A stretch of 64,000 bases of DNA from an uncultured Nitrospiraceae bacterium (GTDB taxonomy: Bacteria; Nitrospirota; Thermodesulfovibrionia; Thermodesulfovibrionales; SM23-35), in the NCBI GenBank assembly GCA_937138415.1, contig CAKZPA010000011.1, positions 1-64,000 of the forward strand. The letters run 5' to 3'. Position 1 is the stretch's first letter. Every line of letters begins with the position of its first letter. This document shows, in pieces, positions 1 through 64,000 of this stretch. A model generated the notes under the pieces. That model was not told the origin of the DNA and did no database searches. It saw only the letters and a list, made by a program, of their open reading frames with translations. A program made the position numbers and the translations under genes.

Positions 1-316
1 TCAGTGACGGATACAGCTTCTCGTTCCGCTCAATGAAACTCTCTGCCAACTGTTTGCCCTGTTTGTAGCTCGATGCATCCCTTATCTCGACAATCTCAGC
101 CTTCACCTCAGGCCATAGGCGGCACCTTCTGTGATAGATTCGTCATCCGGTGCACCCAGCAGCGAAGACGCAGTGACTTGGGAAACACTGCCGCTACCGC
201 TTTGATCATCCCAGGGTCGCAGTATATCATCATGGCCATCTCAAATATCCTCATGGATTCACCTGCAATTCTTTGATTAAACCTACAACTCCTGGTGCGC
301 TAATCTTGATCTCCAT
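1..316 (-). pseudogene. IS256-family transposase remnant (internally deleted, frameshifted, runs off window)
   Basis: Read on the minus strand, an ATG at 316 behind a GGGGGAG ribosome site opens a short N-terminus starting MEIKISAPGVVGLIKEL. It stops after about 21 codons. A shifted frame continues with CDPGMIKAVAAVFP and RCWVHRMTNLSQKVP, which match the IS256/mutator pattern before the last catalytic block (DGxxGLIKAxxEVFP, QRCWVHKxRN). A second frameshift leads to PEVKAEIVEIRDASSYKQ and on to the window edge. Relative to an intact enzyme of about 400 residues, the central part with the first catalytic Asp residues is missing, so this copy cannot be active. The C-terminal part lies outside the window. 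The family call rests on motif recognition. Confidence 0.7.
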
Positions 317-513
317 GGGTGCTCCCCCTTTTGATATCTGTTATTCGGCATAACAGACTATTCTAGAAGAGGTGCGCCCTTATTTTTACCCCCTTCTCTA
401 ATTCACACAGTCAAGTTTACACTGTTTCCGTTTCAGCCCGTCTCTGCCAAATCGCTCGTGTCATTCGCGATCTTGCCCGCGACGGAATTCAGGGTGCATC
501 GGGTGACGATCTC

Positions 514-759
514 TCAGACGCATTCTTTCGTGCAGCGCCACTCCGATGTCTTTTCATCGCAGAATATCTTGTAGTGCCGGCCGTTGTGCGTTTTGACGAT
601 GAAAAATCGTTTGCGCGTCTTATCGATGTAATTCTCCTCGATCCACCTGTCGAGAATTTCGACAATGGTGAGCGATTCTCCCTCGAAGAGAAACGACCGC
701 GGGCGTTCGTTTGCTCGACTCCCGGAATACTCCAGCACTGTGATGGGCAGGTACGTCAC
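514..759 (-). CDS. Small conserved hypothetical protein (81 aa)
   Basis: The function is not recognised. The protein begins MTYLPITVLEYSGSRANERP and has a charged C-terminal part with EILDRWIEEN, FFIVKTHNGRHYKIFCDE and a final CTKECV. I recall short cytoplasmic proteins of this type in delta-proteobacteria-like genomes. I chose the GTG at 759 because similarity-like sequence starts there. The frame stays open to a GTG at 849, but the extra 30 residues are low in conserved character. There is no signal peptide or membrane segment. It lies alone between the transposase remnant and a divergent-looking secreted protein. Confidence 0.55.
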   Translation of the reverse strand: MTYLPITVLEYSGSRANERPRSFLFEGESLTIVEILDRWIEENYIDKTRKRFFIVKTHNGRHYKIFCDEKTSEWRCTKECV

Positions 760-887
760 GATACCGCACTCACGAGTCGGTGACGTGGACGAATAGAACG
801 CTTCATCCTGGAGATCGGCCCCGGATTGGTGGCGGCTGCGGGCGACCACTCTTCAGCCGGAAAGCTTTTTCCTAAATTTATCTTCGG

Positions 888-1610
888 TTACCTCCTCTTG
901 GACTCGATGTGCTTCACTATCGCCTTCAGGAGGGAGGCACTATGGCCTAGCTGCCTGTACGCTTCCTCCTTCGTCATGTCCCTTTTTTCCGCTCTCAGCG
1001 TGTGGCCTAGTCTGCGGGATATGTTGGCAATCCGCGCGATTTCTCTCGCGAGATCTTCTTCGAAGGCGGATTCCCGGAGAACGATCGGGTACATCTGCTG
1101 GGTAATCTTCGCAGTATTTCCGAGTACTTCGTTCTCGACGACGCCATCGTTGGAGTGATGGCGGAGCAAATTGAATAAGTCGTTCGGGTGGTTGTGCAGG
1201 GGTTGGGACAGGTCACCGACATAGTGGGTGCAGAAAGCGAGGTGGTAGTCCGCGTATTTACCCATTTCCAGGGTCTTGCGGTATTCCCGCAGGGAGGCGA
1301 TGATCGCACCGTACAGGTGCCCATCGGTGTCGGCAGGATCATCGTACCGAGCGATCTGCGCCATAACGAACTCGGGCGTCACCTCTCCTCCTTTCGGATT
1401 GTTTGAGTAGTGGTTGTTCTTTTCGATTCGGTCGGCCTTGATTTTGGCCATGTCCGCGCCGACTGCATTGTACCACTTTTTGTATCCCGCGGCCTTCGCT
1501 ATGGCGAGATGTGTCTCATCGTGCCAGGGATAGGCGGTGCCGACGGACAGTACCGAGAGAAAGAGCGAGAGAATGCTTGCGGGAAGCAGACCGTTCTTTG
1601 GGATGCACAT
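888..1610 (-). CDS. Secreted zinc-dependent phospholipase C / S1-P1 nuclease-like protein
   Basis: This 240-residue protein has a signal peptide (MCIPKNGLLPASILSLFLSV, cut near TAYP) followed by WHDETHLAIAKAAGY, so the mature chain starts with a Trp-His pair. In the phospholipase C/P1 nuclease fold the N-terminal Trp ligates zinc. Further ligand candidates are H and D in HLAFCTHYVGDLSQPLHN and the His residues of LLRHHSNDG. It probably acts in the periplasm or outside the cell on phospholipid or single-stranded nucleic acid; sequence alone does not say which. The ATG at 1610 follows a strong AGGAGG site, so the upstream in-frame TTG at 1655 is rejected. It has no operon partner. Confidence 0.75.
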   Translation of the reverse strand: MCIPKNGLLPASILSLFLSVLSVGTAYPWHDETHLAIAKAAGYKKWYNAVGADMAKIKADRIEKNNHYSNNPKGGEVTPEFVMAQIARYDDPADTDGHLYGAIIASLREYRKTLEMGKYADYHLAFCTHYVGDLSQPLHNHPNDLFNLLRHHSNDGVVENEVLGNTAKITQQMYPIVLRESAFEEDLAREIARIANISRRLGHTLRAEKRDMTKEEAYRQLGHSASLLKAIVKHIESKRR

Positions 1611-1810
1611 ACGTGTTTCCTCCTCGGTGAGGCTTTGCCTAAGGATACCGCACAATTATAATGCGGTGGACGTCCTCCGGTTCCGGGTCTTCGGCTTCGG
1701 GCGTCTCTCTGTTCCGCCACGTCCATATTTTTTTACCAATGATTGGCATTTAAAACAACCCACCCGCCGATAATTTCATCGGGGCGTAACATTCTCTTCA
1801 TACTCCCGTA

Positions 1811-2143
1811 ATGAACCTCTGCTTTACTATCACTATGATCACATCGAATCAAGGAATCGAACGGAGCGGTGGGTTAACGTACACCGTTCTTTATCACGAA
1901 AAGGGGTACATCCGCCTCAGTGTTCCGTCTCTGAAAAACCTCTCCTGGTTCTATCTTTTCCTGAATTTCAGGAAAGCCCTTCCGTTCTCGCTCTCCCCCG
2001 CCATCAAGGATTTCCAAGTCAATCCTTTAAAAGGGGATATCGTGATCGTCTACGAGCCGGATAGGATCGATATCCTCGATTATATTCGTCAAATAACACT
2101 CGATCCGAAAGTGAAGAAGCTGATCAGGGGAGAAGCGACGTGA
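1811..2143 (+). CDS. HMA2-like (heavy-metal-associated-like) domain protein
   Basis: This 110-residue protein is likely cytoplasmic. The pattern GYIRLSVPSLKN, then a short helix region, then FQVNPLKGDIVIVYEP resembles HMA2-type domains: G-R-I-R-L-x-V-P, a variable helix, then V-N-P-x-x-G-S-V-x-I-x-Y-D. There is no CxxC metal site, which is usual for that domain family, so metal binding is not shown. An ATG at 1835 is an alternative start. The last bases overlap the GTG of the next gene, which suggests translational coupling. The role is unknown; the pst genes follow about 400 bp downstream. Confidence 0.55.
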   Translation: MNLCFTITMITSNQGIERSGGLTYTVLYHEKGYIRLSVPSLKNLSWFYLFLNFRKALPFSLSPAIKDFQVNPLKGDIVIVYEPDRIDILDYIRQITLDPKVKKLIRGEAT

Positions 2144-2343
2144 AATGTCCGCATCTCAACAAGTGGATTCTGCATAGCTGTCGTGCGACGGAGAACGTCT
2201 ACTTCCCCAGTGCTTTCCAGATCGAAGAGTACTGCAAACGGAAAAGCCATCGCAAATGCCCGTTTTTTGCGGCCCATACCTCGCTCAATGAGTTCGACAA
2301 GGCAATCCAGCTCTCGCCGACCGCGAATTTAACTTCTCTGTAA
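2140..2343 (+). CDS. Small Cys-rich conserved hypothetical protein (67 aa)
   Basis: The product starts MKCPHLNKWILHSC and contains YFPSAFQIEEYC and HRKCPFF, giving four Cys (3, 14, 31, 40) and two His (5, 37) in a compact chain. This could hold a metal or Fe-S site, but I do not recognise a characterised family. The GTG start overlaps the TGA of the upstream HMA2-like gene by four bases (GTGA), typical of coupled translation. Its last 17 bases overlap the first Pho-box repeat array, so the 3' end and the pst control region share sequence. Confidence 0.5.
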   Translation: MKCPHLNKWILHSCRATENVYFPSAFQIEEYCKRKSHRKCPFFAAHTSLNEFDKAIQLSPTANLTSL

Positions 2344-2372
2344 TATTCCTGTAACAAAAGACGCCTATGATG
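2327..2372 (+). promoter_or_regulatory. Distal Pho-box array with candidate -10 (P1)
   Basis: Three consecutive 11-bp units, ATTTAACTTCT, CTGTAATATTC and CTGTAACAAAA (2327-2359), match the PhoB half-site pattern CTGTMAY with the expected 11-bp period. A candidate -10, TATGAT, lies at 2367-2372, 18 bp after the start of the last unit. This is the geometry of a PhoB-activated promoter in which the box replaces the -35. The array overlaps the end of the upstream small gene. Confidence 0.65.
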
Positions 2373-2474
2373 ATGACATGCCCGTTCGTCGCAACGATCG
2401 ACTGACTCACTTTTGGGGAAGCGTGCGAGCGGGGGAAAACGCGCTGCGACAAGGGGGTGAGACATGGGATAGCC

Positions 2475-2530
2475 TTGTAACACAAATTTAACGGAATTGT
2501 AACATTCCTGTAACCATGGCTCTGTATCTT
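2475..2530 (+). promoter_or_regulatory. Proximal Pho-box array and pstS promoter (P2)
   Basis: Four 11-bp units in exact phase, TTGTAACACAA, ATTTAACGGAA, TTGTAACATTC and CTGTAACCATG (2475-2518), form two full Pho boxes. A candidate -10, TATCTT, sits at 2525-2530, 17 bp after the start of the last unit. The pstS start is 28 bp further on behind a GGAGG site. Regulation by PhoB/PhoR under phosphate limitation is inferred from the repeats and from the downstream genes. Confidence 0.8.
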
Positions 2531-2557
2531 TAGGTATCACGTAGAAGGAGGAAACGT

Positions 2558-3370
2558 ATGAAGAAAGTGTTTGCCTTATTGTGTTCGCTGATTTTTGTCT
2601 TTTCCGTCGCAGGCCTTTCCTATGGGGAGGACCTGAGAATCGACGGCTCGACAACGGTCCTTCCGATCGCTCAGAAAGCCGCGGAAGTGTTCATGAAAAA
2701 GTATCCTGATATAAAGGTATTTGTTTCGGGGAGCGGCTCCGGTACAGGGATCAAGGCTCTCATCGACGGAACGACGCACATCGCGACCAGTTCACGGGAA
2801 GCGAAAGAAAAGGAGGTCGTGGCCGGTAAGGAGAAGGGTGTTACGTTGACGGGTCACAAGATCGCTTTCGACGGCATCGTGCCGATCGTCCACCCTTCCA
2901 TGAAGATCAGCGATCTCACGACGCAGCAATTGCGGGATATTTATAACGGCAAGATCACGAGTTGGAAGGAACTCGGCGGCCCGGACAGACCCATTTCGGT
3001 CGTCTCCCGCGATACCAGTTCCGGCACCTACGAGGTATGGGAAGAGAAGATTCTGAAAGGCGACAAAGTGAGGGCCGACGCTCTCCTCGTCGCGTCGAAC
3101 GGGCAGGCAGTGCAGACTGTTGCCAAAAATAAATTTGCTATCGGCTACATTGGCGTCGGGTATATCGATAAGTCGGTGAAAGTGCTTTCAGTCGACGGCA
3201 AAAAAGCGACTGATGCTTCAATTCGCGATGGCTCGTGGCCGGTCGCGCGTCCTCTCTATATGTACACCAACAGGACGCCCACGGGCGTGATAGCGAAGTT
3301 CATCGATTTCATGCTCTCGAAAGAAGGACAAAAGATCGTCAACGAGGTAAAATACGTCAGTATCCACTAA
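2558..3370 (+). CDS. pstS: Phosphate ABC transporter, periplasmic phosphate-binding protein PstS
   Basis: PstS captures inorganic phosphate in the periplasm and delivers it to PstCA. The 270-residue chain has a signal peptide (1-23, cut before EDLRIDG), the phosphate-contact motif GSTTVLPIA (30-38), a Gly/Ser loop SGSGSGTG (57-64) and a second-lobe contact SRDTSSGTYEVW (150-161), all typical of the family. The ATG follows GGAGG at good spacing. It is the first gene of pstS-pstC-pstA-pstB-phoU and lies directly behind a Pho-box promoter. The 149-bp gap to pstC holds a strong secondary structure that could give PstS a separate, higher expression level. Confidence 0.95.
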   Translation: MKKVFALLCSLIFVFSVAGLSYGEDLRIDGSTTVLPIAQKAAEVFMKKYPDIKVFVSGSGSGTGIKALIDGTTHIATSSREAKEKEVVAGKEKGVTLTGHKIAFDGIVPIVHPSMKISDLTTQQLRDIYNGKITSWKELGGPDRPISVVSRDTSSGTYEVWEEKILKGDKVRADALLVASNGQAVQTVAKNKFAIGYIGVGYIDKSVKVLSVDGKKATDASIRDGSWPVARPLYMYTNRTPTGVIAKFIDFMLSKEGQKIVNEVKYVSIH

Positions 3371-3381
3371 TCGGACGAAAG

Positions 3382-3455
3382 GCGGGTATTCGCGTGATCG
3401 AAGGGTTCGGATCTCGATTCAGGCGTGGGTGAACCCCTGCCGCGTGATTACCCGC
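3382..3455 (+). other. Branched RNA structure in the pstS-pstC spacer
   Basis: An outer pair GCGGGTA (3382-3388) with TACCCGC (3449-3455) encloses two local hairpins, ATCGA/TCGAT (from about 3397) and GGC-GTGGG/CCC-GCC (3422-3441). Together they resemble a three-way junction in the mRNA between pstS and pstC. No T-run follows, so it is not a classical terminator. A role in RNA processing or stability is an inference. Confidence 0.35.
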
Positions 3456-3519
3456 GACCTGCCTCTTTATTAATCGGAAACAAGTTGGTTCATTCAAGAG
3501 AACGGGGGATCGGGCTGCG

Positions 3520-4506
3520 TTGAGATGGCAGACGAAAGAGAAGGCTGTCGAGAGGATTGTGAGCGCGGTGGGCTTGTTCTCCGTCATCGTCCTTCTCCTG
3601 ATCGGCTTCTTCCTTTTCAAGGAAGCCTTTTTCATTTTTTATAAAATCGGCGTCATGAAGGTTCTCTTCGGAATGGCATGGTATCCGACGTACGAACCCC
3701 CCGAATTCGGGATGTTCCCGCTGATCATGGGAACCGTTGCGGTCACCATTCTTACGTCGCTCTTAGCTATCCCGCTCGGCATCGCCACTGCGGTCTATAT
3801 TGCGGAGGTCGCCCATCACCGGGTGAAAGAAATTCTGAAGCCGGTGATCGAGATGCTCGCGAGTTTCCCCTCGGTTGTCCTCGGTTTTTTTGGCATGGTC
3901 GTGGTCGCGCCGATTCTCTCGAACTGGCTTTCCCCGATTCTCTCGGAGCACATCCCTGAACTTTTACGAAGCACCGGCATCCCTTTGCTCTCCACAACCG
4001 TGGCAGATTTCTTCTACGACAAACTCTTCATCGCCTCCGGCCTGAACATCTCGACAGCGGCGCTCATGCTGACGGCGCGGGCGATCCCCGTCATTTCGAG
4101 CATAGCGGAAGACGCGCTCACCGCTGTTCCCCGGACGTACAGGGAGGCATCGTATTCTCTCGGGGCGGGCAAATGGGATACGATCTGGCGGGTCGTCATC
4201 CCTTCGTCCGTTTCCGGGCTGAGCGTCGCGGTCATTCTCGGGATCGGTACGATCGTCGGGGAGACGATGATCGTCCTGATGGTCGCTGGGGGCGCCGCTG
4301 TCATTCCGTACTGGATCTTTGACGCCGCACGTCCGATGCCCGCTGCGATCGCCGCGGAAATGGCGGAAGCACCATTTCGGAGCCTCCATTACCATGCTCT
4401 CTTCGGCATTGGAGCGATCCTGTTCCTTATCACGTTCGGCCTCAGCCTCCTCTCCGACTTTATCTCGAAAAAATACCGTTCGGTAAGGATCGGAGAGAAA
4501 ATATGA
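3520..4506 (+). CDS. pstC: Phosphate ABC transporter permease PstC
   Basis: This inner-membrane subunit of the PstSCAB importer has 328 residues and about six membrane segments. The cytoplasmic coupling loop is [15 protein letters not shown] followed by [15 protein letters not shown] (roughly residues 185-215), the EAA-type loop that contacts PstB. The chosen start is a TTG at 3520 behind GGGGGAT; an internal GTG a few codons in is possible. The stop overlaps the pstA start by four bases (ATGA). The periplasmic stretch between the third and fourth segments is somewhat long (about 60 residues), as in other PstC proteins. Confidence 0.93.
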
Positions 4507-5405
4507 CGGAGACCTTTCGAGATGCGCGGGCACCGATCGACGCATTGAGGAAGAGGGGGCGCAACCTGACGGAGTCATTCTTCCTGTCCCTCATCCGGCT
4601 CCTCGGTTCGGTCGGCGCGCTCATTCTCTTCGCTATTCTCTTTTTCGTTGCCTACAACGGCATCCACATATTGAGCTGGGAGTTCATCACTCAGCCGCCT
4701 CTCGACGCGATGACGAAGGGAGGGATTTTCCCTGTCATCGTCGGGACGGTTCTCCTGACGATGCTCTGCATGATTGTCGTCATGCCGATCGGCGTGACGA
4801 CCGCAATTTTCCTCTCCGAATATGCGAAACCGGGGTTGCTCCTGAAGATTGTCATGATGTCGATCTATACGCTCGCCGGTGTCCCTTCCGTCGTGTTCGG
4901 CCTGTTCGGTCTCGCTGTCTTCGTCGTTACCCTCAATTTCGGGATGAGCCTTCTCGCAGGCTCTCTCACGCTCGCGATAATGGTTCTGCCGTACATTATC
5001 TCGACGTCCGAGGAGGCCCTGAAGGCGGTGCCGTACAGTTTCAAGGAAGCCTCGCTCGCGTGCGGAGCGACAAAGTGGCAGACGATCAGGAAGGTGATCT
5101 TGCCGACGGCGCTCCCCGGTATTCTCACCGGCGCTATTCTCGGAACGGCGAAGGTTTCCGGGGAAACGGCTCCGATCATGTTCACTGCCGCAGCGTTCTT
5201 CACGACTGGTCTCCCGAGATCGGTCTTCGAGCCCGTCATGGCACTTCCCTACCATATTTACGTCCTCGCGACCGCCGGCACGCACATCGAAGAAACGAGG
5301 CCTATCCAGTACGGAACGGCCCTCACGCTCATCGTGCTCGTTCTCGGCATGAATCTGCTCGGTATCATTCTGCGATCCCGCCAACGAAAGAAGAGGGCAT
5401 GGTAG
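4503..5405 (+). CDS. pstA: Phosphate ABC transporter permease PstA
   Basis: This second membrane subunit pairs with PstC to form the phosphate channel. It has 300 residues, a cytoplasmic N-terminus of about 30 residues, and six predicted membrane segments. The EAA-like loop [20 protein letters not shown] leads into [15 protein letters not shown]. The ATGA overlap with pstC and a seven-base overlap with pstB (ATGGTAG) point to tight translational coupling. Confidence 0.94.
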
Positions 5406-6163
5406 CGGGGAAAAACATATTCGAGCTGAAGGACTTCAGTTTCTACTACGGAGATTTCCTGGCGGTGAAATCGGTCAATCTCGGGATCGAAGCCCGTAAG
5501 ATTACCGCCATCATCGGTCCGTCCGGATGCGGCAAGTCGACCCTCCTGCGCTCCTTGAATCGGATGAACGATCTCATTCTCACGTCGAGGGTCGAAGGAG
5601 AGGTCCTTTTCCACGGAGTCGATATCTACCGGAAAGATACCGACGTGATTGAATTGCGAAAGAGGGTTGGCATGGTGTTCCAGAAACCGAATCCTTTCCC
5701 CAGTTCCGTCTACGAAAACGTCTGCTACGGTCCGAGGATCCGCGGAATCAAAAAGAAGAGTCAACTCGACGAGATCGTCGAAAACGCCTTGGTACGGGCC
5801 GATCTCTGGAAAGAAGTGAAGGACAAGCTCCACGAGTCTGGCATGAGTCTTTCCGGGGGGCAAATGCAGCGGCTCTGCATAGCCCGTTCTCTCGCGCAGG
5901 AACCGGAGGTGCTTCTGTTCGACGAACCGACATCGGCTCTGGACCCCATCTCGACGGCGAATATCGAGAACCTCCTCCAGGAACTGCGAAAAACGATCAC
6001 TATCGTCATCGTGACCCACAATATGCAGCAGGCGGCACGGATATCCGACTATACCGCGTTCATGTATCTCGGGGAACTCATCGAATTCGGGGAGACGGAT
6101 ACGATCTTCGTAAATCCGTATAATAAGCTGACGGAAGAATACATCACAGGGAGATTCGGCTAA
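5399..6163 (+). CDS. pstB: Phosphate ABC transporter ATP-binding protein PstB
   Basis: This cytoplasmic ATPase powers phosphate import. In the 254-residue chain, Walker A is GPSGCGKST (40-48), the Q-loop is VFQKPNPFP, the signature is LSGGQMQR (151-158), and Walker B is [13 protein letters not shown] (171-183), followed by [19 protein letters not shown] after Walker A is characteristic of PstB. The ATG at 5399 lies in the last codons of pstA behind AAGAGGG. Much longer in-frame starts upstream would run inside pstA and are rejected. The gene ends in TAATG, sharing one base with phoU. Confidence 0.96.
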
Positions 6164-6828
6164 TGGGAATATTTGACGACGAACTCAGGGCGTTACGCGA
6201 AACGGTGCTAAAGCTCGGCGGCATGGTCGAGAACGCGATACACGACTCCGTGAAAGCGCTCGTGGAACGGGATAGCGACCTCGCGCGGGAAGTCATTAAG
6301 CGCGACCATCTCATCAATGCGCTCGACGTCAAGATCGACGAGGAGTGTGTCCGTCTGATTGCACTCAGGCAGCCGATGGCGCGGGACCTGCGGCTGATCA
6401 CGACCGCGATGAAAATCACGACGGATCTCGAACGAATGGGCGACCTCGCGGGCAACATCGCGGAGCGGGCGATCGAGCTCAACGCGGAGCCCCAACTGAA
6501 GCCTTTCAAGAATATCCCTATGATGGCCGAGATCACAAAACAGATGGTGCGGGACGCTCTCGACGCGTTCGTCACCGGCTGTTCGCGCCTCCCGTATGAA
6601 GTGATCAAGAGGGATGACGAAGTGGACGCGTTGACCGTGAGAAACTTCGAGGAACTCCTCGGACTCATGATCCAGGATCCGAAGATCATTCCCTTAGCGG
6701 TGAAGAGGACCTACATTGCGAAGTATCTCGAACGGATTGCCGATCATGCCACCAACATCGCCGAGATGATTATTTACATGTGTAAAGGCAAGATGATCCG
6801 CCATACGGAAATATCCGACGATGCGTGA
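6163..6828 (+). CDS. phoU: Phosphate transport and signalling regulator PhoU
   Basis: PhoU links PstSCAB activity to the PhoR/PhoB two-component system and restrains phosphate uptake. The 221-residue all-helical protein contains two PhoU repeats with the metal-binding signatures TTDLERMGDLAGNIAE (about 86-101) and AKYLERIADHATNIAE (about 187-202). It begins one base inside the pstB stop, so it is the last gene of the operon. No phoB or phoR is in the window. A short convergent spacer separates it from the YejM-like gene. Confidence 0.95.
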   Translation: MGIFDDELRALRETVLKLGGMVENAIHDSVKALVERDSDLAREVIKRDHLINALDVKIDEECVRLIALRQPMARDLRLITTAMKITTDLERMGDLAGNIAERAIELNAEPQLKPFKNIPMMAEITKQMVRDALDAFVTGCSRLPYEVIKRDDEVDALTVRNFEELLGLMIQDPKIIPLAVKRTYIAKYLERIADHATNIAEMIIYMCKGKMIRHTEISDDA

Positions 6829-6941
6829 AACGTCCGCGGCCCTGCGCCCGCTTTTGTCACCGCCCTTCTCGTCGCCTTCGGATCTGAGAGCGGAGCGACG
6901 ATCGAGCGCGACCAATCGCCACTGTCGCGCGCCTGAATGTC

Positions 6942-8834
6942 TTATCGGTAAAATTCGGCCATCTTGAGCGAGACATCGAGGAGATTCGCCCTCCTCTGCC
7001 TGATGGCGTCTCGCGGACTTGCGAGGGGGGTGTAGTCGCTTTTCCGCCGTACCTCGAGGGACTGTAGTTTGTACATTTCGGTAGAAAAAATCGTGACGTA
7101 TTCGTCGTCAATGAGCGCGGCGGTATCCCAATTGGCCGATGTGATATAGGCGCGTTTTCCGCTGCGGAGAAGGGATTGGCCCTGCGAATAGTCTTCCGGG
7201 GGGGAAACGCATCCCAGTGATTCCATGAGCGTCGGAACGAGATCCGCGTGACCGGTCAGTCGCTCGACCACGGAGTGCCCGGCTCCGGGATAGTGAAGGA
7301 CAAAAACGGTTCTCGTCTGATAGTCGTTAAACGCGGATGTGTGGCCGAAGTAGCCGTTTTCGAAGAATTCCTCTCCATGGTCGCCCGTGATCACGACCAC
7401 CGTGTCGTCGAGGAGGGAAGTCTTTCTCAGGGTTTCGATGATCCGGCCGATGAGGTGGTCGTTGTAGTAAACTGCATTCTTATAGCGGTTTCTCAGGATG
7501 TGGATCTTGTCCTTTCCGATATCCTTGAAATAGTTTATTTCTCCTTCGCCCGCCGGCCGGAACTTCTCGAATTCCGGAGGATATGAATACGGTTGATGCG
7601 AGGCATCGTAGAATACGAAGGCGAAGAACGGTTTCTTCCTCGCCTCGCGCGACGCATACTGGATGAATTTTTCCGTTATGATTTTGTCTCTCTCGGTGGC
7701 TGTCGCATCTCCGAAGGCGTCCTCTATGCACTCCGGTATTCTGAGGAAGGCCGTTCTTCTGAATTCGGGAAACGTGAGCCGGGTGCTCGAGAGGACTTTG
7801 CACTCGTAGCCTTTTTCGATGAGGGAGTCGATGAGCACAGGCGACACCCCCTTGGCGAGAAAATTGTGCCAGTAGGTTCCGTTTATCCCGTAGAGCAGGG
7901 AGAAGACGCCGAACCGTGTTCCGTTCCCGCCGCTGTAGTGATTCGTGAAGACGATACTTTCCCTGCTGAATTCCCATACGTTCGGCATCGTCTCTTTGTT
8001 CAGCATGTCGAAACGGAGGCCGTCGACGATGATGAGAAGGATATTCGGGCTCCGAGCCGCCGAGGGATCGAAGAGGATGGCGTTCTTCGGATACCGCACC
8101 GTCGCCCGGGACGCGGAAACCGCGACCGTGTCATCGCGATCGATGCGCACGTTGAAGACTTTCGAGACGAACCTCTTCACGGTGATGGGCTGGTAGAGGG
8201 GAAACAGTCTCGCGTTTTGGGTGATTGCCGTATTATTGACGATATCGCCGTAGGCAAAAATGGCTTTCTCGGTCCCGACAAGGAACAGACCGGCCCAGAA
8301 CAATAGTTTCCCCATACTCGCGAGCGAGGGTTTCTTCCCCGCGGCATTTGCCGCGGGATTCATGAGAGAGCGATGGATAACTATTTCGGCAAAGAGAATA
8401 CCCGCGATAATCAGGAGGAGGACGCCGATCGTTCGTTTCCCGATGGTGATCGAGTCACTTGCTCCTTCGGTCGTCAGCACGTTCAGGACGAGAGGATTGA
8501 TGTGGTAGCGGAAAAGAGCATAGATTTTCGTGTCGGCGATCAAGACGAGCTGGAGGATCGAAAAGGCGGAAATCATAGCCGCCAAAGCGAGCTTCTCGTG
8601 CAGGAAAAAAAAGAAGCAGTACGCGACGAGCCCCACGACGAGATTGAGCAAGAAGTAGTGTCCGGCGAAGGCGACGAGGCTGAACAAAGAATGCACGAAC
8701 CGCTGATCTCCGAGGAAATCCAGGAGGGGATAAGATATGATCATCGAAAGAAATGCGTTGAGACAGACAACGGGGATGAATGTGCCGAAGAAGATGCGCG
8801 AGGACAGGTATTTTTTTACGTTACGGAGTCCCAT
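6942..8834 (-). CDS. YejM/PbgA-like inner-membrane alkaline-phosphatase-superfamily protein
   Basis: The N-terminal half (about 1-210) has five hydrophobic segments; the C-terminal half is a periplasmic sulfatase/phosphatase-fold domain beginning PNILLIIVDGLR (about 264-275). HYSGGNGTRFGVFSLLYG (about 299-316) matches the YejM pattern, with Thr in place of the sulfatase Cys/Ser nucleophile. TGDHGEEFFENGYFGH (about 494-509) is the late metal-site region. In enterobacteria YejM (PbgA, LapC) binds LPS or cardiolipin and tunes LpxC turnover; here an envelope role is inferred from that homology. The ATG at 8834 is preferred to the TTG at 8846, though neither has a strong ribosome site. Confidence 0.8.
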   Translation of the reverse strand: MGLRNVKKYLSSRIFFGTFIPVVCLNAFLSMIISYPLLDFLGDQRFVHSLFSLVAFAGHYFLLNLVVGLVAYCFFFFLHEKLALAAMISAFSILQLVLIADTKIYALFRYHINPLVLNVLTTEGASDSITIGKRTIGVLLLIIAGILFAEIVIHRSLMNPAANAAGKKPSLASMGKLLFWAGLFLVGTEKAIFAYGDIVNNTAITQNARLFPLYQPITVKRFVSKVFNVRIDRDDTVAVSASRATVRYPKNAILFDPSAARSPNILLIIVDGLRFDMLNKETMPNVWEFSRESIVFTNHYSGGNGTRFGVFSLLYGINGTYWHNFLAKGVSPVLIDSLIEKGYECKVLSSTRLTFPEFRRTAFLRIPECIEDAFGDATATERDKIITEKFIQYASREARKKPFFAFVFYDASHQPYSYPPEFEKFRPAGEGEINYFKDIGKDKIHILRNRYKNAVYYNDHLIGRIIETLRKTSLLDDTVVVITGDHGEEFFENGYFGHTSAFNDYQTRTVFVLHYPGAGHSVVERLTGHADLVPTLMESLGCVSPPEDYSQGQSLLRSGKRAYITSANWDTAALIDDEYVTIFSTEMYKLQSLEVRRKSDYTPLASPRDAIRQRRANLLDVSLKMAEFYR

Positions 8835-8901
8835 GAGATGCTGCAAGAACCTAGTGATGCGTTATCATACCATAACGATTGAGGATCGGGGAGCACGGGG
8901 A

Positions 8902-9018
8902 TCAGCGTGACGCGCATTGACGCGAAGACTGAAGCCATTTCTCGAAACCATACGTATCGAGCAGAGGAACCCCGATATGCCTGAATACCCCATAAACACC
9001 TTCGATCGACAGGATCAT
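8902..9018 (-). CDS. Possible small protein (38 aa), unrecognised
   Basis: A short frame begins MILSIEGVYGVFRHIG and ends SRQCASR. It lies between the cupin gene and the YejM-like gene on the same strand. A strong AAAGGAGG site lies 11 bases upstream, although a closer ATG (ATGAAATGA, only two codons) uses that site at better spacing. It may therefore be a real microprotein, a leader peptide, or the ruined start of a longer gene. No family is recognised. Confidence 0.25.
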   Translation of the reverse strand: MILSIEGVYGVFRHIGVPLLDTYGFEKWLQSSRQCASR

Positions 9019-9069
9019 TTCATGGCAACCTCCTTTTGATGGCGGGCGTTCGAGACTTCATCGGTAACG

Positions 9070-9339
9070 TTACGGGAAGTTATAGTGTTTCCGAACAGGT
9101 TTCTTGATGTCCCACACGCAGGACAATCCTTTTGGAAACGTCACGAAGTCCCCTGTGCCGAAGCGGACTTTCTTACCATCTTGCGTCTCGACGACGACCT
9201 CTCCCTCGAGAATGTAGCATTCCTCAGTCATATCGTAGTGCCAATCGAATCGGGAAACCCCCTTTTCCCAAATTCCCCAAGTCTTTACATTGCGCTCCTC
9301 AAGGTACTCCGGTGTCGGTTTTTCAACTTTAATTTCCAT
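9070..9339 (-). CDS. Cupin-domain protein (EutQ/ureidoglycine-aminohydrolase-like cupin)
   Basis: This small single-cupin protein of 89 residues starts MEIKVEKPTPEYLEE. The cupin core is GVSRFDWHYDMTEECYILEG (motif 1, with His and Glu metal ligands) and FGTGDFVTFPKG (motif 2 region), followed by KHYNF. This matches the cupin_3 group of small cytoplasmic proteins, whose substrates are mostly unknown. The ATG at 9339 has AGGAGG five bases upstream; the GTG at 9345 overlaps that site and is rejected. It lies 113 bp after recD2 on the same strand. Confidence 0.8.
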   Translation of the reverse strand: MEIKVEKPTPEYLEERNVKTWGIWEKGVSRFDWHYDMTEECYILEGEVVVETQDGKKVRFGTGDFVTFPKGLSCVWDIKKPVRKHYNFP

Positions 9340-9452
9340 GATCACCTCCTATGGCATCCTCCACGGCATTCCGTGCCTTTATCTCTCGTATTGCAAAGGT
9401 GTTTTTGGGCCTCCGTCGGCGAGGTAGCGAAAGAGGCACATCCCCCGCATCC

Positions 9453-11654
9453 TCACAGCGACGTCTCTTCTGCCAGCAATCTCTCCTTCAACATCGTATA
9501 TCGTTGCTGGGTCTTGTCGTTGCTGACGGCTATCGCAATGGCCCGCTTCGTTCCGACCAGAATGACCAGTTTTTTCCCTCTCGTAATTGCGGTATAGAGA
9601 AGATTGCGCTGGAGGAGCATGAAGTGCTGGGTGTGGATCGGCATCACCACGACCGGATATTCGCTCCCCTGCGATTTGTGCACCGTTATCGCGTACGCGA
9701 TGACCAACTCGTCCAACTCCTGAAAATCGTACGGAACCATCCTGCCGTCATAGTCAACGACAACCTCCTGCTCTTCCCTATCGATGACCGCGATCTTTCC
9801 GATGTCGCCGTTGAAGACCTCTTTCTCGTAATTGTTCCTGATCTGCATGACTTTGTCGCCGCGTTTGAAGATCCTGCCGCGGCGCACGAACTCCCCGGTC
9901 TCAGGATTCAAATGTCGCTGAAGGGCATCGTTCAAACGTACCGCACCGATCACCCCCCGATGCATCGGGGTCATCACCTGGATATCCTCGAGGGGATCGA
10001 AACCGAACTTCGCAGGTATTTTATCGCGGCAGAGTTCGATGACCTTTTCGAAGATTTTATCCGGATCCTCCGCGGGGAAGAAATAGAAATCCTGACTATC
10101 CCGATACTCCTGTGTCATGATCGGCATCTCGCCCGCATTGATCCGGTGAGCGTTCACCACGATGAGGCTCTCCCTCGCTTGGCGGAAGATCTCCGTCAGG
10201 CGCACGAGGGGAATGACCCCGGAATCGATCACATCCCGCAATACGTTTCCCGGGCCGACCGAGGGCAACTGGTCCACGTCACCGACAAAGATCACCGATG
10301 TGCCGTCCCGCACGGCACTGAGGAAGTGGCTCATGAGCGTCATATCGACCATGGATGCCTCGTCGATGATGATGAGGTCCGTCTCGAGCGGGTTATCCGC
10401 GTTCCGTTTGAACGTCCCGTCCTTCGGACTGAATTCGAGCAAACGGTGGATGGTCTTTGCCTCGTGACCGGTCGCTTCCGTCATGCGCTTCGCGGCTCTC
10501 CCGGTCGGCGCGGCGAGGAGAACGCGTCTTCCCCCCTTCTCATAAATTCTGATAATCGCGTGTATGACTGTCGTCTTGCCGGTGCCTGGTCCCCCCGTAA
10601 TCACCAGCAGGTTTTTGTCGAGCGCTTCCTTGACAGCCTCTCGTTGTCGGTCGGCAAGCTGTATCTCCAGCGTTCGTTGCGCCCAGTGGAGGACGTCTTC
10701 GGGGCCAGCACAAATCTTTTTTTTGGGAGATCGGAGGAGTTTTTGTATTCTGCGCGCTATGGTCACTTCGCTCACGTAGAGATGCGTCAGATAGACCAGT
10801 CTTTGCGACGCCCCGGAGAATTCGTTCCCCGAGGATTCGATCGTGATATTCTTTCCGGATGCGAGCTTCGCGAGCGCCGTCTCCACCAGGTGCCGGTCGA
10901 TGCCGAGAAACGACGCGCTCTCGCTCACTAAACGCTCGTAGGGGTAGCAGACGTGGCCCTCTTCCGACAACTGCCGAAGCACGTAAAGGATTCCCGCTTC
11001 CGCTCGCAAAGGGGACTCCTTCGGGATGTTCATTTTTTCGGCGATGCGATCCGCCGTGAGAAAGCCGATGCCGACAATATCCGTCGCAAGCCTGTAGGGC
11101 TCTTCGCGAAGGATTCTGATCGAGTCCCTGCCGTATTGCCTGAATACTCGCACTCCGTGCGCGGCGGACACGCCGTGTTCGTGAAGAAAAAGCATGAGTT
11201 CCCGTGTCTCCTTCTGTTCGGACCAGGCGGTGCGTATCATATCCAGTCTCTTTTCGCCGATTCCCTCGACCTCGCGGAGTTTCTCTACATTCGTCTCGAT
11301 GATGGTGAGTGTTTCGAGGCCGAAGGCGGAGACGAGTCTTTTCGCCATGACGGGACCAATGCCTTTGATGAGTCCCGAGCCAAGGTACTGCTCGATGCCC
11401 CTGGCCGTGCTTGGGATCGTGGGTTTATACGATGTGACGAGGAACTGCTCTCCGAATTTCGGATGTCGCTGCCATTGCCCTTCGAGCCTCAGCACGTCTC
11501 CGGGATTGACCGAATGGAGGTGTCCCACGACGGTGATCTGTTCATGACGCCCGCCGACCAGCGCCTTCGCGACGGTATAACCGTTCTCCGCGTTATGGTA
11601 AGTAATCTTCTCGATTTGCGCATCGATTTCGGCCAAGAGGGGGGACGCCATCAT
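9453..11654 (-). CDS. recD2: RecD2-type (YrrC) DNA helicase
   Basis: This is a 5'-to-3' superfamily 1B helicase for DNA repair that acts without RecBC. The 733 residues fit the family (about 720-750). In order: an N-terminal OB-like domain (ITYHNAENGYTVAKAL), helix-hairpin-helix repeats (IKGIGPVMAKRLV, VEGIGEKRLDMI, DIVGIGFLTAD), Walker A GGPGTGKTT (354-362), Walker B IIDEASMVD (about 429-437), GDVDQLPSVGPG (motif III), and the C-terminal VHKSQGSEYPVVV motif with TAITRGKKL. The double ATG at 11654 follows AAAGG; the frame stays open upstream to hemC, but that stretch is not family-like. Confidence 0.93.
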   Translation of the reverse strand: MMASPLLAEIDAQIEKITYHNAENGYTVAKALVGGRHEQITVVGHLHSVNPGDVLRLEGQWQRHPKFGEQFLVTSYKPTIPSTARGIEQYLGSGLIKGIGPVMAKRLVSAFGLETLTIIETNVEKLREVEGIGEKRLDMIRTAWSEQKETRELMLFLHEHGVSAAHGVRVFRQYGRDSIRILREEPYRLATDIVGIGFLTADRIAEKMNIPKESPLRAEAGILYVLRQLSEEGHVCYPYERLVSESASFLGIDRHLVETALAKLASGKNITIESSGNEFSGASQRLVYLTHLYVSEVTIARRIQKLLRSPKKKICAGPEDVLHWAQRTLEIQLADRQREAVKEALDKNLLVITGGPGTGKTTVIHAIIRIYEKGGRRVLLAAPTGRAAKRMTEATGHEAKTIHRLLEFSPKDGTFKRNADNPLETDLIIIDEASMVDMTLMSHFLSAVRDGTSVIFVGDVDQLPSVGPGNVLRDVIDSGVIPLVRLTEIFRQARESLIVVNAHRINAGEMPIMTQEYRDSQDFYFFPAEDPDKIFEKVIELCRDKIPAKFGFDPLEDIQVMTPMHRGVIGAVRLNDALQRHLNPETGEFVRRGRIFKRGDKVMQIRNNYEKEVFNGDIGKIAVIDREEQEVVVDYDGRMVPYDFQELDELVIAYAITVHKSQGSEYPVVVMPIHTQHFMLLQRNLLYTAITRGKKLVILVGTKRAIAIAVSNDKTQQRYTMLKERLLAEETSL

Positions 11655-11908
11655 CGAACCTTTCGTCGACTGCATGTTCCCACTAACCCATAGAACAAGG
11701 TATGGGTGCGGTTTCGGATTCCCTGTTCGATCACCGGATGCCCGGTACCGATGCGACGGAACCCTCGCGAGGCACGATATAGACAGGGGTCTCGGAGGAT
11801 TTCCTCCGCGGCTGATGCGCGCTTCCCGAGCCTCTTCCGCGAACTGCCCGAGGCGAAGGCGACGTCCGCACTTTTCGGGTTGCGTCGAAACGGTACGAAT
11901 AATCGGGG

Positions 11909-12943
11909 TCAACGGGTGGTTGGTCGATTATCTTGAGGTGAATGTCGCTTATACACGTCATCGAGAATGTTCCTCGCGCCTCTTTCGAGAATTTCATCCG
12001 CGAGCGCGATACCGAGCGATTCCGCTTCTTCCGGTTCGCCATGTCTCGCACCCCTGATGATTTCTTTACCGCTTAGGTTCCCGACGAGACCTTGCAGAAT
12101 AATTCTGCCGCCGCGCAGGTGTGCATGGGCTGCAATCGGCACCTGGCATCCGCCCTCGAGTCTCCTGAGGAAGGCCCTTTCCGCCTGCACGCACACAGAC
12201 GTCTCACCGTGGTTGAGAGCGGCAATGACATCGTGAATGCGTGCGTCGTTCACCCTGCACTCGATGCCGATCGCACCCTGGCCGATTGCGGGGAGGCAAA
12301 CATCCGGCGGTAGAACCTCCGTTATTCTCTCTTCGAGACCGAGCCGCTTCATCCCCGCAGCGGCGACGATGATCGCATCGAACTGATCCTCATCCAGTTT
12401 TCGGAGCCTCGTGTCGAGATTGCCTCGAAGCTGCGCGATCCTCAGGTCCGGCCTGAGGTTGAGCAGTTGGCACGAACGTCGGAGACTGCTCGTCCCGATA
12501 CGGGCACCCGGGGGAAGGGAGAAGAGGAGCGATGCAGGTGGCGTCGCCGTTTCGATGTCCGGTCGCGGACCTTTCCTGACGGGGTCATTGCTTTTGGTGG
12601 CCAGCTTTCGATTCATTATCAAGGCATCCCGCGGATCTTCGCGTTCGCAGATGACGGCCAGATGAAGACCCTCCGGGAATTCCGTCGGGACGTCTTTCAT
12701 GCTGTGGACGGCGATATCCGCCTCGCCCCTCAGGAGTGCTTCTTCGATTTCCTTGACGAAGAGTCCTTTCCCGCCCACCTGGGCGAGAGGAACGTCGAGA
12801 ATCTTGTCCCCTGTCGTCTTTATCTTGAGGATATCGATCGTGAGACGGGGAGCGTACGTCATGAGCTGTGCCTTCACAAATTCGGCCTGCCAGAGGGCGA
12901 GCTTGCTCCCCCGGGTCCCGATCGTGAGCCGGTTATTCTTCAT
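11909..12943 (-). CDS. hemC: Hydroxymethylbilane synthase (porphobilinogen deaminase)
   Basis: The enzyme condenses four porphobilinogens into hydroxymethylbilane in the cytoplasm, in tetrapyrrole synthesis. The 344-residue chain shows IGTRGSKLALWQAE (8-21), HSMKDVPTEFP (80-90), GTSSLRRSCQL (150-160), RGNLDTRLRKL (173-183), and the dipyrromethane cofactor Cys266 in LEGGCQVPIAAHA. An insertion of about 24-30 residues (around 111-142) separates DPRDALI from LPPGARIG and is absent from typical HemC. It overlaps the hemA stop by 11 bp, so the two are co-translated. hemB and hemD are not adjacent. Confidence 0.95.
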   Translation of the reverse strand: MKNNRLTIGTRGSKLALWQAEFVKAQLMTYAPRLTIDILKIKTTGDKILDVPLAQVGGKGLFVKEIEEALLRGEADIAVHSMKDVPTEFPEGLHLAVICEREDPRDALIMNRKLATKSNDPVRKGPRPDIETATPPASLLFSLPPGARIGTSSLRRSCQLLNLRPDLRIAQLRGNLDTRLRKLDEDQFDAIIVAAAGMKRLGLEERITEVLPPDVCLPAIGQGAIGIECRVNDARIHDVIAALNHGETSVCVQAERAFLRRLEGGCQVPIAAHAHLRGGRIILQGLVGNLSGKEIIRGARHGEPEEAESLGIALADEILERGARNILDDVYKRHSPQDNRPTTR

Positions 12944-14207
12944 CTCTCTCCCCGTCGATCCCGTAGAGCCGGCGTATCGCAGCCACGAGCTGTTCCTTGT
13001 TCTCCGTATCCCCTTTGAGCGCTGCCGTCGGAGGATGAATCAATTTGTTCGTGATTGCCGTCGCCATGTACTCGATTGCCTCCCTTTCTTTCGGTCCGAG
13101 GTCCTGGAGCTTGCCGAAGAGCTTTTCGAGTTCCTCCCGCTTGATCTCGTCGGCTCTTTCCCTCAGCGCGATGATCGTCGGGACCGAATCGAGGGATGCC
13201 AACCAGCGGAGGAACGTCTCCACCTCCTCGTCGATGATCCTCTCCGCTTTCTCCGCCTCTTTGCGCCGCTCGAACATATTCGCATCGACGACCTCCTGGA
13301 GGTCATCGACGTTATAGAGGTAGACGTTGTCGAGATCGTTGATCGCCGGATCGATATTCCGCGGCACGGAAATGTCGATGATGAAGACCTGCCGGTGTTT
13401 TCGTTCCCGCATGACCTTCTGCATCTGCGCCTTCGTGAGGATGTAGTGTGGCGCGCCGGTCGAACAGATGATGATATCAGTCCTCACCAGTTCGTTGATG
13501 AATTCGTCGAATTTCACCGGCCGGCCGTTGAATTCCCGGGCGAGGTCGCACGCCCGTTCATAGGTCCTGTTCGAGACGAGAACATCCTTCACGCCGTTGG
13601 TGATGAGGTGCTTCGCGGCCAGCTCCGCCATTTCGCCCGCGCCCAGCAGCATGAAGACGCGCTTCGACAAATCGGTGAAAATTTTCTTTGCGAGTTCGAC
13701 GGCAGCGAAACTGACGGAAACCGCGTTCTCGGCGATCTTCGTCTCCGTTCTCACCCTCTTAGCGACGGAGATGGCTTTCTTTAAGAGTTTGTTAAGGAGA
13801 ACCCCGGTCGTCTTCTTCGAAAGGGCGACTTCGAAGGCGTCCTTCAACTGTCCGAGAATCTGCGGTTCGCCGACGACCATAGAGTCGAGGCTCGCGGCGA
13901 CTCTGAAGATGTGCCGTATTGCGTCGACGTCGTCGTACACGTAGAGCGAACGATCGAGGGCCGCCCTGTCGATCTGGTGGAAAGCCGCGAGGAACGATTT
14001 GATGGATTCAGCGGCTTTCCCCGCATCCTGGCTATGGGCGTAGAGTTCGACCCGGTTGCACGTGGAGATAATCATGGCCTCTTCGATCCCCGGGAGTTCT
14101 CTGAGACGGAGGAGGCCTTCTTCCAGTTTCCCGCCATGAAACGCGAGTCTCTCCCGGACCTCGACATCGGCGATCCTGTGGTTCAGTCCTATGACGAGAA
14201 TCTTCAT
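12933..14207 (-). CDS. hemA: Glutamyl-tRNA reductase
   Basis: The enzyme reduces Glu-tRNA(Glu) to glutamate-1-semialdehyde with NADPH, the first step of C5-route haem synthesis. The 424 residues include the thioester Cys50 in ISTCNRVELYAHS, GEPQILGQLK (113-122), the Rossmann loop LLGAGEMAELA (188-198), ISVPRNIDPAI, and a C-terminal helical dimerisation region. The ATG at 14207 overlaps the ccsA stop (ATGA); upstream in-frame codons belong to ccsA sequence and are rejected. The order ccsA-hemA-hemC couples haem supply to cytochrome c assembly. Confidence 0.96.
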   Translation of the reverse strand: MKILVIGLNHRIADVEVRERLAFHGGKLEEGLLRLRELPGIEEAMIISTCNRVELYAHSQDAGKAAESIKSFLAAFHQIDRAALDRSLYVYDDVDAIRHIFRVAASLDSMVVGEPQILGQLKDAFEVALSKKTTGVLLNKLLKKAISVAKRVRTETKIAENAVSVSFAAVELAKKIFTDLSKRVFMLLGAGEMAELAAKHLITNGVKDVLVSNRTYERACDLAREFNGRPVKFDEFINELVRTDIIICSTGAPHYILTKAQMQKVMRERKHRQVFIIDISVPRNIDPAINDLDNVYLYNVDDLQEVVDANMFERRKEAEKAERIIDEEVETFLRWLASLDSVPTIIALRERADEIKREELEKLFGKLQDLGPKEREAIEYMATAITNKLIHPPTAALKGDTENKEQLVAAIRRLYGIDGERDEE

Positions 14208-15019
14208 AGAAAGACGTGGAGGCCTTTCTTCAGAAGTTTTACCCCGAAAAAGGCTATGAGAATTGTGACAAAGCCGATCATCGAGAGCACGGCGGCCCGT
14301 CTCCCTCTCCACCCCGCGACGAGGCGGGCGTGGAGGATGATCGCGTAGATGAACCAGGTGATGAGCGACCAGGTTTCGCGCGGGTCCCAGTTCCAGTAGC
14401 TCCCCCATGCGGTTTCGGCCCAGAGGGCGCCCGTTATGATCGCGATCGTGAGGAGAGGGAACCCGATCGTGATCAGGCGATAGTTTATTTCGTCGAGGGT
14501 CTGGAGGCTCGGCAATCTCCCGAAGAGGCTGCCGAGGTGCTTCTTCTTGACGTATCGTTCCTGGACGAGGTACATGAGACCGATCCCGAACGCGAGAGCG
14601 AATGCCGCATTGCCGAGGAAGGCGAAGACGGTGTGCACGCCGAGCCAGTTGCTCTGGAGGATCGGGCTTATCAGCTTGATTTCACGGGAAAGCATGGAGG
14701 AAGAGAGCATCAGGAGGAATACGATCGGCATGATGAAGGAGGCGAGGAGGCTGACTTTGTAACGGTACTGGAGGACGAAAAAAATGAGGACGATGCACCA
14801 GGCGAAGAAAGACGTCGCCTCGTGAGGGTTGGTGATTGGGAGGTGCCCGGCCGTCGAATATCGGTGCACGATGCTCACCGTATGGAGAGCGAAGCCTACG
14901 ATCGTGGAGAGGAAAGCGATTCGCGAAGTCGTTTTCGACTCTTTGAAAAGTTCCGTGAGGCCGATGAGCGCAGCGGCAAAGTAGAAGGTGAGCGCAAGTT
15001 CGAAGAGGATGATCCCCAT
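14204..15019 (-). CDS. ccsA: Cytochrome c biogenesis protein CcsA/ResC (system II)
   Basis: This integral membrane protein takes part in haem delivery to apocytochromes on the outer face of the inner membrane. The 271 residues have about eight membrane segments, the WWD signature WGSYWNWDPRETWSLITW (205-222), and candidate haem-ligand histidines including H130 in LGVHTVF and H230 in IILHARL. The ATG at 15019 overlaps the stop of the preceding small gene (TGATG), so I prefer it to the TTG at 15028. The ResB/CcsB partner is not in the window. The gene overlaps hemA by four bases. Confidence 0.92.
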   Translation of the reverse strand: MGIILFELALTFYFAAALIGLTELFKESKTTSRIAFLSTIVGFALHTVSIVHRYSTAGHLPITNPHEATSFFAWCIVLIFFVLQYRYKVSLLASFIMPIVFLLMLSSSMLSREIKLISPILQSNWLGVHTVFAFLGNAAFALAFGIGLMYLVQERYVKKKHLGSLFGRLPSLQTLDEINYRLITIGFPLLTIAIITGALWAETAWGSYWNWDPRETWSLITWFIYAIILHARLVAGWRGRRAAVLSMIGFVTILIAFFGVKLLKKGLHVFL

Positions 15020-15189
15020 CAGAAGCAACCGAGCTCGCAGTTCGTGATCTTGATCTGGAGCTCGTCGGCGGCTTTGCCGACTTCACGATAGGGGACGGAT
15101 AGGTCCTGCGCTATTTTCCTCGCGGTCGCGCAGGGGAGTCTCCCGTCTTTCGCCTTTTTCTCGATTTCTTTCTTGATCTCTTCCTTCAT
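15019..15189 (-). CDS. Small conserved hypothetical protein, HTH-like (56 aa)
   Basis: The short basic protein begins MKEEIKKEIEKKAKDGRLPC, continues ARKIAQDLSVPYREVGKAAD, and ends IKITNCELGCF. The middle resembles a small winged/helix-turn-helix unit (A-x-x-I-A-x-x-L-x-V-x-x-x-x-V-G), and the Cys-x-x-x-Cys-Phe tail looks conserved; I recall similar short proteins in anaerobic delta-proteobacteria. Function is unknown. It overlaps ccsA by TGATG, so it is translated with the haem/cytochrome genes. The ribosome site before the ATG is weak, and the frame extends upstream to 15276 without clear coding character. Confidence 0.5.
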   Translation of the reverse strand: MKEEIKKEIEKKAKDGRLPCATARKIAQDLSVPYREVGKAADELQIKITNCELGCF

Positions 15190-15369
15190 GGCAAGGGGAG
15201 AGAGGTCGGTACGGTTCGCTCCTTCTCGTCCCCGCGGCACGTGATCTGCCGTGTCCCTCGCGCACCCGCGGAACATTGTATTAATTGAAATATTACCTCA
15301 TGGGACTTCGAAAACTCAATTGAGCGTCTGCCCGTTGGGCGAGCTTCTGGCAAGGATTCGATTCCCAAA

Positions 15370-15681
15370 TTACCCGATTTTCTTCATGCGCGCCCGGATA
15401 GACGCGCGGAGCACCTCGACGGTCGGCACCTTCGTGAGCCTCCCGGACTCATCCATGAACATCCTTCAATACAGTCCGACGGCTTTCTGAGGCTGCACTT
15501 CTTCGTCGTCGATAAAGACCGACGGCGACCCCGTCACTCCGAGCGTAGCGGCCTCCGCATCGTCGATCCGGAAGAAGTTCACGTCCGCTTCAACCTGTTC
15601 GATCCTGAGCACGCGCGCGATGTTTTCGCGCAGTTCGTCTTCCGCGCCGCACGTTCGAGACAGGTAACAGTTGATTTTCAT
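15370..15681 (-). CDS. Thioredoxin-like protein with in-frame UGA: candidate selenoprotein
   Basis: The first 71 codons encode a small thioredoxin-fold protein (MKINCYLSRTCGAEDELREN, then VTGSPSVFIDDEEVQPQ). A TGA follows at 15466-15468, and the same frame continues for 31 codons (RMFMDESGRLTKVPTVEVLR, then ASIRARMKKIG) to TAA. In related small thioredoxin-like proteins, as I recall them, a Cys (or Sec) sits in G-L-x-C-R-x-Y just before a DE-G-R-x-x-x-VPT-x-E-x-I-R tail, so the UGA falls on that residue (position 72). With Sec the product has 103 residues, a complete family-like length. A SECIS-like hairpin lies 14 nt downstream. If UGA is a real stop, the gene is a truncated 71-residue form. 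Confidence 0.6.
15435..15451 (-). promoter_or_regulatory. Candidate bacterial SECIS element
   Basis: On the minus strand the RNA reads TGAG-T-CC-GGGA-GG-CTCA. This is a six-pair hairpin with a single bulged U in the 5' arm and a four-base GGGA loop. The loop begins 21 nt after the UGA. Bacterial SECIS elements need a short hairpin at about this distance with a G in the first loop positions and often a bulged U. The match is by eye only. Confidence 0.45.
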
Positions 15682-15885
15682 CAATCCATGGCATCCTGAT
15701 GGTGAGGATTATTATAAAATAAAATACGAACGGGTGGCCACGTTTACGATGGCAGGGCACCGGCGATAGGACGTTTGATTTCAAAAAACTCGTCGTCTTC
15801 ATCGGGATTGTCAGCAGTGAAACCCGCAGCACTTTTGGTGTTATAGAAGGTACATCTCGGCTATCATAACCCGCAATTTGTCGTC

Positions 15886-16674
15886 ATGAATGCCATAGAA
15901 ACACTAGGCGATCGTACCCTGTACTACGTCAATCAGATCGGGAGAATGGGGATATTCCTCGCTCTCGTGTGCGTCAGTGTCGTGAAACCGCCGTACTACA
16001 AGATTTCCTACGTGACGAGGCAGATCTACCTCATCGGCGCTCTCTCAATTTTCGTGATCGCGTTTACCGGGGTTTTCACGGGAATGGTCCTTGGTCTTCA
16101 GGGCTATACGACGCTCCGCAAGTTCGGTTCCGAAGGCTTCCTCGGATCGGCGGTCGCGCTGAGCCTGATCCGTGAACTGGGACCGGTGCTGACCGCACTC
16201 ATGGTGACGGGCAGGGCCGGTTCCGCTATCTGTGCCGAGATCGGGATCATGAGGAACTCCGAACAGATCGACGCCCTCGAATGCATGGCCATCGATCCCC
16301 ACAAGTACATCATGGCGCCCAGATACATAGCGGCAATCGTTTCGATGCCGCTGCTCACGGCGGTGTTCGACGTTGTCGGTATCTTCGGCGGATACCTCAT
16401 CGGCGTCGTTCTCCTCGGTGCGAACGAGGGAGCATACTTCCAGAGCATGTACCAAAACGTCGAGTATGCGGATATTTCGATGGGATTCATCAAGTCCCTC
16501 TGCTTTGGACTTCTCGTCGTCTGGATCTGCACCGCGAAAGGCTATTTCGTGCACCTCGAGAGAAAGGGGGGATTCGGAGCGGAAGGGGTGAGCAGGGCGA
16601 CGACGAACGCGGTCGTTCTCGCTTCGGTCGCCGTCCTCGTCTTCGATTACATCCTCACATCGCTTCTTCTTTGA
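15886..16674 (+). CDS. mlaE: Phospholipid transport ABC permease MlaE
   Basis: This inner-membrane permease belongs to the Mla system, which moves phospholipid between outer and inner membrane. The 262-residue protein has a conserved N-terminal amphipathic part, about five to six hydrophobic segments, and the family core ELGPVLTALMVTGRAGSAIC (about 99-118) with AEIGIMRNSEQIDALECMAI. It is the first gene of mlaE-mlaF-mlaD. Its stop overlaps the mlaF start (TGATG). The ribosome site is not obvious. No mlaB was found. Confidence 0.93.
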   Translation: MNAIETLGDRTLYYVNQIGRMGIFLALVCVSVVKPPYYKISYVTRQIYLIGALSIFVIAFTGVFTGMVLGLQGYTTLRKFGSEGFLGSAVALSLIRELGPVLTALMVTGRAGSAICAEIGIMRNSEQIDALECMAIDPHKYIMAPRYIAAIVSMPLLTAVFDVVGIFGGYLIGVVLLGANEGAYFQSMYQNVEYADISMGFIKSLCFGLLVVWICTAKGYFVHLERKGGFGAEGVSRATTNAVVLASVAVLVFDYILTSLLL

Positions 16675-17453
16675 TGACGATGGATCCCCTCATCCAGCTC
16701 ATCGACGTTCGGAAGCGGTTCGGCACCCAGGAAGTGCTCAAAGGCGTTAATCTCGCCATATATGCGGGCAAGACGACCGTCATTGTCGGCGAAAGCGGCA
16801 AAGGGAAGAGTCTCATCCTGAAACACATTCTCGGACTCGTCAGACCGGACGGGGGCACGGTGCTCGTCTTCGGGAAAGATATCAATGCTATTGGAAGGAA
16901 GGAGTTGAAAGAAATCCGGTCCTACTTCGGAGTCCTCTTCCAGAATGCGGCTCTCTTCGACTCGATGAACGTGTTCGACAACGTCGCCCTGCCCTTGCGG
17001 GAGCGGACCAAAAGATCGGAGGCGGACATTAAAAAAATCGTGGGCGAGACGCTGGCGCTGATGGATATGACCGATAGTGATGAGAAGTATCCGGCGCAGC
17101 TGAGCGGCGGGATGAGAAAAAGGGTTGGTCTTGCGCGGGCGCTCGTGCTCAACCCGAAGGTCGTCTTTTTCGACGAACCGACCACGGGACTCGATGTGGC
17201 GAAGAGTAACGAAATATATCGCGTCTTCTACAGGACGCAGGCCAAGCTTGGGTACACTGCCGTCATCGTCAGTCACGACGTGCCGAAAATATTCAAGCTT
17301 GCCGATTACGTGGCGCTGCTCCATGACGGCGTTGTTCAGGACTGTTTGACGCCGGAAGACTTTCAGACGTCGACAAACGATATCATCAGGGATTTCGTCG
17401 AAAAAACGATGGGTCATATCTACGACAGTGAACAAATGGAGGCTACCCCATGA
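16674..17453 (+). CDS. mlaF: Phospholipid transport ABC ATP-binding protein MlaF
   Basis: This cytoplasmic ATPase works with MlaE. The 259-residue chain has Walker A GESGKGKS (39-46), Q-loop VLFQNAALF (87-95), signature LSGGMRKRVGLARAL (143-157; the GGMRKR form is typical of MlaF) and Walker B VVFFDEPTTGLD (163-174). The start at 16674 overlaps the mlaE stop; a second ATG two codons in is possible. Upstream in-frame codons lie inside mlaE and are rejected. It overlaps mlaD by four bases. Confidence 0.95.
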   Translation: MTMDPLIQLIDVRKRFGTQEVLKGVNLAIYAGKTTVIVGESGKGKSLILKHILGLVRPDGGTVLVFGKDINAIGRKELKEIRSYFGVLFQNAALFDSMNVFDNVALPLRERTKRSEADIKKIVGETLALMDMTDSDEKYPAQLSGGMRKRVGLARALVLNPKVVFFDEPTTGLDVAKSNEIYRVFYRTQAKLGYTAVIVSHDVPKIFKLADYVALLHDGVVQDCLTPEDFQTSTNDIIRDFVEKTMGHIYDSEQMEATP

Positions 17454-17899
17454 ATCGATTGAGCATCGAAACCGCAGTCGGTCTCTTTCTTATCTTCGGC
17501 TTGGCTTGTCTGGCATACCTTGCCGTAAAACTCGGAGATGTCCACCTTTTCGGATCGGACCGGTACGTTGTCAAAGCACGCTTCGCGAACGTCTCCGGCC
17601 TCAAAGAAGGATCGAGTGTCGAAATCGCCGGGGTTTCTGTCGGCAAGGTGTCCCGCATTTCGCTCGACAACTATCAGGCGTTCGTCGAGCTCCTCATCGA
17701 CCGCGGGATAAAGATTCAGGAGGATGCGATAGCGAGCATCAGGACGCAGGGCATTATCGGAGACAAGTACATCAAGATCTCGCCGGGGGGTGCGGAAGAG
17801 TACATTCCGCCGAATGGCGTGCTGTCCGAAACGGAATCGGCCGTCGATATCGAAGAACTGATCAGCAAATATATCTTCGAGCAGAAAGCAGAGAGGTAA
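17450..17899 (+). CDS. mlaD: MCE-domain phospholipid-binding protein MlaD
   Basis: This inner-membrane-anchored periplasmic protein forms a hexameric lipid channel on MlaEF. The 149 residues have one N-terminal membrane segment (about 9-28) and one MCE domain (about 38-115) with FANVSGLKEGSSVEIAGVSV and RTQGIIGDKYIKISPG. A short helical tail (IEELISKYIFEQK) follows. The ATGA overlap with mlaF shows an operon. The length fits the single-MCE MlaD type (about 150-180). Confidence 0.94.
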   Translation: MNRLSIETAVGLFLIFGLACLAYLAVKLGDVHLFGSDRYVVKARFANVSGLKEGSSVEIAGVSVGKVSRISLDNYQAFVELLIDRGIKIQEDAIASIRTQGIIGDKYIKISPGGAEEYIPPNGVLSETESAVDIEELISKYIFEQKAER

Positions 17900-17906
17900 G
17901 GGGGCC

Positions 17907-18374
17907 ATGACGGATAGCGCGACGCGGGAACACCTGTGCGCATTCAAAGGAGAGACCTCCTTTTCTTTCCTGAGCGAAGAAGACTTCGCGAAGATCGCCT
18001 GTTATTTCGAGACCGCGACGTTCCCGGCTCGAACGGTCATTTTCAGAGAGGGGGACCCCGCCGAATTCGTCGGGTTCGTCCTCTCCGGGAGGCTCGAGGT
18101 GAAGAAGCAGACGGAATTCAAGGGGAATCAACTGATTATCGCGATTCTCACGAGAGGGGCCGTCGTGGGAGAGCTGTCGCTGTTCGACGGGCATACGCGT
18201 TCGGCGACCGTCGAGACCGTCGAAGATAGCGTTCTCCTCGTCCTTCGGAAGGATGCATGCGAAGCCCTGCTGAGGGATCAACCGGCGATAGGGATCAAGT
18301 TGCTGAAAGGATTCATCCGCACGCTTGCCGTCCGACTTCGTAAAGCGACCGAGAGGCTCACCGCGGTCTTTTGA
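17907..18374 (+). CDS. Cyclic-nucleotide-binding-domain protein without DNA-binding domain
   Basis: This 155-residue cytoplasmic protein is essentially one CRP-like sensor domain: FLSEEDFAKIACYFETATFP, then VIFREGDPAEFVGFVLSGRL, then the phosphate-binding-cassette-like region VVGELSLFDGHTRSATVETV (about 88-107). A helical end (IKLLKGFIRTLAVRLRKATE) follows, with no helix-turn-helix. It starts 7 bp after mlaD behind AAGGGGG, so it belongs to the mla operon. It could gate lipid transport in response to a nucleotide, but ligand and target are unknown. Confidence 0.85.
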   Translation: MTDSATREHLCAFKGETSFSFLSEEDFAKIACYFETATFPARTVIFREGDPAEFVGFVLSGRLEVKKQTEFKGNQLIIAILTRGAVVGELSLFDGHTRSATVETVEDSVLLVLRKDACEALLRDQPAIGIKLLKGFIRTLAVRLRKATERLTAVF

Positions 18375-18389
18375 ACCGAGCGGGAGAAG

Positions 18390-19214
18390 TTATTCGCTGA
18401 CCTTCTTCTTCCGGAACTGGAGGTACGCGTCGCGAATTGCTAAATAGGGATCGACGGCCGATTTTTTGAGGTCTTCGTAGTCGCCGATCCGAAGAGACGT
18501 CTCGTTCACCCGCTCGTAGAGAGTGACGCCAACCGACGTTCCCGCCGGATCGATATAGTTGACGGGGCTCAGGAGACGATCGCCGATCCTTCCGACCGTA
18601 TCGCGGAGAGACGATGGGCCGAGGAAAGGCCAGACGAGATAGATCCCGTGTCCGACCCCGTACCGCCCGAGTGCCTGCCCGATATCTTCATCCTTTCGCG
18701 CGATGCCGAGATCCGCTTTCGCCGCGTCTGTAAGGCCGCACACGCCGGCGGTCGAATTGTAGAGGAAGCGGAAGAGTTCGTTCCCCGCGTCTTTGATTTT
18801 CAATTGGAGGAGGCTGCTCGCCAGACGAATCGGCATCGCGAGATTATCGAAGAAGTGACGGACCGAGAGCCTGACGTCCTCCGGGAAAACAGCAGCGTAT
18901 CCCTGTGACACCGGTTTCAAAAGCCAAAAGTAGAATTTGTCATTAACGTGATACATCGCTTTATTCCACGGGTAGAAGGGATCGACGATCCGGAGGGGTT
19001 CTTCATCCTCCTCGTCGAAGGACTCCCCATGCTCGCTTTCCCCGGGCTGGCCCCTTCCCGGATCACGCGTCGGCGCTCTGTCAATGTCGGTTCTCGCTTC
19101 GTCCTGTTGTTCGGCGAAGAGTTCTCCCTCGCGCGGACCGGTATCGGCGGAGGCCTCTATGGAACCGAGGAGGAGGAACGTCGCGATGAAGAGCAATGCC
19201 GGCAAAATTCGCAT
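18390..19214 (-). CDS. mlaA: MlaA/VacJ-family outer-membrane lipid-removal protein
   Basis: MlaA extracts mislocalised phospholipid from the outer leaflet of the outer membrane and passes it to MlaC. The 274-residue protein has a signal peptide (1-23), an acidic linker of about 50 residues, then the VacJ domain from about residue 76: DPFYPWNKAMYHVND, DNLAMPIRLASSLLQ, FLYNSTAGVCGLTDAA and YLVWPFLGPSSLRDTVG. Unlike enterobacterial MlaA there is no lipobox Cys, so it is probably released by signal peptidase I. It runs towards the mlaEFD operon and starts 5 bp after mlaC. Confidence 0.93.
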   Translation of the reverse strand: MRILPALLFIATFLLLGSIEASADTGPREGELFAEQQDEARTDIDRAPTRDPGRGQPGESEHGESFDEEDEEPLRIVDPFYPWNKAMYHVNDKFYFWLLKPVSQGYAAVFPEDVRLSVRHFFDNLAMPIRLASSLLQLKIKDAGNELFRFLYNSTAGVCGLTDAAKADLGIARKDEDIGQALGRYGVGHGIYLVWPFLGPSSLRDTVGRIGDRLLSPVNYIDPAGTSVGVTLYERVNETSLRIGDYEDLKKSAVDPYLAIRDAYLQFRKKKVSE

Positions 19215-19218
19215 CGCT

Positions 19219-19818
19219 TTACGATGTGCTTGATCTTTTCCGGAGGGATTCGAGAAAACCGACCGGCGAGTCGTTTGCGAGCATACGGGAAAACTGAGTC
19301 CGGTAATTACCCACGAGGCTTACCCCCTCGATCACGACGTCGTAAACCTTCCAGTCTCCTGCTTTCTGAATGAGACGGTAAGAGATCGGGATATCAGCTT
19401 TCTTCGTGACGACGGTGGTCTGTACTTCGACAGTCTTTTCCGTCAACGGATTTTCCCGATGATAGAGAATCTTCTCGTCCGTGTAGGACATGATCTTGTC
19501 GATGTACGCTCCCTCGAGAATGGACTTGTACAGTTCGACGAATTCGAGTTGTTGCTCGGGCATAAATTTATTCCAGTGCGGGCCTAATGTCCTCCTCGAC
19601 AGTTCGAGGTAATCGAACATCTTCTCCGAAACGGCACGAATCCGCTCTCTCTTCGACATTTCCCCCGCCGGCCCTTTGAGGGATGGATCGCGAAGCAGGT
19701 CGAGGACCTGCCCGACGCGTCCCTTCACCGTTTCGAGAGCTGAAGAGGCAGCTCCCACATATGCGGCCTCTAGCAGCAGGATGACGATGAGGAGAGCATG
19801 GATCGAATGTCGTCTCAT
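19219..19818 (-). CDS. mlaC: Periplasmic phospholipid shuttle MlaC
   Basis: MlaC carries phospholipid across the periplasm between MlaA and MlaD. The 199-residue protein has a signal peptide (MRRHSIHALLIVILLLEAAY, cut near GAASS). The Tol_Tol_Ttg2-type domain includes EKMFDYLELSRRTLGPHWNK and EFVELYKSILEGAYIDKIMS, then ISYRLIQKAGDWKVYDVVIE and GVSLVGNYRTQF. The ATG at 19818 gives a normal signal peptide; the frame is open further upstream without one. It is followed by mlaA on the same strand. Confidence 0.93.
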   Translation of the reverse strand: MRRHSIHALLIVILLLEAAYVGAASSALETVKGRVGQVLDLLRDPSLKGPAGEMSKRERIRAVSEKMFDYLELSRRTLGPHWNKFMPEQQLEFVELYKSILEGAYIDKIMSYTDEKILYHRENPLTEKTVEVQTTVVTKKADIPISYRLIQKAGDWKVYDVVIEGVSLVGNYRTQFSRMLANDSPVGFLESLRKRSSTS

Positions 19819-19834
19819 GTCCACACCACTTTTC

Positions 19835-20380
19835 TCAATGGCTTCTCGGCGCTGCCTTCTCGCGTCTCTTGACGAGGCCGGACAAACACCGGGGGAGGTC
19901 ACCGAGATTGTCTCTCCCGAGGAGTATGGCGCGCCGGGGAACGCCCGGGGGTTTTTCCGTGTCAAAAATGACGACGTCGGCCGAGCGTAGTATTCTCTGC
20001 GCGCTCTCCTTCGCACTTTTCCCGGAACCGCACACGAAAATGACGATATCGGGCCGTGCCGTCTCGACGGCGCTATTACCCTCGATCACGATACCCTCGA
20101 GATGCGAGAGCATGGAAATCGCCATCGGCATGAGTTCGTTCAGCTCCGAAAACGGCGACTTCACCCAGAGTACCTTGCCGGCGCCCGCCTCGAGGAGTTT
20201 TCTCGTATCTTTGCCCTCCTCGGCAATGACCCGTTCATCGTCGACGATCGAAGCATAGAAATCTGTTTTTGTGTACTTTATCGCTCCCCATCCGCGGAAC
20301 GTCCTGAGAACGAGGGTCGCAACCTGTGTCTTCCCGGCACCGCTGTGACTGCCTCCGATGCCGATGATCACCGGTCTCAT
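19835..20380 (-). CDS. MobB-like P-loop NTPase
   Basis: The 181-residue protein starts MRPVIIGIGGSHSGAGKTQV, with Walker A at GSHSGAGKT. It continues with IKYTKTDFYASIVDD, VLWVKSPFSEL, GIVIEGNSAV and DIVIFVCGSGKSA. The layout (P-loop, Lys-rich strand, EGN) resembles MobB, which assists molybdopterin-guanine-dinucleotide synthesis, but the characteristic EG[FYW] segment differs. Another GTPase/ATPase of the SIMIBI class is possible. Its ATG lies 2 bp after the topA stop. No other molybdopterin genes are in the window. Confidence 0.6.
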   Translation of the reverse strand: MRPVIIGIGGSHSGAGKTQVATLVLRTFRGWGAIKYTKTDFYASIVDDERVIAEEGKDTRKLLEAGAGKVLWVKSPFSELNELMPMAISMLSHLEGIVIEGNSAVETARPDIVIFVCGSGKSAKESAQRILRSADVVIFDTEKPPGVPRRAILLGRDNLGDLPRCLSGLVKRREKAAPRSH

Positions 20381-20381
20381 C

Positions 20382-22745
20382 TCATGCGATACCGCTCCCG
20401 ACGACTTCGGCCGCCTCCGTCTTTTCGGTTTCCCTGAAGCCGCACTCTTTCTTGTGGCAGAACACAATCGTCTCTCCCCTCTTGTTCTGCTTCTCGAGGA
20501 GGAAAGCGGCTCCGCATCGCGGGCAGTTCCTCGCGACCGGCTTGTACCACGTCGCGAATGTGCACCGAGGGTAGTTAACGCAGCTCCAGAACTGTTTTCC
20601 TTTCCTCGAGCGCTTTTCGACAAGGTCACCGCCATCTTTCGGACAGGGGATACCCGTCGGGATCGGCTTCGTATTTTTGCACTCCGGGTATCGGGCGCAG
20701 GCCAGGAATTTTCCAAACCGCCCCGATTTGATCACCATGGGCGCTCCGCACTGGTCGCACCGTTGCTCCGCCTGCTGATGATCCGGAGTCGCGCCCTGAC
20801 CGGTTCCATCCTCTCCATCCCTCGGGAGCGGTCTCGTATTCTTGCAGTCGGGGAATCCCGTGCACGCCATGAATCTGCCATGTCTTCCCCATCGGTTCAC
20901 CATGGGGAGACCGCATTTCTCGCAGACCACATCCGTCGGGATATCCTGCGGCTTCACTTTGCCGACCGTCGTCATGGCTTTCGTGAGGTCGCGCTGAAAT
21001 GGCTTGTAGAAATGCTCGATGACGCGCTCCCACTTCATTTTTCCGTCTTCGATCTGATCGAGTTCATCTTCCATTTTCGCGGTGAACCGCACGTCGATGA
21101 GCTCCTTGAATCGTTCGACGAGGTAATCGTTGACGACCATGCCGAGTTCGGTCGGATGGAACCGCCCCTCCCGCTTCTGCACGTATTTTCGTTCCTGGAT
21201 CGTCGAAAGGATCGTGGCGTATGTGCTCGGGCGCCCAATTCCCTTCTCCTCGAGGGCCTTCACGAGCGTCGCTTCGGTGTAACGCGGCGGGGGTTGGGTA
21301 AAGTGCTGCTTAGGCATCACAGTGAGCAGCTTCAGAGGCTCTCCTTCCCGCAGTGCGGGGAGGAGACCCCCGTTTTCCTCTTCCCCCTCGTCTCTGCCTT
21401 CCGTATAGAGGGCCATAAAACCGTCGAATCGGATGACGGTCCCCGTTGCCCGGAATTCATATCCGCTGGGTCTCAGGGTATCGCGCGTTCTTTCGGCGGT
21501 GTCCCATTTCCCCTGCGATGAAGCGCCGATGATGAACGTCGTCTGCTCGAGCTGTGCCGGCGACATCTGGCTCGAAAGGAACCGGTTCCATATGAGCGTA
21601 TAGAGGGCGTACTGCTCTTTCGAGAGGAACCGTTTGACCATCTCCGGATTCTTGTCCCTGTAGGTCGGCCTGATTGCCTCGTGGGCTTCCTGTGCGGACG
21701 CTTTGCTCTTGTAGACCGGCGGCTTCTCCGGCACGTAGTCTTTGCCGAACGTGGCCCCAATGAGTGCGCGGGCCCATGCCTGCGCCTCCGCAGCCACCCG
21801 GTGCGAATCCGTTCTCATGTAGGTGATCAGGCCCACCGAGCCCTCGTCCCCGAGCTCGACGCCTTCGTAGAGCTGCTGTGCCACCTGCATCGTCTTCTTC
21901 GCGGTGAATTTCAGTTTTCTGGCCGCTTCCTGCTGGAGGGTGCTCGTGATGAACGGCGGAGACGGCATTCTTTTCCGCGTCTTCCGTTCGATCGACCTCA
22001 GCATGAACTCGCAGTTTTTTAAGTCTTCCGCGATGTTTTGTGCGGCCGTCTCGTTGGGTATCAGGAACCTCTGGTCTTGAGGTGGAGTGACACCGTCTAT
22101 CTTCGAAAGGCGCGCCCAGAAAGGGGGCGCCTCCGAACCCTCGAACTCTGCGTTTATGCTCCAGTATTCTTCCTGACGAAAGGCCTCGATTTCGCGCTCC
22201 CGGTCGACGATCAGGCGGACGGTCACGGATTGCACCCTCCCCGCGCTCAATCCCCTGTGCACTTTCCGCCAGAGGAGCGGGCTGAGATTGTACCCAACCA
22301 GACGGTCGAGGATCCTCCTCGCCTGCTGCGCCTCTACCTTCCGCAGGTCTATTTTCTGCGGAATGCGAATCGCTTCACGCACCGCCTTCTCGGTGATCTC
22401 GTTGAACACGATCCGGAAAATCTTCTCGTTCGGGACGGGAGACCTCTTCTCAACTATTTCGGTCGCGATGTGCCACGCAATCGCCTCGCCCTCCCTGTCC
22501 GGGTCCGGTGCGAGGAAGACCGTTTCCGCATCGCGGGCAGCTTTCTTCAATTCTTTGATCACTTTTTCTTTTCCCGGGATGATTACGTACTGCGGCGCAA
22601 AATGGTTGTCCACGTCGACGCCGAGCTCCTTTTCGGGCAGATCTTTGATATGACCGACGGAGGCTTTTACCGTGTAGTCTTTCCCGAGTATCTTGTGGAT
22701 CGTCTTCGCCTTTGCGGGCGACTCCACTATGACGAGAGCGCTCAT
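20382..22745 (-). CDS. topA: DNA topoisomerase I
   Basis: This type IA topoisomerase relaxes negative supercoils. The 787 residues contain the Toprim domain (VIVESPAKAKTIHKILG at 5-21; LAPDPDREGEAIAWH near 77-91), the active-site Tyr in GLITYMRTDSHRV (about 309-321), RPSTYATILSTIQ, and four C-terminal zinc ribbons: CEKCGLPM with CTGFPDCKN, CDQCGAPM with CARYPECKN, CPKDGGDL with CVNYPRCTF, and CPRCGAAF with CHKKECGF. Four ribbons is on the high side. It overlaps dprA by four bases. Confidence 0.97.
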   Translation of the reverse strand: MSALVIVESPAKAKTIHKILGKDYTVKASVGHIKDLPEKELGVDVDNHFAPQYVIIPGKEKVIKELKKAARDAETVFLAPDPDREGEAIAWHIATEIVEKRSPVPNEKIFRIVFNEITEKAVREAIRIPQKIDLRKVEAQQARRILDRLVGYNLSPLLWRKVHRGLSAGRVQSVTVRLIVDREREIEAFRQEEYWSINAEFEGSEAPPFWARLSKIDGVTPPQDQRFLIPNETAAQNIAEDLKNCEFMLRSIERKTRKRMPSPPFITSTLQQEAARKLKFTAKKTMQVAQQLYEGVELGDEGSVGLITYMRTDSHRVAAEAQAWARALIGATFGKDYVPEKPPVYKSKASAQEAHEAIRPTYRDKNPEMVKRFLSKEQYALYTLIWNRFLSSQMSPAQLEQTTFIIGASSQGKWDTAERTRDTLRPSGYEFRATGTVIRFDGFMALYTEGRDEGEEENGGLLPALREGEPLKLLTVMPKQHFTQPPPRYTEATLVKALEEKGIGRPSTYATILSTIQERKYVQKREGRFHPTELGMVVNDYLVERFKELIDVRFTAKMEDELDQIEDGKMKWERVIEHFYKPFQRDLTKAMTTVGKVKPQDIPTDVVCEKCGLPMVNRWGRHGRFMACTGFPDCKNTRPLPRDGEDGTGQGATPDHQQAEQRCDQCGAPMVIKSGRFGKFLACARYPECKNTKPIPTGIPCPKDGGDLVEKRSRKGKQFWSCVNYPRCTFATWYKPVARNCPRCGAAFLLEKQNKRGETIVFCHKKECGFRETEKTEAAEVVGSGIA

Positions 22746-23827
22746 GCCAGATAGAACCTCTTTCCTGAAATTTGTTTTACTGCGCCTTTCATCTCGAGAC
22801 CGAGCAGAACGCTGAGGACCTTTGACGGAGGCAATCCGCTTTCTCTCGAGATATCATCGATCTGTTTCGGCTCGCCGGAGAGGAGACGGCAGAGATTCTC
22901 CTCTTCTTCCGTGACGTCCCGCTCGGTCCTGCCGGTCAGTCTGAGAAAACCTTTCAGCACAGGCGCCAGCTCTTCAATAATATCATGGGCGTGCCGAACG
23001 AGTGTTGCCCCCTTGCGAATGAGATCGTGCGGTCCGGCGGAGTGCATGGAATGCACAGCCCCGGGGATCGCGAACACTTCTCTCCCCTGCTCCGTCGCGT
23101 AGCGGGCGGTGATGAGGGCGCCGCTCTCCGGTGTCGCTTCGACGACGAGTACGCCGAGCGAGAGTCCGCTGATCAGCCTGTTCCGTCGCGGGAAGTGTTC
23201 TTTATCCGGAGGAGTCCCGGGGGGGAATTCGCTGATAACGCATCCCGAGCCGACGATTTTCTCCATTAACCCTTTGTTTTCCGGGGGATACGGGACGTCG
23301 ATGCCCGAGCCAAGCACTGCAAGCGTTCTCCCTCCCGCCCGGAGGGCGTTCTGGTGAGCTATCGAATCGATGCCTCGCGCCATGCCGCTCACGATGGAGA
23401 GCCCAATGGAGGCGAGGTCGTCGGCAACGCGAGCCGCTGTCGACGCACCGTAGTGAGTCGGTCGCCGTGACCCCACGACCGCCACGGCGCACTGATCCTG
23501 CGGTGCGAAATGCCCCCGCTGGTAGATAACGACAGGGGCATCCCCGACCTCCCTGAGCATCGGTGGGTAAGAAGGGCTGTCGAACGGGATTGCCGTGATC
23601 CCTTTCTGCTCGACGCGGCGTGCGAGAGTGTCGACTTCTTTCCATGCGGAAAATTGCCGGATCTTTTCCGCCCGCAGGCGACCTATGTTCTCGATGTCGA
23701 GCAGTTCATCGGGGGTCGCGTCGAAAATCTTCTCCGGCCCGCCGAATGCAGAGAGCAATTTCTTCACGCTCACCGGTCCGATATCGGGCAGCATCGACAA
23801 GGCAATCCAGTATCTGATATCCGTCAT
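22742..23827 (-). CDS. dprA: DNA-processing protein DprA (Smf)
   Basis: DprA binds incoming single-stranded DNA during natural transformation and loads RecA. The 361 residues have an N-terminal helix-hairpin-helix/SAM-like part (LPDIGPVSVKKLLSAFGGPE), a central Rossmann fold (VAVVGSRRPTHYGA, SGMARGIDSIAHQNAL, VLGSGIDVPYPPEN, NRLISGLSLGVLVVE) and a C-terminal winged-helix-like part (QIDDISRESGLPPSKVLSVL). The ATG lies just downstream of argG on the same strand. The dprA-topA order is common in bacteria. Confidence 0.95.
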   Translation of the reverse strand: MTDIRYWIALSMLPDIGPVSVKKLLSAFGGPEKIFDATPDELLDIENIGRLRAEKIRQFSAWKEVDTLARRVEQKGITAIPFDSPSYPPMLREVGDAPVVIYQRGHFAPQDQCAVAVVGSRRPTHYGASTAARVADDLASIGLSIVSGMARGIDSIAHQNALRAGGRTLAVLGSGIDVPYPPENKGLMEKIVGSGCVISEFPPGTPPDKEHFPRRNRLISGLSLGVLVVEATPESGALITARYATEQGREVFAIPGAVHSMHSAGPHDLIRKGATLVRHAHDIIEELAPVLKGFLRLTGRTERDVTEEEENLCRLLSGEPKQIDDISRESGLPPSKVLSVLLGLEMKGAVKQISGKRFYLA

Positions 23828-23852
23828 TCTGTTCTCTCTGACGCGGCGGCGG

Positions 23853-25058
23853 CTATCGTCGGAGTGTAACGTCCTGAGAAGCTCCTAATTTGAGACGGAG
23901 TGCGTTTATATTGATGAAACCGGCTGCATCCTTTTGATCGAAGACCGTTTCCTTTTCGAAGGTCGCCAGATCCGCACTATAGAGGGAATGCGGCGATTTC
24001 CTGCCGACGACGATGTGACTCCCCTTATAGAGCTTGAGCCTTACCGTCCCTGTCACGCTTTTCTGCGTCTCGTCGATGAAGTGCTGGAGAGCCCTTCGTT
24101 CCGGTGAAAACCAATAGCCATAGTAGACGAGTTCCGCGTAGCGCGTCACGAGGGAGTCTTTCAAATGCATCACTTCCCGGTCAAGGACGATCGATTCGAG
24201 AGCCCTGTGGGCCGTGTGCAAAAGGGTTCCGCCGGGCGTTTCGTACACGCCGCGCGACTTGATCCCGACGTAACGATTTTCGACGACATCGACTCTCCCG
24301 ATTCCGTTCCTCCCCGCGATACCGTTGAGGGCTTCGAGGAGGCGGGCGGGAGACATTCGCCGATTATCGATCGCCACGGGATTCCCTTTTTCATAGGAGA
24401 TCGATACATAGGTCGGCTTGTCCGGAGCCTTCTCCGGCGGAACGGTCAACGTGTACATATCCGAAGGCGGCTCCTGCCATGGATCCTCGAGAATCCCGCC
24501 CTCGTAACTTATGTGGAAGAGATTCCGATCGATACTGTACGGTTTCTCTTTCGTCGCCGTCACCGGTATGCCGTGCTTTCTCGCGTACCGGATCAATGAC
24601 TGCCTCGAATCGAAGGGCCATTCCCTCCACGGTGCTATCACGCTGATATCCGGTTTGAGGGCGAAGTACGTGAGTTCGAACCGCACCTGGTCGTTCCCCT
24701 TCCCGGTCGCGCCGTGTGCGACGAACTGGGCGTTTTCGCCGACCGCGATCTCGATTTGTCTCTTCGCGATGAGGGGACGCGCGATCGAGGTCCCGAGCAG
24801 GTACGAGCCTTCATAGACCGCGTTCGCCCGGAGCATCGGAAAGACGTACTCTCTTACGAACTCCTCGCGGACATCCTCGATATACACTTTCGAGGCGCCG
24901 GTCCTGGTCGCCTTTTCCCTGAGTGCAGCGAGGTCCTCGCCCTGTCCGAGATCGGCACAGAAAGCGATAATCCGCGCCTTGTACCTGTTCTTTAGCCAGT
25001 GGATGGCGACGGACGTATCGAGTCCTCCGGAGTACGCGAGCACGATTTTTTTCGTCAT
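23853..25058 (-). CDS. argG: Argininosuccinate synthase
   Basis: The enzyme joins citrulline and aspartate using ATP, in arginine synthesis. The 401 residues fit the family (about 400). The nucleotide loop [15 protein letters not shown] is at 8-22, followed by [46 protein letters not shown] and [18 protein letters not shown]. The ATG at 25058 follows AGAGG; an extension to 25106 lacks family sequence. No other arg genes are nearby. Confidence 0.97.
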
Positions 25059-25247
25059 TGGTAACCTCTGTTTCAAACGTTCATCCCACGAGAGACGGGA
25101 TTCCATAGTCGACGAATACTAACGGTAGCACAAACAATAAAAAAAGTAAAACCGCGACGGCCGTACTCTGCCGGCACCGTACGCACAACCATGTGGCCTT
25201 CTGGGTCCTCGAGTCCTTTTCCCTCGGGCCCGCGGATACTGCCATCC

Positions 25248-28200
25248 TCATTTCTTGAGCCAGTGGATGATCTTGGAAACGATCGAATAGAGGGGGCGGT
25301 TTTCTGCGTGTTCGATCGATCCCGTTCCGACTTGGACATGTTTCTCGATGGATTCCGCTCCGTCTCGCGGCTGGAGGAACTGGATGGCATTGCCTGCTGG
25401 CGGAGCACCGCTGCCCAACCGGATGCTTTTATGAACGACCACCTCGCCGCTTGTTCCGCTCGTCATCGCCGGGGATCGGATCGCCAGTCGAGCAGGAGCG
25501 ACCCCTGTCACGGCGTTCACGGAGTAGAGGAAGGAATCTCCGCCGTAACTGCACGGATCCTCACTCGGCCTATAGGTGAGAAAATCGACGAGACCGCCGA
25601 TCGCCGCGGGGCGCGAGATAACCCGTTCACCGTGCGACAGGGAGATCTTCCATCCGTTGACAGCACTCACGTACGTTTCGGACACCGGCTTCACGGAGGT
25701 CACGGCGTTCTGAAGGCCGAAGCGATCCGTCTCCGGATCATAGAGGCAGAGTTTCTCCGTCTCTGTGACAACTCCGCGCATCGGGACATTCGTCGCGTCG
25801 AAGAGTGCGCCCTCGCCGATCTTTGTGCCGTGATCCCGAAGGCCGACGACGATCTGCCTCGAGGAATCCGTTTCATCGACGTCGCTATAGTATTTGCCCG
25901 ATCCGGCATACACCCAGATGCTCCCATAGGGGAGGAGAGCCGCATCCGGCGACGCGGTGAACGGGTACGGACCGGAAAACAGCGTGATCCCCAGGGAACC
26001 ATTCCATGATACTTCTACGTCCGAATGCGCGAGAGCCGACAGCACGTCGAGACGCAGGATTTTCCCCATCCACGCTGCTCCGCTCTTGTGCGCGGTTCCG
26101 AAGTAAATTCTCTCCGTTTCATAGTTCCCGTCCGCATCTGCAGCAAGCACGTCGCCGACGATCCCGTGGTGATCTAGGGCGATTTTTTTGACGAGGTCGC
26201 CCGTGCCGAGATCGAGGATGTAGATGTAGCCCGTATCGTCTCGTCCGATATCGGTTCCGGCACCGGGCAGGATTTTCGATCCGGATCCGAAGGCCGCATA
26301 CCACTTGCCGTTTTGCGTTCTGTCGCCGACCCTGACCACGGCCGGGAGCGATGTGGCGAGACCCATGTTATCGTCGGAGAATTCCCACAGGGGGACGGGT
26401 TTCTCGGGTATGGTGACGTCGATGGCGAAGAATGAAGAATACCCAACGTTCTCCGGCGTTCCGCGGGGAGGCGCGGGGGGATCGCCTCCGGGACCGCAAG
26501 CGCCGCCGAGGCGCATGCCGCCGAGCAGGATCGTCCTCCAGCTCTTGAGGTTCCTCGCCGCACCGGCTTCTCCGCCGAGGCTGACATCGACCACTTTCAC
26601 GGCGAGGTCGCTGTAGTTGATATGGCAATAGTCGGGTGCGGCGAGGTATTTGAGGTACGGGAAGGCGTTGAACGGGATGAATGCCCATATCTCATCGCCG
26701 AGGCGATCGGCTGGCCCATCGATGCCAAAAGCGGTTTTAAGGATGGCTTTTATTCTGCCCGTGAGACCTCGCTCCTGCAGATAGCCGCCTCGGAAAGCGT
26801 GCAGCATGCCGTCGTTCGCACCGACGAAGACGATCGAAGATCGGCTCCGATAGCGGTCGGTTGCGATGTAGTCGTAATAGCTGCGGTCCGCGTATGCGAG
26901 ATGGTAGGCGTTGAGCGGCGAACCGTTCAATGTCGTCGGCGAAGAATTCATAATGTCGCCGAGCTTCCATACTCGGAGGGTTCCGTTAATGGGGATCCGT
27001 CGATCCCTGAACGCAGGATTGCGGTCGTTGCCGCATTCCGTATCGCCGCTCACGCCTGTTTCCAGACATTCTCCCCGAACGTAGCGAACGATAACGTCCG
27101 CTGTCAGAAAAGAATCGGGGTTCAGTGCTCGTGCTATCACCGGATTCATGCCTGTTTGGAACGTTGGATAAGGGCTCTCCGGGTGCGCGTGCACGACCCT
27201 GTCGCCCCTCAGAATTCTTTTCGACGTGAAGATGATCCTCTGGGAAGGAGCCATCATGGCCAGGGTTTCGCCCGCGTCCCAGAGCGGCACGATCTCCGAC
27301 GGATCCTTGATGTGCGGATTGGAGCACGTGGAGAAGGTTCCCCCTGTTCCGTCGGAAAGCGTGGAAAAGAGCGCAACCTTAGGCGGACTGCCGTCGCCCG
27401 GCGAGAAGGTCATCATGATTCGATCCTGGTCGAGAGTTAGGTTCAAGTCATGGATGGAATCCTCTCTGAGATGTGCACTCTGATCAACCCAGACATTCCG
27501 CAGATGCCCTGTCCAGGTGACTTCGCTCAGGTTGGGGGATTGGCGGGGCACGAAAAAGGCGTGCACATTTCCGTGCACGCCGCCTGCATCGCTCGGGAGG
27601 AACGAGGGCGCGGTCCCCGAGGCGGACTGGACGGTGTGTTCGACGAACGTGCGCTCGAGAACCGGTCGAATCGCCGAGGGTTCGCTTGCAGAGAAATAGG
27701 TGTCCGGTACCCCGTCGCTATTTCTGTCCCACTCGGCGGCGAGGTCCGGAATTCCGTTCCCGTTCATGTCGCGGAACCCGCCATATCTCGAGATGTCCAT
27801 CATGATATGCGTGCCGATGGAGCTCCCGAACATGTTGACAGCGAAATAGCTGATCGTCTGCGATCCGACCCGGTCAGAGCGGATATCCCGGGTATGCGAT
27901 TTTCCGATTTCCGCTGTGAGATATGTCATCGTATACGGGTGTGGGATGTCGGTGGCCTCGCCGCTCCCGATCACCAGAATGATATTCTTCCGGCAAGGGA
28001 TCGAATCTATTGGGTCCTCGCAGGTCGTGCGCTGCGGGCAGCTCTGCGCATAAAACGCTATTGCCTGCTCGATTGCCTCGCCGAGTCGGTTCTCTGTATA
28101 CGTTTCATCCGCCGCGATGTCCGCGATCGCCCGAAAGAGCGCGCGAGGGGGATTGGCCTCGCTCATGCACGGACCGACGGAGACGTCTCCGTGCGACGGC

Positions 28201-28862
28201 AGAAACCTCACGAGGGAGATGCGCGGCGCGGATTTATCCCACACGCCATCACTGTTTTTGTCCACGAGCAGGGGAATCAAGCCTTTTTCCTTCCGACCAC
28301 CGCGAATGACGATTTTGGTGCCCGGGTTCTCGAGAGCGCATCCTTCGCCTGTAATGAATAAAGACTGATCGGCGACGGTAAAGTCGCAGAGTGGATGATG
28401 CGGCGTTGTTTTCGTCCAGCCGCTATGTGGACTTCTGCCGATAAGGTCCGATGACAGGGGGTCCGGCGTGCCGACTCCACCTATGAGGAGATGCATCATG
28501 AGGTCGTACCGGCTCATCGTCGCCCAATTCAAGAGCGAGCCAGGGTATGGCCCTCTTTCTCCGGCTCTGCATCTGCCATGCGTCTCGTAGAATGCATCCG
28601 TCCGGGCACAGTAGGAGCCGAGAGGATCGAAATACCCGAGATAGGAAGTTTGCCGGGAATTTTCGTAGCGATCGCCAGGCGGATACGCTGGCAGGAGCAT
28701 CGCGGCCGAATTATCGATGATGACCGTGAGATTGGCGGGTACGGTTCTCGTCGCGAAAGGGGAAACGCTGCAGTAGTCGAACATCGTCTGTGTGGAGAGG
28801 TAAGCAGGGAACGCGATCATCAGTGCACTGAGAATGAGAAGCAAAGTGATCTTTTTTGTCAT
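25248..28862 (-). CDS. pilY1: PilY1-like type IV pilus tip adhesin (copy B)
   Basis: This large secreted protein of 1204 residues has a signal peptide (MTKKITLLLILSALMIAFPA). The N-terminal half carries a von Willebrand-like pattern (LTVIIDNSAAMLLPAYPP) and GSLLNWATMSRYDLMMHLL. A second region has SGTAPSFLPSDAGGVHGNVH and VPLWDAGETLAMM. The C-terminal PilC/PilY beta-propeller has VWKLGDIMNSSPTTL, VFVGANDGMLHAFRGGY, WRTILLGGMRLGGACG and a possible Ca-binding loop DADGNYETER. PilY1 proteins sit at the pilus tip and act in adhesion and retraction control. The ATG follows AGGAGG. It is the last gene of cassette B. Confidence 0.88.
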   Translation of the reverse strand: MTKKITLLLILSALMIAFPAYLSTQTMFDYCSVSPFATRTVPANLTVIIDNSAAMLLPAYPPGDRYENSRQTSYLGYFDPLGSYCARTDAFYETHGRCRAGERGPYPGSLLNWATMSRYDLMMHLLIGGVGTPDPLSSDLIGRSPHSGWTKTTPHHPLCDFTVADQSLFITGEGCALENPGTKIVIRGGRKEKGLIPLLVDKNSDGVWDKSAPRISLVRFLPSHGDVSVGPCMSEANPPRALFRAIADIAADETYTENRLGEAIEQAIAFYAQSCPQRTTCEDPIDSIPCRKNIILVIGSGEATDIPHPYTMTYLTAEIGKSHTRDIRSDRVGSQTISYFAVNMFGSSIGTHIMMDISRYGGFRDMNGNGIPDLAAEWDRNSDGVPDTYFSASEPSAIRPVLERTFVEHTVQSASGTAPSFLPSDAGGVHGNVHAFFVPRQSPNLSEVTWTGHLRNVWVDQSAHLREDSIHDLNLTLDQDRIMMTFSPGDGSPPKVALFSTLSDGTGGTFSTCSNPHIKDPSEIVPLWDAGETLAMMAPSQRIIFTSKRILRGDRVVHAHPESPYPTFQTGMNPVIARALNPDSFLTADVIVRYVRGECLETGVSGDTECGNDRNPAFRDRRIPINGTLRVWKLGDIMNSSPTTLNGSPLNAYHLAYADRSYYDYIATDRYRSRSSIVFVGANDGMLHAFRGGYLQERGLTGRIKAILKTAFGIDGPADRLGDEIWAFIPFNAFPYLKYLAAPDYCHINYSDLAVKVVDVSLGGEAGAARNLKSWRTILLGGMRLGGACGPGGDPPAPPRGTPENVGYSSFFAIDVTIPEKPVPLWEFSDDNMGLATSLPAVVRVGDRTQNGKWYAAFGSGSKILPGAGTDIGRDDTGYIYILDLGTGDLVKKIALDHHGIVGDVLAADADGNYETERIYFGTAHKSGAAWMGKILRLDVLSALAHSDVEVSWNGSLGITLFSGPYPFTASPDAALLPYGSIWVYAGSGKYYSDVDETDSSRQIVVGLRDHGTKIGEGALFDATNVPMRGVVTETEKLCLYDPETDRFGLQNAVTSVKPVSETYVSAVNGWKISLSHGERVISRPAAIGGLVDFLTYRPSEDPCSYGGDSFLYSVNAVTGVAPARLAIRSPAMTSGTSGEVVVHKSIRLGSGAPPAGNAIQFLQPRDGAESIEKHVQVGTGSIEHAENRPLYSIVSKIIHWLKK

Positions 28863-28917
28863 CTGTGACCCTCCTCTATCCTGAGACAAGTTCTCTCGAT
28901 GAAGAGTGCATACGATG

Positions 28918-28996
28918 CTCCCATGTTTTTTGGGAGAGCGAACGGCGCGGCTCTTTGACGCCGGTTGCGTCCAAACGGGTAGACGGAGGCTACCCG
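28918..28996 (-). other. Hairpin-rich spacer between pilX-B and pilY1-B
   Basis: The 173-bp gap holds successive strong stems on the minus strand: CGGGTAG/CTACCCG (28976-28996), GACGC/GCGTC (28957-28971) and CTCCC/GGGAG (28918-28936). The first is followed by only three T, so it is a weak terminator at best. The pattern suggests a structured leader for pilY1-B; no known riboswitch consensus fits. Confidence 0.35.
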
Positions 28997-29035
28997 ATAC
29001 GGCCGAGCGACGACGCGACAGATGCGTGAACGTCT

Positions 29036-29671
29036 TTAAAAAACATGTCTATAGAGCGCCGATGTTTCCGCCTTTGCGTTGCCCTCCCCGGTGACAACCG
29101 CATTGATCCGATAGTAGATTGCGGTGGTCGCCGGCCCGCCGTATGCCTTCGGAAATTCGATGCGGCTCCCGGTGAGCGGTGAGGCGTAGAGCCGCGTGAC
29201 GGTGACCGATGCCGAATACCGTGAAAACAGATCGGAAGAAGGCAATGTAAGCGTCGCGGAGCAGGGCGTATTGTCGCTGAACAAAATAGCGTCCGCGAGG
29301 CATGGCGGTGTGGAGTCTGCGATCGGGAGCGAAGCGATATCTTCTCCGCGTGCAATCGATTGGATGGCGGTTTTCATGATTTCTATCGAGCCATCGGCCG
29401 CCTCGGACGCGGTGGTATAGCGCTTCCCCGCGCCGGACATCACCGTTGATTGGGTCACGACGTAGAGGACTCCCGATATGAGAACGATGACGGCAAGCGT
29501 TATGACCAGGGCAGTGACCAGAGCGATGCCTCTCTCATCGAACGGTGCCGGAGAGCAAAACCCTCTACGGAATGGGGGGCCGGCGGCCGGCGGTGGCTGT
29601 GGTCTATTCGACCTTTTTCCGGTTGAAGTTGTGTGGTCCGCATGGATCATTCGTTTTTCTGTGCCCGCCAT
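29036..29671 (-). CDS. PilX-like minor pilin (copy B)
   Basis: The 211-residue protein has a long polar N-terminus of about 47 residues ending FDERG, then a hydrophobic segment (IALVTALVITLAVIVLISGV) and a globular pilin domain. The position-5 Glu of ordinary type IV pilins is absent, as in PilX/GspK-type tip pilins. CLADAILFSDNTPCSA may form a disulfide loop. It would join the priming complex at the pilus tip with the PilV/PilW-like proteins next to it. The long leader before the Gly cleavage site is unusual; a later start is possible. It lies 23 bp after pilW-B. Confidence 0.75.
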   Translation of the reverse strand: MAGTEKRMIHADHTTSTGKRSNRPQPPPAAGPPFRRGFCSPAPFDERGIALVTALVITLAVIVLISGVLYVVTQSTVMSGAGKRYTTASEAADGSIEIMKTAIQSIARGEDIASLPIADSTPPCLADAILFSDNTPCSATLTLPSSDLFSRYSASVTVTRLYASPLTGSRIEFPKAYGGPATTAIYYRINAVVTGEGNAKAETSALYRHVF

Positions 29672-29694
29672 TTCTCTTTTCCCATCTGCTCAGT

Positions 29695-30810
29695 TCATCG
29701 AATGTTTCTCGGCGTCACGGTCAGGACGACGAGCCGCCAGCGATACCGTCGTTGTTCCGATGTGAGAGAGACATCTCGCCCGATGCCGAGCTTCGCGTCG
29801 CCGACCCTCACTCTTTGAGGTTGTGCCGGGTTGTCCGGATTCGCGTAGAGATAATTGGTATCCCTGTTGCCGTTCTGCACGAGGATGTAGAGTCTCACGT
29901 GCTTCAGGCGGCGCCTCAGCGTCGGGTTATCGTAAGCGGATGCGATTTGGCCGCCGTTGTCCCACACATCGATCGTCCCGTCGCCCGGAGAACCAGTGTC
30001 GAGGCCGAAAGCGACCTGGATGTCCCTGACGCACGCAAGGAGCGGTTCGATCGATTCACCGTGACTTATTTCGACCCGCTGGAGACTCCGCGTCCCCGGA
30101 GCGCACACTTTTGGCATGTCCGCCGATGCCCCGCCTAATCGGTACTGAACCAGGTAATAGGGCCTCGGGATTTCTGATCCGCTTCCCTGTGGCGGTCGCG
30201 TCAGTCCGTAGAGGAGCATCCCTTTTTGCGCGTTCCCGGGACCTGACGGATAAACGAACCGCCACGTCGCGCCGTCGGCAATGAGGGAGTTCGTCATCGG
30301 TTCGATGTAGATGACCCTGTCGTCCGTCTGAATGTTTTCTCCTGCATCCTCCCACATATGAGCTTCGTTCGGTGCGACTCTCTTGAGGTAGCTCCATTTC
30401 TGGGAAGCCCTCGAATAGATGCCGAGCGCGGTCCCCATCATGAACAGGGCGTCGGCGCCGGCGAGCCCCGTGGAGGGATATTTCCCGCCCAGCGGATTGG
30501 CTGTGCTGCCCGGGGAAATATTATCTGTCGCTCCGAGGGAGACGGCCGGAGGGGTAAACGTGAGGCCGCCGTAGTCATCCGCCAGTCCGTAACCTGCCAT
30601 CATGATATCCCGCTCGATGACGTTCCTCGCGATCACGATCTCGATTTCGGATTGCGCAAGCCGGAATTCTCTCGAAGCGTGATTCGCATACGCCGTGTAT
30701 AACGCGTAGACGCCCGTCATGATAAAGAGAAAGATTGCGAGCGAGACGAGGAGTTCCGTCAGCGTTGTACCTCGTTCATTGCCTATGAACACCTTATAGG
30801 TATCCTTCAC
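29695..30810 (-). CDS. PilW-like minor pilin (copy B)
   Basis: The 371-residue prepilin has cleavage motif NERG-TTLTELLVSLAIFLF and Glu at position 5 of the mature chain. PilW-like features follow: RNVIERDIMMAGYGL, a large middle domain, DIQVAFGLDTGSPGDGTIDV and a C-terminal RYRWRLVVLTVTPRNI. This last segment closely parallels the end of the other PilW-like protein in the window. It starts with GTG behind GAGG, 24 bp after pilV-B. It is predicted to be part of the minor-pilin initiation complex. Confidence 0.8.
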   Translation of the reverse strand: MKDTYKVFIGNERGTTLTELLVSLAIFLFIMTGVYALYTAYANHASREFRLAQSEIEIVIARNVIERDIMMAGYGLADDYGGLTFTPPAVSLGATDNISPGSTANPLGGKYPSTGLAGADALFMMGTALGIYSRASQKWSYLKRVAPNEAHMWEDAGENIQTDDRVIYIEPMTNSLIADGATWRFVYPSGPGNAQKGMLLYGLTRPPQGSGSEIPRPYYLVQYRLGGASADMPKVCAPGTRSLQRVEISHGESIEPLLACVRDIQVAFGLDTGSPGDGTIDVWDNGGQIASAYDNPTLRRRLKHVRLYILVQNGNRDTNYLYANPDNPAQPQRVRVGDAKLGIGRDVSLTSEQRRYRWRLVVLTVTPRNIR

Positions 30811-30834
30811 CCTCGAATCCGTAACCCCTGTCTT

Positions 30835-31320
30835 TCAGGGTTTTCGATGCCTGTAAAGAACCGCACTGTGTACGTGACTCTCGTTGCTTTCTCTGTAGGC
30901 AACATTGATGATGACCTGCCTGAGGTTCTCGCCGAGAGATGACACTTCCCACGTTATGTTGAATCTCTGCCGGAACCCCTTGATAGTTTGGACGGGATTC
31001 GGATATTTTAGGTAATCATCGGGCGTGACGGTGAGACACGCGTTGCCGTTGTCGTAACGATACGTGTCCGAGAAGTGTTCCAGATCGGGGTCGGCAGTTA
31101 CGCCGCATGTGCGAATAGCCTCGAACGGAACGGCGAGGAGGACTTCCGCCGTGTGATTTGTCAGCCGGACTGCGGTATCCCTGAGATCGTTCTGCACGTT
31201 CACTTTGATCGCGTGGATGAGAGTGGCGGAGAGAACGAGGAGAGAGAGCGCGATCACCGCGAGCGCCGTCATCATTTCGATGAGAGAGAACCCGCTATTG
31301 CTCCCGACACTCATTTTCAT
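30835..31320 (-). CDS. PilV-like minor pilin (copy B)
   Basis: The 161-residue prepilin has cleavage motif NSG-FSLIEMMTALAVIALSL. The remainder is a small pilin domain with two Cys (in RTCGVTADPD and GNACLTVTP) and ends AVLYRHRKP. The start lies 26 bp inside the upstream fimT-like gene, behind GGGAGGG, so the two are translationally linked. It resembles the PilV-like protein of cassette A in position and size, though the sequences have diverged. Confidence 0.8.
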   Translation of the reverse strand: MKMSVGSNSGFSLIEMMTALAVIALSLLVLSATLIHAIKVNVQNDLRDTAVRLTNHTAEVLLAVPFEAIRTCGVTADPDLEHFSDTYRYDNGNACLTVTPDDYLKYPNPVQTIKGFRQRFNITWEVSSLGENLRQVIINVAYRESNESHVHSAVLYRHRKP

Positions 31321-31900
31321 GCCAGATGCCCTCCCGAACTCGGTTGAAGCTCACGCTGACGCATTTTTTCTGGAGATCCCGCTGATCGGAATGGTGAAAC
31401 ACGATGCTCATCTGCTGGAACCCGAAGTTCTTTTGCCGCGGTATCCCCGAATGGTCGAAGAGGAGGACGGCATTGTCGGGGTCGACGAGTGTCCCACCTT
31501 TTTTGATCTTCATTTCGACAGACGGTGCGAGATCACGAAACCCGGTTTTTCGATTTCCGATGGTGAGCGGTCGTTCTTCACCTATGCCATCGTACGCAAA
31601 ATTGCGGTTTGCGTCGTTGAACCGGAAAAGATGGTACCGTCTTTTTGATTCGAATCGGATGCCCGCTCCCCGCAAGACGGCGCATGCGGGATCCGGCCCC
31701 TGTGTCATCGCGGAGAATCTGATCGACTGGAGGTCCGCGAGAAGCTCCCGGGCAGAGCTGCGCAGCCGTTCCGTACCGGTAAAACCCGGGCCGATGGCCA
31801 CGAGAGCGGCGAGAATACTCATGATCGCGAGTACGATAATCAGTTCTATGAAAGTAAGCCCTTCAACATGACGTGCGTGGAATAAGGAGCTTGTCTTCAT
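31295..31900 (-). CDS. FimT/GspH-like minor pilin (copy B)
   Basis: The 201-residue prepilin has cleavage motif VEG-LTFIELIIVLAIMSIL. It is followed by the GspH-type pattern RSSARELLADLQSIRFSAMT, typical of FimT pseudopilins. A conserved late strand reads GTLVDPDNAVLLFDHSGIPR. The ATG at 31900 is behind AGGGCAT and suits the leader length; the frame is open to 31975. It is the first gene of cassette B, and a 14-bp palindrome lies 50 bp upstream. Confidence 0.82.
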   Translation of the reverse strand: MKTSSLFHARHVEGLTFIELIIVLAIMSILAALVAIGPGFTGTERLRSSARELLADLQSIRFSAMTQGPDPACAVLRGAGIRFESKRRYHLFRFNDANRNFAYDGIGEERPLTIGNRKTGFRDLAPSVEMKIKKGGTLVDPDNAVLLFDHSGIPRQKNFGFQQMSIVFHHSDQRDLQKKCVSVSFNRVREGIWHENECREQ

Positions 31901-31949
31901 CGTCGTATGCCCTAATGACCTATTCTTGGGGAACCGCAGTTGGTGTATA

Positions 31950-31963
31950 TTAGCATATGCTAA
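31950..31963. promoter_or_regulatory. Perfect 14-bp palindrome upstream of pilus cassette B
   Basis: TTAGCATATGCTAA is a perfect palindrome located 50 bp before the fimT-B start, in an otherwise AT-rich 287-bp gap that also contains ATATATAATATAAAAAAG near 32035-32052. It could be an operator for a dimeric regulator of the cassette. No -35/-10 pair is convincing. Confidence 0.35.
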
Positions 31964-32187
31964 CAGACAATGCAAGATATTTTTTGTCCAACGATTTGGC
32001 CCGCAGTGTATCGCGAGGACGAAGAATCCAGTATAAATATATAATATAAAAAAGCAACTTTCTTTTACGAACGAGGAGGGTATTGCTTACGTAAGGGTGG
32101 TAGGCAATGCTGCAATCAAAGGGGGGAAGAGTATTTAGCTAATGAATAAATCAGTCTCCGCTTCGTAAACCGGCAGGCAAAGAGTGA

Positions 32188-33123
32188 TTACTCTTTTTGC
32201 TCTTGTTTTATTTCGAGGGTAAAGAGCTGGGTTGCCTCTCCGCCGTGCCCATCATTGACCACGATTGTGAACGATGCCTTACCGATAAATTCATTCGGCA
32301 CGTCCCACGTAATGTCTCCCGACGAAGGGTCGATCTTCATACCCGCTGGAGCGTTCCTCAGCGAAAAAGCGAGGTCATCGCCATCGGGGTCCGTGGCGTG
32401 GACCTGCTGAGAATATCGTTTCCCGTCAAAAAGGTATTTCCTGTCATCCGATATGGTCGGTGGCATGTTCACGATCTCCCTCTTGATGGTTCCCGCTCGC
32501 CCATAGTCCGTACCGTCGAATGGGGTTATCGTCACCGAGATCTTGTCGCCTCTCTTGAGGTGCGTGCGCAGTTGCCAGCCCTCTCCCGCTGATTCTCCAT
32601 TTTTCGTCCACTGATACGACAACGTGACGTCGTCGCCATCGATATCCGTGCCGGCGGCATCAACGCCCAGGAAGTCGCCTGGTTTTAAAACCTCCGGAAC
32701 AATCTTCACCCTGCTGATCTCCGGTGGAGAGTTCCGTATCTGCACGACATTCGAGACGAGTTCCTTCCCGTCTATGACCGCTCTGGCCTGGACGCTATCG
32801 CCTTTTTTTGCCGTGGAGGCATCGAATTCGGAGGATCTCGGGTTCGGCGCCGGCATGCCATTCACGAGCCATTCGATCTTCGCGCCGGAGAGATCGAATC
32901 CATGCGGCACCACGTATAACCGCGACGCCTTGGTGGCGTTGAGCGGCGCTATTTCCAGTGAATGAGAAGCGCTCGTCACCGAACTATCAGCCTGGGGTGT
33001 CCCGGTTCCGATATCCGTCCCCACGGTTTGCAGTTTACCGACATCGGTTTTATCAGACGAGCAGGAGAGGAGAAAAAGGAGTACGATAGTCGATATCACC
33101 TTATTCATATGAAAATGGGTCAT
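32188..33123 (-). CDS. Lipoprotein with Ig-like/cadherin-like repeats
   Basis: The 311-residue protein has a lipoprotein signal with lipobox FLLSC (Cys near residue 21), then a Ser/Thr/Gly-rich spacer. Three beta-sandwich-like units follow: LNATKASRLYVVPHGFDLSG, then SYQWTKNGESAGEGWQ with DIDGDDVTL, then ATDPDGDDLAFSLRNAPAGM with GKASFTIVVNDGHGG. The DxDGDD and NDGHGG motifs are usual in Ca-binding cadherin-like or putative-Ig (He_PIG) domains. It follows pilX-A on the same strand and may be a surface or periplasmic partner of the pilus. A later ATG at 33108 is an alternative start. Confidence 0.72.
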   Translation of the reverse strand: MTHFHMNKVISTIVLLFLLSCSSDKTDVGKLQTVGTDIGTGTPQADSSVTSASHSLEIAPLNATKASRLYVVPHGFDLSGAKIEWLVNGMPAPNPRSSEFDASTAKKGDSVQARAVIDGKELVSNVVQIRNSPPEISRVKIVPEVLKPGDFLGVDAAGTDIDGDDVTLSYQWTKNGESAGEGWQLRTHLKRGDKISVTITPFDGTDYGRAGTIKREIVNMPPTISDDRKYLFDGKRYSQQVHATDPDGDDLAFSLRNAPAGMKIDPSSGDITWDVPNEFIGKASFTIVVNDGHGGEATQLFTLEIKQEQKE

Positions 33124-33134
33124 CTGTCACTGTC

Positions 33135-33275
33135 CTAAAAATGATTAGTGAAAGTAACCCGCCGACACCATCTCAAACCACGAGGGGCAGAGCTTCTCAT
33201 AGACACATTCGTGGTCGATACCTTTTTGCCCTTAACCGGCTCGAGCGGATGCGGGTTAGCAATTTCTCTTTTCAT
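33135..33275 (-). CDS. Possible small protein (46 aa) overlapping the pilX-A stop
   Basis: An ATG overlaps the pilX-A stop codon as TGATG and opens a 46-codon frame beginning MKREIANPHPLEPVKGKK and ending TFTNHF. The overlap is what one expects for a coupled gene, but the later sequence is basic and low in recognisable structure. It could be chance. It fills most of the gap before the lipoprotein gene. Confidence 0.22.
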   Translation of the reverse strand: MKREIANPHPLEPVKGKKVSTTNVSMRSSAPRGLRWCRRVTFTNHF

Positions 33276-34021
33276 CAGTACTGATACAGTACGGAAAGCT
33301 TCGCCCTTTCGCTCGGGTTGTCGGCGTTTTCGGCCTCGACCTCAATGGTATACAGGTAGGGTACGCTTACGACTGTGATGTCGCCGGAACCGGAGCTGAC
33401 CACTCCATGCTTGAGCAAACCTTCCTCGCCGCCGGAGTTGCCCAACACGGTATCTACCACTTTCGCATATACGCTGTACGTCGGGGTCGTGAATGAACCG
33501 GGGAGCTGCAGGCTCACGTCGTAGGAGAACGGGTTGTTTGTCGGATCGATTGTCAATGACGAATCGCAGTTTGACCAACAACGCGTGGGCAGATTGAGTT
33601 TCGCCGCCAAACCGGTGTAATTCCCGATCGCGGTGCAGTCTGGTATTGCCTGCTGCGTCACGCACGTACTCGGCGTCACGACCTCCAGGTCAAGCGATGA
33701 TAAACTCTCTTTCAGGGAGTCAAGCGACTGCACGTCCCCCCTGAGGGAAATGACTTGATACATCACATCGTTGCCACCAAGGCCGGCTTCCAAGGCGGTC
33801 TTGTACCTTTTCTGCATGCCGGTTATCTGCGTCCCCGACGTGATTATATATATGAGTCCGGCAATGACGGCAAGGATGATTGCCGAGAGGATCAGAACCA
33901 TCGCAAGCGCCACGCCTCTCTCGTTTTGCACTGCTGCTCTATGAGTTGGGACGCTCCACATATGATCAATCGGTCTTTGAATAGTTGTTTGACATCTCTT
34001 CGCTTTTAACGAGTAGTTCAT
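33275..34021 (-). CDS. PilX-like minor pilin (copy A)
   Basis: The 248-residue protein has a 35-residue polar leader ending QNERG, then VALAMVLILSAIILAVIAGL and a pilin-like domain. As in the other copy, mature position 5 is not Glu, the PilX/GspK condition. Four Cys (STCVTQQAIPDC and TRCWSNC) probably form two disulfides. It ends SERAKLSVLYQY. The ATG follows GAGGTAAC and lies 4 bp after pilW-A. A tip or priming role is inferred from family and context. Confidence 0.75.
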   Translation of the reverse strand: MNYSLKAKRCQTTIQRPIDHMWSVPTHRAAVQNERGVALAMVLILSAIILAVIAGLIYIITSGTQITGMQKRYKTALEAGLGGNDVMYQVISLRGDVQSLDSLKESLSSLDLEVVTPSTCVTQQAIPDCTAIGNYTGLAAKLNLPTRCWSNCDSSLTIDPTNNPFSYDVSLQLPGSFTTPTYSVYAKVVDTVLGNSGGEEGLLKHGVVSSGSGDITVVSVPYLYTIEVEAENADNPSERAKLSVLYQY

Positions 34022-34025
34022 AAAG

Positions 34026-35240
34026 TTACCTCAGATTCAACGGCCTGACGGCCACTGTGGAGAGCTTCCACCTGTAACGTTTATAATCGGAGTCTCCAAC
34101 GAGCTCCTTGAGGTCAGCGAACTCGAGAGATCTCGAGGTGCTGCCAAGGATTTCCGTGGCGGATAAAAAGGTTCGCGTATCGTTCATGGAGAAATCATAG
34201 GTCTCATCTCGCTGACCTTCGTGAGCGACGACGTATATCCTGACTTCTCTGAGGCGTTCTCTTATCTCCTGGGCGGTCAATCCCGATATATCGTCCAGCG
34301 GAGGCCAATCGATGGCGTTGTCATTGTTCGTATCGAGCCAGAAGGTCACCTGGAAATCCGCGACGCAGTCGAGCAGCGGGAGGCTGGTGAAGCTTCCCAC
34401 GTTGTCGTGGTTCAGTATTGCCTTCACGAGGACACCCGTGTTGGGAGCACATCTGCTCGGTACGTTCGCGGTCGATATGAAGTAGTCGCTTCTGTTGAAC
34501 GGGCTCACGAGATCACTCGCGGAGTCGACCCCGTAGACGATCCGGATATCGGACGCCGTCGACGGAGCCCAGGATGCTAAATTGCTGTATGTATCCCAAA
34601 AAGCGCCGTCACGTACAACCAACATTCTTTGATTTGTCGATCCCCCCATTGCCATGACAATGACCCTATCGTCATTCGCCAGATTATCGCCCGATGGTGA
34701 CCATTGGCGTGGGTTATACGTCTCGATAAACGGCTCGGGCGTCGAAAGTAAGGCGGTCCACTTGCCTGCCGTCTCGCTCCCCACGACGTTGACGGCCTTC
34801 AAGACAAGATAATCCGAACCACGTACGACACCGTCACCGCTTACGATCCCCCGCGGCGGATCGGCGGGTGCGTCGTTGTAGCTGCTGGCAGGCGTCTCTG
34901 TCGCTTCGCTGTAGTTGATCGGATTCTGGAAGGACCACGGCAATCCGTACCCCGCGTGCTCGATATCGCGCCTCAGGATGTCGAGGCCGACCATCCCCTC
35001 TATGTTTGTCTCCGCAATTTTGCTCTGCTGTTTGAATTGAGTCAACAGACCGGAAAATATCTGAGAGGCGGCGGCCATGACGAAGACGAAGACAACCATG
35101 GTGATCAGGAGTTCCACCATGGTAAATCCTCTTTGGCTTTCTAACGCGTTGGAGGAAAACTGAATAAGCCTCTTCTTCACACCAACGTCTTCCCGTTCGG
35201 TACCCTCTCCGCTGTCATTCGATAGCCGGATGAACATCAT
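34026..35240 (-). CDS. PilW-like minor pilin (copy A)
   Basis: The 404-residue prepilin starts MMFIRLSNDSGEGTERED. The unusually long leader of about 40 residues ends SQRG, followed by FTMVELLITMVVFVFVMAAA with Glu5. PilW-like features include LDILRRDIEHAGYGLPW, a central domain, DFQVTFWLDTNNDNAIDW and a C-terminal RYRWKLSTVAVRPLNL that parallels copy B. The ATG at 35240 overlaps the pilV-A stop (ATGA) behind GAGG. Confidence 0.82.
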   Translation of the reverse strand: MMFIRLSNDSGEGTEREDVGVKKRLIQFSSNALESQRGFTMVELLITMVVFVFVMAAASQIFSGLLTQFKQQSKIAETNIEGMVGLDILRRDIEHAGYGLPWSFQNPINYSEATETPASSYNDAPADPPRGIVSGDGVVRGSDYLVLKAVNVVGSETAGKWTALLSTPEPFIETYNPRQWSPSGDNLANDDRVIVMAMGGSTNQRMLVVRDGAFWDTYSNLASWAPSTASDIRIVYGVDSASDLVSPFNRSDYFISTANVPSRCAPNTGVLVKAILNHDNVGSFTSLPLLDCVADFQVTFWLDTNNDNAIDWPPLDDISGLTAQEIRERLREVRIYVVAHEGQRDETYDFSMNDTRTFLSATEILGSTSRSLEFADLKELVGDSDYKRYRWKLSTVAVRPLNLR

Positions 35241-35710
35241 TGTTTCCTCACGATTGTCGAGATGCTGTGGATATAATCGTTTCCCCTCCACTTCCAGCCG
35301 ACCGTGATAGAGACTCGTTTATTGTCATTATCCAGTTGCACGACATCTCTGTTCGTGCAATAGTCAAGGGTGGATATATTCTTGAAAGTCCTTTGTACAT
35401 GCTCGCCGTTCGTTCCGAACTGCTCGATGAAGGCCCCGGGACAGATCGCCTCATTGAGATTCTCGTCGGATTCGTCGTTTATCAGGAGGTCCACGTAGTC
35501 GTTGAACGGCAAGTTTCGTGCTTCGGACATGCGCTCATCCGCGATACTGACGGCTTCGGACCTGAGGATATTGACCATGTTCGAGTCGATTCCGACGAGA
35601 GCGGTCTGCATCATGGCGAGGGATACGAGGAGGAACACCACCATGGCGATCAGCACTTCGACCAGAGTGAGCCCTTTGTTATTTTTCAACACACGACGCT
35701 CCATCTTCAT
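35237..35710 (-). CDS. PilV-like minor pilin (copy A)
   Basis: The 157-residue prepilin has cleavage motif NKG-LTLVEVLIAMVVFLLVSL, and the PilV-like run SIADERMSEARNLPFNDY follows. Cys residues in AICPGAF and DYCTNRD may pair. It ends DYIHSISTIVRKQ. The start lies 32 bp within fimT-A behind GGGGAAG, and the stop overlaps pilW-A. It is part of the tightly packed fimT-V-W-X run of cassette A. Confidence 0.82.
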   Translation of the reverse strand: MKMERRVLKNNKGLTLVEVLIAMVVFLLVSLAMMQTALVGIDSNMVNILRSEAVSIADERMSEARNLPFNDYVDLLINDESDENLNEAICPGAFIEQFGTNGEHVQRTFKNISTLDYCTNRDVVQLDNDNKRVSITVGWKWRGNDYIHSISTIVRKQ

Positions 35711-36200
35711 TCCACTTCCCCATGTTTATCCGTGTTCGGGAGATTGTCAGGCAATCGTAGTCGGCGTCGTTCGTGGTCGTCAGGCGCATGCTGCCTTCGG
35801 GAGTCATCATGCCGCGTCTGTCCAAACTCACATGGGTGCCGGATCCTTTCCAGTCGATGGCATATTCGACGGTCTTCGGGTATGTCGGCAGGGGTACGTC
35901 AGAGTCCTGCTCGAGCGTACCGTTGCCATCCGGCGCGGGATTCGTATCCTCATAGATCGTGTATGACCCTGTGGTCCATGCAAGGAAGTGGGTCCTGTTC
36001 ATCGTCATCGCCCGTGCCCGTGCGTTCATCAGGTCGGCATGCATCTGTTTGGCCTGATTCTCGACCCGATAGCGCCCCATCCAATTCCGGTATTCGAAGC
36101 CCAGTGTAACGACGAGGATCGCAATGACCGAAACCACGATAATGAGTTCGATCAACGTTATGCCGTCCTGTTTATTGATCAAATGCCCTGCATTGTGCAT
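35679..36200 (-). CDS. FimT/GspH-like minor pilin (copy A)
   Basis: The 173-residue prepilin has cleavage motif KQDG-ITLIELIIVVSVIAILV. The GspH/FimT pattern QAKQMHADLMNARARAMTMN follows. Two late Cys (YDCLTISR and GASC) may pair. The ATG at 36200 has GCAGGGAT upstream. It begins 22 bp after the pilY1-A stop on the same strand, so it probably shares the sigma-54-type promoter upstream of pilY1-A. Confidence 0.83.
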   Translation of the reverse strand: MHNAGHLINKQDGITLIELIIVVSVIAILVVTLGFEYRNWMGRYRVENQAKQMHADLMNARARAMTMNRTHFLAWTTGSYTIYEDTNPAPDGNGTLEQDSDVPLPTYPKTVEYAIDWKGSGTHVSLDRRGMMTPEGSMRLTTTNDADYDCLTISRTRINMGKWNEDGASCVEK

Positions 36201-36222
36201 CGCATATCCCTGCTTTGTTGCC

Positions 36223-39200
36223 TTATCGTTCTTTTATGTGGACGACCCGCTTCACAGGCGGTGGCGTCGTCATCAACGACAAACCCTGCTGAACAGGTGG
36301 AACGCCTTCCAGTGCCGACGTTTTTCGCCCGCCGGCCTCACCGCCGGCCTCGGGAGTAAAAGCACTCGCGAGATTGATCTGCTCGATAGCCCCTGTCGAT
36401 ACCTGCAAGAGCGCAACTCCTTTCAAGAGGTCGCCGGGAGCGCCGCCCGTGTTATACCTCAATGCCCAGATGAAACTTTTGCCGCCGTATGCACAGATGT
36501 CGTTATACGGTTTGTACGTCGTGAAAAAAACGATGCCGGTCGTTGCAGACTGCGGGTCGGTAATGACCCGTTCCGCTCTGTATGAACGGGTATAGGTTTC
36601 ACCGCCCTCTTTGTATTGATAGTTTCCCGGTTGGTCGAGGTTGATGTACCACCCGGTAAAGCTCGGGGAGGCGGTCGCGTCTTCCGAAGGCACACTGTTG
36701 ATATCGGTTACGTTGCAAACAGACCCGGAGACCGGGCAGTTCGACGCGCTGATACCGAGCGCTGAAGGACATGGCGTTGCAAAACCGGATGAAGAGAAAC
36801 ACGTATCTTTCACGCCGAACAGTCGTCTCTGGGATGTCGCGTCGTCCGTTGCGCTCCCCATTTCGAAGTAGTATCTTCCCGTGCCGAAATAGAGCCATAA
36901 AATTCCTTTGTGTTTGTTCAGCAATTTCGCGACAGAGGACGTAACAGGACCGATATCCTCGACGACATGGCTCCAGACCCAGTTGGCTGGTGATGGATCT
37001 CCTTTGGTGAGAAGCCGAAGCACGCCACCCTGATTCCATGTGCCATCCCCGCGCTTCACATACGGGACATAGACGACGTCGTCCTGGTAATCCAGATCGT
37101 AATCCAAATTCGTGTTGAGCATCGAGCCTGCAAAGGCATTTTCTATCCCCGTGTCGATGACCGTTATAGTAGGCAGCCCGGGAGTGGCCCGCAACGGAAT
37201 GATGAAAAGCCTTAACGGCTGATCTGATCTGCCCAGGAATTGATACTCCGGCACCCGTGTCGTCGGTCCGGTCGGGCCGGAACCAATGACCGCAAACCAG
37301 TGACCATTCTTCTCCTTGTCCGGATGACCTTCGCTGTCTCTTGCGCTAATTCTCACTATGGTCGGCCCCGTCGTTGCATAGCCGAGTAGAGAGTCCCCGT
37401 TCGAATCGGTTGGCGAAAACTCCCACAGAAGTTGGGGATTGTTTTCGTCGGTGATATCGAGGGCGAAGTAGGAAGAATAACCATTACCGTTAACCGGCGT
37501 CCTTACGCAGTCACTGTTATTGACCGTGCCGTCGCCATTGAGGTCGATCGTATTCGAGCTCGAGCACGTCGTTGACCTGTTCTTGCATGCTCCGCCGTAT
37601 CTCATTCCTCCAATGAGAATCGTCCGCCAGCTATTCTGTGTTTTTGTATCGCTGGGTTCTCCGTTAATGCTCGCGTCGAAAATGTATGGCGTGAGATCGA
37701 CCGAATAGACATGGCAGTACTCTATCTCCGTGAGGTATTTCAGGTACGGGAGCGCATTTTTCGGAATGAACGCCCACACTTCTTTCCCGAGATTGTTTCC
37801 CGACACCCTTGCGTGCTGATTCGAGCCTTGTCCGTCCCATTTTAACTCTAATGTGCCGAGCTTGAAGGCGTGGAGCATGCCGTCATTGCCGCCGGCGTAG
37901 ACCATGCCCCTGTTCTTGTACGTATTGGATCCCACGAAGGCCTTGTACGTCGTGTCTCCGTAGATTTCATCGTACGTATTCAATTTCATCCAGGAGGCGA
38001 TTCTCGGCGTCGAATTGAGTATATCTCCAAGTTTCCAGACCTTTGCGCTCTCCCCCTCGTCAGTCGCGTCTCCGTCTCCGTTAAGGTCGACCGCCGCGGT
38101 CCTTGGTCTTAAACTGTATTTCAAAGGATCGAGATGAAAATCTTCGCCGTGGACGTATCTGATGAGGATACGCGCATCGTCGACCCCGACGGTGCCGTTG
38201 CTGTTGAGGTCATCCGCGGGAGCTGTCGTCAGATTCAGATACGGCAACAAAGTGGCCGCGTTGTCGGTGTCTCCGTTATTGCTATCCTGGGAAAAATTCC
38301 CGGGAAGAAAGCTCGTGCCGTTGATCGTCGTGTAAATCTTTCTTTTATCCGAAGCGATATTCCGTTTCCAGAGTTCCACGCCCGCGTCCCACAGGTTCAC
38401 GGTCCTCTCGAAGGGGATCGTTTCGATGAGCGATGTGCTCCCATAAGCATAGCGGTCCGCGACCGTCATATCATCCTCATGGGAAAACCGCAGCGTCACT
38501 TTTTTGTCATTCGAAAGATCGAGAACTTTAGAAGATCCGGCGCCGCTGTCATCGAGAATGGTGCTCCCTTTGAAGAGAGGATCCACGAAGTACCAGTAGT
38601 TCACGAGTCTCCCGATCCAGCTTAGTCGTGTGTCGAATATTCCGATAGGACTTCTTGGCGTTTCCGGATAAAACACAACCTGTACGAGGTTCGCACCGCT
38701 GCCTTCGCCGGAAGCGAGCACCGAGGCCGCGGTCCCCGAAGATGCGCGCCTCAGCATTTCGAGGATGGCTCGTTCGAGCGTCGCGAGTAATTCTTCGGGT
38801 TTATCGACTTCGTAATAGAGGCCGTCGCTTATGTATGCGGCATACTGGAGTTTCGCTTTGGTAACCGCCGAGGTCCCGCTGCCGTAAAACGTCGTGTGCG
38901 CGACGAACGTGGATATGTTCTGTCTCGGCCTAGGACCGTCAGCGGGATAGTGGTCCTTGTTGTAGGCCGCGCAGGTATTTCTCGGGAAGACATCCGTAAC
39001 AGATGCCCCAGCGATCCCCGCGCCCTCGTAGGGCGCTCCGCTCGGATACTTCAGGTTCGCGCACGCGGATGGGAGCGTCGACAAGGCTCCAGTCAAATCG
39101 GTGCCGGTTGTCATGTAGAGGGCGAACGTTTTCCTGCACGCTTTCAGGGGATCCGTGGCCCAACTATAGGGGGATTGCGTCGTCGCGTTATCCTTGTCCT

Positions 39201-40212
39201 CGTACGTGGACGATAGGCCTCTGAAGTACTTCGATATGTCTTCCATCATCGTCCCGAGAGGGATGGCTCCATCGACACCGGGTTCCCTGGATATGGCATT
39301 CAGGAGCTCGGGGACAAGCGGTGCTTTGCTCGTCGACGTGCAATTGCCTCCCCTGCTGTCGCAGAGGATATCCCTCTGCCTGTCGACCGATGCGGTACTC
39401 GCCTGCCATCTCTTGATGCCAAATCGTGGCGCGTCTTCGTCATAGAGCAGGTCTCTGTTTTTATCGGCGATCTTCTGGATCAGACCGATTCTCAGGCTTA
39501 TGTTGGCGTCGTCAGTCAGGCTCGAAGGGTTCGGGTGTTTCACGCTGATGTTGGCGCCTTTATTGGTTGCCATTATCAGTGTCCCTCCACTACAGTTGGA
39601 GGTGCCCGTCCTGATTTCTACCTGTGAGGGCGAGGCTGACCCTTTCGTAAGACTAAATGAGTACAGGATGCCGCCATGTGTCCCGGATACGCATGAATCC
39701 GACGAATCATCCCACTGCCCGTAACTCACCAGGTCGCCTAAATATGTGAATACTACGCCCGCATCCGGCTGCCCGCCCAATTTCGGCCAGCCGAAGCCTA
39801 TCAACGCCTTCCTCGAAAGGTCGAGCGCGCTCATCGTCGCCCAGTTCAGGATGTTCCCGGGGATACAGTTGGCGCCTGCTGCCGGGGTACACGTCGTCGA
39901 TTTTTCAAAATATCCTTTGACCCCGAAAAGAGTGCTCGTTGCATTATAGGCGTAATTCGCGTTCGACTCGAAAAAACCGAAATATGGGTGGCTGGAATCA
40001 TAGACCAGGCCCTTATAGGCTCTTTGTTGTATGGCGTTCCCTTTTTCGTACCCGATCATGATGTTCGGCGGAACGCCGCCCCGCATCACATAGGGCGGGA
40101 TCAGGCAATAATCTTGCATTTGAGTGGCGTGCGAAGGATAGGGCACTGCGAAAAAAAGAACCACTGCCAAGAGTGTCACATATGTCGTCGCCTTTCCACG
40201 CATTGTCATCAT
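36223..40212 (-). CDS. pilY1: PilY1-like type IV pilus tip adhesin (copy A)
   Basis: This 1329-residue secreted protein has a signal peptide (cut after PSHA). Its N-terminal half includes VPPNIMIGYEKGNAIQQRAY where PilY1 usually has a metal-binding DxSxS, and GNILNWATMSALDLSRKAL. Next come SGTAASVLASGEGSGANLVQ and an EF-hand/dockerin-like loop LNSNGTVGVDDARILIRYVH. The C-terminal PilC/PilY propeller shows VWKLGDILNSTPRI, MVYAGGNDGMLHAFKLGTL and WRTILIGGMRYGGACK, plus a second Ca-type loop DLNGDGTVNNSD. It is the first gene of cassette A, 45 bp from a sigma-54-type promoter. Confidence 0.88.
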   Translation of the reverse strand: MMTMRGKATTYVTLLAVVLFFAVPYPSHATQMQDYCLIPPYVMRGGVPPNIMIGYEKGNAIQQRAYKGLVYDSSHPYFGFFESNANYAYNATSTLFGVKGYFEKSTTCTPAAGANCIPGNILNWATMSALDLSRKALIGFGWPKLGGQPDAGVVFTYLGDLVSYGQWDDSSDSCVSGTHGGILYSFSLTKGSASPSQVEIRTGTSNCSGGTLIMATNKGANISVKHPNPSSLTDDANISLRIGLIQKIADKNRDLLYDEDAPRFGIKRWQASTASVDRQRDILCDSRGGNCTSTSKAPLVPELLNAISREPGVDGAIPLGTMMEDISKYFRGLSSTYEDKDNATTQSPYSWATDPLKACRKTFALYMTTGTDLTGALSTLPSACANLKYPSGAPYEGAGIAGASVTDVFPRNTCAAYNKDHYPADGPRPRQNISTFVAHTTFYGSGTSAVTKAKLQYAAYISDGLYYEVDKPEELLATLERAILEMLRRASSGTAASVLASGEGSGANLVQVVFYPETPRSPIGIFDTRLSWIGRLVNYWYFVDPLFKGSTILDDSGAGSSKVLDLSNDKKVTLRFSHEDDMTVADRYAYGSTSLIETIPFERTVNLWDAGVELWKRNIASDKRKIYTTINGTSFLPGNFSQDSNNGDTDNAATLLPYLNLTTAPADDLNSNGTVGVDDARILIRYVHGEDFHLDPLKYSLRPRTAAVDLNGDGDATDEGESAKVWKLGDILNSTPRIASWMKLNTYDEIYGDTTYKAFVGSNTYKNRGMVYAGGNDGMLHAFKLGTLELKWDGQGSNQHARVSGNNLGKEVWAFIPKNALPYLKYLTEIEYCHVYSVDLTPYIFDASINGEPSDTKTQNSWRTILIGGMRYGGACKNRSTTCSSSNTIDLNGDGTVNNSDCVRTPVNGNGYSSYFALDITDENNPQLLWEFSPTDSNGDSLLGYATTGPTIVRISARDSEGHPDKEKNGHWFAVIGSGPTGPTTRVPEYQFLGRSDQPLRLFIIPLRATPGLPTITVIDTGIENAFAGSMLNTNLDYDLDYQDDVVYVPYVKRGDGTWNQGGVLRLLTKGDPSPANWVWSHVVEDIGPVTSSVAKLLNKHKGILWLYFGTGRYYFEMGSATDDATSQRRLFGVKDTCFSSSGFATPCPSALGISASNCPVSGSVCNVTDINSVPSEDATASPSFTGWYINLDQPGNYQYKEGGETYTRSYRAERVITDPQSATTGIVFFTTYKPYNDICAYGGKSFIWALRYNTGGAPGDLLKGVALLQVSTGAIEQINLASAFTPEAGGEAGGRKTSALEGVPPVQQGLSLMTTPPPVKRVVHIKER

Positions 40213-40256
40213 TAGTCGACACCTCTCTTATCTCTCGAACTGTCATGATGGTATTA

Positions 40257-40271
40257 GCAAGTGTAGTGCCA
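40257..40271 (-). promoter_or_regulatory. Sigma-54-type (-24/-12) promoter for pilus cassette A
   Basis: On the minus strand the sequence is TGGCAC-TACAC-TTGC. The GG and GC pairs are ten bases apart, a full match to the RpoN -24/-12 consensus. It points at pilY1-A, whose start is about 45 bp downstream. RpoN control of type IV pilus genes is well known in other bacteria. An activator is required, and none is in the window. Confidence 0.78.
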
Positions 40272-40388
40272 GTACTGAATACCGCTTAACATGTGCTTTT
40301 TTAAATAAGGATGGGTAAAAAAGGTATGTAAAGTATGGCGTGAATTTCACAGTTCATCGGTCAGGCTGGTCCGATAGTGAAGATTCTG

Positions 40389-40403
40389 TGGCACCACAAT
40401 TGC
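40389..40403 (+). promoter_or_regulatory. Sigma-54-type (-24/-12) promoter for ugd
   Basis: TGGCAC-CACAA-TTGC on the plus strand has exact GG-N10-GC spacing and points at ugd, about 88 bp upstream of its start. It mirrors the divergent promoter at 40257-40271, with 117 bp between the two. A separate sigma-70-like -10, TATAAT, sits at 40446-40451 with a poor -35, so ugd may have two promoters. Confidence 0.75.
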
Positions 40404-40490
40404 CTAATTCCTGCCTCTGCCGCTGTGAACCGGTCTGCGATAGTTTATAATGAAGTCACGCTTTCATTACAGCATCGGTTTGGAGGAACC

Positions 40491-41792
40491 ATGCATATTG
40501 GCATTATTGGGACCGGTTACGTTGGCTTAGTCACGGGTGCTTGCTTTGCCGAGTTCGGGTTGTTCGTGACGTGCGTCGACAGAGACGAACGAAAAATACG
40601 GATGCTCAAGAAGGGAGAGGTCCCATTCTACGAGCCGGGCATTACGGAGCTGGTGAAACGGAACCTCGCACAGGGCAGGCTCCACTTCACTACAAAGATA
40701 GAGAAGGCGGTCGCGTCATCGCTCGTGATTTTTATCGCGGTAGGGACTCCACGCAGAGGGGATGGCTCCGCGGACCTGAAATACGTCGAAGAAGTCGCGG
40801 AGGAAATCGCGCGGGCGATGGACGGCTATAAGGTCATCGTGACGAAGAGCACGGTGCCGGTGGGTACGGGCCAGAAGATTCGTGATATTATCTCGCGGCA
40901 CTTAAAAGCAAAGACCAATTTCGATATCGTTTCGAACCCTGAATTTCTGCGCGAGGGGTCGGCGATCGAAGATTTCATGCGGCCGAACAGGGTTGTGATC
41001 GGCGCGGGCAGCGACCAGGCGATCGCCATCATGAAAGATCTCTACAAGCCTCTCTATTTGATCGAGACGCCGTTCGTGATTACCAATGTCGAGACCGCAG
41101 AAATGATCAAATACGCCTCGAACTCTTTTCTCGCGACAAAGATCTCGTTCATCAACGAGATGGCGAACCTCTGCGAGAAAGTGGGCGCGGATGTCCATAC
41201 GGTCGCGAAAGGGATGGGGCTCGATCAGCGGATCGGGCCAAAATTTCTCCATCCCGGACCGGGGTATGGAGGATCGTGCCTCCCCAAAGACACCCATGCC
41301 CTGCTGAGGATCGCCGAGCAGCACGGCGTGAAACTGCGTGTCGTCGATGCGGCGGTACAGGCGAACGAGTACCAGAGGCAACGGATGATCGAAAAGATAA
41401 AAGGTGCCGTCGGGTCGCTGAAAGGGAAGACGCTCGCATTGCTCGGCTTGTCGTACAAGCCGAATACCGATGACATCCGTGATGCGCCTTCACTTTCCAT
41501 CATTCGGTCGCTCGCGGACGAGGGGGCGACCATCAGGGCGTACGATCCCGTCTCGATGAAGGAAGTGGCGAAGACGTTCCCCGGGGTGAAGTGCTGCAGC
41601 GACGCGTACGACGCAGCGAAAGGTGCCGACGCGCTCGTCATCGTGACGGAATGGAACATGTTCAGAAATCTCGAACTCGATCGCGTCAAGAAACTCATGA
41701 AAGGTCACTACTTCTTCGATTTAAGGAATGTCTACGACCCTCAGAAAGTCAAGGGGAAAGGGTTCCACTACGTCGGTGTGGGAAGAGGATAA
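40491..41792 (+). CDS. ugd: UDP-glucose 6-dehydrogenase
   Basis: The enzyme oxidises UDP-glucose to UDP-glucuronate with two NAD+, for surface polysaccharide precursors. The 433 residues start with the Rossmann motif MHIGIIGTGYVGLVTGACFA. The catalytic Cys lies in GPGYGGSCLPKD (about 256-267); the central dimer region is NVETAEMIKYASNSFLA; and the C-terminal domain has ALLGLSYKPNTDDIRDAPS. The ATG at 40491 is behind TGGAGG; the frame is open upstream but is not family-like. It stands alone, divergent from the pilus cluster. Confidence 0.95.
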   Translation: MHIGIIGTGYVGLVTGACFAEFGLFVTCVDRDERKIRMLKKGEVPFYEPGITELVKRNLAQGRLHFTTKIEKAVASSLVIFIAVGTPRRGDGSADLKYVEEVAEEIARAMDGYKVIVTKSTVPVGTGQKIRDIISRHLKAKTNFDIVSNPEFLREGSAIEDFMRPNRVVIGAGSDQAIAIMKDLYKPLYLIETPFVITNVETAEMIKYASNSFLATKISFINEMANLCEKVGADVHTVAKGMGLDQRIGPKFLHPGPGYGGSCLPKDTHALLRIAEQHGVKLRVVDAAVQANEYQRQRMIEKIKGAVGSLKGKTLALLGLSYKPNTDDIRDAPSLSIIRSLADEGATIRAYDPVSMKEVAKTFPGVKCCSDAYDAAKGADALVIVTEWNMFRNLELDRVKKLMKGHYFFDLRNVYDPQKVKGKGFHYVGVGRG

Positions 41793-42037
41793 AACGATAG
41801 CCGAATAACTGGCAGGCTGCCGAGGAAGTTCTTTCTGTTCGATTCACCCTGAGCATAGCAAAAGAGCCTCGAGAGCCCGAAAGGACATGATACTGAGCCA
41901 GAGATCGTGATCGCTCGGTTGTTTGAGGAGACCTCAAATGACAAGGATGACGGGTCGGAGGGATGATTATCGCTATGCTTGGATCTTTTCTACAGCCTGC
42001 GAATGAACAATAGTCGGCGGCGAATTGTAATTCTGCC

Positions 42038-42481
42038 ATGAAGGTTGTCTCGCAAAATAGAAAAGCGTACCACGACTACCACATCGAAGATACCCTCGAG
42101 GCGGGAATCGCCCTCCTCGGCACGGAGGTGAAATCTTTACGCGAAGGCAGGGCGAATCTGAGAGACAGTTATGTCGCAGTCAAGGGGGGCGAAGCGTATC
42201 TCATGAACTGCCATATCAGCCCGTACAGCCACGGGAATATCATGAATCACGAACCCCTGAGGACGAGGAAGCTCCTGCTCCACCGCAAAGAAATAGACTG
42301 GCTTCGCGGCAAGATTGAAGCGAAGGGGTATACTCTGGTGCCGCTGAAGCTCTACTTCAAGGATTCGTATGCGAAAGTCGAGATCGGGCTCGCGCGCGGC
42401 AAGAAGAGTTTCGAGAAGAGAGAGACGATAAAAGCGAGGGACGCGAAGAGAGAAATAGAAAAGGCCTTAAAAAAACGGTAG
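42038..42481 (+). CDS. smpB: SsrA-binding protein SmpB
   Basis: SmpB binds the tRNA-like part of tmRNA and brings it to stalled ribosomes for trans-translation. The 147 residues contain [49 protein letters not shown] and [18 protein letters not shown]; a lysine-rich tail ([13 protein letters not shown]) follows, as expected. No clear ribosome site precedes the ATG. The tmRNA gene starts 115 bp downstream on the same strand. Confidence 0.96.
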
Positions 42482-42547
42482 GGCTCCATCGGGTAGAGTC
42501 ACACCTGTGCGGTATCGAGCACTCATCGATATCGTGGCATCCGCCCC

Positions 42548-42576
42548 TTGAAACGCGTTTTCGGCTAAAATAATAA
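42548..42576 (+). promoter_or_regulatory. Candidate promoter of tmRNA
   Basis: TTGAAA (42548-42553) and TAATAA (42571-42576) are 17 bp apart and end 21 bp before the mature 5' end. TATAAT at 42577-42582 is an alternative -10, though its -35 would be poor. The AT-rich stretch stands out in a GC-rich region. Confidence 0.45.
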
Positions 42577-42596
42577 TATAATAGGTAATGGAGAAA

Positions 42597-42945
42597 GGGG
42601 GCGAAAGGGCTCGACGGGGGTTACGAGGATCAGGATGCATGTCGTGGCTCCGTCACCACGGAAAAAGACGGAAACACATACAAACGCCAACAACGAACTG
42701 GCACTCGCCGCTTAATTAACTGAGCGGCACGCTCCCCTGAGGTTGCCTGTGCTTCAGGGATCGGCGTCGGTCAGCAGGCTGGCTTCGGGACGTTCTCCCG
42801 ATCCCGGAGCGAGACGCAGGGAGATAGGATGCCGGGACGCCCGCCTGGCGGCAGCCCGGTGTTCGAATGCAGTAGCCGGGATACACATGTAGAGTCCTGA
42901 GAGTAGTGCTTTCGGACGCGGGTTCAATTCCCGCCGCCTCCACCA
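42597..42945 (+). ncRNA. ssrA: Transfer-messenger RNA (tmRNA)
   Basis: The 5' end GGGGGCGAAAGGGCTCGACG pairs through GGGGGCG with CGCCTCC just before the encoded ACCA at the 3' end; GGTTCAATTC near 42921 is the T-loop. The tag frame starts at 42686: Ala-Asn-Asn-Glu-Leu-Ala-Leu-Ala-Ala, then TAA at 42713. The terminal LAA is the usual degradation signal. The tag is nine codons, one fewer than in Escherichia coli. The encoded CCA, the 349-nt length and the adjacent smpB all support the call. A 76-codon frame on the opposite strand is spurious. Confidence 0.97.
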
Positions 42946-43047
42946 TTACATTGCGTTCCGCGCCTGGCGGATTCTCCTCCCGTATTTGTCGGCAAACGCT
43001 GAATGCCTCCTCTTTTCTGCTATCATATCGGGAGAATTATCAATGAA

Positions 43048-44061
43048 ATGGTAACGGGTCGGAGCGTGTTTCTATTCTTTCACGGTATCATTGCCATGTG
43101 CATAGCGATATCCCTCTCGCTCGCGCAAGCTTCGCACGCTGTGGAGAAAAAGAGAACGGTTTTGCTCAAATTCAATCAAGAAAACGGCCTCCTTCGGGTC
43201 GTGTTCGAGGGGGAAGAGGCGTTCATCAGCAAGATTAAGGTGACGACCTCGTCTTCCCAGATCAAGATGGAATTTCCCGGACCTATCGACCTGCGATCCC
43301 AAAAGGATCTTCCGTTTGAAATCGTGCCATCCGAAAAATCGGTCGTTATCACTCCGCGGGGGCAATTCGACCTCAAGTTCTTTCGGCTCCCCGATCCGCC
43401 GCGTTTTGTGCTCGATATCCAGACAAAGGAACGCGAGTCCGCAAAGCAAGAAGGGGTGACCCCCGAAAAACAGACGGATAAACCGGGCGAGCAGCAAACG
43501 CCCGCCGGAAAGTCCGGCAGGATCGTCATCGACGCGGGGCACGGAGGTTTCGAGTTCGGTGTCACATCGGGGAGCCTTCGCGAAAAAGACCTCAATCTTT
43601 CGCTCGCTCGGGACGTGGGCGCGGCACTGGCGAAAAAAGGGAAAAAGGTATTTTTCGTCAGGAAGGATGATCAGTATGTGCCCATGAGCGATCGAATTCG
43701 GCTCGTGAACCAGGTCGCCCCTGATGTCTTTATCAGTATTCACGCTACTCAGTCGCCCTTTTTCGTACTCTATGAGACACTGCTGGAGGAGCGGGGCTTC
43801 GATGACTATCGGGTTGACGCGAATCAAAGGCGATACGCGGCGAAAAGCAAGGCATTATCGGACAACCTCGAACGTGCGATCGAGGATGGCTTGAAGGAGG
43901 ACGTTATCCGTCGGAGCTTGCCGCTGCCGCTCGTGCAGTCCGCGGGGGCTCCCGCGGTTTTTCTCGAATATCCCTTCTCCGAGGTTGCGGCCTATGATCA
44001 GCAGAAGAAAACCCGATTGGTCCAAGCCATCGTCTCGGGACTTCTCGCGCACGGTCTTTAA
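43048..44061 (+). CDS. N-acetylmuramoyl-L-alanine amidase (AmiC type)
   Basis: This periplasmic zinc amidase cuts the stem peptide from muramic acid and is used in cell separation. It has 337 residues with a signal peptide and an N-terminal AMIN-like domain (about 35-120: LRVVFEGEEAFISKIKVTTS). A Pro/Gln-rich linker leads to an Amidase_3 domain with zinc ligands in IDAGHGGFEFG, REKDLNL and FISIHATQS and the catalytic Glu in AVFLEYPFS. The usual Asn after SIHA is replaced (SIHAT), and the insert that normally follows is short. An upstream ATG at 43003 is possible. Confidence 0.85.
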   Translation: MVTGRSVFLFFHGIIAMCIAISLSLAQASHAVEKKRTVLLKFNQENGLLRVVFEGEEAFISKIKVTTSSSQIKMEFPGPIDLRSQKDLPFEIVPSEKSVVITPRGQFDLKFFRLPDPPRFVLDIQTKERESAKQEGVTPEKQTDKPGEQQTPAGKSGRIVIDAGHGGFEFGVTSGSLREKDLNLSLARDVGAALAKKGKKVFFVRKDDQYVPMSDRIRLVNQVAPDVFISIHATQSPFFVLYETLLEERGFDDYRVDANQRRYAAKSKALSDNLERAIEDGLKEDVIRRSLPLPLVQSAGAPAVFLEYPFSEVAAYDQQKKTRLVQAIVSGLLAHGL

Positions 44062-44094
44062 ATTGATTCTGCAGGGATGGCAAGAGGATCTTTG

Positions 44095-44655
44095 ATGAAC
44101 AGAAAGCGAGCGTTCGGCGTTCTCGCGTTTGGTTTCTTGTTTGTCGGTGGCATCATCGCCGGATACCTTTATTTTGCGAAGATCGTCTGGCGCGAAGAGA
44201 GTCCTTCCGTGGTCGCACCCCTGGCGAGCACGCCCGAAGAGTTGTACTCTCTGAGGATTTACTATCCGGTAGGGGACCAGCTCCAGATGGAAGAGAGGCG
44301 GCCGCCCCGGCGGAAAGGTTCGACGGCGGTGGCCGAAGCTATCGTGGAGGAATATCTGAGGGGATCGGCGGTGGCGACGGTTTCCTTTTTCCCCCGCGGC
44401 GCGAGGCTCCTCGGTGTCTACAGAGGGACGGATGGAGTACTCTACGTCGATCTTTCGGATGAATTCCGGAGGAATTTTCAGGGCGATGCACTCGCGGAGT
44501 TTCTCCTGCTGAAGGGCATCTATGAAAGTCTCATCGCGAACATTCAGGACGTGCAAGACGTCAAGCTCCTCATCGAGGGGAAAGAGCTGGAGTCGCTCGG
44601 TGGCCATCTCTCGCTCTCCCAGCCGCTGAAGGATCTGGTGTCGCGTGCAGAGTGA
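44095..44655 (+). CDS. GerMN-domain membrane-anchored protein
   Basis: This 186-residue protein has one N-terminal membrane anchor (FGVLAFGFLFVGGIIAGYLY). A periplasmic GerMN domain follows, with STAVAEAIVEEYLRG, FFPRGARLLGVYRGTDGVLY, VDLSDEFRRNF and AEFLLLKGIYESLI. GerMN domains occur in spore germination proteins and in many envelope proteins of non-sporulating diderms, where they probably bind cell-wall or other ligands. It lies between an amidase and murI, which fits a wall-related role. The start at 44095 follows AGAGGATC; 44077 is an alternative. It overlaps murI by 11 bp. Confidence 0.75.
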   Translation: MNRKRAFGVLAFGFLFVGGIIAGYLYFAKIVWREESPSVVAPLASTPEELYSLRIYYPVGDQLQMEERRPPRRKGSTAVAEAIVEEYLRGSAVATVSFFPRGARLLGVYRGTDGVLYVDLSDEFRRNFQGDALAEFLLLKGIYESLIANIQDVQDVKLLIEGKELESLGGHLSLSQPLKDLVSRAE

Positions 44656-45460
44656 CCACAAGAACAGGCCGATCGGCATCTTCGATTCCGGCATCGGCGG
44701 GCTGACCGTTCTGAAAGAGATTGCGCGCATCCTGCCGGACGAAAATACGATCTATCTCGGGGATACGGCCCGGGTCCCTTACGGTATCCGTTCCCCCGAG
44801 ACGGTGATCCGCTACTCGTTCGAAAATACCAAATTCCTCTCGCAGAAAGACATCAAGATACTGGTGATTGCCTGTAACACAGCATCTTCCGTGAGCCTTA
44901 ACGCGATACGGAGCAGGATTTCTATCCCGGTCGTCGGGGTGATCGAACCCGGAGCAAAGGCGGCGGCATTGGCGACGCGCACGAAAAAGGTCGGGGTTAT
45001 CGGGACCGAGGCGACGATCAAAAGCAGCGCGTATGCGAAAGCGATTAAAGCGCTCGACGGTGGCATCGACGTTTACGGGGTCGCCTGCCCTCTCTTTGTT
45101 CCTCTGGTTGAAGAGGGATGGACGGAGGGACGGATTGCCCAGCTGGTCGCGGAAGAGTATCTCGCGGGACTCAAGAATCGAGATATCGATACCGTTGTCC
45201 TTGGGTGTACCCACTATCCCCTTCTCAAAAAGGTGATCGGGGATGTCATGGGAGCTCGCGTGCAGCTCATCGATTCGGCGATCGAAATTTCGATCGAAAT
45301 CAAGGGCATTCTGGAGAAACTCGGCATGAAGCGCGATGCGGGGGATACGACGTTCAGGGAATTTTACGTGACCGATTCTCCCGAGCGATTCCTGAAAGTG
45401 GGGGAACGGTTCCTCGGTCACCCGATAGAACACATCGAGAAAATCATCGTTGGAACATAG
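44645..45460 (+). CDS. murI: Glutamate racemase
   Basis: The cytoplasmic enzyme makes D-glutamate for peptidoglycan from L-glutamate by a two-base mechanism. The 271 residues contain [14 protein letters not shown] (10-23), GDTARVPYG (39-47), the first catalytic Cys in VIACNTASS (about 75-83) and the second in [11 protein letters not shown] (about 183-193). It starts with GTG inside the end of the GerMN gene and precedes rph by 17 bp, in one run of five plus-strand genes (amidase to ftsH). Confidence 0.96.
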
Positions 45461-45477
45461 AGTGGAGGATACACGGT

Positions 45478-46227
45478 ATGAGACCTGATGGCCGGAAGGC
45501 AATCGAGATGCGACGTGTCGTCATTCAGCGCAATTTTATCGAGAATGCGGAGGGATCTGTTCTGATTTCCATCGGGAACACGCGGGTTGTGTGTACCGCG
45601 ACGATCGAGGAGAAGGTCCCCCCGTTTTTGAAGGATCAGAAAAGAGGGTGGATTACGGCGGAATATGCCATGCTTCCGAGGGCTACCCAGACGCGGACGA
45701 TCAGGGAATCGACGGTCGGCAGGATCAGCGGCCGAACGCATGAAATACAAAGGCTGATCGGAAGGGCGCTTCGGTCCGTCGTCGATCTATCCTGTATCGG
45801 CGAGCGGACGATCTGGATCGACTGTGACGTCCTCCAGGCGGACGGTGGCACGAGGACAGCTTCCATTACCGGTGCGTTCATCTGCCTCTCGGATGCGGTT
45901 CGCTTCGGCCTGAGGAACGGCATTTTTGAAAAATCGCCGCTGAGAGATTACCTCGCGGCGGTGAGCGTGGGCGTCGTCGGGGGCGTCCCGATGATTGACT
46001 TGTCCTATGCCGAGGACTCCCAGGCCGAGGTGGACATGAATGTCGTCATGACAGGTGGCGGGAACTTTGTCGAAATTCAGGGAACAGCGGAGGGAGCCCC
46101 TTTCTCGCGGGAGACGCTCGACGTGCTGATCCAACTTGCCAGGGAAGGAGTTGACGCGCTCATCGCCCTCCAGAAGCAGCACGTGGATGAGAGTCTCGTC
46201 GGTTTCAGCAAATCGCTTTCGATGTGA
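45478..46227 (+). CDS. rph: Ribonuclease PH
   Basis: The enzyme is a phosphate-dependent 3' exoribonuclease that trims tRNA precursors. The 249 residues show [40 protein letters not shown], the RNA-contact region [56 protein letters not shown], and the phosphate-site [19 protein letters not shown] precedes the ATG. The murI-rph pairing is common, often followed by an inosine-triphosphatase gene, which is absent here. Confidence 0.97.
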
Positions 46228-46335
46228 TAAAATAGTAGCAGTCGAGCGCTGTCTCCGCCCCGCTCAAAGGGTGGGAGGGAGTATTGTATCCTGAATTGTT
46301 TCCGTGCCGGCGCTGATGAGAGGAGAATATCGTCT

Positions 46336-48153
46336 ATGAACAAATTTAACGCATACAGAGGTCTCTTTGTGTGGCTCATGATCGGCGTCATGATGATCCT
46401 CCTCTTCAATGTGCTGAACGTGCCGAAGAAGACCGATCAGGAGATAATCTTTTCCGATTTCATGGCGAAGCTCGACGCCGGGGAGATCGAAGAGGTCCTC
46501 ATCAAGGGCAACGTGATCACCGGGCAGCTCAAGGACGGCAAGAAGTTCAGAACGTACGCCGCGGAGTATCCGGAGTTGGTGCAAACGCTCCGCGAGCAGA
46601 AAGTGAAGATTACCGTCAAGCCGGAGGAACAGAATCCGTGGTACTGGAACTTCTTCTTCTCGTGGGGTCCTATCATCTTTCTCGTCGTTATATGGATATT
46701 TTTTATGCGGCAGATGCAGACGGGCGGCAATAAGGCGCTCTCCTTCGGAAAGGCGAAGGCGAAGATGATTTCGGAGAAGTCGGTCAAGGTTACGTTCGCC
46801 GATGTCGCGGGGATCGAAGAGGCAAAGGGCGAAGTCCAGGAAATCATCGACTTTCTCAAGGATCCCCAGAAGTTTCAGAAGCTCGGCGGGAAAATACCGA
46901 AGGGCGTCCTGCTGGTCGGCGCTCCCGGCACCGGCAAGACGCTCCTCGCGCGGGCGATCGCAGGGGAGGCAGGAGTCCCCTTCTTTTCGATTTCCGGCTC
47001 CGATTTCGTGGAGATGTTCGTCGGTGTCGGCGCTTCGCGCGTGAGGGATCTCTTCGACCAGGCGAAAAAGAACGCCCCGTGCATCATCTTCATCGATGAA
47101 ATCGACGCCGTGGGGCGCCATCGGGGCGCCGGGCTCGGCGGCGGGCATGACGAGCGGGAACAGACGCTCAATCAGCTCCTCGTCGAGATGGATGGATTCG
47201 AATCGAACCAGGGCGTCATCATAATCGCTGCGACGAACAGGCCGGACGTTCTCGATCCCGCCCTTTTGAGGCCGGGGAGATTCGACCGTCAGGTTGTCGT
47301 GCCGCAGCCCGATGTCAAGGGGAGGCTCGAAATTCTGAAGGTCCATACGAGGAATATCCCGATCGACGAGGGGGTTAACCTCGAGGAGATCGCTCGCGGC
47401 ACCCCCGGCTTTTCGGGCGCGGATCTCGAAAACCTCGTCAACGAGGCTGCGTTACTTGCAGCCCGTAAAGCGAAGTCGAAGGTCGAGAAGTCCGATTTCG
47501 AGGCGGCTAAAGACAAGGTGCTCATGGGCGTCGAGAGGAAGAGCATGATTATCAGCGATGAGGAGAAGAGGAATACGGCATACCACGAGGCGGGCCATGC
47601 GCTCGTCGCCAAGCTTACGCCGGGGACCGATCCGCTCCATAAGGTGAGCATCATCCCTCGCGGAAGGGCGCTTGGTGTGACTCAGCAACTCCCGATAGAC
47701 GACAAATATACCTATTCGAAGGATTATCTCCAGAAGGCCCTGTCCGTCTTGCTCGGTGGACGGGCTGCGGAGGAGATTGCGCTAAACCACATGACGACAG
47801 GTGCAGGGAATGACCTCGAGCGGGCGACGGAACTCGCGCGCAAAATGGTGACGGAATGGGGCATGTCCGAAAAGTTGGGCCCCCTGACATTCGGCAAGAA
47901 GGACGAGCAGATTTTCCTCGGGAGGGAGATCGCGCGCCATAAGGATTACAGCGAGAAGACGGCGGTAGAGATCGACGAGGAGGTCAAACGCATCGTACTC
48001 GAGGCGTACACGATGGCGAAGAAACTCCTCACCGCCAATAAGGATCTGCTCGACATGTTCGCTCAATCCCTCCTCGAGAAGGAAACGATGGACGGCGAGG
48101 AGATCGATGCCCTCATCCGGCAAGCGATGTCAGCGAGAGCTGTGCCGGCGTAG
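46336..48153 (+). CDS. ftsH: ATP-dependent zinc metalloprotease FtsH
   Basis: This membrane AAA+ protease degrades misfolded membrane proteins and regulators. The 605 residues have two membrane segments (about 10-28 and 110-130) around a periplasmic domain, then Walker A GAPGTGKT (about 195-202), Walker [12 protein letters not shown], the second region of homology [20 protein letters not shown], and the zinc site HEAGH (about 416-420) with a third acidic ligand in the [10 protein letters not shown] region. The pore loop is [15 protein letters not shown] precedes the ATG. It may be involved in LpxC turnover in the YejM scheme, but lpxC is not in the window. Confidence 0.97.
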
Positions 48154-48414
48154 CAGGGGAAGTTCCGCCGTTCATACCACTCTTTCCTCCGAACACTCTT
48201 TTCGTAAAGTATTTCGCCGTTTGGTCCCGACTGACCCGAAACGTGAAGGCATTGTCCGAAAAAAGACGTTGAGCGATGATACCAGCGCGGGATGTCCCAG
48301 CGGCATGGAGATGGACGTGGTCGCGATGCTGCCAGATCTGGCGTACGGCGAGGTATCGAAAGAGAAACTCTTTGGACAGCCTGCCCTTTTACGGTGCATT
48401 TTCCGGGACGCGCG

Positions 48415-49260
48415 ATGAAACTGAGTTGGAAAAAGTATTCCTTTGATGTGTCCGAGAGGACCTACGTTATGGGGATTCTCAACGTGACGCCGGATTCTTT
48501 CTCGGATGGGGGCCTCTATCTCGATCGTTCCGCTGCCGTGGAACGGGCTCTCCGCATGGTGGAGGACGGTGCGGATATGATCGATGTCGGCGGCGAGTCG
48601 ACGCGTCCGGGTTCGGACCCCGTCCCTTTATCCGAAGAACTGAAGCGGACGATCCCTGTCATTGAGGCACTCGCAAAAAAAGTGACTATCCCCATATCGA
48701 TCGATACGTACAAGGCTGAGGTCGCACGGCGGGCACTCGAAGCCGGGGCGTCGATCGTCAATGATATCAGCGGGCTCAGGTTCGACTCCGAGATGGCCCG
48801 CGTCGTGGCCCGACACGACGTTCCGGTCGTCGTCATGCACATGAAAGGCACGCCGAAAGATATGCAGGCGGATCCCCGCTACGAAGCGCTCATTCCGGAG
48901 ATCCTCGATTCCCTGAGGGGGAGCATAGAGATCGCCCGTCATTCGGGGATCAGGGAGGACAGGATCATCATCGACCCCGGAATCGGTTTCGGGAAAACGT
49001 ACGGTCACAATGTGAGCATCATCCGTCACCTGCGTGAATTCACGCTCCTCGAGAAGCCGGTTCTGGTGGGCGTGTCAAGGAAAGCGTTCATCGGACACAT
49101 CCTGGGAGGGGCGCCGCCACATGAGCGTCTCGAGGGTACCGCAGCAGCGGTCGCTCTTTCGATACTCAACGGCGCGAATATCATCCGTGTCCACGACGTA
49201 AAGGAGATGGTAAAGGTTGCAAAGGCTGCGGACGCCATCAGGAAGGGGACGGTGCCGTGA
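48415..49260 (+). CDS. folP: Dihydropteroate synthase
   Basis: The enzyme joins p-aminobenzoate to dihydropterin pyrophosphate in folate synthesis. The 281 residues include MGILNVTPDSFSDGG (about 19-33), VDVGGESTRPGSDP, ISIDTYKAEVARRALEAGAS, VNDISGLRFD, VVVMHMKGTPKDMQ, IIIDPGIGFGKT and the C-terminal RVHDVKEMVK. The ATG at 48415 is chosen because family similarity starts there. The open frame upstream is featureless, and the 261-bp gap after ftsH holds nothing recognised. The TGA overlaps the GTG of the next gene. Confidence 0.95.
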   Translation: MKLSWKKYSFDVSERTYVMGILNVTPDSFSDGGLYLDRSAAVERALRMVEDGADMIDVGGESTRPGSDPVPLSEELKRTIPVIEALAKKVTIPISIDTYKAEVARRALEAGASIVNDISGLRFDSEMARVVARHDVPVVVMHMKGTPKDMQADPRYEALIPEILDSLRGSIEIARHSGIREDRIIIDPGIGFGKTYGHNVSIIRHLREFTLLEKPVLVGVSRKAFIGHILGGAPPHERLEGTAAAVALSILNGANIIRVHDVKEMVKVAKAADAIRKGTVP

Positions 49261-49667
49261 AGCTCCTCCTCTTCTACGCGCACACGTGGTGGTACAAGAC
49301 CGCTTCGAAGAGCTTGCCCTCCGTGGCTGATTGCGAGCGCGAGGAATCTATCGAAAACACGGTCGTCGTTTTTTTTCACGCCGAGAAGGACGACGAGGAG
49401 AAGGGGAAGCCCCTCCTCGATAAAATCGTGAAGAACATCAAATGGATCGCCGGCAAGTTCAGCACAAAGAACGTCGTCATCCACTCGTTCAATCACCTGT
49501 CTGCCAGCAAGGCATCGCCGGAGTTTTCGCAACAGCTCATCGAATCGACCGCGGCCCGGCTTCGCGAGGGAGGATATACGGTTTTGTGCACGCCGTTCGG
49601 ATACTTCAACGAATTCAGGATCCACGTCGGCGGTGAGAGTCTCGCGAAGGTCTTCAAAGAGCTGTAA
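49257..49667 (+). CDS. Stand-alone archaeal-type threonyl-tRNA editing domain
   Basis: The 136 residues start MKLLLFYAHTWWYKTASK and continue ENTVVVFFHAEKDDEE, then KIVKNIKWIAGKFSTKNVVI, HSFNHLSASKASP, REGGYTVLCTPFGYFNEFRI and a final LAKVFKEL. This matches the N-terminal editing domain of archaeal ThrRS (tRNA_synt_ED): L-x-x-x-H-x-D, VVFTxVEKxD, VVIYPYAHLSS, APFGWYKxF. In archaea it removes serine wrongly attached to tRNA-Thr. Here it is free of any synthetase and overlaps folP by four bases (GTGA), which is an odd pairing. A trans-editing role is inferred. Confidence 0.75.
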   Translation: MKLLLFYAHTWWYKTASKSLPSVADCEREESIENTVVVFFHAEKDDEEKGKPLLDKIVKNIKWIAGKFSTKNVVIHSFNHLSASKASPEFSQQLIESTAARLREGGYTVLCTPFGYFNEFRIHVGGESLAKVFKEL

Positions 49668-49687
49668 AAATGGGGCGTATGCACGTC

Positions 49688-49763
49688 TGGAGGCGGCGAG
49701 CGGATTTGAACCGCTGCATAAAGGTTTTGCAGACCTCTCCCTTAGCCACTTGGGTACGCCGCC
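49688..49763 (-). tRNA. tRNA-Cys(GCA)
   Basis: The minus-strand cloverleaf has an acceptor stem GGCGGCG/CGCCGCC, an anticodon stem GAGGT/ACCTT with loop CTGCAAA (anticodon GCA), a T arm with GTTCAAATC, discriminator U and an encoded CCA. U73 is the identity base expected for tRNA-Cys. Confidence 0.93.
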
Positions 49764-49860
49764 ATTACTGCAGTGAGAAGTCAAAAGCTGAACGTGAAGA
49801 GTCGAAAAGACAGCCGGAAACTTTTACCTCTGCACTGTTCACTCCTCACCGGTAGTCAGA

Positions 49861-49936
<76 letters not shown>

Positions 49937-49987
49937 ACATGAGCTTGTCGCGACGCGGTCTTTCGTCCGAAGATGATGCGTCGCCCC

Positions 49988-50017
49988 TTAACTTATCGGC
50001 AAATGATAGGCTATAAT
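49988..50017 (+). promoter_or_regulatory. Candidate sigma-70 promoter of trpE
   Basis: TTAACT (49988-49993) and TATAAT (50012-50017) are 18 bp apart, 49 bp before the trpE start. The leader is only about 40 nt, with no Trp-rich peptide and no attenuator or T-box visible. The opposite strand leads to tRNA-Gly. Confidence 0.5.
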
Positions 50018-50065
50018 GTTCGTTATTATTGAAAATACTACTAAGGAAGATCACATTTTGTCAAT

Positions 50066-51610
50066 ATGCTCTATCCCGATTTAGAAAGCTTTAAGAACCT
50101 TTCGAGCCAGGGCAATCTTATCCCCGTGTACCGCGATGTTCTCGCCGATATCGATACGCCCGTGTCGGCGGCGATGAAACTCGGGGGTTCTCCTTCTTTT
50201 CTGCTCGAGAGCGTTATCGGCGGAGAAAAGTGGGCGCGGTATTCCTTCCTCGGGTCGCGTCCTTCGCGCATCATCAAGGCGAAGGGCTCGCTCGTCGAGA
50301 TCCGGGACGCCAAAGCCGGCGTGCAGAAGTCGGAGGTCGACAATCCTCTGGAGACGGTGGCGAGGGAAATCGCCTCGTATCGGCCGGTCCAGGTGCCGGG
50401 GTTGCCGAGGTTCTACGGAGGCCTCGTCGGATACATCGGGTACGATATGGTCAGATTTTTCGAGCACATGCCTATGGCGAGAAAACCCGGCCTCCGCATG
50501 CCGGACCTCTTTCTCATGCATACGGATACCGTGTTGATCTTCGATAACCTGAAGGGAATCATGAAGGTCGTGTCCAACGCGTTTCTTCGGGACACGGCGC
50601 CCGAAGATGCGTACAGGGAAGCCGAGGAGAAGATCGAAACGATCATCGAGACGCTGCAGAAATCGAGCGTGAAGAGGAGGAAATCCACCTCGTCTCCCCC
50701 GTCTTTCCAGAGGACGGAGGGTGGGGGCGCCAAAGGGGCTCCGCGCATCCTGATGGGAGGGGGAACGGTTTCCGGTTTCGCGTCCTCGTTCAACCGAAAA
50801 GATGAATTCGAACGGGCGGTTTCGCGTTGCAAAGACTACATCGTTGCAGGAGATATCATCCAGGCCGTCCTCTCGCAGAGGTTCGAGAGGGAGACGCATG
50901 TCGAGCCGTTCAATATTTACCGGGCGCTGCGCGTTATCAATCCGTCCCCGTACATGTACTACCTCGATATGGGGAATGCCCAGCTCGTCGGTTCCTCGCC
51001 GGAAATTTTGGTGCGGCTCGAAGGCGGGAAAATTCTCCTGAGGCCGATCGCGGGGACGAGACGGAGGGGCGAGACCGAAGATGAAGACCGTACACTCGAA
51101 GAGGAACTGAAGAACGATCCGAAAGAGATCGCTGAACACATCATGCTCGTTGATCTGGGGAGGAACGACGTCGGGAGGGTTGCGGAAACCGGTTCTGTCA
51201 AAGTCACCGAGCTGATGGCGGTGGAGCGCTATAGCCACGTCATGCACCTCGTGTCCAATGTCGAGGGAATGCTCAGGAAAGGGCTGAATGCGTTCGACGT
51301 CCTCGGCGCGTGTTTCCCCGCGGGCACGGTGACCGGCGCGCCGAAAATCCGCGCGATGGAGATCATCGAAGAGCTCGAGCCGATTCGGAGAGGCCCCTAT
51401 GCGGGCGCGGTCGGGTACTTCAGCTATTCCGGTAATATGGATACCTGCATCACGATCAGGACGTTGATCGTAAAGGGCAGGAAAGTGTACGTTCAGGCAG
51501 GAGCCGGCATCGTCGCGGATTCCGTTCCCGAGAAGGAATACATGGAAACCGTGAACAAGGCCATGGGGATGATGAAAGCGGTCGATATGGCGGAGGAAGA
51601 GTTACGTTAG
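50066..51610 (+). CDS. trpE: Anthranilate synthase component I
   Basis: The enzyme makes anthranilate from chorismate and ammonia from TrpG, the first step of tryptophan synthesis. The 514 residues contain the feedback-site LLES motif (PSFLLESVIGGEKWARYSF, about 34-52). The chorismate-binding core has VLSQRFERE, SPSPYMYYLDMG-like NPSPYMYYLD, RPIAGTRRRG, LVDLGRNDVGRV, HLVSNVEG and FPAGTVTGAPKIRAMEII. A Ser/Gly-rich insert of about 40 residues (KRRKSTSSPPSFQRT) separates the two parts and looks like a flexible linker. The ribosome site AAGGAAG is distant. Confidence 0.96.
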   Translation: MLYPDLESFKNLSSQGNLIPVYRDVLADIDTPVSAAMKLGGSPSFLLESVIGGEKWARYSFLGSRPSRIIKAKGSLVEIRDAKAGVQKSEVDNPLETVAREIASYRPVQVPGLPRFYGGLVGYIGYDMVRFFEHMPMARKPGLRMPDLFLMHTDTVLIFDNLKGIMKVVSNAFLRDTAPEDAYREAEEKIETIIETLQKSSVKRRKSTSSPPSFQRTEGGGAKGAPRILMGGGTVSGFASSFNRKDEFERAVSRCKDYIVAGDIIQAVLSQRFERETHVEPFNIYRALRVINPSPYMYYLDMGNAQLVGSSPEILVRLEGGKILLRPIAGTRRRGETEDEDRTLEEELKNDPKEIAEHIMLVDLGRNDVGRVAETGSVKVTELMAVERYSHVMHLVSNVEGMLRKGLNAFDVLGACFPAGTVTGAPKIRAMEIIEELEPIRRGPYAGAVGYFSYSGNMDTCITIRTLIVKGRKVYVQAGAGIVADSVPEKEYMETVNKAMGMMKAVDMAEEELR

Positions 51611-51749
51611 AATGGCCAATGATCAAATTACAATCGCTAAAATAGAATGAAAGGAAAACGGAAGTTCCAAACAGTTTTAGAATTTTTGGTATGTGCATTT
51701 CTTTAGAATCTAGATTTGAGAATGTGGAATGTTACTCGTTGGTGATTTT

Positions 51750-52331
51750 ATGTTACTGATGATAGACAATTACGATTCCTTCACGTACAACCTCGTTCAG
51801 TACTTTGGGGAACTCGGAGAGGAAATCAGGGTTTTCAGGAACGATAAAATTACGGTGCGAGAGATCGAACGGCTGAACCCGGAGCGAATCGTCATATCGC
51901 CGGGACCGTGTACGCCGAAAGAAGCGGGGGTTTCTGTGGACGTCATCAGATATTTTACCGGGAAGATCCCGCTCCTCGGCGTCTGCCTCGGGCATCAGGC
52001 GATCGGTGCCGCGTTCGGCGGGGACATCATCAGGGCGCCGAGGCTTATGCATGGGAAGACATCGCTGATCTTTCACGACGGAAAGACGATCTTCACCGGT
52101 CTTCCGAATCCCTTTGAGGCGACCCGGTATCATTCGCTCGTGATCAAGAGGGAAACCCTTCCGGCGTGTCTCGAGATCACGGCGTGGACGGATGCCGGCG
52201 AGATCATGGGGGTCAGGCACAGGGACTACGCGGTGGAAGGCGTTCAATTCCATCCCGAATCCATTCTCACCGTCGCGGGGAAAGACCTCTTGAGGAACTT
52301 TTTACGCATTACGACGCAGGGTGCACGATAA
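51750..52331 (+). CDS. trpG: Anthranilate synthase component II (glutamine amidotransferase)
   Basis: TrpG releases ammonia from glutamine for TrpE. The 193 residues show [32 protein letters not shown], the catalytic Cys in [17 protein letters not shown] (about 73-89), [17 protein letters not shown], and the His/Glu pair in [11 protein letters not shown]. In many bacteria this subunit also serves p-aminobenzoate synthase; folP lies 2.5 kb upstream. The ATG at 51750 suits the family; an ATG at 51729 would add seven residues. A 139-bp AT-rich gap separates it from trpE. Confidence 0.96.
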
Positions 52332-52407
52332 GAAACCATGGACAGGGCGGCCGTTGCGTTTGCCGCATCGTGCCCTGCGCGTCGCGTATCGGACACCCCG
52401 GGCATAG

Positions 52408-53418
52408 ATGATCAAAGAAGCGATACATATTCTCGTTAACAACATCGGTCTCACCGAGTCGGAAACTGCCGAGTGCATGCGGGAGATCATGGAGGGCAGG
52501 GCGACGGACGCGCAGATCGGCGCATTCCTCACAGCGCTCAGGATGAAAGGGGAGACGGTAGAGGAAATTACGGGAGCGGCGAGGATCATGCGTCAGAAGG
52601 CGACCACCATACGGGCTCCGGAGGGCGTGCTGGATACGTGCGGCACGGGCGGGGACATGGCGGGCACGTTCAACATCTCGACGACGACGGCGTTCGTTGT
52701 CGCGGCGGCGGGTGTCCCGGTCGCAAAACACGGGAACCGCTCGGTCTCGAGCCGATCGGGAAGCGCGGATGTCCTGGAAGCCCTCGGGGTGAAAATAGAC
52801 CTCCCACCCGAAAAAGTGGAGCACTGTCTCTTCGAAACAGGGTTCGGGTTCCTTTTCGCGCCGCTCTTCCACCCCGCAATGAAGTTCGCTGTCCGGCCGC
52901 GCCGGGAATTGGGCGTGAGAACCATCTTCAATATTCTCGGTCCCTTGACGAACCCGGCTGGTGCGAGGAGGCAGGTCCTCGGCGTCTTCGCCGAGAAGCT
53001 GACCAATACCCTGGCGCGCGTTCTCGGGAATCTCGGTGCCGTTCATGCCATGGTCGTGCACGGCAACGACGGACTCGACGAAGTGAGCATTTCGGATGCG
53101 ACGAAGGTATCGCAGTTGAAAGACGGAGACGTCGTAAATTTCTCTATCGCACCGGAGGATTTCGGGTTCTGGAGGAGCTCGGTCGATGAGATACGCGGGG
53201 GGAGCAGCGAAGAAAACGCAGCGATCACGAGGGCCATTCTCGACGGGGAGAAAGGCCCGAAGCGGGATATTACACTGATGAATGCGGCGCTCGCCTTTGT
53301 CGTAGCGGGGAAGACGGACGATATCCGCACGGCGGCGGATATGGCCGCTGACGCAATCGATTCGGGTAGGGCCGCGAGGAAACTCGATGAGGTCAGGAAG
53401 GTGAGCAATGCGCTCTGA
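52408..53418 (+). CDS. trpD: Anthranilate phosphoribosyltransferase
   Basis: The enzyme couples anthranilate to PRPP, the second step of tryptophan synthesis. The 336 residues have the PRPP loop DTCGTGGDMAGTFNIST (about 76-92), KHGNRSVSSRSGSADVLEAL (about 106-125), FAPLFHPAMK, RELGVRTIFNILGPLTNPAG and HGNDGLDEVS. Residue patterns match TrpD of usual length. The remaining trp genes are not adjacent; the next gene is a Gfo/Idh-type oxidoreductase of lipid A type. Confidence 0.96.
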   Translation: MIKEAIHILVNNIGLTESETAECMREIMEGRATDAQIGAFLTALRMKGETVEEITGAARIMRQKATTIRAPEGVLDTCGTGGDMAGTFNISTTTAFVVAAAGVPVAKHGNRSVSSRSGSADVLEALGVKIDLPPEKVEHCLFETGFGFLFAPLFHPAMKFAVRPRRELGVRTIFNILGPLTNPAGARRQVLGVFAEKLTNTLARVLGNLGAVHAMVVHGNDGLDEVSISDATKVSQLKDGDVVNFSIAPEDFGFWRSSVDEIRGGSSEENAAITRAILDGEKGPKRDITLMNAALAFVVAGKTDDIRTAADMAADAIDSGRAARKLDEVRKVSNAL

Positions 53419-53450
53419 TGGGGCCATGGAGATAGTGCAGGGGAGTCTCG

Positions 53451-54362
53451 ATGTCAATTAAGGTCGGAGTCATCGGGGTTGGATACCTGGGGCAGCACCA
53501 CGCGAGGATCTACGCGGAGATAGAAGGCGTGCACCTCGTCGGTGTCGCGGATGTCCGGAAAGAGAGGGCGGAATCGATCGCCAGGCAGTACCGCTGCGAG
53601 GCAGTGTCGGACTATCGGGAGATCCTCGATGCGGTCGATGCACTGAGCATAGTCACGCCGACGACGACCCACTATCCGATCGCCCTCGACTGCCTGAAAG
53701 CCGGGAAGGACATCCTCGTCGAGAAGCCGATCACGGTTACCGTCGAGGAGGCCGACCATCTCATCCGCGAAGCTGGACGGGCGGGGTGCATCATTCAGGT
53801 CGGGCACCTCGAGCGGTACAACCCCGCCGTCCTCGCCGCGTCCGATTTTATCAAAGAGCCGATCTTCATCGAATCGGAACGGCTTTCACCGTTTCTTGGG
53901 AGAGGAACGGATGTGGATGTTACGCTCGATTTGATGATCCACGACATCGACATCATTCTGAGCTTGGTCGGCAGGTCGGTCACGGATATACGGGCAGTCG
54001 GAGCGAGCGTCTTGAGCGATAAGCTCGATGTCGCGAAGGCATGGCTCGAGTTCGAAAATGGGTGCACGGCTCTCGCCACGGTGAGCCGGCTTTCGCCCGA
54101 GAAGCAGAGGAAACTGAAGGTATCGCAGCGAGACGCGTACATCGTCATCGACTACCAGGCTTCGGAGATCAAACGGTACCGCAAGAGCGCGGAAGGGATG
54201 AGCATGGATGTCGTGAAGCCCGAGAGGAAGGAATCTCTCAAAGAAGAATTGAGAGACTTCGTCCATTGCGTGATGGAGCGGAAGAGACCGATGGTCTCGG
54301 GTGTCGAAGGGCGGAACGCGCTCAGAGTCGTCATGGAAATTACGGAGAAAATAAAACTGTAG
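53451..54362 (+). CDS. gnnA: Gfo/Idh/MocA oxidoreductase, probable UDP-GlcNAc 3-dehydrogenase (GnnA-like)
   Basis: This 303-residue cytoplasmic NAD-dependent oxidoreductase has GVIGVGYLGQHHARIYAE (6-23), DALSIVTPTTTH (about 63-74), LVEKPITVTVEEAD (EKP motif, about 91-104), HLERYNPAV and LMIHDIDIILSLVG. The class is certain; the substrate is inferred. GnnA oxidises UDP-GlcNAc at C3, and the aminotransferase GnnB acts next. In Acidithiobacillus this pair lies beside the lpx genes, and here the order is gnnA-gnnB-lpxB. AGGGGAG precedes the ATG. Confidence 0.8.
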   Translation: MSIKVGVIGVGYLGQHHARIYAEIEGVHLVGVADVRKERAESIARQYRCEAVSDYREILDAVDALSIVTPTTTHYPIALDCLKAGKDILVEKPITVTVEEADHLIREAGRAGCIIQVGHLERYNPAVLAASDFIKEPIFIESERLSPFLGRGTDVDVTLDLMIHDIDIILSLVGRSVTDIRAVGASVLSDKLDVAKAWLEFENGCTALATVSRLSPEKQRKLKVSQRDAYIVIDYQASEIKRYRKSAEGMSMDVVKPERKESLKEELRDFVHCVMERKRPMVSGVEGRNALRVVMEITEKIKL

Positions 54363-54372
54363 GGGATCGTAC

Positions 54373-55476
54373 ATGGTTCCGATGGTCGATTTGAAGAGAC
54401 AGTTTCAGGATATCAGGAACGAGGTGATTTCGCTCCTGGCCGACATCCTGGAGAGCGGGCAGTACATACTCGGCGCGAAAGTGGCGGAGTTCGAGCGGGC
54501 CGTTGCCGCGTTCCACGGGGTGGCGGATGCGATCGGCGTGGCCTCGGGGACGGACGCGCTCCACCTCGCGCTCGACGCGCTCGGTATCGGCGAGGGCGAC
54601 GAGGTCATTACGACGCCATTCACTTTCTTCGCCACGGCGGAGGCGATCCTCTATAGGGGTGCAACGCCGGTTTTTGCCGATATCGATCCGGAGACGATGA
54701 ATATCGATCCGTCGCAGATAGAGGCGCACATTACCTCTCGCACGAAGGCGATCGTGCCGGTGCACCTGTTCGGCTACCCCTGCGATATGCCGCGCATTAT
54801 GCGCATAGCGAAAAAACACGGATTGAAAGTGGTCGAGGATTGCGCGCAGGCTTTCGGCGCCCGCATCGGAGGTGAACTCGTCGGCAGCATCGGGGACGCC
54901 GGCTGCTTCAGTTTTTATCCGAGCAAAAACCTTGGAGGCTTCGGGGACGGCGGTTTGGTAACGGTCAGAAGCGGACGAACCGCCGCGTTGATCCGCCAGT
55001 TGAGGAATCACGGCTCGATCGGTGCCTATCGGCACAGGAGAGTCGGATACAACAGCCGGCTGGACGAAGTGCAGGCGGGGATACTTCTCGTCAAGTTCGC
55101 GAGGATCGAAGGGTACAACGCGCGAAGGAGGGAAAATGCCCGCCTCTACACCGATCTGCTGAAGACAGCGGTCCGCTGTCCCGTCGAGAAAGACGGCGCT
55201 CGCCACGTGTACCACCAGTACACGATCAGAAGTCCGCTGCGGGACAGGCTACAGCAGGGATTGAAGGAGAGAGGGATCTCATCGGTCGTGTACTATCCTG
55301 TTCCGCTCCATCTGCAGGCGGCTCTGCGCTTCCTGGGATACAAGAAAGGCGACTTCCCCGTCGCGGAAAGGACGGCGCGCCATGTGCTCTCGCTTCCCAT
55401 GTATCCGGAACTTGATAATGAGACGATCGAGAAAATATGCGGGGCGGTCAAGAGCATCATCCGATCGGGCGATTGA
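54373..55476 (+). CDS. gnnB: DegT/DnrJ/EryC1 aminotransferase, probable UDP-GlcNAc3N aminotransferase (GnnB-like)
   Basis: This PLP-dependent sugar aminotransferase has 367 residues. Features are MVDLKRQFQDIRNEV, GVASGTDALHLALDAL (about 54-69), TPFTFFATAEAI, VPVHLFGYPCDM, VEDCAQAFGA, the PLP lysine in FSFYPSKNLGGFGDGG (Lys about 182) and GYNSRLDEVQAGIL. The family acts on many nucleotide sugars; GnnB identity is inferred from the 10-bp distance to gnnA and the lpxB gene that follows. The product UDP-GlcNAc3N would give lipid A with an extra amide-linked acyl chain. Confidence 0.8.
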   Translation: MVPMVDLKRQFQDIRNEVISLLADILESGQYILGAKVAEFERAVAAFHGVADAIGVASGTDALHLALDALGIGEGDEVITTPFTFFATAEAILYRGATPVFADIDPETMNIDPSQIEAHITSRTKAIVPVHLFGYPCDMPRIMRIAKKHGLKVVEDCAQAFGARIGGELVGSIGDAGCFSFYPSKNLGGFGDGGLVTVRSGRTAALIRQLRNHGSIGAYRHRRVGYNSRLDEVQAGILLVKFARIEGYNARRRENARLYTDLLKTAVRCPVEKDGARHVYHQYTIRSPLRDRLQQGLKERGISSVVYYPVPLHLQAALRFLGYKKGDFPVAERTARHVLSLPMYPELDNETIEKICGAVKSIIRSGD

Positions 55477-55700
55477 GAGATCGCCGCTCGATACCCGTGT
55501 GCAGGGAGTTCGAAGCGGGGTGTGCGTCTTGTCCGGGCGTCGCTGAGAGGGCGTGAACGTCGCGGCACTCTCTTTTCGTCATCGGGAGCTTCAATGCCTC
55601 GTTACCGGGGACTGCTCATAATGCCCGATGTTATGCGATGAAGGGCTATCATCGCCATCGTCGAAACGTGCAGACATTCCTCTGAAAATTGCCTGAGCCG

Positions 55701-56972
55701 ATGATTTCTGTCATGATTTTGGCCGGTGAAAGCTCCGGAGAACTGTACGGGTCTCTCCTAGCGCGGGCGTTGCGGCGGAGACTCCCCGATGTCCGCCTCG
55801 TCGGCATCGGAGGAAAGAGGATGGACGAAGCGGGAGTGGAACTCCTCGCACACGTCTCTGACGCGTTCGGCCTCGTCGAGGCCGTTTCTGCCCTCCCGAG
55901 GATCAAGACGGCATTCCGCAGGGCGAAGGACGCCCTTTCCGCCGCGAGACCGGACGTGCTCGTGCTGATCGATTACCCTGATTTCAATCTGAAAATCGCC
56001 TCTTTCGCGAAGCGTCTCGGCGTGCGCATTCTCTACTATGTGAGTCCGCAGGTGTGGGCATGGCGGCACGGCCGGATAACAAAAATCGCCAGCCTGGTCG
56101 ATCGAATGGCGGTCATCCTTCCCTTCGAAGAGCGGCTCTACAGGGAGGCCGGTGTCCCGTGTGAGTTCGTCGGCCATCCGGTTCTCGAGGAGATCGAGAC
56201 ACTATTGGGAACGGATGCCGGATTCGGAACGCGAGAAATCTGGTGCGAAGAGCCAAACGTCGCACGCGGAGGAGCGGGCGATGGTTCGCTTTGTGCGTCT
56301 CTCTCCGAACGCCGGCGACGGTATAGGTCTTTACTGGGCTTCGACGCGGAAAGGCCGCTCCTGGCGATTCTTCCCGGGAGCAGGCCGAGCGAGCTGAAGA
56401 GGCATCTCCCTCTCGTCGGAGAGATCGTTCGGCATTTTAAACGCGACCCGGAGATCCCGGCGGCGTACGAGTACCAGTTCTGCGTCCCGCTCGCTCCGAA
56501 CACGGACGAGGAGCCGTACCGCACGCGCCTGGATCGTCTTCGGGCGGAGGGTGTGGTGATCATGCGAGGGGAATCGGTGCGCGTGCTTGCCGCGGCGGAG
56601 AGTGCGGTCGTTGCCTCCGGAACAGCGACCCTGCAGGCGGCATTCCTCCGCGTGCCCATGGTGGTCATCTACAAGCTCGCTCCGCTCACGTACGCGCTCG
56701 GGAAGAGGATCGTGAAGGTGGAGCACATATCGCTCGTGAATATTCTTTCGGGCAGGGAGGTTGTCCGGGAACTCCTCCAGCAAAACGCGAATCCCTCGGC
56801 AACCCTCGGGGAGCTGAAGAAGATTCTGCTCGACGGAGCGTTCAGGCAAACCATGGTCGATGCATTCGATGACCTTATCAAGCAGTTTGCCGGCAGGAGA
56901 GCGTCGAAACGTGTCGCGGAGATCGTGATGGAGATGGCAGAGGGGAAAGAGCGCGCCGAAGCCTCTTCGTGA
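55701..56972 (+). CDS. lpxB: Lipid-A-disaccharide synthase
   Basis: LpxB joins UDP-diacylglucosamine and lipid X at the inner membrane to make the lipid A disaccharide. The 423-residue chain has MILAGESSGELYGSLLARAL (5-24), VGIGGKRMDEAGVE, LVLIDYPDFNLKIA, YYVSPQVWAWRHGRI (112-126), FVGHPVLEEI, LAILPGSRPSELKRHLP, VASGTATLQAAF and ISLVNILSGREVV. An insert of about 35-40 residues (around 167-208) separates the GHP and PGSR motifs. The ATG at 55701 is preferred; a TTG at 55689 is in frame. The 224-bp gap before it holds nothing clear. Confidence 0.94.
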   Translation: MISVMILAGESSGELYGSLLARALRRRLPDVRLVGIGGKRMDEAGVELLAHVSDAFGLVEAVSALPRIKTAFRRAKDALSAARPDVLVLIDYPDFNLKIASFAKRLGVRILYYVSPQVWAWRHGRITKIASLVDRMAVILPFEERLYREAGVPCEFVGHPVLEEIETLLGTDAGFGTREIWCEEPNVARGGAGDGSLCASLSERRRRYRSLLGFDAERPLLAILPGSRPSELKRHLPLVGEIVRHFKRDPEIPAAYEYQFCVPLAPNTDEEPYRTRLDRLRAEGVVIMRGESVRVLAAAESAVVASGTATLQAAFLRVPMVVIYKLAPLTYALGKRIVKVEHISLVNILSGREVVRELLQQNANPSATLGELKKILLDGAFRQTMVDAFDDLIKQFAGRRASKRVAEIVMEMAEGKERAEASS

Positions 56973-57122
56973 CGTTCCTCCATAGTCCATACGCTCCGTG
57001 GACGGCGATGTGGATCTGCCGCGAGGAACGAATCGTCAGGATCAAGTATGGGAGGGAATCGCGGTCGGGCTCTCACGTGAAGAGAGGCAAAGCAGGAGGA
57101 GATTATAACCGGAAAGAGAATC

Positions 57123-58385
57123 ATGCACGCTCTTTATAGTCTTCTCTACGCGATAGCGCTCATTTTCATCCTGCCTTTTGAGTATTTCAAGAGGCCTCGC
57201 GATGTCCGGAAGAGGTGGTTGAAAGAGAAATGTGGACGCTATCCCGCGACCATCCCGCGTTCCCAGACCGTCATCTGGGTTCACGCCGTGTCGGTCGGCG
57301 AGGTGATGGCCGCCCTTCCACTTCTGAGGAAGATGAAGGAGGCCTATCCGTCGAAAAGGATCGTCTTCTCGACGATCACCGATACGGGGCAAAAGGTCGC
57401 GCGGGACAACGTACCGGAAGGGATCCATGTCGTCTACCTGCCGTTCGACGTCCCCTTTATATTGGCATCGGTCGCAAGAAAGATGAAACCGGAGCTGCTC
57501 GTCATCATCGAGACGGAGCTGTGGCCGAACCTGATCAGGGTTTTCAGGGACAACGGTGTGCCGGTTGTGCTCCTGAACGGGAGGATTTCTGAACAGTCGA
57601 TGCGGGGGTACCGGCGTGTCTCGTTTTTCATGAAGAGCGTTCTCGAGGCGATCGACGTCTTCGGGATGCAGTCGGAGGAGTACGCGGAACGGCTGAAATA
57701 CATCGGGGCGGACGTGAGGAAGATCGAGGTAACGGGCAGCTTCAAATTCGATGCCGAGCCGGCTCACACATCTCTCCCGTGGCTTCGATCGGTCGCCGGG
57801 CCGGTCGTCGTCGCAGGCAGTACGCACGAAGGCGAAGAGGAGCTCATGGTTTCGGCGTATCGCGATCTCCTGCGGGAGTTCCCCGAACTGAATCTCGTTA
57901 TCGCTCCGCGACACCCGGATCGTTGCGGCCGTGTCCAAGAGATGCTCAGGGATCGCGGGATGCGTTACGTGAAACGCTCGGCCCTGACGGAAGGACAAAA
58001 AACGGAATGCATACGTGGTACAATTATCCTGCTCGATACGGTTGGCGAACTCCCGTCTGTCTACGAAAGCGCGTCCGTTGCCATTATCGGCAAAAGCTTC
58101 AGGGGATACGGCGGACAGAATCCCCTCGAGCCAGCCTACTGGGGGATCCCGGTCATCTGCGGTCCTCACATGGAGAATTTTCCGGTGATCGAGGATTTCT
58201 ATCGCGCTGGTGGCGCGATTCGCATAAATGAAGAAGGGATCGCCAAAGCGGTGAGGGAATTGCTCCGTTCGCCGGAGAGGGCGAAAGAAATCGGAGCGAA
58301 CGCCCGGAACGTCTATCGGCAGCACAGGGGAGCGGTGACGCGGGCGATGCGCATCGTCGAAAGATACGTCGGGGCGGGATCATGA
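57123..58385 (+). CDS. waaA: 3-deoxy-D-manno-octulosonic-acid (Kdo) transferase
   Basis: WaaA (KdtA) attaches Kdo to lipid IVA at the inner membrane. The 420 residues have an N-terminal membrane segment (ALYSLLYAIALIFILPFEYF), the catalytic-Glu region WVHAVSVGEVMAALPLLR (about 52-69), IIETELWPNLI, LLNGRISEQSMRGY, VAGSTHEGEEE (about 230-240), VIAPRHPDR, and the CMP-Kdo site IGKSFRGYGGQNPLEPAYWG with GPHMENF. AGAGAATC precedes the ATG. It overlaps the DUF2062 gene by four bases. The number of Kdo units added cannot be told. Confidence 0.95.
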   Translation: MHALYSLLYAIALIFILPFEYFKRPRDVRKRWLKEKCGRYPATIPRSQTVIWVHAVSVGEVMAALPLLRKMKEAYPSKRIVFSTITDTGQKVARDNVPEGIHVVYLPFDVPFILASVARKMKPELLVIIETELWPNLIRVFRDNGVPVVLLNGRISEQSMRGYRRVSFFMKSVLEAIDVFGMQSEEYAERLKYIGADVRKIEVTGSFKFDAEPAHTSLPWLRSVAGPVVVAGSTHEGEEELMVSAYRDLLREFPELNLVIAPRHPDRCGRVQEMLRDRGMRYVKRSALTEGQKTECIRGTIILLDTVGELPSVYESASVAIIGKSFRGYGGQNPLEPAYWGIPVICGPHMENFPVIEDFYRAGGAIRINEEGIAKAVRELLRSPERAKEIGANARNVYRQHRGAVTRAMRIVERYVGAGS

Positions 58386-58819
58386 AGTATTTTGTGAGAC
58401 TCAAAGACTATATTTTCAGATTAAGCAGGAAAGGGTTGACTCCGCAGGAGATCTCTCTCGGCGTCGCGGTCGGTATCTTCGTTGCCTTCATCCCCCTCAT
58501 CGGTTCGCACACGATTACCGCGATTGCGCTCGCGTCGCTCTTGAGGGTGAATACGCTGATCGTTCTCCTGAGCACGCAGGTGTCGAACCCTCTCACGTTC
58601 CCGTTGCAGTTGTTTCTGAGCGCGGAAGTCGGCAGTCTTATCCTCAACGGTTCGTTTCTTGAGATCAGAATGACGGGCGATATCGACTACGTGAGCCACT
58701 ATATCGTGCCGATCGTGATCGGAGGGCTGGTGCTCGGCACCTGTTTGGCCGGGCTCTCGTACGTCCTCGTGAAAATGGCATTGAAAAAACGTTTGAGAGG
58801 AGTGGCGACTGGTGGATGA
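58382..58819 (+). CDS. DUF2062 membrane protein
   Basis: This 145-residue inner-membrane protein has LSRKGLTPQEISLGVAVGIF, then VAFIPLIGSHTITAIALASL and TQVSNPLTFPLQLFLSAEVG, matching DUF2062. Three membrane segments are likely; the last (IVPIVIGGLVLGTCLAGLSY) is followed by a basic tail. The biochemical role is unknown. Its ATGA overlap with waaA and position before lpxK suggest a function in LPS assembly or export. Confidence 0.82.
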   Translation: MKYFVRLKDYIFRLSRKGLTPQEISLGVAVGIFVAFIPLIGSHTITAIALASLLRVNTLIVLLSTQVSNPLTFPLQLFLSAEVGSLILNGSFLEIRMTGDIDYVSHYIVPIVIGGLVLGTCLAGLSYVLVKMALKKRLRGVATGG

Positions 58820-58986
58820 CCGGAGAAAAGTATGGCGAGGGCTTCCGCTTGGGCGGAGCGGACGAGACCGACGCATCACATCCCGTTTCCAAATGCCCTT
58901 TTCCTGTTAACGGACTCTGCGCATGAACGTTCTTCCCCCTCTCATGGACTTTTCTTGAAGATGTCCGGGCTTTTCTGACACCTGGC

Positions 58987-60048
58987 ATGACGCTTCCAGA
59001 GTATTTGTACTATCTCGGCTATACCGTAAAAAAACATTTCGCACTCCGCAACCGGAAAAGGCTCCCGTGCCCCGTCGTGAGTATCGGGAATGTGACGCTC
59101 GGGGGCACGGGCAAGACGCCGGCGGCGATGGCAGTGGCCCGGGAGGCATTGGCGAGAGAGTTCTATCCATGCATTCTGTCGAGGGGGTATAAGGGCGCGG
59201 CGAAGGGACCTTGTTTCGTCACGCGAGGGGAAGGACCGCTGATAGATCCCCATCAGGCAGGTGACGAAACGTTCCTCATGGCGCAAACCTTGCGCGGTGT
59301 CCCCATCGTGAAGGGGGCGGACAGGTACGAAGCGGGCTTGTTCGCTTTGGAACATCTCCCGAACGTGGACGGGAGACTCCGATCGCGGCTTCTCTTCATC
59401 CTCGACGATGGGTTCCAGCACTGGAAGCTGCATCGGGATATCGACGTCGTGCTCGTCCGCGGCCGGCAGCCCTTCGGCAACGGGAAACTCTTCCCTGCCG
59501 GTCCCCTCAGGGAACCGCTCTCGGCGATGGAGAGAGCCGATATTGTTGTCCTCACGAACGCATCCGATGCAGCGACTTCCGCGGAGGGATTGCCGAGCGA
59601 CGTCGTCGGTGAACTCGCGCGGTACGCGCCCTCTGCGCGATTCTATCGCGCGCGGCATCGACCGCTTTCGTTCGTCACATCGGCGGGTGAAACGGTTCCA
59701 CTTTCCGAGGTGCAGGGGAGACGCGTCCTCGCGTTCTGCGGCATCGCCAACCCGGCCTCCTTTCGGGAGACCCTGAAATCGCTCGCGATCGAGTGCGCGG
59801 AGTTCATCGTCTTCCGTGACCACCACTGGTATCGACGGGCCGACGTGGCGCGGATTCTGAAGAGGAGTCGGGAGACGGGAACGAGCTGGATTGTGACGAC
59901 CGAAAAGGATATAATGAGACTCGAAGGCTTCGGGCTGCCCGACATCGTCGCCCTGCGCATCGTCTTCGATACCGATAGAGCGTTCTACAATGACGTCTTC
60001 GGGCGGTTACAGAAACGAGAAGTTCCGTTCGTCATGGAGAGGGCATGA
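58987..60048 (+). CDS. lpxK: Tetraacyldisaccharide 4'-kinase
   Basis: LpxK phosphorylates the 4' position of the lipid A disaccharide at the inner membrane. The 353 residues contain the P-loop VSIGNVTLGGTGKTPA (31-46), LSRGYKG (about 63-69), DPHQAGDETFLMA (about 87-99), ILDDGFQHWKLHRDIDVVLV (about 138-157), PAGPLREPLSAMERAD, and a C-terminal DHHWY with TTEKDIMRL. The family match is complete. The 167-bp gap after the DUF2062 gene has no clear promoter. Confidence 0.95.
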   Translation: MTLPEYLYYLGYTVKKHFALRNRKRLPCPVVSIGNVTLGGTGKTPAAMAVAREALAREFYPCILSRGYKGAAKGPCFVTRGEGPLIDPHQAGDETFLMAQTLRGVPIVKGADRYEAGLFALEHLPNVDGRLRSRLLFILDDGFQHWKLHRDIDVVLVRGRQPFGNGKLFPAGPLREPLSAMERADIVVLTNASDAATSAEGLPSDVVGELARYAPSARFYRARHRPLSFVTSAGETVPLSEVQGRRVLAFCGIANPASFRETLKSLAIECAEFIVFRDHHWYRRADVARILKRSRETGTSWIVTTEKDIMRLEGFGLPDIVALRIVFDTDRAFYNDVFGRLQKREVPFVMERA

Positions 60049-60120
60049 GGTGCGATCGTTGAGCATCCAATCCCGGCACGGTGACCGTTTGCCGGAGATT
60101 CTTTCTCGGGGGACGGGAAC

Positions 60121-60516
60121 ATGATCAAGTACATCAATGTCAAGAGCAAGACGAGGAACGAGTTCATCGACATCACCGACATGGTTCAGGACGTCGTGAA
60201 AGAGTCGGGCATCGTCAAAGGGGTGTGTTGCCTGTTCGTGCCTCATACGACCGCGGGGATCACGATCAATGAAGGGGCTGACCCGAGCGTGCAACGAGAC
60301 ATCGTTCAGGCGCTGAGCCGGCTTGTCCCTCATGACGCGAATTATTTCCACAGAGAAGGCAACGCCGACGCGCATATCAAGTCCACTCTCGTCGGCACGT
60401 CGGTTCAGGTGATCGTCGAAGACGGCAAACTGGTCCTCGGCACGTGGCAGGCGATATTCTTCTGCGAGTTCGACGGACCTCGGCACAGGAGAGTGGCGGT
60501 TACGTTTCTCCGATGA
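60121..60516 (+). CDS. yjbQ: YjbQ-family (UPF0047) protein
   Basis: The 131-residue protein has VKSKTRNEFIDITDMVQDVV, LFVPHTTAGITINEGADPSV, HREGNADAHIKSTLVGTSVQ and LGTWQAIFFCEFDGPRHRRV. The conserved His and Glu residues of this family surround a phosphate- or thiamin-phosphate-binding pocket; weak thiamine-phosphate synthase activity has been reported for YjbQ. The true role is unsettled. GGGACGGG lies before the ATG. Its stop overlaps the next gene (ATGA). Confidence 0.93.
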   Translation: MIKYINVKSKTRNEFIDITDMVQDVVKESGIVKGVCCLFVPHTTAGITINEGADPSVQRDIVQALSRLVPHDANYFHREGNADAHIKSTLVGTSVQVIVEDGKLVLGTWQAIFFCEFDGPRHRRVAVTFLR

Positions 60517-61355
60517 ACTCGGATTCGCTTTCCGAGGACGTCCTCTCCCTCCACAGAGAAATACGGCGTCTCAGGAAATCGCTTTCCGAACTTACCCCTC
60601 CCCTTTTCGTGCTCCTCAAGCGGAGGGGCTTCAGGATTTACAAACGGGAACCGGCCGACGATCTCCTCTTGCCGGAAAAACGCTTCCTCGACGATTACTA
60701 CGAGACGCTCAAGAAATACTCCTTCCGGTTGTTCCTCCGGGACGTCATCAAGCACCAAGCCTTTTTCACGCCTGCGCTCGTGACCCGGTACGCCACGGCT
60801 GCCGTTACCGAGGAGTATATCGCGTACCTGAGGAAAGTCGGGCTTGTCGTTCCGCTCGGGGACGGATTTCAGTTAGTGCCGGGACCGATCAAGAGCTTCG
60901 GGGAGACCCTCGAATGGTTTGTCGCGGAGATCTTCAGGAGAGAATTCGCGACCGAAGCGATGTGGGGCGTCCGCTTCAAGCGGCCGAAGGTCGGAGGGGA
61001 TTACGATCTCATCGCGAAGGTGGACGGCTCCATTTTGTACATGGAGATCAAATCGTCGCCGCCGAAGCAGATCTACCAGAACGAAATAGCCGCTTTTTTC
61101 GACAGAGTCGGCGACCTCGCGCCGGAGATCAGCATTTTTTTCGTGGATACCGAACTCAGGATGAAGGACAAGATCGTGCCGATGTTCGAAGAGGAATGGA
61201 GAGGCAGAAAAAGAGAATCGCCCGAAATCGTGAGGATGGAAAAGGAGCTGTTCCAGATTCAGGACAGACTATTCATCGTCAACGCGAAGGACAGTATCGC
61301 CGCGAACATCGAAAAAGTGCTCATCTGGTATTTCAGGAAGGCCGGTGCGTCGTGA
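60513..61355 (+). CDS. Hypothetical protein with PD-(D/E)XK nuclease-like core
   Basis: This 280-residue protein is not matched to a named family. The N-terminus is helical (LSLHREIRRLRKSLSELTPP); the middle TRYATAAVTEEYIAYLRKVG looks winged-helix-like; and the C-terminal half holds ETLEWFVAEIFRREF, then GGDYDLIAKVDGSILYMEIK and SSPPKQIYQNEIAAFF. Glu, Asp and E-x-K placed this way fit a PD-(D/E)XK active site. The ATG overlaps the yjbQ stop. A DUF2130 protein, which shows a similar core, follows on the other strand. DNA or RNA cleavage is an inference. Confidence 0.6.
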   Translation: MNSDSLSEDVLSLHREIRRLRKSLSELTPPLFVLLKRRGFRIYKREPADDLLLPEKRFLDDYYETLKKYSFRLFLRDVIKHQAFFTPALVTRYATAAVTEEYIAYLRKVGLVVPLGDGFQLVPGPIKSFGETLEWFVAEIFRREFATEAMWGVRFKRPKVGGDYDLIAKVDGSILYMEIKSSPPKQIYQNEIAAFFDRVGDLAPEISIFFVDTELRMKDKIVPMFEEEWRGRKRESPEIVRMEKELFQIQDRLFIVNAKDSIAANIEKVLIWYFRKAGAS

Positions 61356-61430
61356 GCGTTACAAGGCACGCATCGTGAACCGTCGAAATGCGCGGCGCTT
61401 CAGCGACGGCGGGCGGTGCCCGGACCCCTC

Positions 61431-62687
61431 TCACTCCGTCGGCGGAGATTCGGCTCCCTCGAGCATTTTGATGTGCGGGATCGATGCGCCGGCGATCCCT
61501 TTGAGGGAACCGTAAAAATTGACTGCATTCGTCAGAATCTTCTCGAGCTGCTTCTCCCGCTCTTTCCAGATTTTCTGCATCTTGAGTTTTTCGTCCTGAT
61601 ACGAGTCCTGCAAACTCTTGAACCCCTCGATGATCGCCTCGAACTGGCCTTTGAATTCGGGGCTCGTGAGGTAGTTGAAGAGCAGTTCCATCTTTGTTCC
61701 CTTGTCCTGGTGGGTGAGGAGCACATGGTGGACCTGGATCAGTCCGTGCCGGAGGACCATCGAGAGGCCTTTCAAGTCCGGGAACGAGCAGACCCACACG
61801 CCGTCGATGTTCCCGAATGTATCGATATGTTCGGGCAAGGCCTCCGTCACGAGGACGAGGATATCGGCCTTTACGGCGAGGTTGTCATCCTTGAGTTTTT
61901 TCAGCCAGGCCCCGTGAAACTCTTTCGTCCGCTTGCTCTCGTAGTAAATCTTCCCGCATTGTATCCCGTGCGCGGTGCGCACCGTCTGGAGGACGTCGGC
62001 GCCGCGCTGCCCCTTTTTGATCTCCTCGATCTCGTCAAAAGGGTATAACTCGCGGAGCAGATGCTCGATCTCGAGCTCCATCACCTCGCCCCGCAGTTGG
62101 ACAGAGCCCTGTTCTGTCTTTCTCTTCGCCTCCTCGAGCTGCTCCCGCAGGTCGTTGATGATTTTTTCCTTCTCCCGGATGGTGAGGAGGTGTTCCTCCT
62201 CCACCTGCTTTTTCACCTTCGACTTCTGTTCGGCGAGTTTCTCCGTGAGCTCCTTCTCTTTCTCGAGCGTTATCTGGTCCCTCAGCTCCTCTTTTTCGCG
62301 CGTCAATCGAAGGATCTCCGCCTTCGCCTTGTTCAGCTCTTTGATTTGACTCGATTTGATTTCGAGTTCTTTCTGCAGCTCCTCGATTTGCGATAGCTTT
62401 TCGGTCTCGATCCGCTGCCTCAGTTTCGTCTCGATCGCCTTCCTTTCGGTCTTCAGTTGCTCTTGCACCGCTGCGGCAATCTGCTCCTGCAGGTTCTCCC
62501 TGGCGGTCTCGAGCGCTCGTTCTTTCTCGCCGATCTCTTTGAACTTTGCCTCCATCTCGCGCTCTCTCTTCGCGAGTTTCGCTTCGAATTCCTTCTTTAA
62601 TTCCTCGTGCAACTGGTGATAAAGGATTTCGTTCACGTTGATCTGCGCCCCGCACTTAGGACAGGTGATCGTGCTCTCTTTCTTCAT
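61431..62687 (-). CDS. DUF2130 protein: zinc finger, long coiled coil, PD-(D/E)XK-like domain
   Basis: This 418-residue protein begins [15 protein letters not shown], half a zinc ribbon. A coiled coil of about 190 residues (20-205) rich in Glu/Lys/Gln follows. The C-terminal DUF2130 domain has [49 protein letters not shown] and [21 protein letters not shown] in GAD and E-x-K in ESK make a nuclease-like core. The function is unknown. The ATG is 36 bp from the dgt region and reads away from it. It converges on the preceding putative nuclease gene. Confidence 0.82.
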
Positions 62688-62839
62688 CCGGCTTCCTCCT
62701 TACTCGACCGCAAACGCGAACAATGGACCCGCTCACCCATTTTAGCATTCCACGCCGCGCATTGAAAGATGGACATCCGCGGTCGAAGCAGGCTAAAATG
62801 AGACCGCACTTGACCTTTCTTTTTTTTCGTGAGGAGGAT

Positions 62840-63904
62840 ATGCCGAGTTCTGCGGGTGCGCATGCTATGACGATCCGACAACAGACGGAGGAGATCGAGA
62901 GAAACGTTCTTCACCCGAAAGCGTGCCTGAGTTCCCGGAGCAGGGGCAGGGTCAAGCCCGAGGAAGAGGGAGAGATCAGGACGTGTTTTCAACGCGACCG
63001 GGACAGGATCATCCATTCGAAAGCGTTCAGACGGCTCAAGCACAAAACGCAGGTGTTTCTTGCCCCGAAGGGCGATCACTATCGGACGCGTCTCACGCAC
63101 GTGCTCGAGGTCGCGCAGATCGCGCGGACGATCGCGAAGGCGTTGCGGCTGAACGAGGATCTCACGGAGGCGATCGCGCTCGGGCACGACCTGGGTCACA
63201 CGCCGTTCGGCCACGCGGGAGAAGACATCCTGCGGGAGATACACCCGGGAGGGTTCGACCACTATAAGCAGAGCCTTCGGGTCGTGGATTTTCTCGAGAA
63301 AGGCGGGAAGGGATTGAACCTCACCTACGAGGTGAGGAACGGCATCCTCAAACATTCGAAGGGCAAAGGGTTGATCATACCGGAAAAGAAGTCCGATCGG
63401 GCGGCGACCCTCGAAGGACAGGTCGTGCGCGTCTCGGACATCATCGCCTACGTCAATCACGATCTCGATGACGCCATGAGGGCGGGTGTCATCAAGCACG
63501 GCGATATCCCCGGCATGGTAGTGCGGACGCTCGGCGATTCCCATGCCTTGCGGATCGATACGATGGTGAAAGACGTCGTCTATCAATCCCTGCGGGTGAA
63601 ACTCGAAGCAATCCTGATGAGCGAAAAGATCCTGGCAGCGACGGTGCGTCTCAGGGATTTTCTCTACGAGAGGGTCTACGAGAGCGAACGTATCAAGGGG
63701 GAATTTCGCAAAGCCAGAAAGATTCTCCGCGATTTGTACGCATACTACCTCGAACACATGGAAGAGGTGTTCGTCGACATCCCCCGAGAAGAAAAATTGA
63801 ACGAGCATCGGATGGTCTGCGACTTTATCGCCGGGATGACGGACAGATTCGCTTTGATGACGTACGAGCGGCTCTTCCTCCCGCAGCAGTGGATGGTGCT
63901 GTAA
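62840..63904 (+). CDS. dgt: Deoxyguanosinetriphosphate triphosphohydrolase-like protein
   Basis: The enzyme hydrolyses dGTP (or other dNTPs) to nucleoside and triphosphate. The 354 residues have [20 protein letters not shown], the HD metal site in [20 protein letters not shown] and [17 protein letters not shown], then [10 protein letters not shown], and the third ligand region [20 protein letters not shown]. The ATG at 62840 follows GAGGAGG, so the longer frame from 62723 is rejected. This is the shorter (about 340-residue) type rather than the E. coli 505-residue enzyme. The last 96 bp of the window after it show no supported gene. Confidence 0.93.
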
Positions 63905-64000
63905 ACGGGAACAGAGTGGTCATTGCTCGCGCCATGGCGGGTCTGGCCGATTTCCACGGCGTCCGCACGGCGAGCGTTTGTAGAGAAAGCAGCATCTTAA

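Follow-up and report, generated by a model that had tools for sequence, protein, structure and literature searches.

The window, the whole stretch of 64,000 nucleotides that was analyzed, carries on its minus strand a gene that very probably encodes a 103-residue thioredoxin-fold selenoprotein, in which selenocysteine (Sec) would be inserted at residue 72 with the help of SelB and a hairpin, and for which relatives suggest a role as a carrier or reductant of metals or metalloids (probability of about 0.9 for this reading as a whole). The UGA at codon 72 is almost certainly decoded as Sec. An initial annotation of the window had already inferred this, and the inference held up on the Sec machinery of the genome, homologues with UGA or Cys at this site, conservation beyond the UGA and synonymous constraint on the hairpin. 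According to the mechanism that we propose, SelB loaded with Sec-tRNA-Sec would bind the hairpin 15 to 30 nt past the UGA and Sec would be inserted at residue 72, a step whose support is comparative rather than chemical. The protein would then bear Cys5, Cys11 and Sec72 and, as a small protein with selenol and thiol groups, could carry or reduce toxic metals and metalloids.

Reading frame and homologues of the gene

The gene extends from an ATG at 15681 to a TAA at 15370 (15370 to 15681, minus strand) and comprises 103 codons, the UGA being counted as Sec. Seventy-one sense codons are followed by the TGA at 15468 to 15466 (codon 72), by 31 further sense codons and by the TAA at 15372 to 15370, which reproduces the coordinates of the initial annotation and adds the strand, absent from it. 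A TTG one codon upstream opens the same frame; the homologues begin with M-K-I and share the start methionine.

A protein search of 396 genomes of the phylum Nitrospirota returned a match in 55 of them, 52 of which were found by inspection to have TGA at codon 72, and a profile search of the phylum genomes agreed with this. Every close match spanning the site carried TGA, and no close relative had a sense codon, UAA or UAG there; the only close match devoid of TGA, in genome G234, was a fragment stopping short of the site. Most of the named relatives (family-alignment search, 8-row alignment) were MAGs of Nitrospirota, among them several Thermodesulfovibrionales, the group to which the source of the window thus probably belongs. 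No relative was found in the viral contigs searched.

The translations read GFSURMFxDESGRL, with the UGA in one single column (45 of 45 distinct aligned sequences), and Cys5, Cys11, a Gly-Ser-Pro motif and the arginine next to the UGA were almost invariant. Cys5 (codon 15667 to 15669), the first cysteine of a CYxSxxC motif, was near-invariant in the Sec-containing branch and missing from the Cys-containing one, while Cys11 (15649 to 15651) was invariant and itself encoded by UGA in one relative. The Gly-Ser-Pro motif (15523 to 15531), invariant in 44 sequences, would correspond to the cis-Pro position of the thioredoxin fold. Weaker, stop-free matches harbored a cysteine at the UGA column (DFGLKCRLY in G243 and G231, SLSCRTY in G021, GLTCRTY in G090), as did further distant homologues (GLKCRLY, SLSCRLY). 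The alignment at residue 72 that the initial annotation had recommended as a check gave UGA in 52 genomes and Cys in more distant forms. The relative with UGA at the Cys11 codon (L134; G360:C16, 2994-3284, minus strand, on the same contig as L091) also has UGA at codon 72, which again suggests that the family uses UGA for a Cys-like residue.

Amino acid identity between pairs of the 45 distinct sequences was 65% over the 20 codons following the UGA, compared to 37% over the 13 codons preceding it. Changes after the UGA fell mostly on third codon positions, and none of the 20 codons was a stop in any of these sequences. This strong conservation is the opposite of homologues ending at the UGA with nothing conserved behind it, an outcome that the initial annotation had regarded as fatal to its proposal, and it argues against the UGA being a true stop that would end a 71-residue protein and leave the remainder as an untranslated or decaying 3' end. 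UGA is the ordinary stop of 6 of the 10 window genes checked, which favors a true stop and at the same time speaks against a reassignment of the codon to Trp or Gly. Against termination also stand the maintenance of UGA in 52 genomes, never replaced by UAA, UAG or a sense codon in close relatives, and the cysteine at this column in distant forms, which is moreover neither the Trp nor the Gly that a reassigned code would predict. A sequencing error, likewise listed by the initial annotation as a danger, is contradicted by the presence of this UGA in 45 distinct sequences and in many independent assemblies, and nothing was found in favor of either an error or a reassignment. We consider a true stop very improbable, and a reassignment or an error has next to no probability; a reassigned code, a true stop and a read error were rejected on the conservation beyond the UGA, the UGA stops in the window and the recurrence of the UGA.

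The hairpin downstream of the UGA

A SECIS-like hairpin, GAGUCCGGGAGGCUC (15436 to 15450, minus strand), lies 15 to 30 nt past the UGA and was found once in the window, at this position. Its stem arms occupy 15450 to 15446 and 15440 to 15436, the GGGA (15444 to 15441) starts after 21 nt, and the U at 15447 is bulged or paired according to the register. The Glu codon in one stem arm was GAG in 33 of 33 cases, compared to 10 of 29 for a Glu located 11 codons downstream (p 5e-9), and the Leu codon in the other arm was CTC in 39 of 44, compared to 11 of 38 for a Leu 9 codons further on (p 2e-8). The constrained GAG and CTC codons coincide exactly with the two stem arms. As judged from these alignments, the hairpin following the UGA is under constraint at the RNA level. 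A nearly identical hairpin, AAGUCCGGGGGACUU, follows the UGA of the selD gene of the same genome.

We then compared two ways of pairing the stem. With an unbulged register, forming a five-pair stem GAGUC/GRCUC with a loop NGGNN, 93% of the cells of the alignment were paired, a value that dropped to 24 to 44% when the register was slid. The bulged-U register reached 80%. Both have the outer three pairs and the loop GG in common, the GG being in addition held constant by a conserved Gly codon, and covariation was thin, limited to two pairs with one double change each. The unbulged register appears to fit the alignment better than the bulged-U one, and the register seen by SelB may be either. Of the SECIS drawn in the initial annotation, the hairpin itself and the GGGA after 21 nt were retained, while its bulged-U register was the less well supported of the two.

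The hairpin was held to be real because of this comparative evidence, namely, codon constraint and pairing, and not because of thermodynamic folding. Folding of 51 to 61 nt of RNA from the UGA gave another structure, no more stable than shuffled sequences (z of +0.2 and +0.7), and only a local piece of 24 nt taken alone folded as initially drawn (z of -1.2). Folding in the natural context, proposed beforehand as a check, does not favor the drawn hairpin. A search of the hairpin against Rfam gave no family match. The right distance from the UGA and a G at the start of the loop, both looked for in a SECIS, were found on comparative grounds.

Selenocysteine machinery and a second tRNA

The genome around the window (2.11 Mb in 57 contigs, listed as 100% complete) encodes the machinery that Sec insertion would need. 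The window is devoid of selA, selB, selC and selD, as reported by the initial annotation, which had advised a search of the rest of the genome; this search returned all four, namely, a tRNA-Sec (74.2 bits; anticodon tca according to ARAGORN), selB (343 bits), selA (619 bits) and selD (381 bits, with one in-frame TGA). The selD gene (L045, G000:C57:4538-5464) has its TGA within an AAGUAS motif, immediately followed by the hairpin AAGUCCGGGGGACUU, and represents a second selenoprotein gene of this genome.

Across the phylum, SelB scored above cut-off in 49 of the 52 genomes with the UGA gene and in 123 of the 344 others (hand count; Fisher p ~1e-16, a value that ignores shared ancestry). The three UGA genomes with no SelB above cut-off were G140, which has a tRNA-Sec, and G073 and G084, listed as 89% and 74% complete, respectively.

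The genome also harbors a second tRNA-Sec-like gene (L002; G000:C36:119382-119479, minus strand; 54 bits) with anticodon GCA and discriminator U73. It has an A-G mismatch in the acceptor stem and is not followed by SelB. In five genomes of the same family (G164, G178, G282, G284 and G356), an equivalent tRNA is followed some 50 nt further on by a second SelB. Vargas-Rodriguez and colleagues reportedly found in 2018 that tRNA-ReC inserts Cys at UGA in E. coli. With its Cys identity and its place before a second SelB in same-family genomes, the second tRNA resembles tRNA-ReC and selC* tRNA-Cys. It differs from the selC* tRNA-Cys followed by selB* that is described in Deltaproteobacteria (review, PMC7609411) in its Nitrospirota host and, in the genome of the window, in having no adjacent SelB.

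The UGA could hence be read through SelB but largely as Cys by this GCA tRNA, at least when selenium is short. The occurrence of such a tRNA in the genome itself, its pairing with a second SelB in five genomes of the family and the deltaproteobacterial precedent speak for this possibility, while the presence of a canonical tRNA-Sec, selA and selD, the mismatch in the acceptor stem and the missing SelB behind the tRNA speak against it, and we consider it improbable. Sec is the main reading; since a second, tRNA-ReC-like tRNA is present, Cys may be inserted at some UGAs. Given the coexistence of this tRNA and a second SelB with genuine Sec machinery, whether one codon is decoded as Sec or as Cys can be tested directly.

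Protein family, fold and genomic context

The protein matched the NCBIfam model DF_fam_seleno (NF049942) with 46.5 bits (E 2.8e-12), and with 38.9 bits when the genome was searched, both short of the curated cut-off of 70; all Sec-containing members tested also remained below it (36.7 to 61.1 bits), while the Cys form of G243 scored 117 bits, above the cut-off. NF049942 corresponds to the "hypothetical protein DF" of Xiao and Zhang 2025 (deep-Sep; PMC12013277; accession link in PMC13188914), for which one Sec-containing member, Cys homologues and no other UGA-containing homologue were reported. The window protein is collinear with positions 3 to 95 of the 96 of the model and has Cys11, Gly-Ser-Pro and the C/U-R motif in common with the G243 protein, a member of NF049942 with Cys at the UGA column. 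In contrast to the DF family, its branch is dominated by Sec and has the additional Cys5 of the CYxSxxC motif. Since the protein scores below the cut-off and yet aligns with the above-cut-off G243 form, we place the gene, on sequence grounds, in a Sec-dominated branch beside the barely known NF049942, as neither a counted member nor a wholly new family. The "new selenoprotein" of the initial annotation thus applies to the branch but not to the parent family, reported in 2025; a literature search for a Nitrospirota branch of the DF family found nothing relevant. The DF family, known from a single Sec-containing protein, gains a phylum-wide selenoprotein branch. The standard model misses this branch, whose members fall below the NCBIfam cut-off, and ordinary gene callers would cut its genes short at residue 71.

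Pfam gave only weak thioredoxin matches, all below cut-off (PF13192, Thioredoxin_3, 16.9 bits for a cut-off of 24.8), and no solved structure was found by sequence search. AlphaFold2 run on 44 sequences gave a model with a pLDDT of 91. Foldseek matched it to many thioredoxins with a probability of about 1, solved thioredoxins dominating the structural matches, and VIA against 1v98 gave a Z of 8.9 and an rmsd of 2.7 over 83 aligned residues. According to the model, the 103-residue protein has a thioredoxin fold, of the type of PF13192 and of the MTH895/ArsE thioredoxins (TIGR00412). Unlike the latter it has no CxxC motif and carries a distal Sec instead: the start of helix 1, where the classical CxxC active site would lie, reads CYLSRTCGAE, with Cys11 alone at the helix start.

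The family also recalls SaoT, SaoL and other Sao organometal selenoproteins (Haft and Gwadz 2023, as cited in PMC13188914), in that a thioredoxin-like selenoprotein has a MerB-like lyase as gene or fusion partner, or a SaoE-like permease in its vicinity. Its Sec is distal and precedes R-M-F, in contrast to the UxxC motif of SaoT; the NCBIfam SaoT model gave no match up to E = 1, and the MerB and permease partners of the relatives fell below the SaoL and SaoE cut-offs.

We next looked at the 56 loci with the gene. Neighbors of the ars type, namely, Acr3 (9 loci), ArsR (10), ArsC (5), a SaoE/ArsP-like permease (12) and an MTH895/ArsE thioredoxin (10), were present at 14 and MerA at 5; 37 loci, among them that of the window, had neither an ars-type nor a MerA neighbor. 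At four loci (L015, L020, L031 and L034) the frame of the seleno-thioredoxin domain extended into an organomercurial lyase domain of the MerB/SaoL type, and three of these loci had MerA immediately upstream; at L016 the frame ran on into an MTH895-type thioredoxin. A Cys form (L124; G090:C30, 2786 onward) was fused to a low-molecular-weight phosphatase domain, whose fold is that of one arsenate reductase class. Plasmids of Streptomyces and Gordonia encode, next to a MerR-type regulator, an alkylmercury lyase family protein whose N-terminal domain is the Cys form, so that fusions to MerB occur in Nitrospirota with Sec forms and again in Actinomycetota with Cys forms.

Because of these neighbors and fusions of relatives (Acr3, ArsR, ArsC, ArsE-type thioredoxin, MerA and MerB), detoxification of arsenic or mercury appears to be the somewhat favored role, and the operons and MerB fusions provide the DF family with its first functional hypothesis. 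In relatives, its gene accompanies those for an MTH895/ArsE-type CPNC thioredoxin, an arsenate reductase and Acr3 efflux, with which the protein probably cooperates; alternatively, the protein would feed MerB/MerA, and some relatives have it fused to MerB. In the genome of the window, a search for Acr3 found none, one for MerA found only MerA-like proteins below cut-off, and the one MTH895-type thioredoxin is encoded away from the gene. As the gene has no such neighbors there, its substrate in this organism is a guess from relatives. A more ambitious and rather unlikely proposal is that the branch constitutes a module dedicated to selenium-dependent metal(loid) transfer. In it, Cys5, Cys11 and Sec72 would jointly make up a single As(III)/Hg(II)/organomercury site, from which the metal would be handed to MerB/MerA or to efflux, and the selenium supply would determine whether, in this lineage, tRNA-Sec reads the UGA as Sec or tRNA-ReC reads it as Cys.

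In the window, the gene is flanked by cytochrome c biogenesis/heme genes on one side and by an mla-like lipid transport set on the other, as named by their reading frames. Directly downstream (15019 to 15276, minus strand) lies a frame for a small protein, which gave no Pfam or NCBIfam match; its longest form has 85 amino acids and ends in NCELGCF, and its start is probably an internal methionine.
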